Positions 1-64,000 of a stretch of DNA of 64,000 bases are shown piece after piece. The stretch lies in assembly GCA_007120165.1 (NCBI GenBank), contig SKOH01000021.1, positions 1 to 64,000 on the forward strand, read 5' to 3'. Origin of the DNA: Clostridiales bacterium (GTDB lineage: Bacteria > Bacillota > Clostridia > Peptostreptococcales > T1SED10-28). The notes beneath the pieces are model-generated. The model was not told the origin of the DNA and did no database searches. It worked only from the letters and a program-made list of their open reading frames with translations. Every line of letters starts with the position of its first letter. The first letter of the stretch is position 1. Made by a program: the position numbers and the translations under genes.

Positions 1-1217
1 CCGGCCATTACGAAGAACTGCTTAATCGCTCCGGATTTTACTGCGTCCACTACTTTATCCGCTAACTGCATTACTTGATTGTGAGCGAATCCACCAACAA
101 TCTTTCCTTCTTCAATTCCGGTAGGAGCCTTTGTTTTCTTTGCATGCTCGATTACTACGGAGAAGTCTTTCTTTCCGCCTTCTAATCGATTAGGAATATG
201 CTTGAATCCTGGATATCCGGAAGCTCCTGTGGTGTAAATCCGGTCACTGTAGCTTGCTTTTGGAGGTACGATGCAATTGGTGGTAAAGAGTACCGGTCCG
301 TTAAAGCTCTCAAATTCTTCTTTTTGTTTCCACCAGGCATTTCCGTAGTTTCCAACGAAGTGATCATATTTCTTAAATGCAGGGTAGTAGTTTGCTGGAA
401 GCATTTCAGAATGCGTGTATACATCTACTCCGGTTCCGGCAGTTTGTTCCAGTAACTCTTCAAAGTCCTTTAAATCATGTCCGCTTACCAGAATTCCAGG
501 GTTTCCTCTGACTCCGATTTCTACTTCAGTAATTTCCGGGTTTCCGTAAGTAGAAGTATGAGCTTCATCCAGTAGAGCCATTACGTCTACTCCGTATTTA
601 CCGGTTTCCAGTACCAAAGCTACCAGGTCATCAGCGCTCAGACCGTCATCTTCAGTTGAAACTAAGGCTCGTTCGATAAACTCGGAAATTTCCGCTTTAT
701 GCATATTAAGGTTTAGAGCGTGCTCTCCGTAAGCGGCCATTCCTTTTAGTCCAAAGATTACTAAGGAACGAAGGCTTCGAACATCTTCATTTTCTGTTGC
801 AAGAATTCCCACTTCGGTTTCAGTGGATTTAGTTTCGAAATCTTCTCGGTCTCCTGTCCAGGTTACAAAGCCTTTATAGCTTTTGTTTTCCAGTTTTCCT
901 TCCTGCTCGAGTAGACTTTTCAGTGCATCTCTTTCCGAAAGGGCTTTTTCAATACGGTCTTTGATGGCTTCTCCATCAAAGTTGGCATTGGTGATCGTAG
1001 AAAATAATCCGTCCATCATTAATCGATCGGTTTTATCCTGATTAAGGCCTGCTTTTCTGGCCTGAAGGTTTAGCTCAGCTACCCCTTTTAACGTATAAAT
1101 TAACAAATCTTGAAGGTTGGAAACGTCGCTGGTCTTTCCACAGGCTCCTGCCTTGGCACTGCAACCAACGTTACCTGCAGCTTCTTGACATTGATGACAA
1201 AACATTTCATTACTCAT
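1..1217 (-). CDS. hcp: Hydroxylamine reductase / hybrid cluster protein (Hcp), C-terminus cut by window edge
   Basis: Reverse-strand translation starts [45 protein letters not shown] (Hcp N-terminal Cys motif); continues open to base 1. Confidence 0.95.
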
Positions 1218-1288
1218 TCTCTGATCTCTCCTTTTAGTGTAGTATTTCTTGCCTAAACCCATCATAAGGTATTTTTAACCTTGGTTCC

Positions 1289-1303
1289 GTGACAAAGCTC
1301 ACA
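1289..1303. promoter_or_regulatory. CRP/FNR-superfamily-like operator GTGA-N6-TCAC upstream of hcp
   Basis: cGTGACAAAGCTCACA; dyad centre about 41.5 bp upstream of a TSS inferred from TATGAT (-10) at 1261-1266 on the minus strand. Confidence 0.5.
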
Positions 1304-1386
1304 CTTTTAAAATTTCTTGATGCTTTAATAATTTCATTATATAATGGCAATATACAAATATTTGAAATTCAAGAAAGAGGTGCTTT

Positions 1387-1917
1387 ATGAAATCCATGGA
1401 CTTTCAGCTGAGAGATCTATTGCTAATCGCCTTAACCGTATCCTCGATCTTTGTGTTAGGTTATATTTTAATACCGGTAATGCAGTTCATGCCTCTGCCT
1501 GCCTATAAGGCCATTGTAGTCTCTCCCATATATGCCGGAGGCTTAACCATGCTGGCAAAAAAAATACCGAAGATCGGTATTGCTTCAGTACTGGGCCTGC
1601 TTATTGGGGTTTTGCTCAGCAGTTTTTTTATTGGAATGCTTTTCATTGCCTTCTTCGGCGGGGTCCTTACCGATCTGTTTTCCCTGGTTTTTTTCCGAGG
1701 GTATAAAAAAAGACTGGGTATTCAACTGTCTGCTGCTTTTTTTCCGGCAGTTCAGCTGCCCCTTACTTTTTATATGGCCGCATACACCATCGGAGGCGTT
1801 TCCGGGGAAGCTTTACGTCAACCGCTGCTGGTGGTTCTTCCTACGGCGTTGACTTTCTGTCTCGGCTATCTTGCGTCCTTAGGTACTTACCGTTTACTTG
1901 AGCGAAGAAATCTGTAA
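1387..1917 (+). CDS. Integral membrane protein (ECF S-component-like topology)
   Basis: 176 aa hydrophobic ORF with several TM segments; RBS aagaaagagg upstream. Confidence 0.7.
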   Translation: MKSMDFQLRDLLLIALTVSSIFVLGYILIPVMQFMPLPAYKAIVVSPIYAGGLTMLAKKIPKIGIASVLGLLIGVLLSSFFIGMLFIAFFGGVLTDLFSLVFFRGYKKRLGIQLSAAFFPAVQLPLTFYMAAYTIGGVSGEALRQPLLVVLPTALTFCLGYLASLGTYRLLERRNL

Positions 1918-2042
1918 TGAATTTTTTTATTATTTTTAAAAAAGATTATCTATTACAAGGCTAGAGAGCAATACGCTGTGTAAAATTTGCAGGGCAGGGT
2001 ATAGGACTAAATGTTAAGGATAAATTTAAAGGAGGGAAAACA

Positions 2043-2654
2043 ATGAAAATAAAAAGTATTTATGTGCCGCTGGAAGATTTGACCTTGGTAAAAGCAACGG
2101 ATAGTGTGCAGGAGGTGTTAAATCGATTTGAAGAAACCGGGATTTTTTCTTTACCCGTGGTTCAGGAGAATGAATTAAAAGGAACCATTTATAAAGAAAA
2201 ACTTTACCGAATTTTAGTGGAACAGGAGGATAAGGAGGCTTATTTAGCTAAAACAATCGACGCCTCATTAATTGTAAAGAATCAGCGGTCTACGACGCTG
2301 GAAGCACCGGTGGAAAGGGCTGCAAAGGAGTTTGTGGACAATCAGCTAACCTTTATTCCTGTGGAAAAAGAGGATGGAACCTTTGCCGGGATCGTCACCC
2401 ATAAAGCCATATTTGAGTATTTAGTGGATCTATTCGGCATCACCGACGATAAAATTGTGGTTTACATAGAGAATATGTCGGGGCAGTTAGCGAAGGTGTT
2501 GGAAGTATTTAAAAAGTTAAACGTCAATATTAAAAAAATCGTAGCGGAGGATGCAAAGGTTCTGAATCTCTACCGGTTAATTATTGAACCGGATAAGGAT
2601 TTGGATAAAGTCCGGCGAGAACTTAAAAATGCGGGTATCCGAATAGAAGAATAA
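2043..2654 (+). CDS. CBS-domain protein with C-terminal ACT-like region
   Basis: 203 aa; tandem CBS pattern (VQEVLNRFEETGIFSLPVV..., FVDNQLTFIPVEKEDGTFAGIVTHKAIFEYL) then ACT-like tail; RBS ggaggg. Confidence 0.8.
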   Translation: MKIKSIYVPLEDLTLVKATDSVQEVLNRFEETGIFSLPVVQENELKGTIYKEKLYRILVEQEDKEAYLAKTIDASLIVKNQRSTTLEAPVERAAKEFVDNQLTFIPVEKEDGTFAGIVTHKAIFEYLVDLFGITDDKIVVYIENMSGQLAKVLEVFKKLNVNIKKIVAEDAKVLNLYRLIIEPDKDLDKVRRELKNAGIRIEE

Positions 2655-2685
2655 ACCGCCCCCTAGGGGGATAAATGTCATACAA

Positions 2686-2727
2686 AACAGCGAAGGACCT
2701 TTCTCTTAGGAAAGGTCCTTCGCTGTT
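2686..2727. terminator. Bidirectional intrinsic terminator candidate
   Basis: 18-bp perfect stem AACAGCGAAGGACCTTTC / GAAAGGTCCTTCGCTGTT with 6-nt loop between convergent genes; T-tract on the minus strand side. Confidence 0.75.
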
Positions 2728-2804
2728 ACTGAATAAATTTTCACCGTATTCGGCAAGTGTCTTTAAATAATCGGTTCTTTAAATAATCGGTCAAGTACAG
2801 AGAA

Positions 2805-4157
2805 TTACATTAATCCCTGCACAAATACCACTAAGATAGCAATTGGAGCAACAAACTTAATTAAGAAACTCCACACGCCTGCAAGCTTGAAGTTAAGCGT
2901 ACCTTCATTGGAAGCTTCTTTAATGGCGTTTTCAATTCCCCAAATCCAGCCGATGAAAATACATAGAAAGAATCCGCCGATAGGCAGCAACAGATTACTG
3001 GCAACAAAATCAATGGAGTCCATTATATCAAGGCCGCGAATTAACGTTATATGGCTTAATGCGCCCATTCCCAGAGAAGAGGGCAGTCCTACGATAAACA
3101 CCAAAGCTCCCATCAATACTGCTGCAGCCTTACGGTTCATATTGAACTTATCCACTACGAAGGATACGGATGCCTCTAGAAGAGAAATGGAAGACGTCAA
3201 CGCTGCAAACAATACCAGCAGGAAGAATAATCCTCCAAAGACGATCCCCATAGGCATTTCTGCAAATACTTCCGGTAGAGTAATGAATAACAGTCCTGCA
3301 CCGGCATCCGGCTCATGACCCAGGGCAAATACCGCAGGAAGAATTGTAAGACCTGCGATTAATGCAATGATTGTATCCAATAAGGGAATGTAAATAGAGT
3401 TTTGCGGAAGGTTTTCACTTTTAGGAAGATAACTTCCGTAAGTAATAATAACCCCCATACCCAGACTCAGGGAGAAAAATACCTGGCCCAGGGCGGAAAG
3501 AATCACATCTCCCGTAATAGCTGAAAAATTCGGCTCCAGGAAGAAGCGGACGCCTTCCATGGCTCCATCCAGAGTTAAGGAACGGATCATTACCATGATC
3601 ATCATAATAAAGAGTCCCGGCATTAATATTTTACTGTATTTTTCTATACCGCCGCTAATACCGCCCATAACAATACCCAGGGTTAAAAAGGCAAAAATGC
3701 CGTGAAATAATACGGGCTCGAAAGTGCTGCCCACAAAGTCCATGAAAAAGCCGCCGTAGGCTCCGGATTCTATTCCGCTAAAGCCGCCGGTAATGGTTTG
3801 AAAGAAATAATTTATAATCCACCCGCCGATTACACTGTAAAAAGACAAAATCAGAAACGAGGCTAAGACTCCAATTCCTCCGACCCAAGCCCATTTCGAT
3901 CGAATCTTTTTATAGGCACCGATGGCATTTAATTGGGTATGCCGCCCAATTACCAGCTCTGCTAGCATTAGGGTAAATCCTACTAATAATAAAATTGCAA
4001 AATACACGATTAAAAATGCTCCACCGCCGTTACGGCCGGCTTCTACCGGGAAACGCCATAAGTTACCCAGTCCTACAGCGGATCCTGCAGCGGCTAAAAT
4101 AAAACCGATTTTTGAATTCCACTGTCCTCTTTCCTGTTGTTTCTCTAAAGATGCCAA
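2805..4157 (-). CDS. Sodium-dependent transporter, neurotransmitter:sodium symporter (SNF) family
   Basis: WNSKIGFILAAAGSAVGLGNLWRFPVEAGRNGGGAFLIVY signature; multi-TM 450 aa. Confidence 0.93.
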   Translation of the reverse strand: MASLEKQQERGQWNSKIGFILAAAGSAVGLGNLWRFPVEAGRNGGGAFLIVYFAILLLVGFTLMLAELVIGRHTQLNAIGAYKKIRSKWAWVGGIGVLASFLILSFYSVIGGWIINYFFQTITGGFSGIESGAYGGFFMDFVGSTFEPVLFHGIFAFLTLGIVMGGISGGIEKYSKILMPGLFIMMIMVMIRSLTLDGAMEGVRFFLEPNFSAITGDVILSALGQVFFSLSLGMGVIITYGSYLPKSENLPQNSIYIPLLDTIIALIAGLTILPAVFALGHEPDAGAGLLFITLPEVFAEMPMGIVFGGLFFLLVLFAALTSSISLLEASVSFVVDKFNMNRKAAAVLMGALVFIVGLPSSLGMGALSHITLIRGLDIMDSIDFVASNLLLPIGGFFLCIFIGWIWGIENAIKEASNEGTLNFKLAGVWSFLIKFVAPIAILVVFVQGLM

Positions 4158-4362
4158 TTGTAAAACCTCCTTGAATTTTTAGAATATTTAATAAAGTGTT
4201 AAAAAAATATCAACAGGAATCATTCTACAGTGTTCAGAATATTTTTGCAAGCGTTAAAAAATAAACAATCAGTAAGTACTTATAACTTTGCTGCATAACC
4301 TGAAAATCCCTAAGTTACCTAGGTCATTTGTGCTAAATAAGGAAAGGTTTTTATATTTATGT

Positions 4363-4390
4363 TTGAACCTGTCAGAAAATATAGTATAAT
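4363..4390 (+). promoter_or_regulatory. Sigma-70/A-type promoter upstream of ftsZ
   Basis: TTGAAC-N16-TATAAT. Confidence 0.6.
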
Positions 4391-4435
4391 GTAGAAAATA
4401 AAGGCTTATAGACTATTTTAAAGGAGTGGGTAGAG

Positions 4436-5503
4436 ATGTTGGAGTTTGACATAAATGATGACAGTCATATTGCAAAAATTAAAGTAATCGGTACCGGCGG
4501 CGGTGGCAATAACGCTTTGAATCACATGGTAAATTCAGGGCTGCAGGGGGTAGAGTATATTGCTGTTAATACGGATAAACAGGCGCTGTTTAATTCCGTT
4601 GCCGATCACAAACTGCAAATCGGCAATAAAATAACAAAAGGCTTAGGAGCCGGAGCAAACCCTGAAATCGGTAAAAAAGCCGCTAATGAAAGCGAAGCGG
4701 AAATCGAAGCCTTGCTGCAGGGGGCCGATATGGTCTTTATTACCGCAGGAATGGGCGGCGGCACCGGCACCGGTTCGGCACCGGTAATTGCGGAAGTTGC
4801 CAAACGTCTGGGAATACTAACTGTCGGGGTGGTAACCGAACCCTTCCGCTTTGAAGGAAAAAGAAGAGCCAAAGCGGCAAAAGCCGGTCTTGAAGAGTTA
4901 AAGCTCCATGTAGACACCTTGGTAATGGTTCCAAATGATAAGTTATTGGAAGTTGCCGAGAGCAATACCAGCATGCTGGATGCTTTTAAACTGGCAGACA
5001 ATGTACTTCGCCAGGGAGTTCAAGGGATCTCGGATCTGATTACGATCCCGGGACTTGTCAATCTGGATTTTGCAGATGTAAGTACCGTCATGCGGGAGCA
5101 GGGAATCGCCCATATGGGAGTGGGAGTTGCAGAAGGAGAAAACAAAGCAGTCAAAGCGGTAAACAAGGCAATCGACAGCCCACTGCTGTCCACCTCAATT
5201 AAAGGGGCCAAGGGTGTTTTATTAAACATCACAGGAAATGCAGACATGAATCTTTTCGAGATCAACGAAGCTGCAGAGATTATTACCGATAAGGCGGATC
5301 CTGAAGCGAATATTATTTTCGGCTCCGTAATTGATGAAACCATCGGGGATAAAATTAAAGTAACCATTATTGCTACCGGTTTTGAAGAAGAATCCTCGGA
5401 TGGGGAGGCAAAAGTATTAAAGGATAAGAACATAGAAGGGACAAGAGAGACGGAATCTCCGAAGGAATTCGATATTCCTGAATTTTTATATCGGCGGGAC
5501 TAG
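4436..5503 (+). CDS. ftsZ: Cell division protein FtsZ
   Basis: Tubulin signature [18 protein letters not shown]7-loop region, C-terminal peptide [11 protein letters not shown]. Confidence 0.95.
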
Positions 5504-5548
5504 GAACCTTCAATGGACTAGAAACAATTTAAACTTTAAAACATAGCA

Positions 5549-5596
5549 AACATTAAAAGCACTGGCGGGAATAGATCCCCCAGTGCTTTTAATGTT
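5549..5596. terminator. Bidirectional terminator between ftsZ and degV-family gene
   Basis: 17-bp perfect stem AACATTAAAAGCACTGG / CCAGTGCTTTTAATGTT. Confidence 0.75.
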
Positions 5597-5640
5597 ACGA
5601 ATAGTTTTTTGGTAATACTATTTGCTTATCATTTATAGGC

Positions 5641-6465
5641 TTAGAAACAAACCAGCAGTCCGCCGGGACCGGCATGGGTACCGATTACTGGGCCCATTGT
5701 GGTCAGCAAAATCTCCTTTGGCTTAAACTTTTCTTCGATTTCTTCCTTCAGGGCCTGGGCATCCTCTAAACAATCGCAGTGGGTAATGCCGATGGTCAGG
5801 TCTGTATAGTCGATATTTTTCTTTTCCATCTCTTCGGTTAAGGCACGGATTCCCTTCTTCTTACCCCGTAGGGTTTTAAGGATTTTTACGTGGCCCTCAT
5901 CCACATGAACGATGGGTTTTAGGTTAAAGAGGTTGGCTACAAACTCCTTAGGCTTGCTGACCCTTCCCCCTTTAACTGCATTTTCCAGAGTTTCCAAGTA
6001 GACTACTACGTTCATTTGGTCCCGGTATTTTTGAAGATTTTCCAGAATCATGGGCTTGGAAACCCCTTCTTGTGCTAACTGGGAGGCTCTTAGCACCTGG
6101 AGTCCCACCCCAATGGAACCGCTTAATGTGTCAAAAATATCGATGTCCCCGTCAACCTTTTTCTTCGCTACGTTGGCCGCATCGAAGGTTGCACTGAGTT
6201 TAGAGGAAAGATGGATGCTCAAGACCTCTTTATACTCTTCCACCCCATTTTTAAAGGAATCGAGAAATGCCTGGGGTGAGGGCTGAGAGGTTTTGGGCAG
6301 GGTGGGGGAATTTTTCATTTTGATAAAAAATTCCTGATGGTTTAAATCTACTCCGTCGGTGTAATCCACCCCGTCAATTTCAATTTTTAGAGGGATTACA
6401 TCGATGTTGTATTTTTCAATCAGATTTTTCGGTAAATCACACGAGCTGTCGGTTACTATTTTCAT
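5641..6465 (-). CDS. DegV family (fatty-acid-binding) protein
   Basis: MKIVTDSSCDLPKNLIEKYNIDVIPLKI N-terminus, C-terminal GPVIGTHAGPGGLLVCF. Confidence 0.93.
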   Translation of the reverse strand: MKIVTDSSCDLPKNLIEKYNIDVIPLKIEIDGVDYTDGVDLNHQEFFIKMKNSPTLPKTSQPSPQAFLDSFKNGVEEYKEVLSIHLSSKLSATFDAANVAKKKVDGDIDIFDTLSGSIGVGLQVLRASQLAQEGVSKPMILENLQKYRDQMNVVVYLETLENAVKGGRVSKPKEFVANLFNLKPIVHVDEGHVKILKTLRGKKKGIRALTEEMEKKNIDYTDLTIGITHCDCLEDAQALKEEIEEKFKPKEILLTTMGPVIGTHAGPGGLLVCF

Positions 6466-6733
6466 ATCACATCACCTTCCTTAGTGGTTTCGGTACTATA
6501 ATAATATTATAGCATGTTTCCATGCACCTTTCATCGTTCATTAAAAAATTGTATCAATATTTGGAAAAGTATTGGTGCGAAGGAAAGTTCTCTGGGAATT
6601 TGCGTATCGATTGAAGAAATTGGGTATATAAAAACCCCATGTTGAAGGATATTCTGGGATGAAATGAAATCATACCCGCTGTTTACAACTTCATCACCAG
6701 GGTATTTAAAAAATAAAAGGAGGAGGAATCATA

Positions 6734-7867
6734 GTGTTTACAAGAAAACAATTAGATCAGCTGTTAGAAAACCGAAAACAAGTAAACCTGTCGATTTTTT
6801 TATCTACCGGGGTAAAGGAAGGAAATCCCCAGCAAGGAAAGATTCGGTTTAAAAACCTTATTAAGCAAGGGGCAAGCCAACTGGAAAAACAGGGTTTGAA
6901 AGAAGCGGAAATAAAAAAATTCACCGCACCCATGGAAGAACTGGTGGAATACACCAAGTTTTGGAATACCTTAGACCGGGGCTTTGCAATTTTTGCTACG
7001 GAAGATGAAGTTTATCATTATAATATGCCCGTAGAGTTTGAGGATACCGTGGTGGTGAAGGATCAATTCTATATCAAGCCGCTATTCCCGGTATTTCAAC
7101 AAAATGGTCAGTTCTATATCTTAGCCGTAAGTCAAAATGATCTGCGTTTGCTTCATTGTACCCGGGATGAAGTTTCTGAAGTGGAACTAACGGGTGTACC
7201 GAAGAGTTTCGAGGAAGCCCTGCAATATGATACTCCGTCACCCACATTACAGCACGGGGCAAGGACGGCCAGCGGAGCAGCCGTATTCCATGGTCACGGA
7301 TACGGGATGGAAGATGAAAAGGTGGACATTGCCAAGTATTTTCAGGTCATTAGCCAAAGCCTCCATAAAGAACTGGAAGATAAATCTATTCCAATGATAC
7401 TGGCAGCCGTGGACTTTTTGCATCCGATTTTTAAAGATAACAACAAGTACCCGAAGCTGCTGGATGAAGGGATTATTGGAAATCCCGACAATAAAAAGAA
7501 GACAGAGCTGCAAAAAGAGGGGTGGAGGATTTTTAAACCCTATCTGGAAAAAGAAGAAAACGAGGCGCTGGATAAGTATCATCAACTGATCGGATCAGGG
7601 AAAGCTTCCCATAACATTGAAGAAATCGTCAATGGGGCCTATAATCAGCGAGTAGAAACCTTATTGGTCCAAGAAAACACACAATTATGGGGGATGTATG
7701 ATTCGAAGAATCAGAAGGTGCAGATCAGTGAGGGCCCCGATGAAACCCAGGAAGAATTATTTAACTTTGCATCGGTGCATACCTTCTTAAACAGCGGAAA
7801 GGTTTATATTCTGCAGGAAGACAAAATGCCGAACAATCAAAAAGTTGCAGCGGTGTTTAGATACTAA
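6734..7867 (+). CDS. baeRF-type protein (bacterial archaeo-eukaryotic release factor family)
   Basis: 377 aa; LSIFLSTG..., C-terminal LWGMYDSKNQKVQISEGPDETQEELFNFASVHTFLNSGKVYIL resembles eRF1-like domains of baeRF proteins; RBS aggaggaatc. Confidence 0.7.
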   Translation: MFTRKQLDQLLENRKQVNLSIFLSTGVKEGNPQQGKIRFKNLIKQGASQLEKQGLKEAEIKKFTAPMEELVEYTKFWNTLDRGFAIFATEDEVYHYNMPVEFEDTVVVKDQFYIKPLFPVFQQNGQFYILAVSQNDLRLLHCTRDEVSEVELTGVPKSFEEALQYDTPSPTLQHGARTASGAAVFHGHGYGMEDEKVDIAKYFQVISQSLHKELEDKSIPMILAAVDFLHPIFKDNNKYPKLLDEGIIGNPDNKKKTELQKEGWRIFKPYLEKEENEALDKYHQLIGSGKASHNIEEIVNGAYNQRVETLLVQENTQLWGMYDSKNQKVQISEGPDETQEELFNFASVHTFLNSGKVYILQEDKMPNNQKVAAVFRY

Positions 7868-7900
7868 GCAAGCAGTAGTGTAAAAAAGTAAATTTTTAAT

Positions 7901-7940
7901 AAAGCTTTGGTGCCCTTTGGGGGTGCCAAAGCTTTTTTTT
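7901..7940 (+). terminator. Intrinsic terminator
   Basis: AAAGCTTTGG...CCAAAGCTTTTTTTT. Confidence 0.8.
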
Positions 7941-8192
7941 GAAAAATTTCGCTTCTAAAGCAGGGAATGAGAACGTTTACCTAGAATAGTAAAAGAGAGT
8001 GAAGATTATAGGGATATTAAAAGAGCAAACTGGTATTTGGTGGACGGTGGACCCCAAAGCCCCCAGGTTTATGAGCTGAAGCAAAGGAAGGAAATACTGC
8101 TTTTAACGAATATTTATGGACAAACGTAAAAGAAATCGATAGAATGGTGTAGATAATAGTTAATTTTAAAAGGGAATTTAGGAGGAAATAGG

Positions 8193-10181
8193 ATGTCAGC
8201 TAAAAAAAACACCTATGGAAATCATAGTCTATCCACCTTATCGGAAAAGAATAAAGTTCGGCTACGTCCCGGTGTAATTTTTGGGTCCGATGGCTTGGAA
8301 GGCTGTCAGCATACCTTGACGGAAATCGTCGGGAATTCCAGGGATGAAGCCAACGCCGGTTTTGGAGATAAAATCATGGTTAACCGATATAAGGATCATT
8401 CCATTGAAGTTATTGACTTCGGCCGGGGGATCCCCATTGAATACAATGAAAAGGAACAAAAGTATAATTGGAAAATTGTGTTTACAATTTTATACGGCGG
8501 TGGGAAATACCACAACAATCAAGCGGGTAGCAGCTATAAATTCAGTGTGGGTCTAAATGGCCTCGGTACGGCTGCAACCCAGTTTGCTTCTGAATTTATG
8601 GATGTGGAGGTAGTACGGGACGGATACCAGTACACCTTAAACTTTCGCCAAGGAGAAAATATCACCGGAACCCCGGAAGGATACCGGAAAGAAAAAAATC
8701 CCGGGGATCCAACCGGCACAAGAATTCGGTGGAAACCCGACTATCAGGTTTTTAACGAAATCAAAATTCCCATAGAGTATTTTCAAAAAATATTAAAGCG
8801 ACAAGCCATAGTCAATAAGGGAATCACTTTTGAGCTTTATGACGATATAACCGGGGAGACCTTTACCTATTTATACCCTAAAGGAATTGTAGATTACGTG
8901 AAGGAACATTGCGGGGACTCAGGCCTAACCGAGGTGAAGTACTACGAAGGGGAGACCAAAGGCCGGGATCGCCATGATAAACCCGAGTACCATGTGAAGA
9001 TGGAAGTGGCCTTTGTATTTAATAATGAACAGACTGCCCTGGAGTATTTCCATAACTCCAGTTTTTTAGAGCACGGAGGGGCCCCGGATAAAGCGGTAAA
9101 AAACGCCTTTATCGCTTCGGTGGACCAGAGTTTAAAGGAACGGAGTCTTTATAAAAAAGGGGAGAAAAAAATCACCTTTACCGATATTGAGGACAGTTTG
9201 ATTTTAGTAAGCAACACCTTTTCTACGGAGACCAGCTATGAAAACCAGACGAAAAAGGCCATTACCAACAGTTTTATCCAACAGGCCATGACCGCATTTT
9301 TAAAAGAGAAACTGGAAATTTATTTTATTGAAAATGCCAAGGATACAAAAATTATTTTAGAGCAGGTACTGATTAATAAACGAAGTCGGGAAAAGGCGGA
9401 AAAGACCCGAATCGATATTAAAAAGAAACTCAATAAAAAAATTGATAATATTACAAACAAACCCAAAAAGTTTGTAGACTGCAGAAGCAAGGATAAAAAC
9501 CTGCGGGAACTCTTTATTGTGGAGGGAGACTCGGCTCTGGGAAGCACAAAAATGGGTCGGAATTCGGACTTTCAGGGAATTATGCCGGTACGGGGTAAAA
9601 TCCTGAACTGTTTAAAATCCGATTATGATAAGATCTTTAAAAATGATATCATTGTGGATCTGTTAAAGGTATTGGAATGCGGAGTGGAGTTGAATACGAA
9701 GCAAAAAGATTTGAATACCTTCGATATTGACCGCCTGAACTGGAATAAAATTATCATCTGTACCGATGCCGATGTGGACGGATTTCAAATTCGAACATTG
9801 ATCCTGACGATGTTATATGTTCTAACTCCCACATTAATTGAACAGGGGTATGTATATATTGTAGAATCTCCCCTCTATGAAATTACCGATAAGAAAAATA
9901 CCTATTTCGCTTTCGACGAGGGAGAAAAGCGGGCCATCGTAAAAAGGATTAAGGGGAAATATACCCTGCAAAGATCCAAGGGCCTTGGAGAGAATGAGGC
10001 GGATATGATGTGGGAGACCACCATGAATCCGGAAACCCGAAGACTGATTCAGGTAACCCCCTCGGATATTCAGCAGACGAAAGCTGCCTTTGACCTCTTT
10101 TTGGGAGATAATCTGGAGGGCAGAAAAGAATATATCGAAATCCATGGTGCGGAGTATATCGACGAAGTCGATATCATTTAA
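8193..10181 (+). CDS. parE: Type IIA DNA topoisomerase B subunit (GyrB/ParE family, divergent)
   Basis: GHKL ATPase (EIVGNSRDEANAG, IDFGRGIP), TOPRIM (FIVEGDSALGSTKMGRNSDFQGIMPVRGKILN, DADVDG); 662 aa. Confidence 0.88.
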   Translation: MSAKKNTYGNHSLSTLSEKNKVRLRPGVIFGSDGLEGCQHTLTEIVGNSRDEANAGFGDKIMVNRYKDHSIEVIDFGRGIPIEYNEKEQKYNWKIVFTILYGGGKYHNNQAGSSYKFSVGLNGLGTAATQFASEFMDVEVVRDGYQYTLNFRQGENITGTPEGYRKEKNPGDPTGTRIRWKPDYQVFNEIKIPIEYFQKILKRQAIVNKGITFELYDDITGETFTYLYPKGIVDYVKEHCGDSGLTEVKYYEGETKGRDRHDKPEYHVKMEVAFVFNNEQTALEYFHNSSFLEHGGAPDKAVKNAFIASVDQSLKERSLYKKGEKKITFTDIEDSLILVSNTFSTETSYENQTKKAITNSFIQQAMTAFLKEKLEIYFIENAKDTKIILEQVLINKRSREKAEKTRIDIKKKLNKKIDNITNKPKKFVDCRSKDKNLRELFIVEGDSALGSTKMGRNSDFQGIMPVRGKILNCLKSDYDKIFKNDIIVDLLKVLECGVELNTKQKDLNTFDIDRLNWNKIIICTDADVDGFQIRTLILTMLYVLTPTLIEQGYVYIVESPLYEITDKKNTYFAFDEGEKRAIVKRIKGKYTLQRSKGLGENEADMMWETTMNPETRRLIQVTPSDIQQTKAAFDLFLGDNLEGRKEYIEIHGAEYIDEVDII

Positions 10182-10222
10182 TACAGTAACCGTGGACAGG
10201 GAAGAACTAGGAGGCGTAAACT

Positions 10223-12403
10223 TTGCAAGGAAATGTGAATCAGACAAATATCATTGACACATTAAAAGTGAATTATATGCCCTATTCAATGAGTGTCATT
10301 GTATCCAGGGCATTACCGGAAATCGATGGTTTCAAACCCTCCCATCGAAAGCTTCTGTATACCATGTTTAAAATGGGACTGATAAAAGGGGCCAAGACGA
10401 AAAGTGCCAATATTGTGGGGCAAACCATGCGGCTGAACCCCCATGGGGACGGAGCCATATACGAGACCATGGTTCGACTGACCCGGGGAAACGAAGCCCT
10501 GCTCCATCCTTTTGTGGACAGCAAGGGAAACTTCGGGAAACGCTACTCCCGAGACATGACCTATGCCGCCCACCGTTATACCGAGGCGAAGCTTGAGAAA
10601 CTGACGGAAGAGTTTTTTAATGATATTCATAAAAACACCGTGGATTTTGTAGCCAACTATGATAACACCACGAAGGAGCCTCGATTACTTCCTACCAGCT
10701 ATCCCAATATTTTAACCACTCCGAACCTGGGTATTGCCGTAGGGATGGCAAGCAACATCCCCAGTTTTAATTTAAAAGAAATCTGCCAAACCACCATCGA
10801 GTATTTAAAGGATGAAACGGTGGAAATTGAAGAACATCTGTTAGCTCCGGATTTTCCCAGCGGGGGAGAAATTGTCTATAGCAAAGAGACCATGGCACAA
10901 ATCTACAAAAAAGGCCGGGGCAGTTTCAAAATCCGAGGCAAGTACCGCTATGATAAAAAGAATAACTGTATCGATATTTTCCAAATACCCTATACCACCA
11001 CCGTAGAAGCCATTATGGAAAAGCTGATTGACTATATTAAAAGCGGAAAGATCAAAGACATTTCCGATCTGCGGGATGAGACCGATAAGAACGGGCTTAA
11101 AATTACCTTGGATTTGAAACGGGGAGTGGATCAGGAAAAACTGATGACCAAAATCTTTCGTTTAACCGCCCTGGAAGATACCTTCAGCTGCAATTTCAAT
11201 GTGCTGATCGACAGTTCGCCCAAAGTGTTAGGGGTTCGGGAGATTTTAAGGGAATGGACGAATTTTCGGATGGACTGTATTCGAAGGAAACTCCAATATG
11301 ATATTACCGACAAAACCAAAGAACTCCACCTGCTGAAAGGTCTGGAAAAAATCCTGCTGGATATCGATAAAGCAGTGAAAATTGTAAAGGATACCAAGGT
11401 GGATCGGGAAGTGGTGCCGAATCTGATGGCGGGCTTTTCCATCGATCAGATCCAGGCGGATTTTATTGCGGAAATCAAACTTCGAAACTTCAACCAGGAA
11501 TACATTTTAAAGAAAACCAAGGATATCAAACGGCTGGAAAAAGAAATTCAAACCTTGGAAAACACGTTGAACAGTGAGAAAAAAATCAAAAACTTAATCA
11601 GCAAAGACCTGCATCGAATAATAAATACCTACGGCCAGGAACGCCGTACGACCCTGATTCATGAAGAGAAGGTCCAGGAATTCAAAGAGGAAATTTTCAT
11701 CAGTGAATACAAAGTAAAGTTTTTTATCACCAAGGATCAGTACTTTAAAAAAATTCCGTTGACTTCCCTCAGAGTCAGCAATGACCATAAGCTTAAGGAC
11801 TACGATAAGGTTGTGCAGGAAGTGGATGGCAGCAATAAAGAGGACTTATTATTCTTTTCCAATAAATATCAGGTATACAAGCTTAAGGCCTATGAGCTGG
11901 AGGATTCTAAAGCCAGTGTGCTCGGCGATTATCTCCCCAATCTGCTGGGGCTGAAGGAGGGAGAGGAAATCATTTATATGACTTCTACCATGGATTATTC
12001 CGGATGGATGCTGTTCTTTTATCAAACCGGAAAAGCCGCTCGAATTCCTCTTTCCAGTTATGAAACAAAAACCAATCGAAAGAAATTGGCGAAGGCTTAC
12101 AACGAAGAGTTTCCCTTGGTGCATCTGGAATTTATCAAAGAGGATAAAGACTTGGTGGCCATCAGCAGCATCAAGAAAGTACTGGTTTTCAATACGAAAA
12201 AAATTAGTGAAAAGAACACCCGCCACTCCCGGGGGATACAGGTTCTAAAGCCGAAAAAAGACAGTTATTTGAAAGAAATCAAACAGCTGGAGGATGTGGA
12301 TTTTGAAGAGATCAGCTATTACCGGGGAAGCATTGCCACTATCGGGACTTATTTGAAAAAGACCGATCGGAAAGACCTGGGAGAACAGCTGCATTTATTA
12401 TAA
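10223..12403 (+). CDS. parC: Type IIA DNA topoisomerase A subunit (GyrA/ParC family, divergent)
   Basis: Follows the B subunit; YSMSVIVSRALPEIDGFKPSHRKLLYTMF, catalytic Tyr in DMTYAAHRYTEAKL; TTG start. Confidence 0.88.
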   Translation: MQGNVNQTNIIDTLKVNYMPYSMSVIVSRALPEIDGFKPSHRKLLYTMFKMGLIKGAKTKSANIVGQTMRLNPHGDGAIYETMVRLTRGNEALLHPFVDSKGNFGKRYSRDMTYAAHRYTEAKLEKLTEEFFNDIHKNTVDFVANYDNTTKEPRLLPTSYPNILTTPNLGIAVGMASNIPSFNLKEICQTTIEYLKDETVEIEEHLLAPDFPSGGEIVYSKETMAQIYKKGRGSFKIRGKYRYDKKNNCIDIFQIPYTTTVEAIMEKLIDYIKSGKIKDISDLRDETDKNGLKITLDLKRGVDQEKLMTKIFRLTALEDTFSCNFNVLIDSSPKVLGVREILREWTNFRMDCIRRKLQYDITDKTKELHLLKGLEKILLDIDKAVKIVKDTKVDREVVPNLMAGFSIDQIQADFIAEIKLRNFNQEYILKKTKDIKRLEKEIQTLENTLNSEKKIKNLISKDLHRIINTYGQERRTTLIHEEKVQEFKEEIFISEYKVKFFITKDQYFKKIPLTSLRVSNDHKLKDYDKVVQEVDGSNKEDLLFFSNKYQVYKLKAYELEDSKASVLGDYLPNLLGLKEGEEIIYMTSTMDYSGWMLFFYQTGKAARIPLSSYETKTNRKKLAKAYNEEFPLVHLEFIKEDKDLVAISSIKKVLVFNTKKISEKNTRHSRGIQVLKPKKDSYLKEIKQLEDVDFEEISYYRGSIATIGTYLKKTDRKDLGEQLHLL

Positions 12404-12413
12404 CAACCATACT

Positions 12414-12450
12414 TAAAAAGCTTTGTAGGGATTACTACAGAGCTTTTTTT
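12414..12450 (+). terminator. Intrinsic terminator
   Basis: AAAAAGCTTTGTAG...CTACAGAGCTTTTTTT. Confidence 0.8.
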
Positions 12451-12606
12451 AACTTCAATTGTTTTGGCTGCATGGATGTATGCAGTGCATAGCCGGGAAT
12501 TAACGGTTAATCGGTAACGGGTTCGGGTATATTATTAAAAATCTGTATCAGCACTTAGCAAAATAGGAATACTTTTTTAGACTTGATAGGCAAAGGAGGA
12601 ATATTA

Positions 12607-13002
12607 ATGGTTGTTGTTATCGGGTGGATCAATATTGGACTTATTGTAATAATGGGCAGTATCTTTCCCGTTAAAAAAACGTACTTAAAAAAATTAAAGG
12701 AGGAGGGAAAAGAAAAATCCAAGAATTGGGGAAAGCTCTATCAATTTTCTAGAAAAGCCCATCCAATCCTGGGGCTGGTGATTCTGACACTGGGATTTTA
12801 TCACGGCTATCAGGCCTTCAGTTTAACCGTATGGCATACCGGCACCCTGCTGTTGTATACGGTGTTCATGATGGCTGTTATTGCCTTGACAGGCCCCAGG
12901 ATTAAGCCCTTTAAAAAACACTGGCGAACGGTTCATAGAAATCTAGGAATCGTTGTCTACTTTCTAGGGGTGCTGCATGTTTTTTGGCGAAATGCATTAT
13001 AA
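12607..13002 (+). CDS. Small multi-TM membrane protein with conserved-looking His residues (possible b-type cytochrome/ferric-reductase-like)
   Basis: AGGAGG 7 nt before ATG at 12607; HPILGL, YHGYQ, VHRNLG, LHVFW motifs in predicted TMs. Confidence 0.65.
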   Translation: MVVVIGWINIGLIVIMGSIFPVKKTYLKKLKEEGKEKSKNWGKLYQFSRKAHPILGLVILTLGFYHGYQAFSLTVWHTGTLLLYTVFMMAVIALTGPRIKPFKKHWRTVHRNLGIVVYFLGVLHVFWRNAL

Positions 13003-13080
13003 TATGACTAATATATTTCCTTACAAATTGAGGGAAGAATACAGGGATTGAAATCTGCATAGAATATGGGAGGCTAAATA

Positions 13081-13542
13081 ATGAAATATGGATATCGTCT
13101 ATCGAAATTAAATGAAGTTAAAAATATCGCTTTGATTGCCCATGACAGTAAAAAGTCGGAGCTGATAGAATGGGTACAAAAACATGAAAAACCTCTTGCA
13201 CCTCATAAATTGGCGGGAACGGGTACCACAGCAAATCTGATAGAACAGCATACGAAACTTTCGGTTAAAGGATTCAAAAGTGGACCCCTTGGAGGGGATC
13301 TTCAGGTGGGAGCCGCCATTGCGGAAGAAGAAATTGATTTGATGATCTTTTTCTGGGACCCGCTGGAAGCCCAGCCCCATGACCCTGATGTGAAGGCTTT
13401 ACTTCGTATTGCAGCGCTGTATGATATTCCAGTTGCCCCGAATAAAGCTACGGCAGATTTTATAATAAGTTCCCGGTTCTTTAATGATGAGTATGAACGT
13501 AAAATTGTGACAAAGGAATTTCATCCCATAACTTTGAAATAA
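13081..13542 (+). CDS. mgsA: Methylglyoxal synthase
   Basis: [80 protein letters not shown]. Confidence 0.96.
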
Positions 13543-13679
13543 TAATGACTTTCATTTTTTGCAGATCCAAAGGCTATTTGAAGTTAAGGAACCGGTAAAG
13601 GGGAATAGCATCGGCAGGAAGAACCCTTCCCGGGTCTCCTGTGAAAACATGAAATATTTAGAAAAATCAAAGAAATAAA

Positions 13680-13707
13680 TTGAAATTTTTAAAAACACTG
13701 GTATAAT
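13680..13707 (+). promoter_or_regulatory. Extended -10 promoter upstream of GGDEF gene
   Basis: TTGAAA-N16-TATAAT with TGG immediately before the -10. Confidence 0.55.
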
Positions 13708-13841
13708 AGTACTATATTTTAGATGGACGGCATAATTTTAAAATCACCGGTTTATACATCAGGATACAATTCATAGGGATAATCCAACCTGTATAATTTG
13801 CAGCGCTGGGGTTTTTTATTGGGGAAAGGGGGAAGGAAAAG

Positions 13842-16052
13842 GTGCAGGAGGTTATAAAAACCAACGGAGATGAGGAAAAAGCGGATCGGAAAATTAAAGT
13901 GCGAAAATTATTGGATGAGGCACAATTTAAAGAAAGAAGCCACCCGGAAGAAGCGTTGATCCTGGCTAAGGAAGCCTTGAAAATCGCAGAGATGAATTTC
14001 TACAAGAAGGAAAAAGGGGAAAGCCAAACCCGAATCGGTCGCTGTCTTTGGATGATGGGACAGCTTAACGAGGCCATTGAGTTCTTAAACCGGGCCCTTG
14101 AAACTTCCAAACTTCTGCCCCGCGGCAATGTGGAAGCCGAGGCGCTAAATGCCCTGGGAAATGTCTATTTATACATGAAAACCTATGACCACGCCATGGA
14201 TTACTATGCCCAGGCTCTGGAAACAGCCAGAACCGAAGAATTATTCGAGTTGGAGGCGGGGATTTTAAATAACTTAGGAGGGCTTTATAAAGAGCTCGAT
14301 GATTTAGATACCGCCCTGGGTTATTATCAGGATAGTCTCGATAAATACGATATGAATCAGGATCTTTATGGAAAAGCGATCCCCCTGTTCAATACTGCAG
14401 AAGTATACATAGAAAAGAAAAACTGGAGCCTGGCGAAAATCAAAATCGATGAAGTCCTAAAAATCTGTAAGAAAAAAGATGCAAAAGTAATGTTTTCCTA
14501 TAGTCTTCATTTATTGGGGAAAATGTACAGGTATCAAGGACAGTATCAAAAGGCGCTGAAGGAATTTGAAAAAAGTTTAAAACTGGCCAAGGAGACGAAG
14601 GATTATCATCATCAGGTTGTAGTGTATAAGGACCTTTATGAAATAATGCTCGTTGAGGAGAAGTTGATCGAAGGAATTGAACATTTAGAAAAGGCATTGA
14701 AAATAGCTAAAAAAATTGATGGAGAAGCCTTCATTCCCGATATCTATGCCTCCATGGCCCAGGTCTATGAAAAAATGGGGGAAGAATCCTTAGCCTATAA
14801 GTATTATCAAAGATTTTACCAAACAACGATGGATACCGAAAAAAGGAGAAGAAGTGAAAAACTCCGCAGTATATCTTTCCAGCTGCAGTTGGAAAAATCT
14901 CAAAAAGAAACAAAAACCTATCGTTATCTGGTTCAGGAGTTAGAAAAGAAGACCCAGGAACTACGCTATTCCTATAAACAGATGAAAGTGGTAGGGGATA
15001 TCGGACAGAATATTACCGCAACCCTGGATTTGGAACAAGTTTTTGATTTACTGTATGAAAACCTGAACCAATTGATGGAAGCCATGGTTTTGGGAATCGG
15101 TCTGGTAGATGAAAACAAAGAAAAGATCCGCTACGAGCTGTACATTGAGAATGGGGTAAAACAGCCTTCCTTTGAAGTTGCCATTGACAGTCAGCATAGT
15201 TGGGCGGCCTGGTGCCTGAAAAACAATCGGGATGTGCTGATCAATGATGTAGAGGCGGAGTACAGCAGCTATTTAGAGGGAACCTCCCATACGGTGGGGG
15301 AGGCCATGAACTCGGTGATCTTTTGCCCCTTAATGATTGAAGATCGGGCCATCGGAGTGGTAACGGTACAAAGTCTGAAGAAAAATGTTTTTACCAATCA
15401 CCAGCTGGAGACTTTAAAAACCCTGTCCCCCTATTTGGCCATTGCCATTAACAATGCGCAGAAGTCAAAGGCTCTTAGAAATGAAATCAAGATTAGGGAA
15501 AAGACGGAAAAAGCATTAAAGGTTTTAAACAGTAAATTACAAAAAATTTCTGAAATGGACGGACTTACAAATATTCCTAATCGCCGCTGCTTTGATAAAA
15601 AATTCGACTCTATCTGGAAAAATGCCCTTCGAAGACAGGAAAAGGTATCTTTGTTACTGGTGGATATTGACTTTTTTAAAGAATTTAATGATCATTACGG
15701 GCACTTGGAAGGGGATAAAGTTCTTCAAAAAATTGCCAAAACAATTGAAAAGAGTTTGAAGCGCTCCACAGATGTGGTTGCCCGATACGGGGGGGATGAG
15801 TTTGTGGTGCTGCTGCCGAACACCGATAGAACCGGGGCGCTTAACGTTGCAGAAAACATCAAAGAACAGGTTGCCGCTCTGAAAATTCTCCACACTCAAT
15901 CAAAATTTTATAAAATTATCACTTTATCCATTGGGATATCCACCCTGCGGCCGGCAAAAGAAATGGATAAAAAACAACTGTTAGAGCAGGCAGATAAAGC
16001 GCTGTATCAATCAAAAGCCCAGAATAGAAACCGGATCTCTGTTTTTTCTTGA
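13842..16052 (+). CDS. TPR-GAF-GGDEF diguanylate cyclase
   Basis: Tandem TPR repeats, GAF region (NSVIFCPLMIEDRAIGVVTVQS), C-terminal RSTDVVARYGGDEFVVLLP (intact GGDEF and RxxD I-site); GTG start. Confidence 0.93.
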   Translation: MQEVIKTNGDEEKADRKIKVRKLLDEAQFKERSHPEEALILAKEALKIAEMNFYKKEKGESQTRIGRCLWMMGQLNEAIEFLNRALETSKLLPRGNVEAEALNALGNVYLYMKTYDHAMDYYAQALETARTEELFELEAGILNNLGGLYKELDDLDTALGYYQDSLDKYDMNQDLYGKAIPLFNTAEVYIEKKNWSLAKIKIDEVLKICKKKDAKVMFSYSLHLLGKMYRYQGQYQKALKEFEKSLKLAKETKDYHHQVVVYKDLYEIMLVEEKLIEGIEHLEKALKIAKKIDGEAFIPDIYASMAQVYEKMGEESLAYKYYQRFYQTTMDTEKRRRSEKLRSISFQLQLEKSQKETKTYRYLVQELEKKTQELRYSYKQMKVVGDIGQNITATLDLEQVFDLLYENLNQLMEAMVLGIGLVDENKEKIRYELYIENGVKQPSFEVAIDSQHSWAAWCLKNNRDVLINDVEAEYSSYLEGTSHTVGEAMNSVIFCPLMIEDRAIGVVTVQSLKKNVFTNHQLETLKTLSPYLAIAINNAQKSKALRNEIKIREKTEKALKVLNSKLQKISEMDGLTNIPNRRCFDKKFDSIWKNALRRQEKVSLLLVDIDFFKEFNDHYGHLEGDKVLQKIAKTIEKSLKRSTDVVARYGGDEFVVLLPNTDRTGALNVAENIKEQVAALKILHTQSKFYKIITLSIGISTLRPAKEMDKKQLLEQADKALYQSKAQNRNRISVFS

Positions 16053-16076
16053 AAATCCCACTGAATATGCAGTACA

Positions 16077-16117
16077 AAACCCTTAAGACATCAGCAAATC
16101 AGTCTTGAGGGTTTTTT
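16077..16117 (+). terminator. Intrinsic terminator
   Basis: ACCCTTAAGAC...GTCTTGAGGGTTTTTT. Confidence 0.8.
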
Positions 16118-16166
16118 ATGCTGAATTCCGGATCAGTTCTATATCTGAGTGCTGGCAATAAAACCT

Positions 16167-16195
16167 TTGACAATTCCGAGGAAAAAAATTATAAT
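16167..16195 (+). promoter_or_regulatory. Consensus sigma-70/A promoter
   Basis: TTGACA-N17-TATAAT, exact consensus in both hexamers. Confidence 0.85.
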
Positions 16196-16243
16196 AGGTA
16201 AGGCCACCCCCTATGGGGTGGGAAATATGATGGAGGTGATTTT

Positions 16244-17767
16244 TTGGCAACGTATTATATTAAAACAAATCGTGTTTTTACAGCCCTGAGAAAATATGGA
16301 TGGATCTTCACCGTATTGGTCGCCCTTGGGGGAACTTTTGTGGAGCCGAAATTAGGCTTGGCGGTTATCGGAATTATGGCAGGACTCATTGGAACGTCCT
16401 TTTTCAAAGGGCGCTATTGGTGTGGAAACATTTGTCCCCATGGAAGTTTATTCGACTCCCTTATTCATCCTATCAGTTTGAATAAGAATATCCCTAAAGT
16501 ATTGAAGTCGAAGCCCATGATCATCGGATTTTTCTTATTTTTTATGTATAATTTTGGAGGAAACACCCTAAATGCACTGGAACACTGGGGAGATGCTTCC
16601 TTTTGGAATCGCTTGGGAATGGTTTTTTCCAGAACCTATTTAATGGTTTTTGTCGTAGGGGGGTTATTGGGACTTGTTAAAAATCCTCGGACCTGGTGTC
16701 AATTCTGTCCTATGGGTACTCTGGAAAAGGTCAGCTATGGGGTAGGTACCAAACTGAATGCCAACAAAAATACGGACAAGAAGCTGACCATTGAATCTAA
16801 AGACAAGTGTCATGCCTGTGGAAAATGTGCCCGGGTTTGCCCTTTTCAGTTAGAGCCCTATACCAATTTTTCTGAAAACAATCAATTTGATGATATCAAC
16901 TGCATTCGATGCGGAACCTGTGTAGAAAACTGTCCGGCAGGGATACTCTCTTTTGAAAACGAAAGAAATGCCTTGGAGCTTAAATTAAATTCTGATTTAG
17001 AAGGCTATGAAGACCGACAGAAGATTCTAGCTGCGTTGACGGATATTCAGGATTTAGGCGAGAACATTAAGGAATTTACCTTCGAGTTTACATCCCCCAA
17101 AAGCGTAGCCTATAAAGCCGGTCAGTTTATCCTTGTAAAATTAAAGGACAGTGAGAGTATGTACCGGGCATATTCTATTGCCTCATACAATGAAAATAAC
17201 AAGAGCTTGAGAGTGATTATTAAAAAAGTTCCCGGGGGATATGGTACTGAAAACATTTTTAACCAGTTTGCGGTAGGAGACAGTGTAGAACTGGAAGGGC
17301 CCATGGGTGAAGAACTGGTGGTAGATAAAGATGCGAAAAAAGTACTTTTCGTTGGGAACGGTATCGGCATGACTCCATTTATCCCTTTGACGAAGGATAC
17401 CTTAAAACATCGGAAGGACATAAAAGAAGTTGCCTTCGTCCACGGACAGCGAAAGGAAAAAGACTTTTATTATCATGACTACTTCCTGAATTTGGCAAAG
17501 GAGTACGATCAGTTTAATTATCTGCCCATAGCATCAAGACCTGAAAATTCCACGACCTCCAAGGGTTATGTTATGGACGGAATTAAAGATCTTGATCTGA
17601 CAGGGTATCATATCTACATGTGCGGTTCTCCACGAATGATTACGGATACCATGAACCTTTTATTGGAAAAAGGAGTGCCTAAGGACCGAATTTTCTATGA
17701 AAGTGAAGAAAAAGTAAAGGAAGGCGAGGAAAAAGGAAACATCAGGAAACAGAAAAAAACCGCTTAG
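16244..17767 (+). CDS. NapH/NosR-like membrane [4Fe-4S] protein fused to ferredoxin-NADP reductase-like domain
   Basis: TM N-terminus with WCGNICPHGSLFD and WCQFCPMGTLE; CHACGKCARVCP and CIRCGTCVENCP; FAD/NAD domain (YRAYSIAS, GNGIGMTPFIPL, MCGSPRMITD); TTG start. Confidence 0.88.
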   Translation: MATYYIKTNRVFTALRKYGWIFTVLVALGGTFVEPKLGLAVIGIMAGLIGTSFFKGRYWCGNICPHGSLFDSLIHPISLNKNIPKVLKSKPMIIGFFLFFMYNFGGNTLNALEHWGDASFWNRLGMVFSRTYLMVFVVGGLLGLVKNPRTWCQFCPMGTLEKVSYGVGTKLNANKNTDKKLTIESKDKCHACGKCARVCPFQLEPYTNFSENNQFDDINCIRCGTCVENCPAGILSFENERNALELKLNSDLEGYEDRQKILAALTDIQDLGENIKEFTFEFTSPKSVAYKAGQFILVKLKDSESMYRAYSIASYNENNKSLRVIIKKVPGGYGTENIFNQFAVGDSVELEGPMGEELVVDKDAKKVLFVGNGIGMTPFIPLTKDTLKHRKDIKEVAFVHGQRKEKDFYYHDYFLNLAKEYDQFNYLPIASRPENSTTSKGYVMDGIKDLDLTGYHIYMCGSPRMITDTMNLLLEKGVPKDRIFYESEEKVKEGEEKGNIRKQKKTA

Positions 17768-17823
17768 ATCAGGCACAGAATCATAAGACTGCCAATGAAT
17801 CTACTATCCGGTAATAAGAAGTC

Positions 17824-17861
17824 AAAAAAACTTTGCGGATGCTTCTGCAAAGTTTTTTTTG
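17824..17861 (+). terminator. Intrinsic terminator
   Basis: AAAAAAACTTTGC...GCAAAGTTTTTTTT. Confidence 0.8.
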
Positions 17862-17963
17862 ATAAAGTAAAATATTTACTTCGATCTTTTCATTAGAGCG
17901 AATAAATAGCTTCAAAGAAGGGTAACTATACATCATCATATCAATATTGAAAGGAGTTTTTAG

Positions 17964-18635
17964 ATGGAATATTATCAGGAATTTATGAGGCATTTGGAAA
18001 AGGAAGAAAAGGAAAACAGCGTTAATTATATTATGCAGTTGATCTCCGGAAGAGAACTGGATCTTGTTACGCTGTATAACGAAATTTTACGCCCGGCTCT
18101 TTATGATATTGCTTCCAATGAAAAGGAGCAAAGTATCACCATCGGACAGGAGCATATTCGGACCGCAATTGTAAGGACTATTGTAGAATGCTGCTATCCC
18201 TTTGTGATCGTAGAGCGCAGCCTGAAATTTGAGCCCCATCAGCTGAATCAGAAAAGGGTGGCAATTTATTGTCCCGAGGATGAATATCATGAAATCGGAC
18301 CCCGCATGGTAGAGGACTTTTTTGCCCTCAATGGTTTTGAAACCATTTTTTTGGGAGGAAACACCCCAAGAGAAAATTTATTCGAGTTGATGGAAGATCT
18401 GCAGCCTGACTATGTGGCTATTAGCGTGTCAAACTACTATAATATTGTACCGGCAAAAAGAAGCATAGAATTTCTTCGCAACAAACTAAGCAAGGTACCG
18501 AAAATTATCGTCGGTGGTTACGCCCTGGAGAATAAAAAGAACGTAGCGAAGGATATGGGTGCGGATATGTACTTGAAAACCTTTGAAGATATTCAAGCCC
18601 TAAGAGAGGAAGAAAACGATGAAATTTCCCTTTAG
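17964..18635 (+). CDS. Stand-alone cobalamin (B12)-binding domain protein
   Basis: Helical N-terminal domain with ...GQEH, then Rossmann-like domain with EYHEIG (ExHxxG variant) and IVGGYAL. Confidence 0.78.
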   Translation: MEYYQEFMRHLEKEEKENSVNYIMQLISGRELDLVTLYNEILRPALYDIASNEKEQSITIGQEHIRTAIVRTIVECCYPFVIVERSLKFEPHQLNQKRVAIYCPEDEYHEIGPRMVEDFFALNGFETIFLGGNTPRENLFELMEDLQPDYVAISVSNYYNIVPAKRSIEFLRNKLSKVPKIIVGGYALENKKNVAKDMGADMYLKTFEDIQALREEENDEISL

Positions 18636-19773
18636 AATTGCCTGGCGTTTCTTAAAGTCCGGAAAGGGGCAGACGATCCTCATTTTATCGGGTATCGCCA
18701 TCGGCATTTCTGTTCAGGTTTTCATCGGCTTATTGATTCAGGGGCTGCAAAGCAGTTTGGTGGACTCCACCATTGGAAATGCATCCCAAATTACTGTGGA
18801 ATCCCAAGAAAATAACGGAGAAATTTTTAATTATCAGGAAAAGGAAGAAGTCATTGGAAATAATGTGGAAGGGATCACCGAGATGTCCCCCACCCTTACC
18901 CTGCCTGCCTTTATCAGTCTTGAAGAGGAAGCGGAATCCGCCCTGATTAGAGGGTTTGATTTGGAAAAGGCGGAAGGGATATACGGTTTTCGTGAAAAAA
19001 TAATAACAGGCCGTCTGCCGGAAAATTCAGCGGAAGTGGCCGTGGGTATCGGCTTGGCGGAAAATCTGGAATTGGAGATTGGAGATACGCTGGAGGTATT
19101 TAACTTTGAGGGAGATCAGGGAGAAGTGGTAATTGCCGGGTTTTTTGATATCGGTGTGACGAATCTCAATGAATCCTGGATTGTCAGTGAAATCGAAACT
19201 GCCCAGTCAATATTCCAGCGGGACTCCATTACCGCCATTGAAATCCAGGTGGAGAAAGTGTTTGAAGCGGACCGCATCGGAGAGGAAGTACAGGCTCTTT
19301 TGGATGATGATGTGAAGGTTACCAATTGGAAAGATGCAAATCAGGATCTGCTGAGCGGGCTGCAGGGTCAGGACATTTCCAGTATTATGATACAAATTTT
19401 TGTCGTTGTCGCGGTGGTCCTGGGAATTTCCAGTGTCTTGGCAATTTCCGTATTACAGCGTTCAAAGCAGATCGGAATCCTGAAAGCCATGGGAGTCAAT
19501 GACCGCAGTGCCAGTCTGATTTTTTTGTTTCAAGGCTTGATTTTAGGAATTATTGGTGGGTTTATCGGAATTGCTCTCGGTTTGGGGCTTTCCTATAGTT
19601 TTATGATTTTTGCGACAAACCCCGACGGCAGTCCGGTGGTGGAAATCGTGATAAACTACAATTTCATCGCTCTTTCCTTTCTCATTGCCGTGGCAGCCTC
19701 TACTTTGGCCGCTCTGATACCGGCGAAAAAATCTTCCAAACTCCAACCGATCGAGGTGATACGAAATGGATAG
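18619..19773 (+). CDS. ABC transporter permease, MacB/FtsX/LolCE type
   Basis: N-terminal TM, periplasmic-type domain, C-terminal FtsX TMs (SVLQRSKQIGILKAMGVNDRSASLIFLFQGLILGIIGGFIGIALG). Confidence 0.92.
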   Translation: MKFPFRIAWRFLKSGKGQTILILSGIAIGISVQVFIGLLIQGLQSSLVDSTIGNASQITVESQENNGEIFNYQEKEEVIGNNVEGITEMSPTLTLPAFISLEEEAESALIRGFDLEKAEGIYGFREKIITGRLPENSAEVAVGIGLAENLELEIGDTLEVFNFEGDQGEVVIAGFFDIGVTNLNESWIVSEIETAQSIFQRDSITAIEIQVEKVFEADRIGEEVQALLDDDVKVTNWKDANQDLLSGLQGQDISSIMIQIFVVVAVVLGISSVLAISVLQRSKQIGILKAMGVNDRSASLIFLFQGLILGIIGGFIGIALGLGLSYSFMIFATNPDGSPVVEIVINYNFIALSFLIAVAASTLAALIPAKKSSKLQPIEVIRNG

Positions 19774-20455
19774 TATTTTAACCCTGGAAAACATTGATAA
19801 AGTCTATGGATCAAAAATTAAAACCCAGGTAATTTTTGATTTAAACCTCAGTTTTCAGCCCGGGACTTTTAATTCCATCATCGGTCAGTCCGGCAGCGGT
19901 AAGAGCACCCTGTTAAATATCATGGGTACCTTGGATAAGCCTACAAAGGGCAAAGTTTTAGTTGAGGGCCGGGATACCGGTGCATTAAAGAAAAATGATT
20001 TGGCAAAACTGCGGAATGAGGCGATTGGTTTTGTATTTCAGTTTCATTATCTCTTACCGGAGTTTACCACATTAGAGAATATTTTAATGCCTCAATGGGT
20101 GAAAAATAAAAGGATTGAGCCGGAAATTCAGCGGCGGGCCGAGGAGTTAATTGAGGTGGTAGGGCTGGAAAAAGTAAAAAACAATCTGGCAACGGATATG
20201 TCAGGAGGCCAGCAGCAACGGGCTGCCATTGCCAGAGCGTTGATGAATCGTCCGAGGATCTTACTCGCCGACGAACCTACCGGAAACCTGGATTCGGAAA
20301 CCAGCAACAGCATTTACCGACTGCTCAAGGATATCAATAAGGAGTTTCAGTCCACTTTTATTGTGATCACCCATGATAAGAAAATTGCGGAACGTACCGA
20401 CCGGATTATTGAGTTGAAAGACGGCAAAGTCTACACCGATGTAACACAAAAATAA
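19766..20455 (+). CDS. ABC transporter ATP-binding protein, LolD/MacB type
   Basis: Walker [10 protein letters not shown], signature [15 protein letters not shown], Walker [13 protein letters not shown]. Confidence 0.95.
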
Positions 20456-20535
20456 GTCTTGAGGGCTTTACCCCGGAGGGGAGGGGTGTTATAATGGGAA
20501 CAGGAGATATGTTAAACATTAAAGGAGAGGATAAT

Positions 20536-20928
20536 ATGCCCAAAATTGAAGTAGGATTTCCTGAAGGAAAAAAAGTAAGTGCAAATATCAAAGGTTTTAC
20601 CATTGTAACGGACCAGCCCGTGGATGAAGGAGGAGAAGGGATGGTTGCCTCCCCCTTTGATCTTTTTTTAAGTTCCATCGCCACCTGCACCGGTTTTTAT
20701 GCTCTGCGGTTTTGTGAGAGTAAAGATATTGATATGGAAGGGATGAAGCTTGTTTTGAATACCGAGAAAAATCCTGACACGGGGATGATCGGAAGAATGG
20801 AATTGAAGTTAACCCTCCCCGAAGGATTCCCGGAAAAGTACCGAAAAGCGATTATTCGTTCCATGAATTTATGCACGGTTAAAAAACACATGATGGATCC
20901 TCCGGAATTTGAAATTACCGCTGAATAA
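20536..20928 (+). CDS. OsmC family protein
   Basis: ASPFDLFLSSIATCTGFYALRFCESKDID, C-terminal NLCTVKKHM; RBS aaaggagagg before ATG 20536. Confidence 0.88.
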   Translation: MPKIEVGFPEGKKVSANIKGFTIVTDQPVDEGGEGMVASPFDLFLSSIATCTGFYALRFCESKDIDMEGMKLVLNTEKNPDTGMIGRMELKLTLPEGFPEKYRKAIIRSMNLCTVKKHMMDPPEFEITAE

Positions 20929-20940
20929 CCTGATAAATTA

Positions 20941-20976
20941 AACAATCCGTCGGATGGAAATTCCGGCGGATTGTTA
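20941..20976. terminator. Bidirectional hairpin between convergent genes
   Basis: AACAATCCG...CGGATTGTT. Confidence 0.55.
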
Positions 20977-20989
20977 ATTTATTGGGTTT

Positions 20990-21865
20990 TTATTTTCCGG
21001 AAGGCCTTTTCTTATGATTGGAGTCTTTATACCACAATCTTGTGGCATTGATTTCTCCTCCCATAAGGACAATAAGACTGCTGATGTTCAGCCAGATCAA
21101 TAAGGCGATTACTGCACCGATACTACCGTACAGTCGGGAGAATGCCCCGTAATTGTTTACATAAAAGGAAAAAATAAGGGAAATGATAATCCAGCCCAGC
21201 GTAGCAAATATAGCCCCGGGGTATACATCTTTAAAAGTCAGCAGGTAATTCGGTCCGATACGGTAAAAGAGGGTGAAGATAAAAAATAAAACCAGCAGGG
21301 GAGCTCCATAACGTATGTATTCCCACACCGACAGAAAAAATTCCGAGAATCCGAGATATTCCGAGATCGCCAAACCGATAAATCGACCGAAAACCATGAA
21401 GAACAGCGAAAAAATGATGATAAAGGCTAATCCGAAGGTAAAGATTACCCCCATGGCCCGAAGTTTAAAAAAAGAACGGCTCTCATAGACATTATAGGCC
21501 TTGTTCAATCCTCTTATAAGGGCAGAGGTGCCTCTTGAGGCCGCCCAGATGGTACCTAAGGAGCTGACGGAAAGCAGGGTGGCATTAAGGCCGCTTCGAA
21601 TGTCGTCCAGGATCGTCAAAGTCAGTTGAAATACTTCATCCGGCAGAATATAAGCCAGTTGTCTAATGGTCTCTCCCTCGGTCAGCGGAGTAAAGTTTAA
21701 TAACACAATCAGTACGATCAGAAAAGGAAAAAAAGACAGAATCAGATAATAACTGAGTTGAGCCCCTAAGGCAGTAAGTTCATTTTTTTTAAACTGTTCT
21801 TTTAAGTGCAGTACCAAGGATTTCCATTTGGTCAGTTTTTTCGTTGTTTTATCCATGTTCCTCAT
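20990..21865 (-). CDS. YihY/virulence factor BrkB family membrane protein
   Basis: GAQLSYYLILSFFPFLIVLI, ...GAIFATLGWIIISLIFSFYVNNYGAFSRLYGSIGAVIALLIWLNISSLIVLMGGEINA. Confidence 0.93.
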   Translation of the reverse strand: MRNMDKTTKKLTKWKSLVLHLKEQFKKNELTALGAQLSYYLILSFFPFLIVLIVLLNFTPLTEGETIRQLAYILPDEVFQLTLTILDDIRSGLNATLLSVSSLGTIWAASRGTSALIRGLNKAYNVYESRSFFKLRAMGVIFTFGLAFIIIFSLFFMVFGRFIGLAISEYLGFSEFFLSVWEYIRYGAPLLVLFFIFTLFYRIGPNYLLTFKDVYPGAIFATLGWIIISLIFSFYVNNYGAFSRLYGSIGAVIALLIWLNISSLIVLMGGEINATRLWYKDSNHKKRPSGK

Positions 21866-23213
21866 CCTTTAGATAGGTATTGATGTACTGTAAGACGTCA
21901 AACTTCCTTTTTGCCCCTTGATAATTCATATATCGAATTTTCCCGAAAATTTCCCGCTCTTTCCAGGCCCGGTCATGAAGGCCTCCGATACTCCAGGCAA
22001 TGCCGGTATAGCCGTTGGGATCCCGCCCGTCGATACTGTAGCTGTCGTTTAGCTTTATGGCAAACGCCATAGCCTCTTCGGGACTTTTCGTCCACTGGAG
22101 AATTTTTTTGCACCAATACATCCGTAAATAACTATGGATTTTTCCGGTTGTTAACAGTTCCCACTGGGCGGCGTTCCAGAGTCTGTCGTGGGTGTTTCCA
22201 TGGAGAAAATCCTCATAAGCGTATAGATGCTCCCTTGGATCCCTTCGATGGGCATCAAGACTTTTTTTCGCCCAGTGGGGAAATCCGTTAAAATTGTCAT
22301 AATTTATATTATAATAGCAGTAATTATCGGATAGTTCCTTTCGAACGAAAATCTGTTCCACGAAGTCCCTGGTGGCAGAGGAATGAAATTTGCTTTCTTC
22401 CAGGGCTAAAAGTACCTGCTGTGAGGAAATCTGGCCAAAATGCAAATAAGGGGAAAGCCCTGACAAGGCTTCCTTAGTAGGATCATTACTGTGGGCGGCA
22501 TAGTTATTGAGACGATTTTCAATGAAATCTTCCATCTGTTTTTTGCCGGCTCTTGGTCCGGAGGGGTAGGTTGCGGTGAAATATGGATTTTTTTCCAATG
22601 GCAAACTATCCAGCAGGGTACTCCAGGAAATATCCGGAAGTTCTTTTGTAAAGGGAACCGGGTGTTTTAGTATTTTAGGCTGCTGGTGCAAAAACTCTTC
22701 CAATAATTTATGGAGTTTCGGCCGCAGGGTGTAGGCCCCGTATTCCTGTTTTTTAGAAGCGGTGGTCACTGGAACGATATTATGACCATCGACTGTTTCC
22801 ATCGAAACAGTTATTTTTTCGGCAATGTGCTGCTGCAGGCTTTTTTTCTGCCGCAGGGGATCAAAGTCAGTGACCATATGGGAAATCCCGTGGTTTCTAA
22901 TAAACTGGGGGATGAGCTTCGAAGGATCCCCCTTCAAAAGAGTAAACGCAATATTGTGCTTTTGTAAACCTGCCGCCACTTCCTTAAGTCCCCGGAGCAT
23001 AAAATCGTAATGAGAGTAGTTGGCATGTAAAAATGAATCCATCAGTACAAAGATCACAATCAGCGGCTGGTTTTCTGTTAAGGCTCTTTGCTGAGCGTAG
23101 GAAAGGGCCCAATTACTCTCGGTTCGCTGCTCACGGCTCATCCAGTAAAGAATCGGACCTTGATTGGATTTCTTAGTATCATGGTACACAGTAATAACTC
23201 TTCTTGGGTCCAT
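21849..23213 (-). CDS. Deoxyribodipyrimidine photolyase, class II
   Basis: LNDSYSIDGRDPNGYTGIAWSIGGLHDRAW, WELLTTGKIHSYLRMYWCKKILQWT; start moved from 23417 to ATG 23213, which has an AAGGAGG RBS. Confidence 0.9.
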   Translation of the reverse strand: MDPRRVITVYHDTKKSNQGPILYWMSREQRTESNWALSYAQQRALTENQPLIVIFVLMDSFLHANYSHYDFMLRGLKEVAAGLQKHNIAFTLLKGDPSKLIPQFIRNHGISHMVTDFDPLRQKKSLQQHIAEKITVSMETVDGHNIVPVTTASKKQEYGAYTLRPKLHKLLEEFLHQQPKILKHPVPFTKELPDISWSTLLDSLPLEKNPYFTATYPSGPRAGKKQMEDFIENRLNNYAAHSNDPTKEALSGLSPYLHFGQISSQQVLLALEESKFHSSATRDFVEQIFVRKELSDNYCYYNINYDNFNGFPHWAKKSLDAHRRDPREHLYAYEDFLHGNTHDRLWNAAQWELLTTGKIHSYLRMYWCKKILQWTKSPEEAMAFAIKLNDSYSIDGRDPNGYTGIAWSIGGLHDRAWKEREIFGKIRYMNYQGAKRKFDVLQYINTYLKDEEHG

Positions 23214-23433
23214 ATCCATCCTCCTTGCAGGAATAAAAAGATTGATATACATATATACCCTCATCAATAGGAAGGGTAAACAAAATTCCAACAATTGCAT
23301 TCTGATCCATTTTAAAACGGCAAGAGTAGGAGCTGTCGAGATAGCCTTCGAATAATTGATAAGTCTTGTGAGAAAGTAAAGGTTTCGGTATAATGAGAAA
23401 GCAGTGGGAAAATACATATAAGGAGGAAGCGTA

Positions 23434-24243
23434 ATGGAAATATCACAGAACTTTCGAGAATCGATTATTCAGTATGGTATCAGAGTGGCGATCGGACTTG
23501 TGATTTTATTGGTCGGTCTTGCCGTTATTAAAGTGCTGATCGGAATGCTGGAAAAATTTCTTCAGGCAAGCAGACTGAACGAATCCTTACACGGGTTTAT
23601 TAAGTCCCTAACCTCTTTCGGACTGAATATCATTTTGATTATTACCGTATTGGGTTTACTAGGTATCCCCATGGCGACGTTTGTCGCAATACTCGGTGCT
23701 GCAGGCCTGGCAATCGGCTTCGCCCTGCGGGATAGCCTGGGAAATATTGCGGGAGGAATCATCATCCTTAGTTCAAGACCTTTTAATGTAGGGGATTTCA
23801 TCAGTGCCCAGGGAGAAATGGGTACGGTCAAAGAAATTCTTATTCTGCATACCCGTCTGGTCACTCCCGATAATAAGAAGGTAGTGATCCCCAACGGACC
23901 TCTGGCCAACGGAAACATTACCAATTTCAGTGCCGAGGAGTTAAGAAGGGTGGACCTTACCTATGGTGTAGGATATGAGGACGATATTATGCAGGTAAAG
24001 GGCATTTTGACAGAATTGATAGAGAACCACGAACTTACGTTAAAGGAACCGGAAGCCATGGTTCGAGTCATCGAATACGGCGACAGCTCCGTGAACTTTA
24101 CTGTAAGGGTCTGGTGCAAAAAGGAAGATTACTGGTCTATTTATTACGACCTTCAGGAAGCGGTAAAAATGCGATTTGACGAAGAAAACATCAACATTCC
24201 TTATCCACAAATGGATTTGCATGTCAATCAGTTAAGCAGGTAA
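23434..24243 (+). CDS. Small-conductance mechanosensitive channel, MscS family
   Basis: GAAGLAIGFALRDSLGNIAGGIIILSSRPFNVGDFI. Confidence 0.94.
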   Translation: MEISQNFRESIIQYGIRVAIGLVILLVGLAVIKVLIGMLEKFLQASRLNESLHGFIKSLTSFGLNIILIITVLGLLGIPMATFVAILGAAGLAIGFALRDSLGNIAGGIIILSSRPFNVGDFISAQGEMGTVKEILILHTRLVTPDNKKVVIPNGPLANGNITNFSAEELRRVDLTYGVGYEDDIMQVKGILTELIENHELTLKEPEAMVRVIEYGDSSVNFTVRVWCKKEDYWSIYYDLQEAVKMRFDEENINIPYPQMDLHVNQLSR

Positions 24244-24383
24244 AGGGATGGGGTGAAAATCCGTAGAATGCCATGGAAGACCTCCCGGGGGAAAGAAAGT
24301 TTTTTTGATTACGTAAAAAATATATGGGTATCATTAGAATGGTGTGAAATTGAATGATAAATTATTTATAAGGAGGTTTTTTT

Positions 24384-24890
24384 TTGAAAAACGCATTAGA
24401 TATTTTACAATTTGCAATGGATATGGAAATACAGGGGCAAAACTTCTATATCAGTTTCAGCGATAAAGTGGAGAACCCGGTGGCAAAGAAAATGTTCGAA
24501 TCCTTAGCAAAGGAAGAGAAAAGACATTATGACATCCTCAAAAAAGAATACGACAATATTGAAGTCAATAAAGAGTGGTCGGAGATGAATAATCTCGACG
24601 AATATAAAGGGGAAAGCATTTTTGAAGTACGTAAAGAGGCGGAAAAAGTATCCCCCGAGGACCTTAAAACCTCAACATCGGACATCTCGATTCTTAGGAT
24701 GGCCTATCTGATCGAAAATGATTTTGCAGAGTTTTATAAAAAAGCCATCGAAAACACCGAAGATCCAAAGGGGAAAAAGATGCTGGAAACCCTGTACGAA
24801 TGGGAAAACGAGCATCGAAAAGTATTTTACGAAGAATATCAAAAGGCCATGAAGGATAATTGGTTCGATCAGAGCTTTTCTCCTTTCTAA
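24384..24890 (+). CDS. Ferritin-like/rubrerythrin-type diiron protein (no rubredoxin domain)
   Basis: AMDMEIQGQNFY...LAKEEKRHYDIL...ENDFAEFYKKA...EWENEHRKVF. Confidence 0.85.
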   Translation: MKNALDILQFAMDMEIQGQNFYISFSDKVENPVAKKMFESLAKEEKRHYDILKKEYDNIEVNKEWSEMNNLDEYKGESIFEVRKEAEKVSPEDLKTSTSDISILRMAYLIENDFAEFYKKAIENTEDPKGKKMLETLYEWENEHRKVFYEEYQKAMKDNWFDQSFSPF

Positions 24891-24905
24891 AAACCCATAA
24901 CAGTT

Positions 24906-24947
24906 AAAAAACCTAAGGAACGGCTACTCCGTCCTTAGGTTTTTTTA
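24906..24947. terminator. Bidirectional terminator
   Basis: AAAAAACCTAAGGA...TCCTTAGGTTTTTTT between convergent genes. Confidence 0.8.
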
Positions 24948-24950
24948 AGC

Positions 24951-25469
24951 TTAGTTTCGCTCTTTTAGCATCTTTAAGGATGCGTCAATGAAAGCGGGAA
25001 GGTCTTTTGGGGTTCTGCTGGTAATTAGATTTCTGTCCACCACTACTTCCCTGTCCACATAATTGGCTCCGGCATTTTTCACATCCATAATAACGGATTT
25101 ATAGCAGGTAAGGGTGCGCCCGCTTAATACTTCCGCCGTTACCAATAATTGCGGTCCATGGCAAATAGTAAAGACCGGCTTATCTAATGTGAAATAGTTT
25201 CGAAGGAAATCCACAATTTTTTCATCGGAACGCAGGGCATCGGGGGAATAGCCTCCGGGAATCAGTAAGGCGACAAAATCTTCGGGAGAGACATTATCCG
25301 CAACTTCGTCAATAGTCACAGGGTTTTCCCCATTCTTGTCGCTTACTTTCTCGCCTTTTTCCTTGCCGATGTGTACCAGTTCGTAGCCTGCATCCTTAAA
25401 AGCCTCTGCCGGTTCACTGTACTCCGAGGTTTCATAAAGCTTTCCGATTAAAACACCAATTTTTTTCAC
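24951..25469 (-). CDS. DJ-1/PfpI family protein
   Basis: VALLIPGGYSPDALRSDEKIVDFLRNYFTLDKPVFTICHGPQLLVTAEVLSGRTLTCY. Confidence 0.92.
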   Translation of the reverse strand: MKKIGVLIGKLYETSEYSEPAEAFKDAGYELVHIGKEKGEKVSDKNGENPVTIDEVADNVSPEDFVALLIPGGYSPDALRSDEKIVDFLRNYFTLDKPVFTICHGPQLLVTAEVLSGRTLTCYKSVIMDVKNAGANYVDREVVVDRNLITSRTPKDLPAFIDASLKMLKERN

Positions 25470-25677
25470 CTGTATACCTCCTTTAAAAATATCCAGCCTA
25501 ATATTTAAGGGTTATTAAAACCCGAATCATACATTAGCGATGATACCCAAAAACCAGCAAAATAATCATAGGAGGAAAGGATCGATTGTGGAATTTTCTC
25601 TGGAAAAGCTTTGCAAACAGCAGAAATTGAGGTATGATTTTACCATGGAATAAAAGGTCTTAAAGGAGCTGGGTAAA

Positions 25678-26148
25678 TTGATCAAGGGATACATCTATCA
25701 GACGAAACTTGGTCCGATGACGATTTTGGAAAAAGACGGGTTCTTGGTGGGCATTGAGTTGGGTGAACAAAAAGAACAGAAGTACCCCATAGAAGAAACG
25801 GAAGTAATTAAGAGAGCCTATGGGCAAATTGAGGAATACCTGACAGGAAAAAGACGAAGGTTTGACCTGCCCCTAAGGCCGGAAGGGTCGGAGTTCCAAC
25901 AGCAGGTTTGGAAGGCTTTGTTGGAAATTCCCCATGGAAAAACCTGCAGTTATAAAGATTTAGCAGTGAAAATTCAACGGCCCAAAGCCTGCCGCGCTGT
26001 TGGCGGGGCGAATAATAAAAATCCGCTGCCGATTCTGATTCCCTGTCACCGGGTCATCGGGAATAATGGCAAACTGGTCGGGTATCGGGGTGGGCTTGAA
26101 ATGAAGGAAAAACTGTTGAGGATTGAATCCTCAAATAATGATCAATAA
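25678..26148 (+). CDS. ogt: Methylated-DNA--protein-cysteine S-methyltransferase
   Basis: Active site PCHRVIGNNGKLVGYRGGLEMKEKLL; TTG start. Confidence 0.93.
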   Translation: MIKGYIYQTKLGPMTILEKDGFLVGIELGEQKEQKYPIEETEVIKRAYGQIEEYLTGKRRRFDLPLRPEGSEFQQQVWKALLEIPHGKTCSYKDLAVKIQRPKACRAVGGANNKNPLPILIPCHRVIGNNGKLVGYRGGLEMKEKLLRIESSNNDQ

Positions 26149-26243
26149 AAATGACAATCAGCGGATCATAAGGATTTTATGAACCTTCGATTAATGACGG
26201 CAAGTGTCAATACGACTAAGAATAGAGTAAAGGAGAAGTATAT

Positions 26244-26501
26244 ATGAGCAACGAATTCCCCTATGTAATTACATTTGATTCCACCCATGCAGCGATGGAT
26301 GCAGAAAAAAAGCTCTTAAAAACCGGTATAAAAATTCATATGATCCCCACGCCAAGGCAGATCACGGCAAACTGCGGTCTTTCCCTGAAGATTACGGGAA
26401 TAACTCGGGAGGATTTGGAAGATCTTTTAGCCGAATTAGAGATCAAGGGAAAGGCCCTTTATCGAATGGAGAGTTATCATAAAATTGAAAAGATCAAATA
26501 G
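26244..26501 (+). CDS. DUF3343 (putative Se/S carrier-like) protein
   Basis: 85 aa; YVITFDSTHAAMDAEKKLLKTGIKIHMIPTPRQITANCGLSLKI with single Cys-Gly motif. Confidence 0.78.
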   Translation: MSNEFPYVITFDSTHAAMDAEKKLLKTGIKIHMIPTPRQITANCGLSLKITGITREDLEDLLAELEIKGKALYRMESYHKIEKIK

Positions 26502-26638
26502 GTTTCTTATAACTAATATAAAAAAGAAAATAGATGTATTCGGTTAAGAGATGGTAACGATTATAAATAAAAATGATGAAATGTACAAAGATGGAAATAA
26601 GTAATTGCCAAAACGAATAATCAGAAAGGAAGTGGAGC

Positions 26639-27220
26639 ATGGCTCATAAGTTTGATCCGAAAAACAAAAAAAAACTTCAATCCAAAGATCGGCGGCAAAA
26701 TCTTCCTCCGGATAGGGTGTTAGCGAAAATCGGTCTTCAGCCTGGTCAGAATTTCATTGATATCGGATGCGGTGTCGGTTACTTCAGCCTTCCCGCATCA
26801 AAGATCCTGGGGCCGAAGGGCAGGGTTTATGCCCTGGATACTTCTGAAGAGATGACCGAATTTTTGAAATCGGAGTTAAAAGCACTATCCATTGAAAATG
26901 TTCAAGTGGCAAACTCTACGGAGTACGGATTCCCCCTGAAGGATGCTGCGGGAGAGATGCTGCTGATGTCCATGGTACTTCATGAAGTGGAGGATAAGCG
27001 GCGATTTTTACAGGAAGCCCGGCGCACATTAAAGAGCGGAGGGAAGATCATCATCATCGAATGGGTAAAAAAAGAGACGGAACAGGGTCCGCCTCTGATA
27101 CATCGCCTGGATCCCCAGGAGACCAAAGATTATTTAATTGATGCGGGATTTAAAACCCCTGCGGTAATCAATATAGATGAGGTGGCAAAGACCTTTTATC
27201 TTATTACTGCCGAAGCTTAG
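26639..27220 (+). CDS. Class I SAM-dependent methyltransferase
   Basis: GQNFIDIGCGVGYFSLPASKILGPKGRVYALDTSEEM. Confidence 0.88.
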   Translation: MAHKFDPKNKKKLQSKDRRQNLPPDRVLAKIGLQPGQNFIDIGCGVGYFSLPASKILGPKGRVYALDTSEEMTEFLKSELKALSIENVQVANSTEYGFPLKDAAGEMLLMSMVLHEVEDKRRFLQEARRTLKSGGKIIIIEWVKKETEQGPPLIHRLDPQETKDYLIDAGFKTPAVINIDEVAKTFYLITAEA

Positions 27221-27225
27221 ATATT

Positions 27226-29292
27226 TTACCCCTCGGTATCGTTTTGTAATTCCATATGGAGAAAACTTAAGAAATCCGTCCATTCTTCAATGATTTTATA
27301 GGTCGGCTTCCCGTGTCCATGGCCGGCCTTTTTCTCCAGCCGAAAGATTACCGGATTGGAAGCTTCGGGATTTTTTTCCGCGGCCTGTTGCAGGGTGGCG
27401 GCAAACTTCATTCCGTGGGCCGGGACCACCCGGTTGTCTCCCTCCGCCGAGGATATCAGTATTGGGGGATAAGTGGTATTTTCATCAACATTATGAAGGG
27501 GAGAATACCGATATAAAAATGTAAAGTGTTCCGGGTTTTCTGCCGTACCATACTCGGGGACCCAGTAACGACCAATGGTAAACTTATGGTACCGCAGCAT
27601 ATCGATTACCGGAACGGAGGAAATAACCGCTCCGAATAAATCCGGGCGCTGAATCATAGAGGCGGCCACCAAAAGACCACCGTTGCTGCGTCCATATATA
27701 CCCAGTTTTTCAGGACTTGTGTAGTGATGATCCACCAGCCACTGACCACAGGCAATAAAATCCTCGTATACCTTTTGCTTATTGGACAGGGTTCCGGCCT
27801 GATGCCAATGATCGCCGTATTCGCCACCCCCGCGAAGATTTGCCACTACATACAGTCCACCCTCTTCCAGCCAGGGAAGAATACCGGGATTATACTGAGG
27901 GGTCATGGAAATATTAAAACCACCGTACCCATAGAGCAGCGCTTTCTGCGGGGCATCCAATGTCAGGTCCTTCTTGCCGGTAATGAACATCGGGATTTCC
28001 GTACCGTCCTTGGAAGGTATAAAGACTTGACGGGTTTCGTAGTCTTCGTTATCAAAAAGCACTTTGGAGTGACAAATTTCAGAAAGACCTTGAACGTCAA
28101 AGTTGTACTTATAAATAGAGGTGGGGGATAAAAAGTTCGTAATGCCGATATACATTTCCCGGTGGTTTCGTTTTCCGCTGACACCCACTACACTGGAAAA
28201 CTCGGGGATATCAATGTTCGTTAAATATTCCCCGTCGATGGCATAAATGGCCAGTTTATGGGTACAGTCGGTCAATAACGTTAAAACAAAGGACTGATGC
28301 ACCATGCGGGCATCCTGGATAACCGATTTCCCCTCAGGAATAATTTCCTTAAGGCTCCCGTTGGTGCCGTTAATAGAAATCCTGATGATGCGTTTTCGAT
28401 CCGCATCCAAATCCGTCAGAAAATAAAAGTCGGTACCATCATTGGAAATATACCGGGCTTCCGCTTCCCCTTCCTCAAAGACCGGATAGAAGCCTTTTTC
28501 GGGACGGTTCAGATCCAATACGTAAAAGCCGTTTTTCGGCGAGGTTCCCCGGCGAAGGTAGAGCCCTAAAAATCGGAAATCATCGGTAACAATGGGCTGA
28601 AAACCAAGCTCCTTATCTTCGGGATCTTCGTAGATCAGCCGGTCCTTATTTTGCGGCGTGCCTAAGCGGTGATAATAGACCTTTGCAGAATTCCCCTCAT
28701 CCTCCGAGGCCCGGGTGGCAGGATCGGGAAAACGGGTGTAGTAAAAACCTTCTGAATCCCCGTCCCAAGCCACGGCAGTAAACTTAACCCAGGAGATCCT
28801 GTCGGATAACTCCTCAAAGGTATCGCTGTTAACGATGCGGATTTCCTGCCAGTCGCTGCCCTGTTTCGATCGTCCATAGGCCACGTACTTCCCGTCCCTG
28901 CTGACAAAATAACTGCTGAGGGCTACGGTTTGATCGTCGCTGAATTTGTTTGGATCGATTAAGGTTTCGGTGTGCAGATCCCGATCCTTCTTTACGTAGA
29001 GTTTCGGCTGATTATTTTCTTCCGAGGCTTTTAAAAAATACAGGAAGCTTTTGACCCGCTCCGGAACGAAGTATTTGGTGTATTGGAAGTGGTTTTGCAG
29101 TTGAAAGCGGTAATCCTCTCTTTTTTCATTTCCCGAGAAGTACTCAGATGTATGTTCCTCCTGTGTTTTAAGCCACTCCCTGGTATCTTCCCTCTCCGGG
29201 TCCTCTAAAAACCGATAAGGGTCCATCACCCTGGTTCCGTGAATCATCTCTTCTTTTAAGTAGTCATTGGACTTTTTCATAAGATTGATCAC
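27226..29292 (-). CDS. Prolyl oligopeptidase family serine peptidase (S9A)
   Basis: YRFLEDPEREDTREWLKTQE; catalytic GIYGRSNGGLLVAASMIQRPDLFGAV; C-terminal GHGHGKPTYKIIEEW; may start at ATG 29280. Confidence 0.93.
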   Translation of the reverse strand: MINLMKKSNDYLKEEMIHGTRVMDPYRFLEDPEREDTREWLKTQEEHTSEYFSGNEKREDYRFQLQNHFQYTKYFVPERVKSFLYFLKASEENNQPKLYVKKDRDLHTETLIDPNKFSDDQTVALSSYFVSRDGKYVAYGRSKQGSDWQEIRIVNSDTFEELSDRISWVKFTAVAWDGDSEGFYYTRFPDPATRASEDEGNSAKVYYHRLGTPQNKDRLIYEDPEDKELGFQPIVTDDFRFLGLYLRRGTSPKNGFYVLDLNRPEKGFYPVFEEGEAEARYISNDGTDFYFLTDLDADRKRIIRISINGTNGSLKEIIPEGKSVIQDARMVHQSFVLTLLTDCTHKLAIYAIDGEYLTNIDIPEFSSVVGVSGKRNHREMYIGITNFLSPTSIYKYNFDVQGLSEICHSKVLFDNEDYETRQVFIPSKDGTEIPMFITGKKDLTLDAPQKALLYGYGGFNISMTPQYNPGILPWLEEGGLYVVANLRGGGEYGDHWHQAGTLSNKQKVYEDFIACGQWLVDHHYTSPEKLGIYGRSNGGLLVAASMIQRPDLFGAVISSVPVIDMLRYHKFTIGRYWVPEYGTAENPEHFTFLYRYSPLHNVDENTTYPPILISSAEGDNRVVPAHGMKFAATLQQAAEKNPEASNPVIFRLEKKAGHGHGKPTYKIIEEWTDFLSFLHMELQNDTEG

Positions 29293-30341
29293 TCCCGTTT
29301 AAAATTTTTGGAAAAATTTCTGCTGTCAAGCCAGGAAAACAGATCCTCGGCTAAATTCTCATAAGTGAATTCCGCTAAATTCCCTTCGTAGCGTTTAAGG
29401 GATTTTTGATAAAGAGGGTCATAATATTCAAGCATTAAGATCTCAATCATTTTTTCGTAATCCTTGGTTTGAAGGGCCTCAGTCAAGGTATCTACTTTTT
29501 CTTTCCCGAGGATTTTCTTCAGGCGCTGAATTTTTTGTAAAAGATCCTCTTCGGTGAGGGTATGGTCCGTCACATAATCATGATAAATAAGGGCGATTCG
29601 GTTTTGCAGGGAGGTCTTTACCAGAACATGATTTGTAGAGTTAACCAGGCCCTGATAGAGCTCTTCGGGAACCGTAACCTTTCCGATTCGGCGGCTTTCC
29701 ATTTCCACAAAGCAGTAATCTTTTGCAATCGACGAGAGGGTAAAATACAGCAGCGACTCAAAATACTTTTGGGACGGACTGTTTCCCGGATACATAATTT
29801 CTCCGAAAACCGAGCCGCTGTTTTGGGCCAGCCCTTCAAGGTCCAGAACCGGAAGGCCTTTTTTATCAAGAAGGGTTAAGATTTCCGTCTTTCCTACGCC
29901 GGTGTAGCCGTGCAGTACTATAAAGTTCATTTTTTCGCCGAAGAGGGCCAGCTTCTCTCTTACAAAGTTTCGGTAGCTTTTATAGCCCCCCTCCAGCTGC
30001 AATACGGGAAAGCCCAGGGAGTAAAGGTGTTTTACCAATAAACCGCTTCGCATACCTCCCCGATAACAGTAAAATATCACTTGGTAGCCTTCGTTTGCAA
30101 AAGTATGGATTTTTTCCTGTAAATCCGTTAACTTTTGATGACCATATACCAGCGCCAGATTTTTCGCCCGGTCAGGATCCTTTTTATAAAGGGTACCCAC
30201 CTCGTGGCGCTCGTCGTTGGTGAGAATCGGAAAATTCATCGCCCCGGGAATATGGTCCTCTTCAAACTCCTTGGGGGTTCGAAGGTCGATAATCGGTTCT
30301 TTATTGCCGGGTAAAACTTTTTCAATGGCTATCGTTTTCAT
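29289..30341 (-). CDS. mnmH: tRNA 2-selenouridine synthase (rhodanese + P-loop)
   Basis: PIIDLRTPKEFEEDHIPGAMNFPILTNDERHEVGTLYK, YCYRGGMRSG, HGYTGVGKTEIL; start set to MKTIAIEKVLPG. Confidence 0.92.
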   Translation of the reverse strand: MKTIAIEKVLPGNKEPIIDLRTPKEFEEDHIPGAMNFPILTNDERHEVGTLYKKDPDRAKNLALVYGHQKLTDLQEKIHTFANEGYQVIFYCYRGGMRSGLLVKHLYSLGFPVLQLEGGYKSYRNFVREKLALFGEKMNFIVLHGYTGVGKTEILTLLDKKGLPVLDLEGLAQNSGSVFGEIMYPGNSPSQKYFESLLYFTLSSIAKDYCFVEMESRRIGKVTVPEELYQGLVNSTNHVLVKTSLQNRIALIYHDYVTDHTLTEEDLLQKIQRLKKILGKEKVDTLTEALQTKDYEKMIEILMLEYYDPLYQKSLKRYEGNLAEFTYENLAEDLFSWLDSRNFSKNFKRE

Positions 30342-30483
30342 AGTGCACCTGCTTTTACTTATATTGTATAGGATAATATTATTGTACCCCAGATGGAACA
30401 AAAAACAAAATTCAAAGACAAATTTCTTATAACTGCGTATATTAAAGTATAGGAAGAATCGAAATCGAATGGAGGGATGACAG

Positions 30484-31626
30484 GTGAAAAAAGTTTATGC
30501 GGGGAAATGGACCTTAGCCCTTACCTTTATTTTACTGGGCGGCAGTATCCTCTGGAATATGTATGCCGCGCCAAAGATTGTTATTGCTGATTTTTACCCC
30601 CTGGTACTGGTATTATTAGGCATGGAGATTATTATTAAAGCCCTGACAAAAAAGGGAAGAAAAGTATCGTTGGAGGCAGGGAGCATCATACTGCTGGTAC
30701 TGGTCATGATTTTTGTGAATCTGATGCCCTTTACCTTTCTCGGACCCCGGAGCGATGATCTTTTCTCCGAGGATCATCCCGTGGGAGCGTTTTTCCGGGA
30801 GCTTTCCCAAGGGAATGTGGTAATTAATTTTGATGGTATCGGAAGCTTTAATACCACCTATGAAATAGAAGAGACCTTTTCGGTGGAGGATATTGACGCT
30901 TTGAAACTAGAAAACGCCTTCGGAAACATTACCCTGGAGTCCTGGCAGGGGGAAGAGATAAAAGTGCTCATCCAGATACAGTCCGATACAGACGATCAGG
31001 AATACGTAGAGGGACTAAAGGAGGCGCTGTTATCCTCGGAGACGGAAGAAAATACGCTGCTGCTTGCCTCCAACAACCGCAGGTATTTAGAGGACTCCAG
31101 AGTAAATAGCCTTCGAATGAATTACCAGATATTTATTCCTGAAGGAGAAGCCTTTTCTTTGTTTGAAATAGTCAATGAATTTGGGGATGTCAAAGTCGCG
31201 GAGATAGAAAGCGGACTGCGTGTAAATAATCGGCACGGAGATGTTAAAATTGTTGACGCCGGTAATTTTGTTGAGGTGGAAAACCATTTTGGAGACGTAA
31301 CCCTTGGGGCGATAAACGGTGAGGTAAAAATTATGAATCGCCACGGCGATGTTACATTGGAAAATGAACAGGAGATTCTGACCGAGCTGACCATAGAAAA
31401 TGAGTTCGGATCCGTTCATCTACAGCTCTTCGAGGAGCAGCCGGGAGTATTTGATTTACGCACCGGTTTTGGCGATATTAATCAAAACCTTATCCTGGCA
31501 GAAGGCGGCTTTGAGGAAACCCGGGGATCCAATGAACAGCGTTTTCAGGGCACCGTGGGCACCGGCGGAGGACATATATCGATTCAAAATCGCCACGGAG
31601 ATATCACAATAGAAATCCACCGCTAA
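30484..31626 (+). CDS. Membrane-anchored DUF4097-like beta-repeat protein
   Basis: N-terminal TMs (LiaF-like N-terminal appearance), C-terminal repeats NEFGDVKV / NRHGDVKI / NHFGDVTL / NRHGDVTL / NEFGSVHL / NRHGDITI. Confidence 0.7.
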   Translation: MKKVYAGKWTLALTFILLGGSILWNMYAAPKIVIADFYPLVLVLLGMEIIIKALTKKGRKVSLEAGSIILLVLVMIFVNLMPFTFLGPRSDDLFSEDHPVGAFFRELSQGNVVINFDGIGSFNTTYEIEETFSVEDIDALKLENAFGNITLESWQGEEIKVLIQIQSDTDDQEYVEGLKEALLSSETEENTLLLASNNRRYLEDSRVNSLRMNYQIFIPEGEAFSLFEIVNEFGDVKVAEIESGLRVNNRHGDVKIVDAGNFVEVENHFGDVTLGAINGEVKIMNRHGDVTLENEQEILTELTIENEFGSVHLQLFEEQPGVFDLRTGFGDINQNLILAEGGFEETRGSNEQRFQGTVGTGGGHISIQNRHGDITIEIHR

Positions 31627-31653
31627 AGGGAGAAGAATTTTCTCCCTTTTTTT
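31625..31653 (+). terminator. Intrinsic terminator
   Basis: AAAGGGAGAA-GAA-TTTTCTCCCTTTTTTT. Confidence 0.7.
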
Positions 31654-31696
31654 CTTATGTTATAATAAAAGCTACTACTAAATAGATGGTGATAAA

Positions 31697-33868
31697 ATGG
31701 ATATTAATAATTATTTGAATAAAAAGTTTTCCATCCTCTGCAATACCCAGCAGCAACAGGCAATGGAACACGTAAAGGGCCCTGCCATTGTGTTGGCAGT
31801 GGCAGGCTCGGGAAAAACCACCACACTGGTGTCCCGTACTGCAAATCTGATTTTAAATCACGGGGTACATCCTGAAGAGATTTATACGATGACCTTCTCA
31901 AAAGCCTCGGCCCGGGATATGGCCCAGCGTTTTGAGGAGTTATTCGGGGAGGAAGTTAACGGGCTGCCGAACTTTTCCACGATTCACAGCTTCGCCTTTC
32001 GAATCGTAAAGTTTGTGTTTAAGCAGAAAAAGCGTCAGATTTCCATATTGGAAGAGGAGAGCAAAAACCCCGGGGAAAAGAGCAAAACTGCCGTTCTGGG
32101 AGCGCTGTTTCAAAAGTATAACGGAGAGTATCCTACGGAGGAAAAAATCGAAAATCTGGTAACAAAACTCAGTTTCGTAAAAAACCGGATGATACCCTAT
32201 GACCAGTTAAAAAACCATGAAGCCGTAGGGGAAATTCTCAATTTCGAAAAAATTTATAAAGATTATGAGATTTATAAGAAACAAAAGGACGTGATTGATT
32301 ACGATGATATGCTGATCCTGGCCCTGAAAATCCTGCAAAACAGTATGGATCTATTGCAGCGTTGTCGAAGAATTTATCCTTATATTCAGGTGGATGAGTT
32401 TCAGGACACCAGTCCCCTTCAGTTTGAAATTATCAAAACCCTGGCCTTTCCCGGAAACAATCTCTTTGTGGTAGGGGATGATGATCAGGGAATTTATTCC
32501 TGGCGGGGAACGGATCCGAAAATTATGTTGGATTTCCCGGAGATTTATAAAGAAGCGAAGGTCTATTTTATGGAAGAAAACTTTCGAAGCACACCGGAAC
32601 TGGTGAATCTGGCCAATAGCTTAATCGAAAAAAACAAGGACCGCTACCGGAAAAAAAGCTTTACCAAAAATCCGTCGAATCCGGGGATTACCAAAAGAGT
32701 ATACCGGGATGAGAAGGATCAGCTTCAGGGAATTCTTCAGGAACTGAAGGCGGAGGAAAACCTTGGGGATGTGGCCATTCTTTTTCGAAACAACGTTTCA
32801 GCCATACCGCTGATCAAAGCCCTGCATAATGAGGCCCTGCCCTTTTATATACGGGACTACCGGAATAAATTTTTTAACCACTGGGTAATTCAGGATTTAA
32901 AAGCTTTTATGGCGGTGGCCATGGATCCCGGAGATTTATCCTCATTTAACCGGATATATTACAAAAATGATGCCTATCTATCAAAAAAAATGATGTTCTA
33001 CACTGAGGAAATGCTGAGAAAACGCTCAAGTCTTACAAACATTTTTGAGGCCATGCTCAGCTATCCCGGCATGAAGCGGTATCAGGGCCAGCGGATTGAA
33101 AAAATCCAGCGGGGATTTGAATCCCTGGGCGGTAAAAAGGGGGAAGAGATCATCCGCTTTATCGAAGAGAACCTGGGATACGGGGATTTTCTGGAACGTA
33201 AATCCGACCACAGCGGGGCTTCGATGGAAAACGGCCGAGGAATTCTGGATACCGTAAGAGCTCTTACGGCAGACCTGGAGAGTATTTCGGGCTTTGATGC
33301 CAGTATGGAGGAATTCAAAGAGATTTTGGAACAGGGAAAGAGAAACTTCGGCAAAGGGGTGACCTTAACCACGGTCCACTCGGCCAAGGGCCTGGAATTT
33401 CCAAAAGTTTATGTAATGGACTTAATGAATGAGGTTTTCCCCAGTGCCGACAGTTTGAAAAAATCCAGGGAACAAAAGGATGAAGCCTGCCTGGAAGAGG
33501 AAAGACGCCTGTTTTATGTAGCTCTTACCCGGGCAAAATCCCGGCTGTTATTACTTTCGATGGAAAAACGGTACGGTGCCGTGGTAGAGCCTTCCAGGTT
33601 TTTAGAGGAAATCAGAGGGAATCTGAAAAGCCGCAATTGGAAAAATCAGTGGAAGGCCCGTCTTTTTCAAAGAATTGAAAAGTCATCGGGAAAGGTCCAG
33701 GGAAAGGAATTTCAGACCTTGAACCGGGAGATTTATCATAAAACCTTCGGAAGGGGCATCATCACAGAATTCCACGAGGAAGACCGAATTACCGTCCGGT
33801 TTCACGAGGGAGGAGAAAAAGTCCTTCATCTTCAATATTTAATGGAAAAGGATCTGATCCGTTTTTAA
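31697..33868 (+). CDS. UvrD/PcrA-like (superfamily 1A) DNA helicase
   Basis: LAVAGSGKTTTLVSRTANLI, QVDEFQDTSPLQFEII, VVGDDDQGIYSWRGTDP, TVHSAKGLEFPKVYVMD, RRLFYVALTRAKSRL. Confidence 0.95.
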   Translation: MDINNYLNKKFSILCNTQQQQAMEHVKGPAIVLAVAGSGKTTTLVSRTANLILNHGVHPEEIYTMTFSKASARDMAQRFEELFGEEVNGLPNFSTIHSFAFRIVKFVFKQKKRQISILEEESKNPGEKSKTAVLGALFQKYNGEYPTEEKIENLVTKLSFVKNRMIPYDQLKNHEAVGEILNFEKIYKDYEIYKKQKDVIDYDDMLILALKILQNSMDLLQRCRRIYPYIQVDEFQDTSPLQFEIIKTLAFPGNNLFVVGDDDQGIYSWRGTDPKIMLDFPEIYKEAKVYFMEENFRSTPELVNLANSLIEKNKDRYRKKSFTKNPSNPGITKRVYRDEKDQLQGILQELKAEENLGDVAILFRNNVSAIPLIKALHNEALPFYIRDYRNKFFNHWVIQDLKAFMAVAMDPGDLSSFNRIYYKNDAYLSKKMMFYTEEMLRKRSSLTNIFEAMLSYPGMKRYQGQRIEKIQRGFESLGGKKGEEIIRFIEENLGYGDFLERKSDHSGASMENGRGILDTVRALTADLESISGFDASMEEFKEILEQGKRNFGKGVTLTTVHSAKGLEFPKVYVMDLMNEVFPSADSLKKSREQKDEACLEEERRLFYVALTRAKSRLLLLSMEKRYGAVVEPSRFLEEIRGNLKSRNWKNQWKARLFQRIEKSSGKVQGKEFQTLNREIYHKTFGRGIITEFHEEDRITVRFHEGGEKVLHLQYLMEKDLIRF

Positions 33869-33939
33869 GTTAAAAGCATAAAGAGTCCGATACATTCAGG
33901 GATTTCAAAGAAGATTATTATACAGAAAGGGTTGAAAAA

Positions 33940-34767
33940 ATGGAATCAAAAACCATGAAACTACAGGACCGGGATGGAGTGAAGTTTTTCACATTCCCTC
34001 AATTGGAAACATTAGGATTTATCAAACACGGCTTCAGCACCCGCTACGGCGGGGTAAGCGAGGGACATTACCGCTGGATGAACTTAAGTTTTTCCAACGG
34101 TGATGATAAAGTAACCGTACTGCAGAATTTTCAGTACTTTGCCAAAGCCCTGGGGGTGGACTTAGGGTCCATGGTGCTGTCGGATCAGGACCATGGGGTA
34201 GTTATCCGACGGGTCCGGGATCAGGACCGGGGAAAAGGTATTATTAAAGAGAAAGACTACCGGGGGGTAGACGCCTTAATTACCAATGTTCCTGGAATAA
34301 CCCTGATTACCCAGCATGCCGACTGCGTGCCGCTGTTTTTCACCGATAGTAAAAATAAAGCCGTGGGCATGGCCCATTCCGGTTGGCGGGGAACCTGGGG
34401 AGAGATGGCAAAAAAAACCGTAACCCGAATGAAAGAGGAATTTGGTACCGATCCTAAGGAGCTGTATGTGGGCATCGGGCCCTCCATCGGACCCTGTTGT
34501 TTTGAAGTGGAAATGGACGTTCTTGAAAAATTACAGGAATTAACGGACTGGCGAAAAGAGGACGTGGTTTTTCAGGGAGAAGGAAAGTACCGCGTGGATT
34601 TATGGCAGCTGAATAAACGGATGCTTCAATCCGCCGGGGTGCCCGAGAGCCGAATTTTTGTTACGGATTTGTGTACCCAGTGTCACCCCGATGTGTTTTT
34701 CAGTCACCGGGTACATGGCAGACAGCGGGGCAGTCTTGCGGGGATGATTTCGATTGCCGAAGACTAA
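33940..34767 (+). CDS. pgeF: Laccase-domain protein (PgeF/YfiH, purine nucleoside phosphorylase-like)
   Basis: GFSTRYGGVSEG, TQHADCVPLFFTD, AMAHSGWRGTWGEMAKKT-like motif, GPSIGPCCFEV. Confidence 0.92.
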   Translation: MESKTMKLQDRDGVKFFTFPQLETLGFIKHGFSTRYGGVSEGHYRWMNLSFSNGDDKVTVLQNFQYFAKALGVDLGSMVLSDQDHGVVIRRVRDQDRGKGIIKEKDYRGVDALITNVPGITLITQHADCVPLFFTDSKNKAVGMAHSGWRGTWGEMAKKTVTRMKEEFGTDPKELYVGIGPSIGPCCFEVEMDVLEKLQELTDWRKEDVVFQGEGKYRVDLWQLNKRMLQSAGVPESRIFVTDLCTQCHPDVFFSHRVHGRQRGSLAGMISIAED

Positions 34768-34924
34768 GAATCTCAAAAAAAAGGCTAGTCTCTATCGATA
34801 AATAAAAAAATGATACCCATCTTTGATAATCTTTCCAATAAAATTTGAAATACCGGAGAAATAGAGAAAATAAAGGGGAGTTAACAGAAAAAAAGGGTAA
34901 CAATCGGGATAGGAGGGGATTAAT

Positions 34925-35674
34925 TTGAAAAATAACAAAGAAGCCATAAAAGAGCTTAAAAGAGTTATTGAAGAAGCCCGAAGTCTCGTTTTTTTCGGCG
35001 GGGCCGGTACTTCAACGGAAAGTGATATTCCTGATTTTCGAAGCAGGGACCAGGGCCTGTATAGTCACGGGAATGAAGAGGTCTATCCTCCGGAAGTGAT
35101 CCTCAGTTATCCGTTTTTTTTAAAACATCCGAAAATATTCTATCGATATTACTGGGATAACCTGATTCATGAAAAAGCAGAACCGAATAAAGCCCATAAA
35201 GCCTTGGCCCTTTTGGAAGAAAGAGGAAAGCTGCAGGGAATTATTACCCAGAATGTGGATGGACTCCATCAAAAGGCCGGCAGCCGTAAGGTTTATGAGC
35301 TTCATGGAAGCGTCTATCAGAACTACTGTATGGAATGCCGAGAGCCGTACCGGTTCGAAGATCTGCTGAAAAGTCGTGGGGAGATTCCCCTTTGCACAAA
35401 GTGTCCTGGGATTATCCGACCGGCTGTGACCCTTTACGAGGAACCTTTGAATCTGTCAGTAATCGAAGGCGCTATTGCCGCCATTGAAGAGGCCGATGTT
35501 TTGATTGTCGGCGGCACATCTCTGGTGGTATACCCTGCAGCAGGGTTTTTAGAGTTTTTCCAAGGGAAAAAACTCGTCATCATCAATCGGGAAAGCACCC
35601 CCCGGGATCTTCAGGCGGATTTAGTGATCCAGGGGTCCATCGGCGAGATTTTAGCCGAAGCCGTGGGGATATAA
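34925..35674 (+). CDS. cobB: NAD-dependent protein deacylase (sirtuin)
   Basis: FFGGAGTSTESDIPDFRS, TQNVDGLHQKAGS, ELHGSVYQNYC, Zn cysteines CMEC...CTKC; TTG start. Confidence 0.93.
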   Translation: MKNNKEAIKELKRVIEEARSLVFFGGAGTSTESDIPDFRSRDQGLYSHGNEEVYPPEVILSYPFFLKHPKIFYRYYWDNLIHEKAEPNKAHKALALLEERGKLQGIITQNVDGLHQKAGSRKVYELHGSVYQNYCMECREPYRFEDLLKSRGEIPLCTKCPGIIRPAVTLYEEPLNLSVIEGAIAAIEEADVLIVGGTSLVVYPAAGFLEFFQGKKLVIINRESTPRDLQADLVIQGSIGEILAEAVGI

Positions 35675-35701
35675 AGTCTCAGCAATCATTAGTCCAGGAA
35701 A

Positions 35702-37021
35702 GTGCAGGTGAAGCCGTTGATCAGGATCGATGGAATTGAAAAAGTACAAGGAAAAATTCAAGTGCCGGGGGATAAGTCCATCTCCCATCGGGCACTGATG
35801 CTTCTTAGTATCGGTAAGGGCCCGGGGAAAATCAAGGGTCTGTTAAAAAGTGCTGACGTCCTGGCCACCCTTCGTGCTTTACAGGCCATGGGCATTGTAA
35901 TTACTGAAGAAAAGGACGGGGTGCTGGTCCACGGAAAAGGACTCTACGGCCTGCAGGAACCCGTCGATGTATTGGATCTTAAAAACTCCGGAACTACCAT
36001 GCGCCTATTATCCGGAATTTTGGCGGGACAGCCCTTTACGTCGGTATTAACCGGCGACGACTCCCTTCGAAGCCGGCCGATGGAGCGGATTATCAAACCC
36101 CTGCGAAAAATCGGAGCAAACATCTATGGAAGGGCCGGAAACAGTAAAGCGCCATTAGTGATCCTTAAGAGTTCTTTAAAGGGTGGTGTTTATCAGGGCG
36201 TGGTTGCCAGTGCCCAAGTAAAATCTTCATTGCTGTTGGCCTCGTTATATCACAAGGACAGCTTTACCTATGTGGAATCCCAACGAACCCGGGATCATAC
36301 GGAAAGGATGATGGAGTATTTAGGGATTCCTATTGAAGTAGAGGATAATATAATTAAAATGAACCGCAATCATCCATTGATCAATAGTGATAAAGAATTT
36401 TTCAATAAAGACCTGGAAGTTCCGGGAGATATTTCCTCCGCCGCCTTTTTTATAGCCTTAGCGGCGGGAAGACCGGGTTTTGAGATTATAATCGAAAATG
36501 TGGGGATCAACCCTACCAGAGTTGGGATTCTGGAAGTTTTCAATGCCATGGGTGCCGACATTACGATTTTGAATGAACGCAGCCTTTCCGGTGAACCCGT
36601 GGGGGACATCAGGGTTCGGGGAAAGACACTGAAAAACATCCCGATATCCGAAGAACGGATTCCTTCGTTGATAGATGAACTTCCCATCATTGCGGTTATA
36701 GCCTCCCAGGCCGAAGGGGATATGGAAATATCCGGCGCCGGAGAGCTGAAGGTAAAAGAATCCGACCGGATCGCTGCAGTTGTAGAAGAAATGGGAAAAC
36801 TCGGGGTAACGATCGAAGAAAAACCCGACGGCATGCGGATCTACGGCGGACAACGAATCCTGGGGGGCAGTGTAAGTTCCCATAGGGACCACCGTATTGC
36901 CATGTCCCTGGTCATTGCCGGCCTGCTCTCTACGGAAGGTGTCCGCTTAAGCGGGGAAGAGTGCATCGATATTTCCTTTCCCGATTTCTTTTCGGTGATT
37001 GAGGCGTTGCGAAAAAGCTGA
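35702..37021 (+). CDS. aroA: 3-phosphoshikimate 1-carboxyvinyltransferase
   Basis: PGDKSISHRALML, LKNSGTTMRLLSG, DHRIAMSLVIAGL; GTG start. Confidence 0.96.
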   Translation: MQVKPLIRIDGIEKVQGKIQVPGDKSISHRALMLLSIGKGPGKIKGLLKSADVLATLRALQAMGIVITEEKDGVLVHGKGLYGLQEPVDVLDLKNSGTTMRLLSGILAGQPFTSVLTGDDSLRSRPMERIIKPLRKIGANIYGRAGNSKAPLVILKSSLKGGVYQGVVASAQVKSSLLLASLYHKDSFTYVESQRTRDHTERMMEYLGIPIEVEDNIIKMNRNHPLINSDKEFFNKDLEVPGDISSAAFFIALAAGRPGFEIIIENVGINPTRVGILEVFNAMGADITILNERSLSGEPVGDIRVRGKTLKNIPISEERIPSLIDELPIIAVIASQAEGDMEISGAGELKVKESDRIAAVVEEMGKLGVTIEEKPDGMRIYGGQRILGGSVSSHRDHRIAMSLVIAGLLSTEGVRLSGEECIDISFPDFFSVIEALRKS

Positions 37022-37119
37022 CCTAGGGTAGAGTTGGTGCTGCCGGCATTGGATTCAAGCGTATTTAACAAAATTTCGCAGCATTATTTAGCATAATTCG
37101 ATAGGATAGGAGAGGTAGT

Positions 37120-38310
37120 ATGCTGAAAATACTGACCGCGGGAGAATCCCACGGAAAAGCCTTAGTAGCAGTAATTGAAGGTTTTCCTGCAGGGGTACCC
37201 ATCGAGGTGAATAAAATCAACGAAGCCCTTAAAAAACGGCAGCAGGGTTATGGACGGGGAAAAAGAATGGATATAGAATCCGATCAGATAGAAATCCTCT
37301 CCGGCCTTCGGGGAGGATTTACAATGGGAAGTCCCATTGCCTTCAGCATTGCCAATCGGGACTACGTCAACTGGGAAACGGCCATGGACCCTGTGACCGG
37401 TGACCTGGACGAAAGGATCGTAACGAAGGTTCGACCGGGCCATGGAGATTTGCCGGGAGTGATTAAATACGGTTTTGATGATGCCCGAAATGTGCTGGAG
37501 CGGGCCAGTGCCAGAGAAACCGCCCTGCAGGTAGCGGTGGGGAGCTTTTGCAAACAGCTGCTGAGTAATTTTGACATTCGAAGTTACAGTCACGTGGTAG
37601 CCATTGGGGGAGAAAGGGTGCCCAGAGAGGGAAATCCTCTTGGAAAATCCGCCGGGGAAAATACTGAAAAAATCCGGGAGACCTCGGGAACCGATTCCTA
37701 CTTACACCGGGTGGAACAGTCGCCGGTTCGCTGTGGAGACCCGGAGACTGAAAGGGCGATGATCGCGGCCATTGATCAGGTAACGGCGGAAGGGGACTCT
37801 CTGGGCGGGGTCTTTGAAGTGATTATTGAAAACCTTCCCGTAGGCCTCGGCAGTTACGTTCAGTCCTATCATAAACTGGACGGCTGTCTTGCGGGAGCGT
37901 TAATGGCTCTGCAGTCGGTAAAGGCTGTGGAAATTGGAGAAGGATTTCCATTAACGGCGAAACCCGGATCTCAAGTGCATGATGAAATTTATTATGAAAA
38001 GCCCCGGGGCTACTACCGAAAAACCAATCGGGCGGGAGGTATTGAAGGCGGTATGAGCAATGGAGAACCGCTAATAATCCGCTGCGGGGTAAAGCCCATT
38101 CCCACCCTTCGAAAACCGTTAAATACGGTGGATATTCGATCAAAAAAGCCTGAGAAAGCCTCGAAGGAGCGAAGCGACCACTGCGCCGTACCTTCCGCTT
38201 CCTTGGCGGGAGAGGCCATAGCCTTAATAGAAGTGACCAAAAGCCTGTTAACTTCCTACGGGAAGGATTCCCTGGAAAAGATGGTGAGCCGATGGAAAAA
38301 CGATGGATAA
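37120..38310 (+). CDS. aroC: Chorismate synthase
   Basis: TAGESHGKALVAVIEGFPAGVPI, RPGHGDLPGVIKYGFDDARNVLERASARETALQVAVG. Confidence 0.97.
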   Translation: MLKILTAGESHGKALVAVIEGFPAGVPIEVNKINEALKKRQQGYGRGKRMDIESDQIEILSGLRGGFTMGSPIAFSIANRDYVNWETAMDPVTGDLDERIVTKVRPGHGDLPGVIKYGFDDARNVLERASARETALQVAVGSFCKQLLSNFDIRSYSHVVAIGGERVPREGNPLGKSAGENTEKIRETSGTDSYLHRVEQSPVRCGDPETERAMIAAIDQVTAEGDSLGGVFEVIIENLPVGLGSYVQSYHKLDGCLAGALMALQSVKAVEIGEGFPLTAKPGSQVHDEIYYEKPRGYYRKTNRAGGIEGGMSNGEPLIIRCGVKPIPTLRKPLNTVDIRSKKPEKASKERSDHCAVPSASLAGEAIALIEVTKSLLTSYGKDSLEKMVSRWKNDG

Positions 38311-39413
38311 ATACTGGAAATAATGAAGGATATCCCCTGATGATCGGTCAGGATTTAATAGAAAGCCTCTTGGAAACCGAGATGGCAGCATCCGGAGACA
38401 CTGCGGGATGGGTACTGATTACCGATCAGAATGTAGAGCGAATCTATCACCGAATAATTCAAGACTTAAAGGCCGGGGCGGAGGAACTTTCCCTGCCTTT
38501 TTTGACGTTGGCTATTCCACCGGGGGAGAGCAGCAAAAGTCTATCAAAGGTGGAAGACCTTGCAGGCATCATGGCCCGGGAGGGTTTTGGACGAAAAACA
38601 AAAATCATTGCCCTAGGGGGAGGGGTGGTGGGAGATATGGCCGGCTTTTTAGCTTCGATTTATATGCGGGGGGTGGCGTATATACAAATACCCACAACAC
38701 TGCTTTCTCAGGTGGACAGCAGCATCGGCGGAAAAACCGGGGTCAACCTTTTAGAAGGGAAAAATCTGTTAGGGAGCTTTTATCCGCCGAAAAGTGTATG
38801 GATTGACGGAAACTTTCTTACTACCCTCAAAAGGGAAGACTGGATTAATGGTTATGGAGAACTTCTAAAACACGGCATAATAAAAGATCCCCAGCTATTT
38901 ACGGACCTTGAACGAAAACTCCAACAGAACAGCCTTTTCGATACCGACAGCAGGAGCTTAGAAAGGCTGACATTATTAATTCTTAAGGGGATCAGCGTCA
39001 AACAGGAAATCGTCGAAGCCGATGAAAAGGAAGAGGGGCTCCGAAGACTGCTAAACTACGGTCATACCTTCGGACATGCCTTAGAGGCCCTATATCACTA
39101 TCAAGGATACAGTCATGGAACAGCAGTCCTTAAAGGGATGATTTGGGAGGGGGAAATGGCGCTCCATTTAGGGATCCTTAATAAAGAAGATTTTAGACGG
39201 ATTAGGGCTTTGATTGAAGGGATACTTCCTCAGGGAAGCGCGCTGCCCTCGTTGGAAAAGGATCTGGAGGCTTTGATTCATTATATGAAACGGGATAAGA
39301 AGAATAGAAATAGGAAAATTTCCTTCATACTGCCGGAAAAAATCGGGAAAGTCCGGGAGGAATTTTTAGAAGAGGAAAAACTGCGGGAAATACTTGCAAA
39401 AAGAAAAATTTAA
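38292..39413 (+). CDS. aroB: 3-dehydroquinate synthase
   Basis: ALGGGVVGDMAGFLASIYMRGVAYIQIPTTLLSQVDSSIGGKTGVN, NYGHTFGHALEAL; overlaps aroC end. Confidence 0.97.
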   Translation: MEKRWINTGNNEGYPLMIGQDLIESLLETEMAASGDTAGWVLITDQNVERIYHRIIQDLKAGAEELSLPFLTLAIPPGESSKSLSKVEDLAGIMAREGFGRKTKIIALGGGVVGDMAGFLASIYMRGVAYIQIPTTLLSQVDSSIGGKTGVNLLEGKNLLGSFYPPKSVWIDGNFLTTLKREDWINGYGELLKHGIIKDPQLFTDLERKLQQNSLFDTDSRSLERLTLLILKGISVKQEIVEADEKEEGLRRLLNYGHTFGHALEALYHYQGYSHGTAVLKGMIWEGEMALHLGILNKEDFRRIRALIEGILPQGSALPSLEKDLEALIHYMKRDKKNRNRKISFILPEKIGKVREEFLEEEKLREILAKRKI

Positions 39414-39534
39414 AATATCTTAGGAAGAAATAATTAAAGCGCCGCCGATAAAAACTTCTCGATTGAATGGACCTAACAGGGGTATATATGAAAGTGTTAG
39501 ATAAGAAAATAACAAAGGAGAGGGGCGCTTACCA

Positions 39535-41223
39535 TTGGATTTTAATCTATTAATCGGAGGTTCCGCAGGACAGGGAATCGACACGTTGGGAACACTGTTG
39601 GAAAAGGTATTGCAACGCAGTTCCTACTATTTATTTACTAATAAAGACTATATGTCCCGAATTCGAGGAGGCCATAACTTTAATCAAATCCGCTTTGGAT
39701 CGAAACCGATCTACAGCCATAAAAATGCATTGGACGCGATTGTGGCCTTTGATGAAACCACCGTCACAGAACATCTTTCAAGACTGAAGGAAGGCGGTAA
39801 AATACTGCTGGATGAGTCTCTGAAGGATGAAATAGACGTATCTGAGGATCAAGTGGTTTATTTGCCGTTAAAAGAAGGGGCAAAGGAAGTGGGAAATCCT
39901 AAGGTTTTCAGTGTGGTTTTTCTCGGAGCCTTAATTAAAGCCCTGGATCTGGATTTGAAAATCGGAAAGAAAATTTTAGAGAAAACCTTTAAGGAAAAGC
40001 TGCTTGAGGTTAATCACAAGGCATTGATCAAGGGCTTTGAGATGGATCTTAATTCCTGGGATCTGAAAAAGCCGGAAAATACCGATCAGCGGATTATGAT
40101 TAACAGCAATGAGGCCATTGCTCTGGGTGCCCTGGCGGCAGGAGTAACTTTTTACAGTGCCTATCCCATGACCCCATCCACAAGCATCATGGAGTTTCTA
40201 GCCGCCAATCAGAAAAAAGCGAGGATTGTTGTGGAGCAGGCAGAGGACGAAATTGCAGCGATTAATATGGCCATCGGGGCGTCCTACGCAGGCATTCGGG
40301 CGATGACCGGAACCTCCGGAGGAGGGTTTTCATTAATGGCGGAAGCTTTAGGACTTGCAGGGATTACGGAAACGCCCCTGGTTGTGGCCAATGTTCAGCG
40401 GCCGGGCCCCGCCACCGGGTTTCCCACCCGAACCGAACAAAGCGACTTAAGCTTTATCTTAACCGCCTCCCATGGGGAGATTTCAAGAATGGTCACGGTT
40501 ATGAGAACCCCGGAAGAAGCGTTTTATAAAACCGCCAGAGCCTTTAACATCTCAGAGAAATATCAGACTTTGGTAATTCTTATGAATGATCAGTACCTGG
40601 CGGATGCCAATCAGACCATCAAACCCTTTGATTTTAGCAAAATTCAAATTGACCGATATATTGCAGGGGAAGAGGATCTTCCAAAGGGAGATTATCAGCG
40701 CTATCGGTTTACCGAGGACGGCATATCCCCCCGGATTATTCCCGGCAAAATTCCCGGGAAAACGGTGCTGGCGGATAGTGATGAACACGATGAAAACGGT
40801 AATATTACCGAATCTGCCGAGGTCCGTATTAAGATGATGGATAAGCGGATGAATAAGATGAAAGCCTTGGCAGAAGAGGTGGAGGAGCCCTGGTTTATCG
40901 GGAAGGAAAATCCGGAAATCCTGTTGGTAGGGTGGGGTTCCACATACGGAACACTTCGGGAAACCGTGGAAATTCTACAGGAAGAAGGACATTCCATCGG
41001 CGCTTTGAGTTTCGGAGACCTGTACCCGCTGCCGACAAAAGTATTAAAAGAGAAAGTACAAGGAGCGAAAAAAATAATTAATGTGGAGCAAAACTATACG
41101 GGACAATTCGCGAAGCTGATTCGTCAGGAGACCGGCATTGCCTTTGACCACTCCATTTTAAAATACGACGGACGGCAAATTGCTCTGGAAGAACTGATTG
41201 AATCAGTAAAGGAGGTATTATAA
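39535..41223 (+). CDS. korA: 2-oxoacid:ferredoxin oxidoreductase, fused gamma-alpha subunit
   Basis: N-terminal gamma domain (GGSAGQGIDTLGTLL...RIRGGHNFNQIRF), alpha domain (NSNEAIALGALAAGVTFYSAYPMTPSTSIMEFL); TTG start. Confidence 0.9.
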   Translation: MDFNLLIGGSAGQGIDTLGTLLEKVLQRSSYYLFTNKDYMSRIRGGHNFNQIRFGSKPIYSHKNALDAIVAFDETTVTEHLSRLKEGGKILLDESLKDEIDVSEDQVVYLPLKEGAKEVGNPKVFSVVFLGALIKALDLDLKIGKKILEKTFKEKLLEVNHKALIKGFEMDLNSWDLKKPENTDQRIMINSNEAIALGALAAGVTFYSAYPMTPSTSIMEFLAANQKKARIVVEQAEDEIAAINMAIGASYAGIRAMTGTSGGGFSLMAEALGLAGITETPLVVANVQRPGPATGFPTRTEQSDLSFILTASHGEISRMVTVMRTPEEAFYKTARAFNISEKYQTLVILMNDQYLADANQTIKPFDFSKIQIDRYIAGEEDLPKGDYQRYRFTEDGISPRIIPGKIPGKTVLADSDEHDENGNITESAEVRIKMMDKRMNKMKALAEEVEEPWFIGKENPEILLVGWGSTYGTLRETVEILQEEGHSIGALSFGDLYPLPTKVLKEKVQGAKKIINVEQNYTGQFAKLIRQETGIAFDHSILKYDGRQIALEELIESVKEVL

Positions 41224-42080
41224 TGGACCAGCAAAATCTCTTTGACTGCAGTGAAGAAAAAGCCTGGTGCCCCGGCTGTGGAAATCATGGTCTGTTGGAA
41301 GGCATTAAACAGGCATTACAGGAACTGGGAAAAGAGCCGCATCAGGTGGTAGTGGCCTCGGGAATCGGCCAGGCGGCGAAACTTCCCCATTATATTAAGG
41401 CCAACGGCTTTAACGGTCTTCACGGTCGGGCGATTCCTCCGGCGGTAGGGATTAAAATTGCCAATCCGGATTTAACGGTAATCATCCATTCCGGGGATGG
41501 CGACTCCTACGGTGAAGGGGGAAATCACTTCCTGCACAATGTAAGAAGAAACATGGACATCACCCATTTTGTCCATGACAATCAAATCTACGGGCTGACA
41601 AAAGGCCAGGCCTCTCCCACTTCCCGACCCGGTCACGTTACCGGTATTCAAACCGAAGGGGTGATTCTACAGCCCTTTAATCCCATTGCAACTGCCATCA
41701 GCCTCGGATGCGGTTTTGTGGCTAGAACCTTTATGGGGGACAGGGAGCATATGGTGGAAATCATGAAAGCCGCCATTAAGCATCGGGGCTACGCCTTAGT
41801 GGATATTTTCCAGCCCTGCGTAGTTTTTAACAAAATCAATACCTTTAAGTGGTATAAGGATCATGTCTACAAACTGGAAGAGGATTACGATCCCGGGGAT
41901 AAAGTCGCAGCTTTTCAAAAGTCCTTGGAGTTTGATGATGGCATTCCCATCGGCATTATCTACAAAGAAGACCGGCCCCCCTTCCTGGATACCATCGAAT
42001 ATTTAAGTGAGGAAAAACCCTTAGTGGACCGGGACTTGGATCCGAAGAACGCAGAGGAATTCATGGATCAGTTTTATTAA
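41223..42080 (+). CDS. korB: 2-oxoacid:ferredoxin oxidoreductase, beta subunit (TPP-binding)
   Basis: AWCPGCGNHGLLEGIKQAL, IHSGDGDSYGEGGNHFLHNVRRNMDITHFVHDNQIYGLTKGQASPTS. Confidence 0.93.
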   Translation: MDQQNLFDCSEEKAWCPGCGNHGLLEGIKQALQELGKEPHQVVVASGIGQAAKLPHYIKANGFNGLHGRAIPPAVGIKIANPDLTVIIHSGDGDSYGEGGNHFLHNVRRNMDITHFVHDNQIYGLTKGQASPTSRPGHVTGIQTEGVILQPFNPIATAISLGCGFVARTFMGDREHMVEIMKAAIKHRGYALVDIFQPCVVFNKINTFKWYKDHVYKLEEDYDPGDKVAAFQKSLEFDDGIPIGIIYKEDRPPFLDTIEYLSEEKPLVDRDLDPKNAEEFMDQFY

Positions 42081-42111
42081 AACCATGTATAGCACTTCAA
42101 TTTTAAAATAA

Positions 42112-42157
42112 AATAAGAAAGGTCGAAAACCCCCACCGGTTTTCGACCTTTCTTATT
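42112..42157. terminator. Bidirectional terminator
   Basis: 19-bp perfect stem AATAAGAAAGGTCGAAAAC / GTTTTCGACCTTTCTTATT between convergent genes. Confidence 0.85.
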
Positions 42158-42178
42158 GCGCTTTATTTATAATCGTCA

Positions 42179-44044
42179 TTAAAGTTGCCTTCTGTTGGAA
42201 ACTCTTTTTCCCGATGAGGGTTTTGTTGATTTCCTCGAATGCTTCGAGGAAGCATCCCCGGGAATTAAGGCCTTGGGGTGGGATCCGATCAGGTCCTCCC
42301 GGTTTCCCCGTATCAAGGCTTTTTTAACCAGACTTCGGTTTTTCGGGTTTTGAAATTGAATCAGCGCCCGCTGCATGGCTTTTTCCTCAGTGGACCGGGG
42401 CACATAAACTTTTTCCATCGTTCTCGGATCCAGTCCGGTGTAGTACATACAGGTGGAAAGGGTTCCCGGTGTGGGATAAAAATCCTGTACCTGTTCCGGC
42501 ATGTAGCCCATATCCCGAATATATTCCGCCAGTTCAATGGCGTCCCGAAGCTCGGAGCCGGGATGACTGGAGATGAAGTAGGGAACTAAGAACTGGTTCT
42601 TATCAAAGGCTTGATTGTGCTTAAAATACTCCCGGGCAAAACCGTCATAAACCTTTTTCGACGGTTTCCCCATTTTATTCAGCACCCGGGAGGATACATG
42701 CTCCGGAGCCACTTTTAACTGTCCGCTGACGTGGTGCTTTACCAGTTCCTTAAAAAAGGTTTTATTCTGATCCGCCATTAAATAATCATAACGTACACCG
42801 GATCGGATAAAGACCTTTTTCACCCCCGGTAACGATCGAAGCTCCCGAAGGGTATTGACATAATCCTGATGGTCCACCTTCAACTGAGAGCAGGGACCGG
42901 GAAATAAACACTGCTTATCCTTACACACTCCGTGCTTTTCCTGTTTATCACAGGCGGGATTTTGAAAGTTTGCCGTGGGGCCTCCCACATCATGGATATA
43001 GCCTTTGAAATTCGGATCATCCAAAAAGGTTTTTGCTTCCTCCATCACACTTTCGTGGCTTCGGGAGCGGACTTTCCGTCCCTGGTGAAAGGTCAGGGCG
43101 CAAAAACTGCAACCGCCGAAACAACCGCGATTACTGGTAATACTGTACTGGACCTCTTCAATGGCCGGAACGCCTCCGAAAGCATCGTAGCTGGGGTGGG
43201 CTTTTCGGGTAAAGGGCAGCCGGTAAATTTTATCGAGGGCCTCTTTATCCATCGGGTCCGCCGGCAGATTCTGTACGACGTACTGATGGCCGTAGGGCTC
43301 TACTAATACGTCGCCGTTGAGATTATCGGTGTTTCGGTACTGAAGCATAAAGCTTTTGGCATAGGCTTTTTTATTTTCCGTTATTTCCTGATAACTCGGA
43401 AGCAAAATGTAGTCCGGTATGTCTTCCAGGCTTCCGGTCTTAAAGACCGTGCCTTGAATGTAGTGCAGGTACTCCACCGAAATACCCGCTTCCAGGCCTT
43501 CGGCAATTTCCACGATGGGTTTTTCTCCCATGCCGTACACAATCAAATCCGCTTTGGAATCCAGCAAAATGGAACGCCGGACCTTATCTTCCCAGTAGTC
43601 ATAGTGGGCAAGACGGCGAAGACTGGCTTCAATGCCGCCGAGAATAATTGGAGTGTCTTTAAATAAGGCTTTCAGTCGATTGGTATAGACAATGCTTGCC
43701 CGGTCCGGTCGCATAAAAGCCTTGCCTCCGGGACTATACACATCCTTGCGCCGTCGTTTTTTACTGACGGAGTAGTGGTTTACCATGGTATCCACATTGC
43801 CCCCGGTCACTAGGAATCCGTAATTCGGTTTTCCAAGACGTAAAAAATCCTCGTCTTTTTTCCAATCCGGCTGGGAAATGACTCCCACCCGGTAACCCTT
43901 TGCCTCCAGTAATCGGCTGATAATCCCAGAGCCGAAGGAGGGATGGTCAATATAGGCATCTCCCGTAACAACGATAAAATCCAGACTGTCCCAACCCCGT
44001 TGGGAAAGCTCCTCCGCCGTAACGGGCAAAAATTCTTCATTCAT
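42179..44044 (-). CDS. YgiQ family radical SAM protein
   Basis: ITSNRGCFGGCSFCALTFHQGRKVRSRSHESVMEEA; VTGDAYIDHPSFGSGIISRLLEAKGYRVGVISQPDW. Confidence 0.96.
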   Translation of the reverse strand: MNEEFLPVTAEELSQRGWDSLDFIVVTGDAYIDHPSFGSGIISRLLEAKGYRVGVISQPDWKKDEDFLRLGKPNYGFLVTGGNVDTMVNHYSVSKKRRRKDVYSPGGKAFMRPDRASIVYTNRLKALFKDTPIILGGIEASLRRLAHYDYWEDKVRRSILLDSKADLIVYGMGEKPIVEIAEGLEAGISVEYLHYIQGTVFKTGSLEDIPDYILLPSYQEITENKKAYAKSFMLQYRNTDNLNGDVLVEPYGHQYVVQNLPADPMDKEALDKIYRLPFTRKAHPSYDAFGGVPAIEEVQYSITSNRGCFGGCSFCALTFHQGRKVRSRSHESVMEEAKTFLDDPNFKGYIHDVGGPTANFQNPACDKQEKHGVCKDKQCLFPGPCSQLKVDHQDYVNTLRELRSLPGVKKVFIRSGVRYDYLMADQNKTFFKELVKHHVSGQLKVAPEHVSSRVLNKMGKPSKKVYDGFAREYFKHNQAFDKNQFLVPYFISSHPGSELRDAIELAEYIRDMGYMPEQVQDFYPTPGTLSTCMYYTGLDPRTMEKVYVPRSTEEKAMQRALIQFQNPKNRSLVKKALIRGNREDLIGSHPKALIPGDASSKHSRKSTKPSSGKRVSNRRQL

Positions 44045-44233
44045 TTATATAGCCTCCAATATAAGGTCTTCCACATAATTCCAGCAAGTTTTACTAATAT
44101 TACGAATATCGGTACAATCTTTTGCAATATATCATTGTATCATAATCGGAAAGAAAAAGAAATTCCGGGATTTTACTGAATCTGCGGGACAACTATTGTA
44201 TAATGAAGGGAAGATGAAAACAGAGGTGAGGAA

Positions 44234-45823
44234 ATGATTCAAATCAGTAATATCAAACTGAGCATTGAAAGGAAACAGGATTTGGAGAAGGAGATTCTCC
44301 ATCGGTTAAAAATAAAAAAAGAAGAGCTTATGGGTTTTACCATTGAAAAAAAGTCCATTGATGCGAGAAAAAATACCATTCATTTTATTTACCGGGTTTT
44401 GGTCCGGGTATCCAACGAAAAAGCCGTACTTCAAGGCAAGAATCTTAAAAATGTGGAAATTATAACAGAAGGGGAAACCAAGCCGAAGGTTCAAAAAATT
44501 GATCCCAAGGCTTTTACCAAGCCGCCCATCGTCGTGGGTTCCGGCCCCTCGGGCTTGCTTGCAGCCCTTTCCTTAGCCGAAAGCGGCGCGAAACCGGTTT
44601 TGCTGGAACGGGGCATGCCCGTGGAGCAGCGGACCAAGGATGTGTATGGGTTCTGGGAAAAAGGGATATTACTGGAGAACTCCAATGTCCAGTTTGGGGA
44701 GGGGGGGGCCGGTACCTTTTCTGATGGAAAGCTGACCACCCAAATTAAAGATCCCAGAGTAAAAAAAGTCCTGGAGGCCTTTATAGAGGCTGGAGCACCA
44801 CCGGAGATCGGCTATTTGAATAAACCCCATGTGGGCACCGATATCCTCGAGGTGGTGGTAAAAAATCTTCGGGAGAGAATTAAGTCTTTGGGGGGTACGG
44901 TATTATTCGATCATCAGGTAACGGATATCATCATTGAGAAGGAACAAATCCGCGGCGTGATCATCAATGACCGGGAGGAAATTCTGTCGGACCATGTGGT
45001 ATTAGCCCTTGGCCACAGTGCCCGGGACACCTTTTTAATGCTCCATAAAAACGGGGTGCCCTTAGAACAGAAGCCCTTTTCCCTCGGACTTCGAATTGAA
45101 CATCTGCAGGAAAAAATCGATAAAGTACAGTACGGAAAATATTATAACCATCCAAGGCTGAAGGCCGGGGATTATAAGCTGTCTTATCACGCAAAGAGCG
45201 GTCGAGGGCTCTACACTTTTTGTATGTGTCCCGGGGGAGAAGTGATTGGGGCCGCCTCGGAGAAAAATCGACTGGTAACCAACGGCATGAGCCGCTACAA
45301 AAGAGACGAGGAAAATGCCAACAGTGCGTTGCTGGTCAGTGTTTACCCGAAGGATTTCGGCAGTGAGCATCCTTTAGCCGGAGTGGAGTATCAACGGGAG
45401 TGGGAAGAAAAAGCATTTATTCTGGGCGGCAGCAATTACCATGCCCCGGTCCAGCGGGTGGAGGATTTTTTAAAGGGACGAAAAACCCGAGCTTTAGGAG
45501 AGGTAATTCCTTCATACCGGCCCGGATACGTTTTCGAGGACCTTCAGCAGACCCTTCCCGACTATGTGGTGGAAACCATGAAGGAAGGGCTGCCTCAGCT
45601 GGATCGCAAATTACAGGGTTTCGGCTATGGGGATGCAGTGTTAACGGGAGTGGAGACGAGAAGCTCCTCACCGATACGAATCCTTCGGGACGGGAATTAT
45701 GAAAGCAGCATCAAGGGCCTTTATCCCGCAGGGGAAGGGGCTGGCTACGCCGGCGGAATTATTTCCGCCGCGGTGGACGGACTGAAGATTGCCGAGACCA
45801 TAATCCAGCGAAATATTACGTAA
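44234..45823 (+). CDS. FAD-dependent oxidoreductase (uncharacterised FAD-dependent dehydrogenase family)
   Basis: PPIVVGSGPSGLLAALSLAESGAKPVLLERG; VQFGEGGAGTFSDGKLTT; YPAGEGAGYAGGIISAAVDGLKIAE. Confidence 0.92.
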   Translation: MIQISNIKLSIERKQDLEKEILHRLKIKKEELMGFTIEKKSIDARKNTIHFIYRVLVRVSNEKAVLQGKNLKNVEIITEGETKPKVQKIDPKAFTKPPIVVGSGPSGLLAALSLAESGAKPVLLERGMPVEQRTKDVYGFWEKGILLENSNVQFGEGGAGTFSDGKLTTQIKDPRVKKVLEAFIEAGAPPEIGYLNKPHVGTDILEVVVKNLRERIKSLGGTVLFDHQVTDIIIEKEQIRGVIINDREEILSDHVVLALGHSARDTFLMLHKNGVPLEQKPFSLGLRIEHLQEKIDKVQYGKYYNHPRLKAGDYKLSYHAKSGRGLYTFCMCPGGEVIGAASEKNRLVTNGMSRYKRDEENANSALLVSVYPKDFGSEHPLAGVEYQREWEEKAFILGGSNYHAPVQRVEDFLKGRKTRALGEVIPSYRPGYVFEDLQQTLPDYVVETMKEGLPQLDRKLQGFGYGDAVLTGVETRSSSPIRILRDGNYESSIKGLYPAGEGAGYAGGIISAAVDGLKIAETIIQRNIT

Positions 45824-45870
45824 AAGGGCATGACAATGAAGACCGAAAAGAAAATAGGATAGGTGAGTAT

Positions 45871-46551
45871 ATGGCGAAGAAAAAAGTATACGGAGTAAAA
45901 AATGGAAAAATTCCCGGGGTCTATCAGACCTGGCAGGAATGCGAAAAACAGATTAAGGGATACTCCGGAGCGGAATATAAAGGTTTTGCTGCCGAAGCCG
46001 AGGCGAAGGCATACGTCTATGGAACGGAAGTTAAGAGCTCCTTGGATTCGAAAAAGAAAAATTCAAAAAAAATTTCACTAGAAGAGGAAAAAACCCCTCC
46101 AATGTCGAATAATACTATAAAGGACCGAAATATTTTAAAAGCCTATGTGGACGGAAGTTATAACCGGAAAACGAAGGAATACAGCTGCGGCGTGGTCCTG
46201 CTTTTAAATGGAAAAGAGCTTTTGTTTTCCAGAAAAGGAAATGCCCCCCATTTGGCATCAATGAGAAACGTAGCGGGAGAACTGCTCGGCGCTCAGTATG
46301 CGATGGCCTTTGCCCTGAAAAATCAGGGGAAATTTAAAGAATTATGGATTTATCATGATTACTCCGGTATTGAGATGTGGTGTACCGGACAGTGGAGAAC
46401 AAAGCAAGCCGGAACCGAAGCCTATAAAAATTACTACCAGCAGAAGATCCGGGGACGGATAGATGTGCGATTCAAGAAGGTTAAGGCCCATTCCGGGGAT
46501 CTTTACAATGATAAAGCCGATGAATTGGCCAAGGAAATTTTAAATTTGTAA
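45871..46551 (+). CDS. rnhA: Ribonuclease H1 with N-terminal viroplasmin domain
   Basis: KKKVYGVKNGKIPGVYQTWQECEKQIKGYSGAEYKGFAAEAEA; RNase H AYVDGSYNRKTKEYSCGVVL, VKAHSGDLYNDKADELAKE. Confidence 0.95.
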   Translation: MAKKKVYGVKNGKIPGVYQTWQECEKQIKGYSGAEYKGFAAEAEAKAYVYGTEVKSSLDSKKKNSKKISLEEEKTPPMSNNTIKDRNILKAYVDGSYNRKTKEYSCGVVLLLNGKELLFSRKGNAPHLASMRNVAGELLGAQYAMAFALKNQGKFKELWIYHDYSGIEMWCTGQWRTKQAGTEAYKNYYQQKIRGRIDVRFKKVKAHSGDLYNDKADELAKEILNL

Positions 46552-46579
46552 AACAGCCTATATAACAGAAAAGAAGAGG

Positions 46580-48475
46580 GTGATGAACTTGAAGGAACAG
46601 GTAAAAATTGAGGCATCCGTAGCCAGTCACAAAGGAAATCTTTACAGTAAAAATGAAGAGAAATTTTATTTAAACGGACAGTATATGGATTTGAATCAGC
46701 AAAAAGATTCCACCAGCAAATCCGCTATCCATAATTACAAACAAAGCGTATATGGGATTGCTTCCGGGACTAAACGTGGAGCCTTAGGAGAACAGGCAGC
46801 CTTTATTACCATCGAAGTCCTGAGCCGTTATCATCTGTATCTGGAAGAAAACAGTCCCTCTTCTTTTGCTTTGAAAAAACAGCGGTTAATCGAGGAGCTG
46901 GAAAGCGCCAGGAAAAAAATCGAATCCTTTACGGATATTGAACAGGATAAAGACCTGGGAGTTACCGTTGTAGGGCTGGTGATTGATGGGAACAAAGCCT
47001 TCGGGTTTTCCGTAGGGGAAGAGGGTATTTACAAAATCAAAGAAAAAAGCATTCACCAGCTGCCTCTTACTTCCGGCAGTGAAGAGGCTTTTATTGGTTC
47101 TGAGCAGGCGATCAGTAAAATCCTGCGTACCACAGAGGAGTTTTCCATCGATGTAGAGGACCGCTATTTACTTACGTCTAAGGGAACCTACGACCCCTCC
47201 ATGGAGAAAGAATTACTAAGTCAAATTGCCTCCTTATCGACAAAAGAGAGCACCAAAGCCTTCATTAAGGAATTATTGAATAAAGTTGGTCAAAAAAATC
47301 TTACAGCCCTGCTGGTATATGTGGAGGCGTTGGAAGGGATCATGAACAAAGATCATAGCCAGGCGTTTGTCTACAAACCAACTTCCGATTCCCTGAAAGA
47401 CCCGGAGCCTGATAAGCAAAAAGACCGAAAGTCTGATTTACAGCAGGCACCGGAGGAAAAAGAAAAATCGGAGGAAAAAGGAAAACCCGATGAGAGAAGA
47501 AATATGGATGGGGCTGCTTCCCAAAATTCAGAGGAAGCCGATGATCCCGGAAAAGAGAATAAGCCAACAAAAGAAAGGGATACCGAGGAAGCTGCCGGTG
47601 AGAAGGAATTGTCCGAAGATCAGCAGCGCCACCTGATATTTGAGCAGCGGTATGCGGAAAATCAGTTGTTTTTTAATAAAAAGCCGAACAATCAGGATTA
47701 TTCATTTATCCCGGAAACGAAAGGGGAGGGCTTAAATGAGGAAACCGGGAATCCTAGGGAGGCGGCCCATTGGGATGCAGCAGATGAACAGATGTCTGCT
47801 TCCGAAGAATCTCTTATGGAAGAGTCCCTCACCGAGGAACATTACGAAGAGGAAGAAGATGGCGAAACCCCCTGGCGAACCCGATCAAAGTTTTTGCTGG
47901 TGGCCCTGCTTGCGGTTGGGGTAATTCTTATGGCTTTTGTTTTCGGCACCATTCGCAGTCTTGAACAACGAATACTGGACAGTTCCATAAGCAATATCGA
48001 GGCCGAAGAAACGGGCCAGGAACCCGATGAAGCATTGGCCGCTTCAGAAGAAGATGCTGAAGAGGAGCCCATAAAAGACGATCCGGAGTCCGGTGAAGAA
48101 GACAGTGACGAGACGGCCATAGACGAAAGTGCAGCGGAAGAGGAGGAGCCGGAGAGCGAAGAATCGGTTGAGGATGAGGAGAGTACCGAAGAAGCGACGG
48201 ACAGTGATCAAGAAAATATGGAAGAAGAAACACCAACACCAGCGGTAACGGAAGAAGCGGCGGAAGAAGAAGCGGCGGCAGCGGCACCGGAAACCGCCGA
48301 AGCGGAAGAAACCCATGAGACCTATGCAGTGCAGGGGGGAGACACGATATTTTCCATCAGTCGAAGATTTTACAATGATGGAAGCATGGTGGATGAGATT
48401 ATCCGGCTAAACAATATTCAGGATATCAATAACCTACAGGTGGGGGATGTGCTGAGACTCCCTAACCGGGATTAA
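46580..48475 (+). CDS. PP2C-like domain + TM + Glu/Ala-rich linker + C-terminal LysM protein
   Basis: PP2C-like landmarks (KNEEKFYLNG, VYGIASGTKRGALGEQAA, KAFGFSVGEEGIYKI, YLLTSKGTYD, KNLTALLVYVE), TM FLLVALLAVGVILMAFVFGTI, acidic tract, LysM ETYAVQGGDTIFSISRRFYND...NLQVGDVLRLP; GTG 46580 or ATG 46583. Confidence 0.8.
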   Translation: MMNLKEQVKIEASVASHKGNLYSKNEEKFYLNGQYMDLNQQKDSTSKSAIHNYKQSVYGIASGTKRGALGEQAAFITIEVLSRYHLYLEENSPSSFALKKQRLIEELESARKKIESFTDIEQDKDLGVTVVGLVIDGNKAFGFSVGEEGIYKIKEKSIHQLPLTSGSEEAFIGSEQAISKILRTTEEFSIDVEDRYLLTSKGTYDPSMEKELLSQIASLSTKESTKAFIKELLNKVGQKNLTALLVYVEALEGIMNKDHSQAFVYKPTSDSLKDPEPDKQKDRKSDLQQAPEEKEKSEEKGKPDERRNMDGAASQNSEEADDPGKENKPTKERDTEEAAGEKELSEDQQRHLIFEQRYAENQLFFNKKPNNQDYSFIPETKGEGLNEETGNPREAAHWDAADEQMSASEESLMEESLTEEHYEEEEDGETPWRTRSKFLLVALLAVGVILMAFVFGTIRSLEQRILDSSISNIEAEETGQEPDEALAASEEDAEEEPIKDDPESGEEDSDETAIDESAAEEEEPESEESVEDEESTEEATDSDQENMEEETPTPAVTEEAAEEEAAAAAPETAEAEETHETYAVQGGDTIFSISRRFYNDGSMVDEIIRLNNIQDINNLQVGDVLRLPNRD

Positions 48476-48513
48476 TTGAGAGAAGGATAACGTAAGAGAT
48501 GAAGATTATGGGT

Positions 48514-48560
48514 AAGAAAACCCTCTTGAGCCGAAAATACCGGTTCAAGAGGGTTTCTTT
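48514..48560. terminator. Bidirectional terminator
   Basis: AAGAAAACCCTCTTGA...TCAAGAGGGTTTCTTT between convergent genes. Confidence 0.75.
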
Positions 48561-48581
48561 AACGGAGAAGTTTTCAAGGCT

Positions 48582-48806
48582 TTAGCCGCCCCCCACCGGC
48601 GGGAAAATCGATAAGACATCCTGATCGTGAAGTTCCTGATCCAAACTGCCGTCCTGTCCATTGACCAAAAGGATGGCCACATCCTCTTCGGAGATTTGCA
48701 AGGTTTCAATCACCTGCCTCGGGGTGGCGGCGGGAGGAAATTCTTTTGTTACAATTTTCCCCCGGCCTTCCCGGAGCGTGGCAAATAGTTTTATTTGTAT
48801 ATCCAT
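48582..48806 (-). CDS. MoaD/ThiS family sulfur carrier protein
   Basis: MDIQIKLFATLREGRGK...VLSIFPPVGGG with C-terminal Gly-Gly. Confidence 0.88.
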   Translation of the reverse strand: MDIQIKLFATLREGRGKIVTKEFPPAATPRQVIETLQISEEDVAILLVNGQDGSLDQELHDQDVLSIFPPVGGG

Positions 48807-48960
48807 GGTTGAACCCCCTTTCTTGCGACATAGTATAAAGTATACCAACCTTTAATAAGAATAGAAGAAGAGCTTCGAAGAAGCCCTTCTTAAATGGATT
48901 GAAGTTCAAATGGACCGACCGTCAAACGGATCAACGGTCAAAATCCATTGGCGGGTTACA

Positions 48961-50751
48961 TTAGATTTTTAAACTATTCAGTTTATCTTCGGTAGGCACT
49001 CCATCGGTGTCCCAGCCCCGCAACTCATAATATTCAGGAAGCATCTGATCCAGTAAACTGGTTTTGTCCTTAGCCGGTCCATCGGGAATCGCTTCTTTTA
49101 AAAGACGTTTCGGCAAGGTATCGTCTTCTTTCTTTAAACCGGACTTCATATTGAACATTCTTTCCAGGTTCCATATACGGTCTCCAGCTTCTAAGATGGT
49201 TTCGTCAGTGTGGTCTGTACCCACTGCAGCGTTATACATATTCGCATAATCTCCAGCGCCCATGGCGAAGGAAGTAAACAGGCAAAGTCCCAATGAGTCA
49301 ATGGAAGCCGTTAAGTCCTGGAAGATTTTAACCCATAAAGGCTTTCCTTCTGTGGAGAATTTATCCAGTTTTTCCGGTAGGCCAAGGATTTCAGGAGAAA
49401 TCAAGTAAGCCCGTACATGACAGCCTCCGCGGTTGGAAGTTGCATAAGCGAGTCCCTGACCCTGTATTCCCCGGGGGTCGTACGCTGGAAGTTCCTGTTT
49501 TTTAACGCTCATGGATACATCCGATGCACCATACGCTTCGCCTAATCGGAAAGAACCTTCCGCTAATTTATCCCCTAAGCCTTCTCGAAGACCCATGCGC
49601 TTGGTCCACTCAATAATGGCGTCGTCATTACCAAATTGCAACGGTACTCCGTCGAGATCCTGATCGGTAATTAAGCCTCTTTGGTATAGTTCCATGGCGG
49701 CGGCAATGGTGGTAGAGGCGGAGATGGTATCCAGTCCCATTTCGTTACACCAGTAGTTGGCCTTGATAATATTTCCCAGGTTGGAGACGCCACAGTCCGC
49801 GCCGTAACCCCAAATGGTTTCATATTCCGGTCCGCCGGCTTCCAGATCGTCCACTTTACAGTGTCGACCACAGGCGATGGGACATCCATAACAGCCGGTT
49901 CGCTTAACCAGATAATTCTCAGCCAGGTTTTCACCACTGATTTCCTCCGCTTTATCAAAGGTGGAGGTTTGGAAGTTATTCGTAGGGAATACTCCATTTT
50001 CGTTAATAATATTTACTAATACTGCGGTTCCATAAGTGGGCAGTCCTTCGCCGGTAACGCCGTTTTCTTTGATGCTCTTATTAGCAGCGGCTACAACTTG
50101 CTTTAATTGAGCCATATCATGGATTTCCGGTTTGCTTGAGCCTTTTACGGTAATAGCCTTAACATTTTTTGAACCCATGACCGCTCCAACGCCGGAACGA
50201 CCTGCTGCCCGGTCCATATCATTCATAACAGCGGCTATCCGGGAAAGTTTTTCACCGGCGGGTCCGATATTAAGAATTTTTGCTTTTTCGCCAACATCCT
50301 TCGCTAACAACTCCATGGTTTTGGAGGTGGTTTGTCCCCAAAGATGGGCGGCATCCTTGATTTCCACTTCATCGTCCCGAATATCGATATATACGGGTTT
50401 GTCTGCCTTTCCTTCAAGAATGACCATATCGTAGCCGCAGAATTTTAATTCAGCCCCCCAGCGTCCGCCGGAGTTGGAAGAGGCGATCGTATCAGTAAGG
50501 GGAGATTTTGTAATAACCATATAGCGTCCGCCGGTTGGAGTCGGGGTTCCGCTTAATGGTCCCGTAGCCATAATAATTTTATTCTCTTTACTGAAAGCAT
50601 CTACCTTAGGATCTACTTCTTCATAAAAATATTTTGTCCCCAGGCCGCGACCCCCAATATAAGACTTGGCCCATTCCATATTAAGATCTTCTTTTACAAC
50701 ACTCCTGTCATCAAGATTAATTCTTAAAATTTTACCGCGATAACCCTTCAT
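48961..50751 (-). CDS. aor: Tungsten-type aldehyde:ferredoxin oxidoreductase
   Basis: MKGYRGKILRINLDDRSVVKEDL, YIGGRGLGTKYFYEEVDP, GPLSGTPTPTGGRYMVITKSPLT, Fe-S Cys CYGCPIACGRHC. Confidence 0.96.
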   Translation of the reverse strand: MKGYRGKILRINLDDRSVVKEDLNMEWAKSYIGGRGLGTKYFYEEVDPKVDAFSKENKIIMATGPLSGTPTPTGGRYMVITKSPLTDTIASSNSGGRWGAELKFCGYDMVILEGKADKPVYIDIRDDEVEIKDAAHLWGQTTSKTMELLAKDVGEKAKILNIGPAGEKLSRIAAVMNDMDRAAGRSGVGAVMGSKNVKAITVKGSSKPEIHDMAQLKQVVAAANKSIKENGVTGEGLPTYGTAVLVNIINENGVFPTNNFQTSTFDKAEEISGENLAENYLVKRTGCYGCPIACGRHCKVDDLEAGGPEYETIWGYGADCGVSNLGNIIKANYWCNEMGLDTISASTTIAAAMELYQRGLITDQDLDGVPLQFGNDDAIIEWTKRMGLREGLGDKLAEGSFRLGEAYGASDVSMSVKKQELPAYDPRGIQGQGLAYATSNRGGCHVRAYLISPEILGLPEKLDKFSTEGKPLWVKIFQDLTASIDSLGLCLFTSFAMGAGDYANMYNAAVGTDHTDETILEAGDRIWNLERMFNMKSGLKKEDDTLPKRLLKEAIPDGPAKDKTSLLDQMLPEYYELRGWDTDGVPTEDKLNSLKI

Positions 50752-50809
50752 AAAAATTCCTCCTTTGTAGTTGTAAAATCATTAAATCTTTACAGCTCAT
50801 AGTATTAAT

Positions 50810-50825
50810 AGCAAGGAGCATGCCA
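50810..50825 (-). promoter_or_regulatory. Sigma-54 (-24/-12) promoter for the AOR gene
   Basis: Minus strand TGGCATG-CTCC-TTGCT, matching TGGCACG-N4-TTGCW except one base. Confidence 0.85.
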
Positions 50826-50929
50826 AAAACTTATAATTTTCAAACTATTCTGCTGGCGGGCCTTTGTTAATGAAAGAGGAAGTTCAGTACGAAGTAAATG
50901 ATTATCTATGCCCTGCCGGACCCAGGGAG

Positions 50930-50946
50930 TGTTCTGAAAAAGAACA
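50930..50946. promoter_or_regulatory. Candidate activator binding site 1 (UAS)
   Basis: TGTTC-TGAAAAA-GAACA inverted repeat. Confidence 0.7.
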
Positions 50947-50962
50947 AAAAATATTCATGGTC

Positions 50963-50979
50963 TGTTCCATTAAAGAACA
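50963..50979. promoter_or_regulatory. Candidate activator binding site 2 (UAS)
   Basis: TGTTC-CATTAAA-GAACA inverted repeat. Confidence 0.7.
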
Positions 50980-50980
50980 A

Positions 50981-50997
50981 TGCTCTATTATGGAACA
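50981..50997. promoter_or_regulatory. Candidate activator binding site 3 (UAS, one mismatch)
   Basis: TGCTC-TATTATG-GAACA inverted repeat. Confidence 0.6.
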
Positions 50998-51047
50998 GGA
51001 CATGAATAAGAATCGAAAGGGTCCGATAATTTTGTTCAAGGATGCTG

Positions 51048-52949
51048 CTAATGGGAAATTTTATACTTTTCAAGCTTTCGGTACAGCGTATTTCTGCCTA
51101 AGCCGAGAGCCTTGGCCACTGCGGTAATGTTATGATCATAATGCTCCAAAGCTTTGGCAATGTGTTCCTTTTCAACGGTATTTAGAGGTTTAACCGGCTC
51201 AGATGAAGGGGTAAAGGCAGCGGGGGAGGCTTCTGTCGGGTTGTTTAATTCTTGGATCATTCCATTTTGACGGGCATACTCCAGAGCCGTACTTTGGGAA
51301 TTGACCAGCTGCTCCACCATATTCTCCAGTTCCCGAATATTACCCGGCCAGTGGTAATGAATCATTTCCTCCAACTTTTCCCTGGAGAGGGTAAAGGTTT
51401 CCTTACCCAGTTTTAAAGCCTTCGTAGTCATGAAATAATCGATAAACAACGGAATATCATCCTTTCTTTCCCTAAGGGGGGTTAAGGACAACGGAAGAAC
51501 ATTAATCCGATAAAAGAGGTCTTTACGAAACTTTCCCTTTTCCACCTCCGCTTTTAAATCTTTGTTAGTGGCGGCGATGATACGGACATCCACAGGGATC
51601 TTCTTCCCTCCGCCGATTCGATAAATCTCCCGGTCCTCTAAAACTCTTAGAAGATTGGTTTGCATAAATAACGGCATTTCCCCGATTTCATCCAAAAACA
51701 GGGTGCCTCTATGGGCAAGTTCGAACTTCCCTTTATTGCCGCCTTTACGGGCCCCGGTAAAGGCACCCTCTTCATAGCCGAAGAGCTCGGCTTCGATCAA
51801 ATCCTTAGGGATTGCTCCGCAGTTCAGCGGAATAAAGGGCTCGTCCTGCCGATCACTGGCGCGATGGAGAGACTGGGCAAAAACCTCTTTTCCCGTACCG
51901 CTTTCTCCGGAGATCAACACAGTAGAAGGACTGTTGGCAATCTGTTTCGCATACTCCAGTGTGTTTAAAAATTTTTTGTTCCGTCCGATTATTTTATCAA
52001 AGGTATACATTTTGTGATTGGACTTCGAGGATTCCATTTGAGTAACCCTGGGAACCTCGGTAAAAATACAGATCATACCGGTGCGGTTTTCCTGAGCATC
52101 GAAAATAGGATACAGTTCTAATGAGATTTCCTTATTTTGATGATGATGCTGGATGTAGGTCCGGGATTTAAGACGATACTGCTGGCCGGAAAAGGCGGTC
52201 CTGATCTTGGACCAGTCAACGAAAAACTCCTCCGCGGAAAGGCCGATCAGCTCTTCCCTGGTCCCCCCGATGATGTTTTGTCCTTTCCGGTTAATACTTT
52301 TGATATAACCCCGGGGGCTGATGGTTAAAATACCCTTGGGGATGGAGTCGATGATCGTACCTGCATATTGTCTGGACCAAAGGAGTTTATCCTTTACCTG
52401 TTGATGTTTCAGAGCAAGTTCGATGGACTGTACCGCCGCAACCACCATGCCCAGGGTGTGGGAGTGTACAAGGCTGCTGAAGCCCGTGAGATTTAACGTG
52501 CCGATGATGTTTCCCTTCGGATCGTTAATGGGGGCTGCGGAGCAGGTCCATCGATGATAAACCTCCACAAAGTGCTCCTCTCCGGAAATCTGTACCGGCT
52601 TTTTTTCCCATAGGGCGGTACCCATGGCATTGGTGCCGATATGTTCTTCCGACATGTACGCCCCTGGTACCATATCGAGATTAAAGGCGACTTCCAATAC
52701 GTTTTCATCTCCCATGATATTAAGAATACAGCCCTGGACATCGGTGAGAATGCCAAAAAAACCGGAACCCTTCACGAAGTTGTAAAGGTTATTGATAATC
52801 GGTTCCGATAAGGCGATCAGCTGTTTGTTTTCCTGCAGGACTTTTTCCAGGTCCTCGTTCTTTAGGATTTTTGAACTGAAGGTTTGCTCCGTATATATTC
52901 CAAATGCTTTACTGCGATCATGGGACTGGGAAATGATTTCTTTTTTCAT
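51048..52949 (-). CDS. Sigma-54-dependent transcriptional activator (GAF-PAS-AAA+-Fis, AcoR-like)
   Basis: Walker [24 protein letters not shown] (GAFTGA loop), [12 protein letters not shown]-terminal Fis-type HTH ([24 protein letters not shown]). Confidence 0.95.
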
Positions 52950-53197
52950 TATCTGAAACCTCCATCGGTTTATACCTTTTGTTCTATTTTATCTAATTTT
53001 CTCAATAATTACCAAGGAAAAAATTAAATTTTTAAAAATTTCATGAAAATTATATAAGATCCCAGCAGATTTATGATATATACCTGTTTCAACGGAATTA
53101 GCCGAGCTATGGAATTTGACAAGGACGGATGAAAAGATATATTATCAAGGTTAGCCGTATAAAATGAGAAATAAAAGCAAAATCCGGGGGAATAACT

Positions 53198-54541
53198 ATG
53201 ATGACCCATAGCGAACTGCTGGGCAATGAAAAAATTAAAACCCTATTAATTAAAATGTCTGCCCCGGCCATGGTAGGAATGGCCGTACAGTCGATGTACA
53301 GTCTGGTGGATGCTATTTTTGTCGGCAGAGCCGTGGGAACTGTGGGAATGGCCGGGCTTCAGATTGCCTTTCCGATACAGATCCTGGTCATGTCCATTGC
53401 CCAAACCGTGGGGGTGGGAGGGGCTTCCATCATTTCCAGAAGCCTTGGAAAAGGGGATCACAGGCACGCAGAGAAGACGGTGGGAAACATCTTTTTTCTG
53501 CTGATTTTCTTAAGCCTGTTAATCTCCATGCTGGGACTTCTTTTTACCACCCCGATTTTAAAACTCTTCGGCGCGACGGAAGCCTCTTTGCCCTATGCCT
53601 TAGAGTACATACAGGTAATTCTTATGGGTTCCGTAATCTTTGTGTTTGCCATGGGAAGCAACAATATTGTTCGAGCCGAAGGAAACGCCAGGGTGGCCAT
53701 GATTACGATGATCATTTCCGCAGGACTGAATATTATTTTGGACCCGTTGTTTATCTTCGGTCTGAATATGGGGATCCGGGGTGCGGCCCTCGCTACGGTA
53801 CTGGCGCAGTCCTTTGCTGCGGTTTATCTATTGTATTACTTTCTTCGGGGAAAAAGCAGCCTGAAAGTGCGAAAAGCCTACCTGCGGCCGGATATGAAAA
53901 TTATTCGTGAGATTTTTCTAATCGGTGCTTCCACCTTTGCCCGAATGGCGGCGGGAACCTTGATGAGTGTGATTTTGAATCATTCCCTGGCTTACTATGG
54001 AGATGATACCTCCCTGGCGGTCTTTGTGGCGATCAATAAATTATTAACCTTTACTTTAATGCCGTTATTAGGTATAGTACAAGGTATGCAGCCGATCATC
54101 GGATACAATTACGGTGCAAAGGAATACCCTCGGGTGCATGAGACGCTGAAGCTGGCAATTATTGCAACCACAGCCATAGCAACACTGGCCTACCTTATTT
54201 TAATGACCATTCCCGGATTTATGATCGGGCTTTTTAATGACGATCCGGTCTTAATTGAACAGGGGGTAAGGGCCATTCGTATCAATATTTTCGTCCTGCC
54301 GGTAATCGGCTATCAGATAGTGGGAGCCGGGATGTTTCAATCCATTGGGAAAGCCCGACCGGCGATTATCCTGTCCCTGGCGAGACAGGTGCTGATTTTG
54401 ATTCCCTTAGCCTTAATCCTTCCGCTGTTTATGGGCACCGATGGCATCTGGCTGGCTTTTCCGATATCCGATTTACTGTCCACATTGATCACCCATTATC
54501 TGATGCGGACTCAAATGCGAAGTTTTCGTCTGCTCAAGTAA
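53198..54541 (+). CDS. MATE family efflux transporter
   Basis: MSAPAMVGMAVQSMYSLVDAIFVGRAVG, GLNIILDPLFIFGLNMGIRGAALATVLAQ. Confidence 0.94.
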   Translation: MMTHSELLGNEKIKTLLIKMSAPAMVGMAVQSMYSLVDAIFVGRAVGTVGMAGLQIAFPIQILVMSIAQTVGVGGASIISRSLGKGDHRHAEKTVGNIFFLLIFLSLLISMLGLLFTTPILKLFGATEASLPYALEYIQVILMGSVIFVFAMGSNNIVRAEGNARVAMITMIISAGLNIILDPLFIFGLNMGIRGAALATVLAQSFAAVYLLYYFLRGKSSLKVRKAYLRPDMKIIREIFLIGASTFARMAAGTLMSVILNHSLAYYGDDTSLAVFVAINKLLTFTLMPLLGIVQGMQPIIGYNYGAKEYPRVHETLKLAIIATTAIATLAYLILMTIPGFMIGLFNDDPVLIEQGVRAIRINIFVLPVIGYQIVGAGMFQSIGKARPAIILSLARQVLILIPLALILPLFMGTDGIWLAFPISDLLSTLITHYLMRTQMRSFRLLK

Positions 54542-54644
54542 TCTAAGTTTTTTTAAAGAAATTCATAAAAAACTGAATTTTACCATTTTAATTTTCTTAG
54601 AAATGGTTTAAAATTATAGAGTAGAAAAGAAAAGGAGGAATACC

Positions 54645-54911
54645 ATGGAACAATATTCTGGAATACTGTTGATGTTGGGTTTTTTGGCAATCTTTTATTT
54701 TTTAATCATCAGACCTCAACAAAAGAAAGAAAAGAAAGTTAAGGAAATGCGAAGCAACTTAAAGGTTGGAGACGATGTTTCCACCATCGGTGGAATTCAT
54801 GGAAAGATTCTAACCGTTAAAGAAGATATTGTTGTGATTGAAGTTGGATCCGACAAAGTGAAACTTACCATGGCCAAATGGGCCATCGGGAATGTACTAA
54901 GCGAACGATAG
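54645..54911 (+). CDS. yajC: Preprotein translocase subunit YajC
   Basis: FLAIFYFLIIRPQQKKEKKVKEMRSNLKVGDDVSTIGGIHGKI. Confidence 0.94.
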   Translation: MEQYSGILLMLGFLAIFYFLIIRPQQKKEKKVKEMRSNLKVGDDVSTIGGIHGKILTVKEDIVVIEVGSDKVKLTMAKWAIGNVLSER

Positions 54912-54916
54912 CTAAT

Positions 54917-54952
54917 AAAAACCCCCTAATCCTCTGGATTAGGGGGTTTTTT
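54917..54952 (+). terminator. Intrinsic terminator
   Basis: AAAAACCCCCTAATCC...GGATTAGGGGGTTTTTT. Confidence 0.9.
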
Positions 54953-55024
54953 AGCGGGGGCATTTTTAATCACTTTTATCGATCAGCACCGGCAGAAAAA
55001 ACCAGCCGGATACAGGCCTAAGGT

Positions 55025-55534
55025 CTAGGAATCCATGGATTTGATGACTTCCAGCGCCTTATCATAATCCGGGTGGTTGGAGTTTTCCTTAACATGTTCC
55101 ACGTATTGCACCTTGTTGTCTTTATCGAGAATGACTATTCCCCGATTCAACAGACGAAGCTCCTCGATTAAAAAACCGTAATTTTTTCCAAAGGAAGCAT
55201 CTTTGTGATCCGAAAGGGTAATGGCATTGTCAATATCTTTATTGGCGCAGTAACGGCTAAGAGCAAAGGGAAGGTCCATGGTGATGGTTACGGTAACGGT
55301 GTTTTTTAAATTTTTTGCCTCATCGTTAAAACGTATTCCCTGCAGTTCACAAACTCCCGTATCAATGGAGGTCATGATGCTGATCAGTTTATTTTTACCC
55401 TCCATGTCCTTTAGACCAAAGGGTTTCAGTTCCGTTGTAAGAGCAGTAAAATCCGGCGCCTGGTCCCCGACTTTTAACTCCTCGCCTACAAGGGTCATTG
55501 GATTTCCATTCACAGTAATTTTTTCTTTGGACAT
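55025..55534 (-). CDS. tpx: Thiol peroxidase (Tpx)
   Basis: SIDTGVCELQGIRFNDEA (peroxidatic Cys), MDLPFALSRYCA (resolving Cys). Confidence 0.93.
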   Translation of the reverse strand: MSKEKITVNGNPMTLVGEELKVGDQAPDFTALTTELKPFGLKDMEGKNKLISIMTSIDTGVCELQGIRFNDEAKNLKNTVTVTITMDLPFALSRYCANKDIDNAITLSDHKDASFGKNYGFLIEELRLLNRGIVILDKDNKVQYVEHVKENSNHPDYDKALEVIKSMDS

Positions 55535-55629
55535 AATTTATTCCTCCTTATTATTTTGATAATCCTTTTCATTGATACCCGGAGGGGGTTTTTTTAATCA
55601 AATGGGACGGATTCTTTTATAAAATTGGG

Positions 55630-57069
55630 CTACAAGCCGATGGAGATGTATTTCGTCTCTAAGAAGGGTTCGATGCCGAAGTGGCCGCCTTCCCTCCCGA
55701 TTCCGCTTTCCTTAAAACCGCCGAAGGGTGCCTGAGCCGCGGAGGGGGCGCCGTCATTAAGACCGACGATGCCGTACTCCAGCGCTTCGGATACTCTTAC
55801 TCCCCGGGATAGATCCCGGGTGTAAAGATATGCCGCCAATCCGTAGTCACTGTCATTGGCCATGGAAACCACATCTCCCTCTTCGGTAAAGGCCATAATC
55901 GGAATCACCGGGCCGAAGGTTTCTTCGCTGTAAATTTTCATATGGGGCTGGATACCGGATAGGATGGTAGGAGGGTAGTAATAGCCGGATTTCGAATCGC
56001 CGTCTATTTTCGGAGCCTCTCCCTGGTATTCCAGCTTAGCCCCTTTGGACAGGGCATCGGATACATGTTCCTCCACTTTTTGATAGGCTTTTCGGTCAAT
56101 CAGCGGGCCGAGATCCGTATCGGAGGTCAGCCCGTTTCCTTGTCGTAAACTCTTTAACTTATGAATCAGACCCTTAACAAACCGGGGGAGGATATTTTCG
56201 TGGACGTAGAACCGATTCGAGGAAATGCAGGCCTGACCGCAGTTTCGAAACTTTGAGGAGAGGGCTCCATTAATACTTTCCTGTAAGTCCCCATCATCAA
56301 AGACGATGAAGGGTGCATGGCCACCCAGTTCCAGAGAAATCCGCTTTACATGATCCGCGGAGTTCCGGTAAAGTTCCTTGCCCACCTCGGTGGATCCGGT
56401 AAAAGTGATTTTTTTAACCTTTTTATTTCCGAGTAAGGCCTTTCCAATGGAAGAAGCCTCTCCTGTTACCAGGTTTACCACCCCCTTGGGGAAACCCGCC
56501 TTTTCCACAAGCTCCATAATTTTAATGGCGCTGATGGGGGTTTGACTGGCAGGTTTAACGATCACAGTGCATCCTGCGGCTAAGGCCGGGGCAATTTTTC
56601 GTGTAATCATGGCAAAGGGAAAATTCCAGGGAGTAATGGCTGCCACCACCCCAATCGGTTGTTTCAGTACCATAATCCGTTTGTTTTTATCCGAAGCGGG
56701 AATGATCTCGCCGGATATCCGTTTGGCTTCTTCGCTGTACCACGCCACAAAACTTGCGCCGTAACGTATTTCACCAAGGGCTTCCTTTAACGGCTTTCCT
56801 TGCTCTAAAGTAATGGTTGTGGCTAGTTCCTGTTCATTTTCCAGTATCAATTCATAAAGACGCCGTAAATATTTGGAGCGGGTGTCTGCGGTTTCCTTGG
56901 ACCATAAGCGAAATGCCCGGTCTGCATCTTCCACAGCGGCGCTTACTCCTTCCGTTGAAATTTTCGGAACCGACGCGATGATTTCCCCTGTGGCGGGATT
57001 GTGCACCACTAAAGGGTCAGACGTTCCCGCAACCCAAGCGCCATTGATATAATTTTTCAAATGCTTCAT
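55630..57069 (-). CDS. NAD(P)-dependent aldehyde dehydrogenase (succinate-semialdehyde dehydrogenase-like)
   Basis: AITPWNFPFAMITRKIAPALAAGCTVIVKPA, SLELGGHAPFIVFDD, NCGQACISSNRFYV, PFGGFKESGIGREGG. Confidence 0.94.
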   Translation of the reverse strand: MKHLKNYINGAWVAGTSDPLVVHNPATGEIIASVPKISTEGVSAAVEDADRAFRLWSKETADTRSKYLRRLYELILENEQELATTITLEQGKPLKEALGEIRYGASFVAWYSEEAKRISGEIIPASDKNKRIMVLKQPIGVVAAITPWNFPFAMITRKIAPALAAGCTVIVKPASQTPISAIKIMELVEKAGFPKGVVNLVTGEASSIGKALLGNKKVKKITFTGSTEVGKELYRNSADHVKRISLELGGHAPFIVFDDGDLQESINGALSSKFRNCGQACISSNRFYVHENILPRFVKGLIHKLKSLRQGNGLTSDTDLGPLIDRKAYQKVEEHVSDALSKGAKLEYQGEAPKIDGDSKSGYYYPPTILSGIQPHMKIYSEETFGPVIPIMAFTEEGDVVSMANDSDYGLAAYLYTRDLSRGVRVSEALEYGIVGLNDGAPSAAQAPFGGFKESGIGREGGHFGIEPFLETKYISIGL

Positions 57070-57207
57070 CCTTTACACCTCACTTTAGAATTTGATTGCT
57101 GCTTACTATATCCTTTCCTTCTTCCTATACCCAAAGTAGTTAATGACAAATAAGGTATTCTTTACTATAATGAAAACATAAGCCGCGGATAAAGGAGGAA
57201 CAGTGTA

Positions 57208-58065
57208 GTGGAACAGGTAAGAAAATCCTTTCAAACCCTATGGAACAATTGGATACTGGTGGTGCCTATTTTTTTAACCCGGGTAATCCCCGCGTTGTTA
57301 AGCATCTATATTTTTTCAGAAATGTCCGGTGAACTGATCAATATGCTGTCCGTAGAAGAAATCGGGGAAACCCAGTATGTGCTGGAGAACTACGGAGCGG
57401 TTGCCCGGGAGTTTTTTCAAGTCAATAGAGGCTATATTATGGCCAGTATCTTTGTGGGGGTATTAGGACTCATCCTGAATTTTATCGCTGTACCCGCCAC
57501 CTTTGGTATGATAAAAAAGCAGCTGGTCAGTAAAGAGAAAACCGGTTTTTCTGATGTGTTTCCCGCTGCCGGAAAGTATTTTGTAAAATATTTTTTATAC
57601 CGGATCAGTAAGCTTGCCCTATGGATCTTCGTATTTTTAATAAGCATGATCCTGTTGATCGCCGGAGCTTTTTTGGGTTCCCTGGTCGACGAAGGGATGG
57701 CGCTTTTAATCGTACTGCTGTTAGCCTTTGTCATCCTCATCGGAGGGACGGTGCTGCATCTGATACTGAAGTTATGGTTTCCCGCAATGATACTAGGAGG
57801 CGTGGGCGTCCTGGACGGATTAAAGGAAGCCTTCAGGAAGAGCAGAGTCTGTTTTTGGCCCCTTTTAGCCGGGGTTTTGACCGTCCGGATTATCGCGTGG
57901 ATTTCCAATATGTTTGTGGATATGCTGCTGGGAGACATTGCCTATCTGGGAACGCTCTTGATCAATATCATTCCCAGCATTGCAACGGTGACCCTGCTGG
58001 TCTTTTATCTTCGCCTTTATCTGGAAACTGCAAAGGACCTGGTTAATAGTGAGGTATCAGGGTAA
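57208..58065 (+). CDS. Multi-TM membrane protein of unknown function
   Basis: 285 aa, several TM helices, GTG start, RBS aaaggagga. Confidence 0.75.
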   Translation: MEQVRKSFQTLWNNWILVVPIFLTRVIPALLSIYIFSEMSGELINMLSVEEIGETQYVLENYGAVAREFFQVNRGYIMASIFVGVLGLILNFIAVPATFGMIKKQLVSKEKTGFSDVFPAAGKYFVKYFLYRISKLALWIFVFLISMILLIAGAFLGSLVDEGMALLIVLLLAFVILIGGTVLHLILKLWFPAMILGGVGVLDGLKEAFRKSRVCFWPLLAGVLTVRIIAWISNMFVDMLLGDIAYLGTLLINIIPSIATVTLLVFYLRLYLETAKDLVNSEVSG

Positions 58066-58101
58066 ATAACAATATATAAGTTTACCAAGGAGGAGAGGCC
58101 G

Positions 58102-58548
58102 ATGTTAGCCAAGGATATTATGACCAGGGACGTCATTGCTGTAAAGAGTCAGGATTTAGTGGAAAATGTGATCAAAATACTAATGGAAAAAAATATTAGC
58201 GGTGTACCCGTGGTGGACGATGACAATCATGTAATCGGCATCGTGACCGAAGGAGATTTGATTTACCGCAGTAAGAAACTCAAAATCCCTACTTTTTTTA
58301 GTATCCTGGACGGGTATGTTTTCTTAGAGAGTACGAAAACCATTGAAAAGCAGCTGAAAAAAATGGTCGGCTACCGGGTGGAGGATGTAATGACCACGGA
58401 TGTAATTACGGTAAGAGAGGATCAAACCGTGGAGGACGTAGCCACCATCATGACCAAAGAGAAAATCAACAGGGTTCCCGTCGTAAAAGACGAACGACTG
58501 GTAGGAATCATTAGCCGAAGGGATATTATCCGCTCCTATTCCGCTTAA
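58102..58548 (+). CDS. Tandem CBS-domain protein
   Basis: AKDIMTRDVIAVKSQDLVENVIKILMEKNISGVPVVDDDNHVIGIVTEGDL; second CBS VEDVMTTDVITVREDQTVEDVATIM. Confidence 0.93.
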   Translation: MLAKDIMTRDVIAVKSQDLVENVIKILMEKNISGVPVVDDDNHVIGIVTEGDLIYRSKKLKIPTFFSILDGYVFLESTKTIEKQLKKMVGYRVEDVMTTDVITVREDQTVEDVATIMTKEKINRVPVVKDERLVGIISRRDIIRSYSA

Positions 58549-58564
58549 AAAAAGATTGAATATA

Positions 58565-58599
58565 TCCCCGGAGGCGTCCGCCTTAGGGGTTTTTTTTTA
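58565..58599 (+). terminator. Intrinsic terminator
   Basis: CCCCGGAGGCG-TC-CGCCTTAGGGGTTTTTTTTT. Confidence 0.7.
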
Positions 58600-58704
58600 T
58601 TAGGTTCCCGAAAAAAAGATAAGAAGGGAGATGGGGAGGAGATCTTCCCCTTATTGGGAATAAAGAGCTTTAAAATTTAATGGGTTAAAAAGATTGACAA
58701 ACAT

Positions 58705-58732
58705 TTGACAGGAAACTAAAATAGACTATAGA
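58705..58732 (+). promoter_or_regulatory. Sigma-70/A promoter
   Basis: TTGACA-N16-TATAGA. Confidence 0.6.
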
Positions 58733-58766
58733 ATAAATGTTATTAAATGAGTTAGGAGGGCTGTAA

Positions 58767-58934
58767 ATGACAAGAAAGATGATCGGCTTTATTTGCTTCG
58801 TGTTAACCGGTGCGGCATTGATCCTCCTCTCAATAATGGAGAATTCCAATCCCATAGGAATTGGTTTGTTGGGGGTTATCACAGTTCTGTTTGCCGTAGG
58901 CTTAACCGACCATTATAAGGATTTAAAAAAATAA
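58767..58934 (+). CDS. Small (55 aa) two-TM membrane protein, absent from the supplied ORF track
   Basis: MTRKMIGFICFVLTGAALILLSIMENSNPIGIGLLGVITVLFAVGLTDHYKDLKK; RBS taggaggg 7 nt upstream. Confidence 0.75.
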   Translation: MTRKMIGFICFVLTGAALILLSIMENSNPIGIGLLGVITVLFAVGLTDHYKDLKK

Positions 58935-58946
58935 GGAGGGACTCCA

Positions 58947-59303
58947 GTGTTTCAAAAAAATAAGATTTTTACGTTTCTCTGCGCTTTTTTCGGTGCAGTG
59001 ATCACTTGGTATATACAACATGAAATGGGTTACTCCGCGGTTATTGCCAACGGTATTGTAGGGGTGCTGGCGGGGGTTTTATTAGCCCCGGCCTTAGCTG
59101 GAGCAACCTATACGGCCTCCTTCGTGGGAATGTCCGCAACCAATGTGCTTCCGACGCTGGGCTCCGCGGCTTTAGCAGGAGTGGTGGTGGGGATTGTAAT
59201 CATCCTGACGGCGGAAATTTACGCCGGGATCGGTGGAAAAGGCGGTACCACCGCCGCATTCTCTGTACACATCAGTCGATTTATTATGAGCATCTTTGGA
59301 TAG
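58947..59303 (+). CDS. Membrane protein, paralogue of next ORF
   Basis: 118 aa hydrophobic; shares SFVGMSATNVLPTL...VGIVIILTAEIYAGIGGKGGTTAA pattern with 59315..59737; GTG start. Confidence 0.75.
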   Translation: MFQKNKIFTFLCAFFGAVITWYIQHEMGYSAVIANGIVGVLAGVLLAPALAGATYTASFVGMSATNVLPTLGSAALAGVVVGIVIILTAEIYAGIGGKGGTTAAFSVHISRFIMSIFG

Positions 59304-59314
59304 GAGGAAATAAA

Positions 59315-59737
59315 ATGGAAAATCTGGCCATTATTATCACTACGGTCTTAGCAGGCGTGCTTACGTATTCCATCAGTGTAAATATTGGAAAAGGGGCCGT
59401 ATTCGGCTCTGCCATCGTAACGTTGCTGGCCGGGCTGTTTCTCCCCCATTTCTTTGAAAATGGAGCGGCTTTGGCTGTTGCCGCCACCACCGCATCCTAT
59501 GCGGGAATGGTAGCGGGAAAAAATGTGCCGAATCTACTGGAAATGGCAGCCGTAGGGCTTATTGTGGGAGTGGTTTTTATTTTGGGTGCCCCTACCTATA
59601 TCGGTGTAGGGGGACGACTGGGAGCCATGGCCGCTTTATCCTGTTTCAGCTGGATCGGAATAAAAAAAACCTACAGGGTGCTGATTAAAAAGGAAAAAAA
59701 ATCAAAGGAAGCGGCGGTAGCTCCCCGTATGCGATAA
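59315..59737 (+). CDS. Membrane protein, paralogue of previous ORF
   Basis: 140 aa hydrophobic; SYAGMVAGKNVPNLLEMAAVGLIVGVVFILGAPTYIGVGGRLGAMAA. Confidence 0.75.
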   Translation: MENLAIIITTVLAGVLTYSISVNIGKGAVFGSAIVTLLAGLFLPHFFENGAALAVAATTASYAGMVAGKNVPNLLEMAAVGLIVGVVFILGAPTYIGVGGRLGAMAALSCFSWIGIKKTYRVLIKKEKKSKEAAVAPRMR

Positions 59738-59802
59738 CCGAAAAGATAAAAACCGTTTTTAAGTAAAATAAAAGTAAAAATATCCTCTGAAATTAATCCA
59801 TG

Positions 59803-59852
59803 AAACCCTCTATTCAATGTCCCCTGGACAGACCTTGGAATAGAGGGTTATT
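59803..59852 (+). terminator. Long-loop hairpin terminator candidate
   Basis: AACCCTCTATTC...GAATAGAGGGTTATT. Confidence 0.5.
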
Positions 59853-59916
59853 CAATTAACAGGAAGGATGGATAAAGGGGAAATAGAGAAATTTTCTTCT
59901 TTTCCCCCTTTTCATA

Positions 59917-59945
59917 TTGAAATTCAAAACCAATAGGAGTACAAT
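59917..59945 (+). promoter_or_regulatory. Promoter of Mrp-type operon
   Basis: TTGAAA-N17-TACAAT. Confidence 0.5.
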
Positions 59946-60032
59946 AGAATATGACATGAAAGGAAACCCTTGAATTACTTTATATAGAAGGGTTTTATAC
60001 AATCTTATAGAACAGGACTAAGAGGTGGCACA

Positions 60033-60524
60033 ATGAAAAATCAATTTAAAACCTATAGCTATTATTTTATTCTTCTTTTTTTATTCTGGATTATTTTATC
60101 CCAGCGCTTCACCTTGGAAATTGCACTGATCGGTGCAGGCGCCGTGGGTCTGATTATGCTGTATTCGAAGAAATTATTATTCACTCCCGAGGAAACCACT
60201 CTTTATAATCCCGGAAAAATCCTGATTTTTGTAAAGTTCATTTTTATTATGCTGATTGAAATTTTAAAATCCAACTGGCAGGTGGCAAAAATCGTTCTTT
60301 CTCCTTCTTTGCCGATTTCTCCTACCTTTGTAAAAATCCACAAAACCTTTGAAAAGGATTTTGACAAAGTGATCTTTGGGAATTCCGTAACCTTAACCCC
60401 GGGAACCCTGACGGTAGATATCGACGAGGAAGGTTTTCTTGTGCATGCCCTAACCACGGAAGCGGCAGAAGGACTGGAAGACAGTATTATTGAAGAATTT
60501 GTTAGAAAACTGGAGGCGGAGTAA
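60033..60524 (+). CDS. mrpE: Na+/H+ antiporter subunit E (MrpE/MnhE; MbhA-like)
   Basis: FWIILSQRFTLEIALIGAGAVGLIMLYSKKLLF, VTLTPGTLTVDIDEEGFLVHAL. Confidence 0.88.
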   Translation: MKNQFKTYSYYFILLFLFWIILSQRFTLEIALIGAGAVGLIMLYSKKLLFTPEETTLYNPGKILIFVKFIFIMLIEILKSNWQVAKIVLSPSLPISPTFVKIHKTFEKDFDKVIFGNSVTLTPGTLTVDIDEEGFLVHALTTEAAEGLEDSIIEEFVRKLEAE

Positions 60525-60525
60525 A

Positions 60526-60792
60526 ATGATGGAGATGGTATTTTTAAGCTTTATTATTTTCCTGGGCGTCACGATGTTTGTCTGTCTGTATCGTGCCTAT
60601 GCAGGCCCCACGGCGGCGGATCGGGTGGTGGCCATTGATGTGATTTCCACCAAAATCGCAGTACTGATTGCTTTCTTAGCCATACAAACCGGTCAGGAAA
60701 GCTTCATTGATGTGGCGCTGGTTTATGCCATGATGGGTTTTATCGCAACCATTGCCGTATACAAATACTTAGAAAAAGGAAAGCTTTATTAA
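60526..60792 (+). CDS. mrpF: Antiporter subunit F (MrpF; MbhB-like)
   Basis: YRAYAGPTAADRVVAIDVISTKIAVLIAFLAIQTGQESFIDVALVYAMMGFIATIAVYKYLEKG; start set to ATG 60526. Confidence 0.9.
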   Translation: MMEMVFLSFIIFLGVTMFVCLYRAYAGPTAADRVVAIDVISTKIAVLIAFLAIQTGQESFIDVALVYAMMGFIATIAVYKYLEKGKLY

Positions 60793-60804
60793 GGAGAGGA
60801 AATC

Positions 60805-61104
60805 ATGATTGTAAACGCTATTATACTCATATTACTATTAAGCAGTGCTTTCTTTTTTGCCGTAGGAACCTTAGGGCTGCTTCGAATGCCTGATACCTAT
60901 ACCAGAATGCATGCCAGTACCAAATGTGATACCTTAGGCGCAGGACTTGCCCTGCTGGCGATTGCTGTGTACAGCGGTTTCAGTGTGATCAGTATTAAAA
61001 GCATTATTGTCATTGCCTTTATCTGGATCACCAACCCTACCGCAGCCCATATTATTGCAAAGGCTAAATACCACAGTGAAAAAAAAGAGGAAGCCCGGCA
61101 GTAA
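60805..61104 (+). CDS. mrpG: Antiporter subunit G (MrpG; MbhC-like)
   Basis: FFFAVGTLGLLRMPDTYTRMHASTKCDTLGAGLALLAIAV...TNPTAAHIIAKAKYH. Confidence 0.92.
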   Translation: MIVNAIILILLLSSAFFFAVGTLGLLRMPDTYTRMHASTKCDTLGAGLALLAIAVYSGFSVISIKSIIVIAFIWITNPTAAHIIAKAKYHSEKKEEARQ

Positions 61105-61151
61105 CTCCCCGTAATAAGAGATGTCGGAAAGGATCATAAGGAGAGGATCAT

Positions 61152-61391
61152 ATGGAAATTCTAAATATTATTTTAATACTGTTCCTGATCGTTTGCGCCC
61201 TGGCCGTTGAGCGAACCAAGGACTTACTTAGTGCCATTATCATTTTTGCCTCATACAGCTTGGTAATGGCTATTTTATGGCTTGTGCTGATGGCCCCGGA
61301 TATCGCTCTGACGGAAGCCGCCATTGGGGCCGGGGTAACAACTATTTTACTGATTGCAACGGTTTCAAGGATAAGGAGGGTGGAAAAATGA
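61152..61391 (+). CDS. DUF4040/MbhD-like subunit (MrpA C-terminal module as separate ORF)
   Basis: VERTKDLLSAIIIFASYSLVMAILWLVLMAPDIALTEAAIGAGVTTILLI. Confidence 0.85.
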   Translation: MEILNIILILFLIVCALAVERTKDLLSAIIIFASYSLVMAILWLVLMAPDIALTEAAIGAGVTTILLIATVSRIRRVEK

Positions 61392-61684
61392 GAAAGTTTT
61401 TTATCCCGTTAATGTTTGTAGGCCTGTTGGCAATTATGTTTGTCAGTGTACTGGAACTTCCAGCCATTGGTGATCCGAATAATCCCAGTCAAAATGAAGT
61501 GGGAGAGTACTATATTGAAAATGCCATTGATGATACGAAAACCCCGAATACGGTAACCGCTGTGTTAAAATATTATCGAGGGATTGATACCCTGTTGGAA
61601 GCCGGCGTACTGTTTACCTCCATTGTTGCGGTAATATCGGTACTGAGGGGAAATGAAATCAAAAAAAGTATTAAAGAAGAGTAA
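61388..61684 (+). CDS. MbhE-like subunit (MrpA C-terminal module as separate ORF)
   Basis: MRKFFIPLMFVGLLAIMF...NTVTAVLKYYRGIDTLLEAGVLFTSIVAVISVLRG; start set to ATG 61388, overlapping the previous stop by 4 nt. Confidence 0.8.
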   Translation: MRKFFIPLMFVGLLAIMFVSVLELPAIGDPNNPSQNEVGEYYIENAIDDTKTPNTVTAVLKYYRGIDTLLEAGVLFTSIVAVISVLRGNEIKKSIKEE

Positions 61685-61699
61685 AAGGAGCACGCTGAC

Positions 61700-62122
61700 A
61701 TGGATGATCTAATAGTAAAAACCATTATACGCATTGTTACCCCGTTTATTTATTTGTACGGCATGTATATTATTTTAAACGCCAGCGCCTCCCCGGGCGG
61801 CAGTTTTGCCGGAGGTGCCATAATGGGTTCTGCAATTGTTTTGTATACCATTGTATTCGGTCTCGCCAAAGCGGAGAAAAAAGTCCCCAACCGTATTGGG
61901 AAATTAAAGCGGGAGGTTCTGCTTTGTTTTGTGTTAATGGCCTTTGTGGTTGTTTTCATGGGCTATGATGTATTACAGCTCAGAGAACCCGGAGCCTATC
62001 AAATCCCATATGGTGCGGAGGTACAGGTGGAAATGCTCTCTCTGGTAAACATGGGGATTGCTTTTAAAGTAGCCGTAACCCTGATCAGTCTTTTTCATGT
62101 GTTTATTAAGGAGGATCATTAA
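61700..62122 (+). CDS. mrpB: Antiporter subunit B (MrpB/MnhB)
   Basis: FIYLYGMYIILNASASPGGSFAGGAIMGSAIVLYTIVFG. Confidence 0.9.
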   Translation: MDDLIVKTIIRIVTPFIYLYGMYIILNASASPGGSFAGGAIMGSAIVLYTIVFGLAKAEKKVPNRIGKLKREVLLCFVLMAFVVVFMGYDVLQLREPGAYQIPYGAEVQVEMLSLVNMGIAFKVAVTLISLFHVFIKEDH

Positions 62123-62123
62123 T

Positions 62124-62498
62124 ATGGAGTTTTTAGAAATCATTATGGATCGAATCAATTATTTTGGAGCCGCCACTTTATTTGTGATCGGCCTTTATAC
62201 TGTTTTAACCCATCCGAATTTACTAAAAAAAGTAATCGGTCTTAATATCATGGAGACCGCCGTTTTTTTGTTTATGGTTTCCATAGGGTACGTCTCCGGA
62301 GGAAACGCTCCGATTCTAAGCTCGGTAAAAGAACCCATTACCGAAGCCTATGTAAATCCTCTGCCCACCGCAATGATTCTTACAGGGATTGTGGTTGCCG
62401 TCAGCATCACAGCCTATGCCCTTAGTTTGATCATTAAAATTTATGAGGTGTACGGCACCGTAGAGCTTGATGAAATCTTAGAAATGAGGGGGGACTAG
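62124..62498 (+). CDS. mrpC: Antiporter subunit C (MrpC/NuoK-like)
   Basis: IGLYTVLTHPNLLKKVIGLNIMETAVFLFMVSIGY...DPLPTAMILTGIVV-like motif (NPLPTAMILTGIVVAVSITAYAL); start set to ATG 62124. Confidence 0.92.
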   Translation: MEFLEIIMDRINYFGAATLFVIGLYTVLTHPNLLKKVIGLNIMETAVFLFMVSIGYVSGGNAPILSSVKEPITEAYVNPLPTAMILTGIVVAVSITAYALSLIIKIYEVYGTVELDEILEMRGD

Positions 62499-62501
62499 AA
62501 A

Positions 62502-63989
62502 ATGGACTACATGCAGTTTCCGTTAATCATATTGTTTGTACTCCTGTTAGGAGCGGTTCTGACCCCTTTGTTAATGAAAAGGTTTAACCAAAGAGGCACA
62601 AATTTTATCCTTGGGGTTCTGATTGTCAGTCTATCCATCAGCGGATATCTGCTTTTTCAGGTAATGACCCAAGGTTCTTATATGTATAATGTGGGAAACT
62701 GGAGCCCTACCATAGGCATACAGTTCAGTATCGATGCTTTTTCCACGATGATGGTATTTTTTATTCTATTAATGTCCACCCTGGTGGTAGTTTACTCCCT
62801 TCGGGACATTGAACACGAAATACTGCCAAAACAAATACCGGTATATTACAGCTTAATATTTCTTCTTTTGGTGGGAATGGTGGGGATCACCTTTACAAAT
62901 GACCTGTTTAATACATATGTATTTATGGAGATCCTGGCCATGACTTCCTGTGCCATTATTTCCATCAAACGGAAAAAGGAAAATTTTATGGCAGCCTTTA
63001 AGTATTTGATGCTTAATACCCTTGCCTCCATTTCCTTTTTATTCGGGGTAGCCCTTTTATATATGGGCACCGGTTATTTAAATATTACCGAAATGGCCAA
63101 TCAGATACCGGTAGCCTGGGAACTCTATCCCACCAATATTTTACTGGCCCTGGGCTTTATGGCTGCCGGTCTGGGAATCAAAGCAGCGGTGTTTCCGATG
63201 CATACCTGGCTTCCCGATGCCCATTCCAGTGCACCGACACCTTCCAGCGCCCTGCTTTCCGGTCTGGTGGTAAAGGTTTATATTTTTGTGACAATGAAAA
63301 TACTTTTTCGATTAATCGGTACAGAAATTATCATCGTAAATTTGGGGCTTCACAATTATATTGCTTATTTTGCAGCGGTGGGTATGGTGATGGGTTCCAT
63401 ATTTGCCATTGGACAAAAAGATATTAAACGGATGCTTGCTTACTCCAGTGTGGCACAGCTCGGTTATATTTTCCTCGGAATCGGTTTGGCAACCTCCGCA
63501 GGTATTGGGGTTTCCCTGTTTCATGTGGTCTCCCACGGATTGATGAAATCTGCACTGTTTCTTAGTGCAGGAGCGGTTATTTATAAAACTGACAAACGAA
63601 AAATCAGTGATCTGTCGGGGATAGGTTATGAAATGCCGATAACGATGGTCGTCTTCAGCATCGCCGCCCTGGGGATGATCGGCATTCCCGGGATGAGCGG
63701 TTTTATGAGCAAGTGGTATTTAGCGCTGGCAGTCCTGGAAGCGAATCAGCCCTTTTATCTCGTGGTAATACTTTTGAGCAGCTTTTTAAATGCAGTTTAC
63801 TATCTTCCCATCATTGTTTCGGCCTTTTTAAAGCCTAGAGAAGACGGTAGCGAAGAAATGACCCGGGATGGGATACCAAGAACCATGACCATGCCGATGA
63901 TCATCATCGCAGGTTTTATTATTTTAGTCGGGATATTCCCTCAAATTCTTATGAATATTATTGAGCGGGCCGTTCCCACGTTCTTGTAA
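62502..63989 (+). CDS. mrpD: Antiporter subunit D (MrpD/NuoN-like proton-conducting subunit)
   Basis: FKYLMLNTLASISFLFGVALLYMGTG, GLGIKAAVFPMHTWLPDAHSSAPTPSSALLSGLVVKVYIF, QKDIKRMLAYSSVAQLGYI. Confidence 0.95.
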   Translation: MDYMQFPLIILFVLLLGAVLTPLLMKRFNQRGTNFILGVLIVSLSISGYLLFQVMTQGSYMYNVGNWSPTIGIQFSIDAFSTMMVFFILLMSTLVVVYSLRDIEHEILPKQIPVYYSLIFLLLVGMVGITFTNDLFNTYVFMEILAMTSCAIISIKRKKENFMAAFKYLMLNTLASISFLFGVALLYMGTGYLNITEMANQIPVAWELYPTNILLALGFMAAGLGIKAAVFPMHTWLPDAHSSAPTPSSALLSGLVVKVYIFVTMKILFRLIGTEIIIVNLGLHNYIAYFAAVGMVMGSIFAIGQKDIKRMLAYSSVAQLGYIFLGIGLATSAGIGVSLFHVVSHGLMKSALFLSAGAVIYKTDKRKISDLSGIGYEMPITMVVFSIAALGMIGIPGMSGFMSKWYLALAVLEANQPFYLVVILLSSFLNAVYYLPIIVSAFLKPREDGSEEMTRDGIPRTMTMPMIIIAGFIILVGIFPQILMNIIERAVPTFL

Positions 63990-64000
63990 TTTAGAGGAGG

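Follow-up and report, generated by a model that had tools for sequence, protein, structure and literature searches.

A degenerate PP2C-like domain fused to a LysM in a clostridial family: a possible wall-anchored adaptor

The PP2C fold, the LysM, the concept of a pseudophosphatase and the existence of PP2C-fold pseudophosphatases in eukaryotes are already known. TAB1 and PHLPP2 have lost metal ligands from a PP2C fold and have no phosphatase activity (PMC12002173). In Mycobacterium tuberculosis, the pseudokinase domain of MviN, once phosphorylated by PknB, acts as a recruiter of FhaA to this wall-related membrane protein (PMC12599244). PASTA kinases (PrkC/PknB) join a cytoplasmic signalling-enzyme fold, through a transmembrane (TM) helix, to a peptidoglycan-binding module. 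In the openly licensed literature we found neither a bacterial PP2C-fold pseudophosphatase nor a fusion of PP2C to LysM, a wall-binding module.

A gene in the window (the whole 64,000-nucleotide stretch of DNA analyzed here) encodes a protein that resembles these systems in part. It is like the Stp/PrpC/PstP-type PP2Cs (NF033484; PDB 2cm1, 2pk0) in fold, secondary-structure order and the N-terminal 'G..NE..FY' region, but it lacks their metal Asp residues, their phosphate-binding Arg and part of their flap, and has a TM helix and a LysM fused to it. TAB1 and PHLPP2 share the loss of metal ligands from a PP2C fold; they are not orthologues, however, have no wall-binding part and keep one metal site. 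In MviN, too, a signalling-enzyme domain that is dead forms part of a membrane protein connected with the wall, but the domain has a kinase fold, lies within a peptidoglycan-synthesis membrane protein and comes without LysM. PASTA kinases share the overall order of parts, whereas their enzyme is active and their outer module is PASTA rather than LysM. In the same genome, a PASTA kinase (L054) and an intact Stp (L053) are encoded by genes of their own, so the gene in the window is distinct from a PASTA kinase/PP2C pair, as a preliminary description of this DNA had proposed.

Gene layout and PP2C fold

The gene was present at the same locus in each of the six genomes that represent its GTDB family in the sample; five belong to its genus and one (G005) to a sister genus. 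The rest of the order sample (198 genomes) gave weaker matches only, and those inspected were intact PP2Cs. The open reading frame (46580–48475, forward strand, as are all features below) is real, with the coordinates first assigned to it, and encodes about 628–631 residues. Its start is ambiguous between GTG 46580, ATG 46583 and TTG 46589. The TTG, with a conserved ribosome-binding site upstream, is common to 5/5 genus members and ATG 46583 is replaced by ATA in two of the five, which points to TTG 46589 as the probable start. Residues are numbered here from ATG 46583.

The protein runs from a degenerate PP2C-like domain (aa 7–250; 46601–47332) into a charged, disordered linker (aa 253–342; 47339–47608; pLDDT <50) that has 14–16% identity to the G001 and G002 orthologues. 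Within the linker region lies a conserved predicted helix (aa 343–368; 47609–47686; RxxIFEQRYAExQxxFNKK), a candidate second binding or docking element; in the full-length AlphaFold2 model (pTM 0.35), docking of this juxtamembrane helix on the PP2C domain was not visible at that quality. A second linker, a single TM helix (aa 437–457; 47891–47953), an acidic tether (aa 471–575; 47993–48307; 47% D/E) and a LysM (aa 581–627; 48323–48463) follow, in agreement with the linker, single TM helix, acidic segment and single LysM reported earlier. The LysM was recognized by Pfam (PF01476, 1.1e-9; 38.5 bits, above the gathering score of 20.9) and also by a genome-level search, was modelled with a pLDDT of 83–90, and is predicted to bind peptidoglycan. 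The TM helix was present in 6/6 orthologues and the LysM in all complete ones. Because the positive-inside rule gives an N-in orientation and there is no further hydrophobic stretch, the PP2C-like domain and its linker are predicted to be cytoplasmic, with the tether and the LysM outside.

The assignment of the N-terminal ~250 residues to PP2C had been made by eye. In a Pfam scan of the window protein, PP2C_2 stayed below the cut-off (E 0.025) and LysM alone was reported. The NCBIfam Stp1 profile matched the protein at 2.6e-8 and all six orthologues (best 3.4e-11); on this Stp1/IreP equivalog (NF033484) the window protein scored 33.7 bits, far under the curated cut-off of 230 bits. Profile–profile alignment with hhalign of the six orthologues against seven canonical clostridial PP2Cs gave a probability of 98.9% (E 1.1e-17, 221 columns). 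An AlphaFold2 model of the domain, built from five sequences of its own family with canonical PP2Cs excluded, reached a pTM of 0.81 and a pLDDT of 75. With this model, the top Foldseek match in the PDB was PstP (1.0e-10; TM-scores 0.63 and 0.69; rmsd 5.1 Å), and further matches were Streptococcus agalactiae Stp, PppA, tPphA and SpoIIE. The family HMM, the profile–profile comparison and the predicted fold concur, which rules out chance resemblance: the domain belongs to the PP2C/PPM fold superfamily, clearly diverged, and the by-eye assignment is borne out.

Loss of active-site residues under purifying selection

Motif positions were read by alignment to the genome's own canonical, intact Stp. 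All four substitutions noted in the preliminary description were found in their places: NEE (aa 24–26; 46652–46660) replaces NED, SGTKRG (aa 61–66; 46763–46780) replaces DGMGG(E/H) with the bridging metal Asp turned into Ser, TSKG (aa 198–201; 47174–47185) replaces (C/T)SDG, and KNLT (aa 238–241; 47294–47305) replaces DN(I/V)T. Three further losses had escaped it: (i) the phosphate-binding Arg of RxxNED is Tyr21; (ii) GEEG (aa 145–148; 47015–47026) replaces GDSR, with its Asp turned into Glu; and (iii) the flap region (47069–47173) is ~22 residues below that of the canonical Stp, with 38 vs. 60 residues between the reference positions of the alignment. The five Asp positions (NED, DGMGG, GDSR, SDG and DN) thus read E, S, E, K and K.

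None of the five genus members has Asp at any of the five scored positions. The other four carry the same residues as the window protein except for Ala at the bridging position, Arg at SDG and Glu at DN in G001, and His in place of the phosphate Arg. The loss of the four Asp residues named at first therefore holds throughout the genus but not in G005, which retains three of them (NED, SDG and DN). G005 nonetheless lacks the bridging Asp (DGMGG is RGSIEG), the GDSR Asp (Tyr) and the phosphate Arg (Leu). These three residues are missing in 6/6 orthologues, with Ser, Ala or Arg at the bridging position, and the other ligands are missing in the window's genus alone, a pattern that suggests stepwise decay. 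From these residues, the window domain is probably a PP2C-fold pseudophosphatase and not an active PP2C phosphatase.

Between genus members, pN/pS was 0.05–0.15 over aa 1–90, 0.14–0.38 over aa 91–252 and 0.37–0.87 over the linkers. Few parts of the protein are as constrained as the N-terminal half of the PP2C domain, and the low pN/pS of this half relative to the linkers indicates a domain in use, not one in decay. An invariant stretch (ASVASHKGN...KFYLNGQYMDLxQxKDSTxK...QSVY) is the most promising candidate binding face, since it is strongly constrained while the catalytic residues are gone. A pseudogene is ruled out by the frame, open in 6/6 genomes, and by the purifying selection.

PP2C-TM-LysM proteins elsewhere in Clostridia

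The family profile was searched against 391 genomes of the class. Proteins with a PP2C-like domain, one TM helix in N-in orientation and a C-terminal LysM, as in the window protein, were found in three other clostridial families (f31, f92 and f17); they also have a low-complexity tether. The f31 protein (G388, L075) differs in keeping every catalytic residue and in having two LysMs. The PP2C domain is degenerate in the f92 protein (G562) and in f17, where the tether is Pro/Thr-rich and retention of Asp is variable. A homologue was found in 28/32 genomes of f17, and in 23 of the 24 of high quality. Nearly all of its open frames continue through the TM helix into the LysM; the exceptions are one frame with an internal stop and two that end before or within the LysM in the available stretch. 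Decay is graded in f17 (L161–L188): genera g211, g565 and g567 mostly keep the four metal Asp residues and have lost the DGMGG glycines and the GDSR Asp, and other genera lose more. Since three or four Asp residues are kept there, weak activity is possible in G005 and in some f17 members.

The architecture is thus retained both with an intact phosphatase (G388) and with a degenerate one (G562 and f17), so it appears that catalysis is eroded and the wall tether kept. Pfam revealed LysM alone in the window protein, the G005 orthologue and the one f17 member scanned, so the group would carry the bare label 'LysM protein'. The series from intact (G388) through partly decayed (f17, G562 and G005) to fully dead (the window's genus) makes two matters testable: the role of a wall-anchored phosphatase domain after catalysis is lost, and a phosphatase-fold arm of wall sensing in Firmicutes besides the PASTA kinases.

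The best tree placed the window family with G179 (80/73) and the f17, G562 and G208 forms with the intact G388 (93/74). This split of the degenerate forms would mean separate losses of catalysis; parsimony over the rows used gave four changes between intact and degenerate. Long branches were present, and the AU test rejected neither a single clade of all degenerate LysM forms (p 0.137) nor a single clade of these with G388 (p 0.271). Independent loss is the better-fitting tree, with a single clade not rejected. One might picture in Clostridia an unnamed class of wall-tethered PP2Cs that repeatedly and independently lost catalysis and whose members, now pseudophosphatases that read the state of the peptidoglycan across the membrane, regulate a Ser/Thr phosphorylation system by binding. 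We regard this generalization as doubtful; if true, the class would be the phosphatase-side counterpart of the PASTA kinases.

The G179 protein, the nearest intact relative in the tree, is a PP2C-TM protein that shares the NxxxFYLNG stretch with the window protein but is intact, has no LysM and lies in another gene context. Its gene (L043:126-1022, G179:C49) encodes an intact NNEDNFYLNG PP2C with a C-terminal TM helix within a WXG100/EssC type VII secretion locus. A link of the window gene to type VII secretion was rejected, as no such genes surround it.

Intact members of the NEDxFYxNG group, to which the G179 protein also belongs, adjoin Ser/Thr kinase-like genes in G205 and G410. Intact NEDxFYFNG PP2Cs adjoin such a gene at L100:7493-11648 and L102:8570-11404, with an FHA-like protein also present in L100; both loci are probably signalling cassettes. 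None of the LysM forms examined adjoins kinase-like genes or a type VII secretion locus, and the gene contexts of G388, G562 and f17 have nothing in common with the window locus or with each other.

Three other PP2C-TM proteins (L074, L089 and L076) have, by eye, Ig-like extracytoplasmic repeats instead of LysM; the active site of the L076 protein (G282) is degenerate. Further relatives have extracytoplasmic parts of no recognized type. A phylum-wide search with a mixed profile (A4) returned mostly ordinary PP2Cs of 230–290 residues, a result that fits homology and is of no use for mapping the fusion.

Proposed function and genomic context

We favor, with a probability of roughly 0.55, a wall-anchored adaptor in which a dead cytoplasmic PP2C domain is joined to an outer LysM on a long acidic tether. 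This reading combines the computed fold, ligand loss, single TM helix, LysM, purifying selection and wider family; the partner and the direction of signalling are what we infer from them. The LysM would anchor the protein, or report the presence or location of suitable peptidoglycan, while the pseudophosphatase would use its conserved N-terminal half (aa 8–90) to hold a partner in the cytoplasm, perhaps with the juxtamembrane helix (aa 345–364) adding to the binding. The partner would most likely be a phosphoprotein or a component of PrkC/Stp wall signalling; with the intact Stp and the PASTA kinase, the genome provides a wall-associated Ser/Thr phosphorylation system for the protein to act on. 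Wall-to-cytoplasm signalling or a scaffold had been suggested before on the architecture.

The two ends of the protein could also be coupled, with LysM engagement or wall tension altering the pseudophosphatase through the TM helix and the pseudophosphatase switching a kinase or phosphatase, for instance PrkC or Stp. The presence of both enzymes in the genome, a predicted helix that runs unbroken through the membrane (aa 431–475) and the kinase neighbors of some intact relatives of the domain are compatible with such a transmembrane sensor. However, ~105 residues of acidic tether and a low-confidence linker before the TM helix look too flexible for mechanical transmission, and no kinase adjoins the gene. 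A tether this long and acidic fits a flexible anchor better than a rigid transmitter, and we consider the sensor unlikely.

Morphogenetic proteins such as SpoVID and SafA typically have a C-terminal LysM. The window protein has one too and spo0A was found in the genome, so a sporulation or division protein could be envisaged whose LysM takes it to the wall of the septum or spore and whose PP2C fold serves as a structural dock with no role in signalling. This seems rather improbable, given that the immediate neighbors include no recognized sporulation or division genes and that no similarity to SpoVID or SafA beyond the LysM was noted in the Pfam and NCBIfam scans.

Residual or altered catalysis with other metal ligands (Glu26 and Glu146) is very unlikely. 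The change from Asp to Glu at two positions in the genus, and the Asp residues retained in G005 (three) and in some f17 proteins (four), would leave room for it. In the genus, however, Lys occupies the SDG and DN positions (in G001, Arg at SDG and Glu at DN), and a pair of Lys residues at metal-binding positions would be expected to repel metals; the non-acidic bridging position, the lost phosphate Arg and the shortened flap also argue against activity. It is hardly credible that only the TM-LysM anchor matters and that the PP2C part survives as a remnant of evolution: several related architectures have degenerate catalytic residues, but strong purifying selection acts precisely on the PP2C domain.

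The adaptor reading gains no wall or signalling clue from the neighboring genes (RNase H, FAD dehydrogenase and MoaD). An RNase H gene with a Cauli_VI (RNase H1 N-terminal) domain (45871–46551) ends 28 nt upstream and is the direct upstream neighbor in 6/6 genomes; FAD-dehydrogenase and RNase H genes precede the gene wherever flanking sequence is present. There was no sign of phage or plasmid origin: viral contigs and plasmids held no relatives, and chromosomal synteny is conserved. A terminator-like hairpin (48514–48559; dG −28.1 kcal/mol, z −6.0), not among the results of a consensus terminator scan, lies between the gene and a convergent MoaD-like gene and is probably a two-way terminator. 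The named relatives are metagenome-assembled genomes of 'Clostridiaceae/Clostridiales bacterium' with 'Sed' in their isolate names, which we take to stand for soda-lake sediments.
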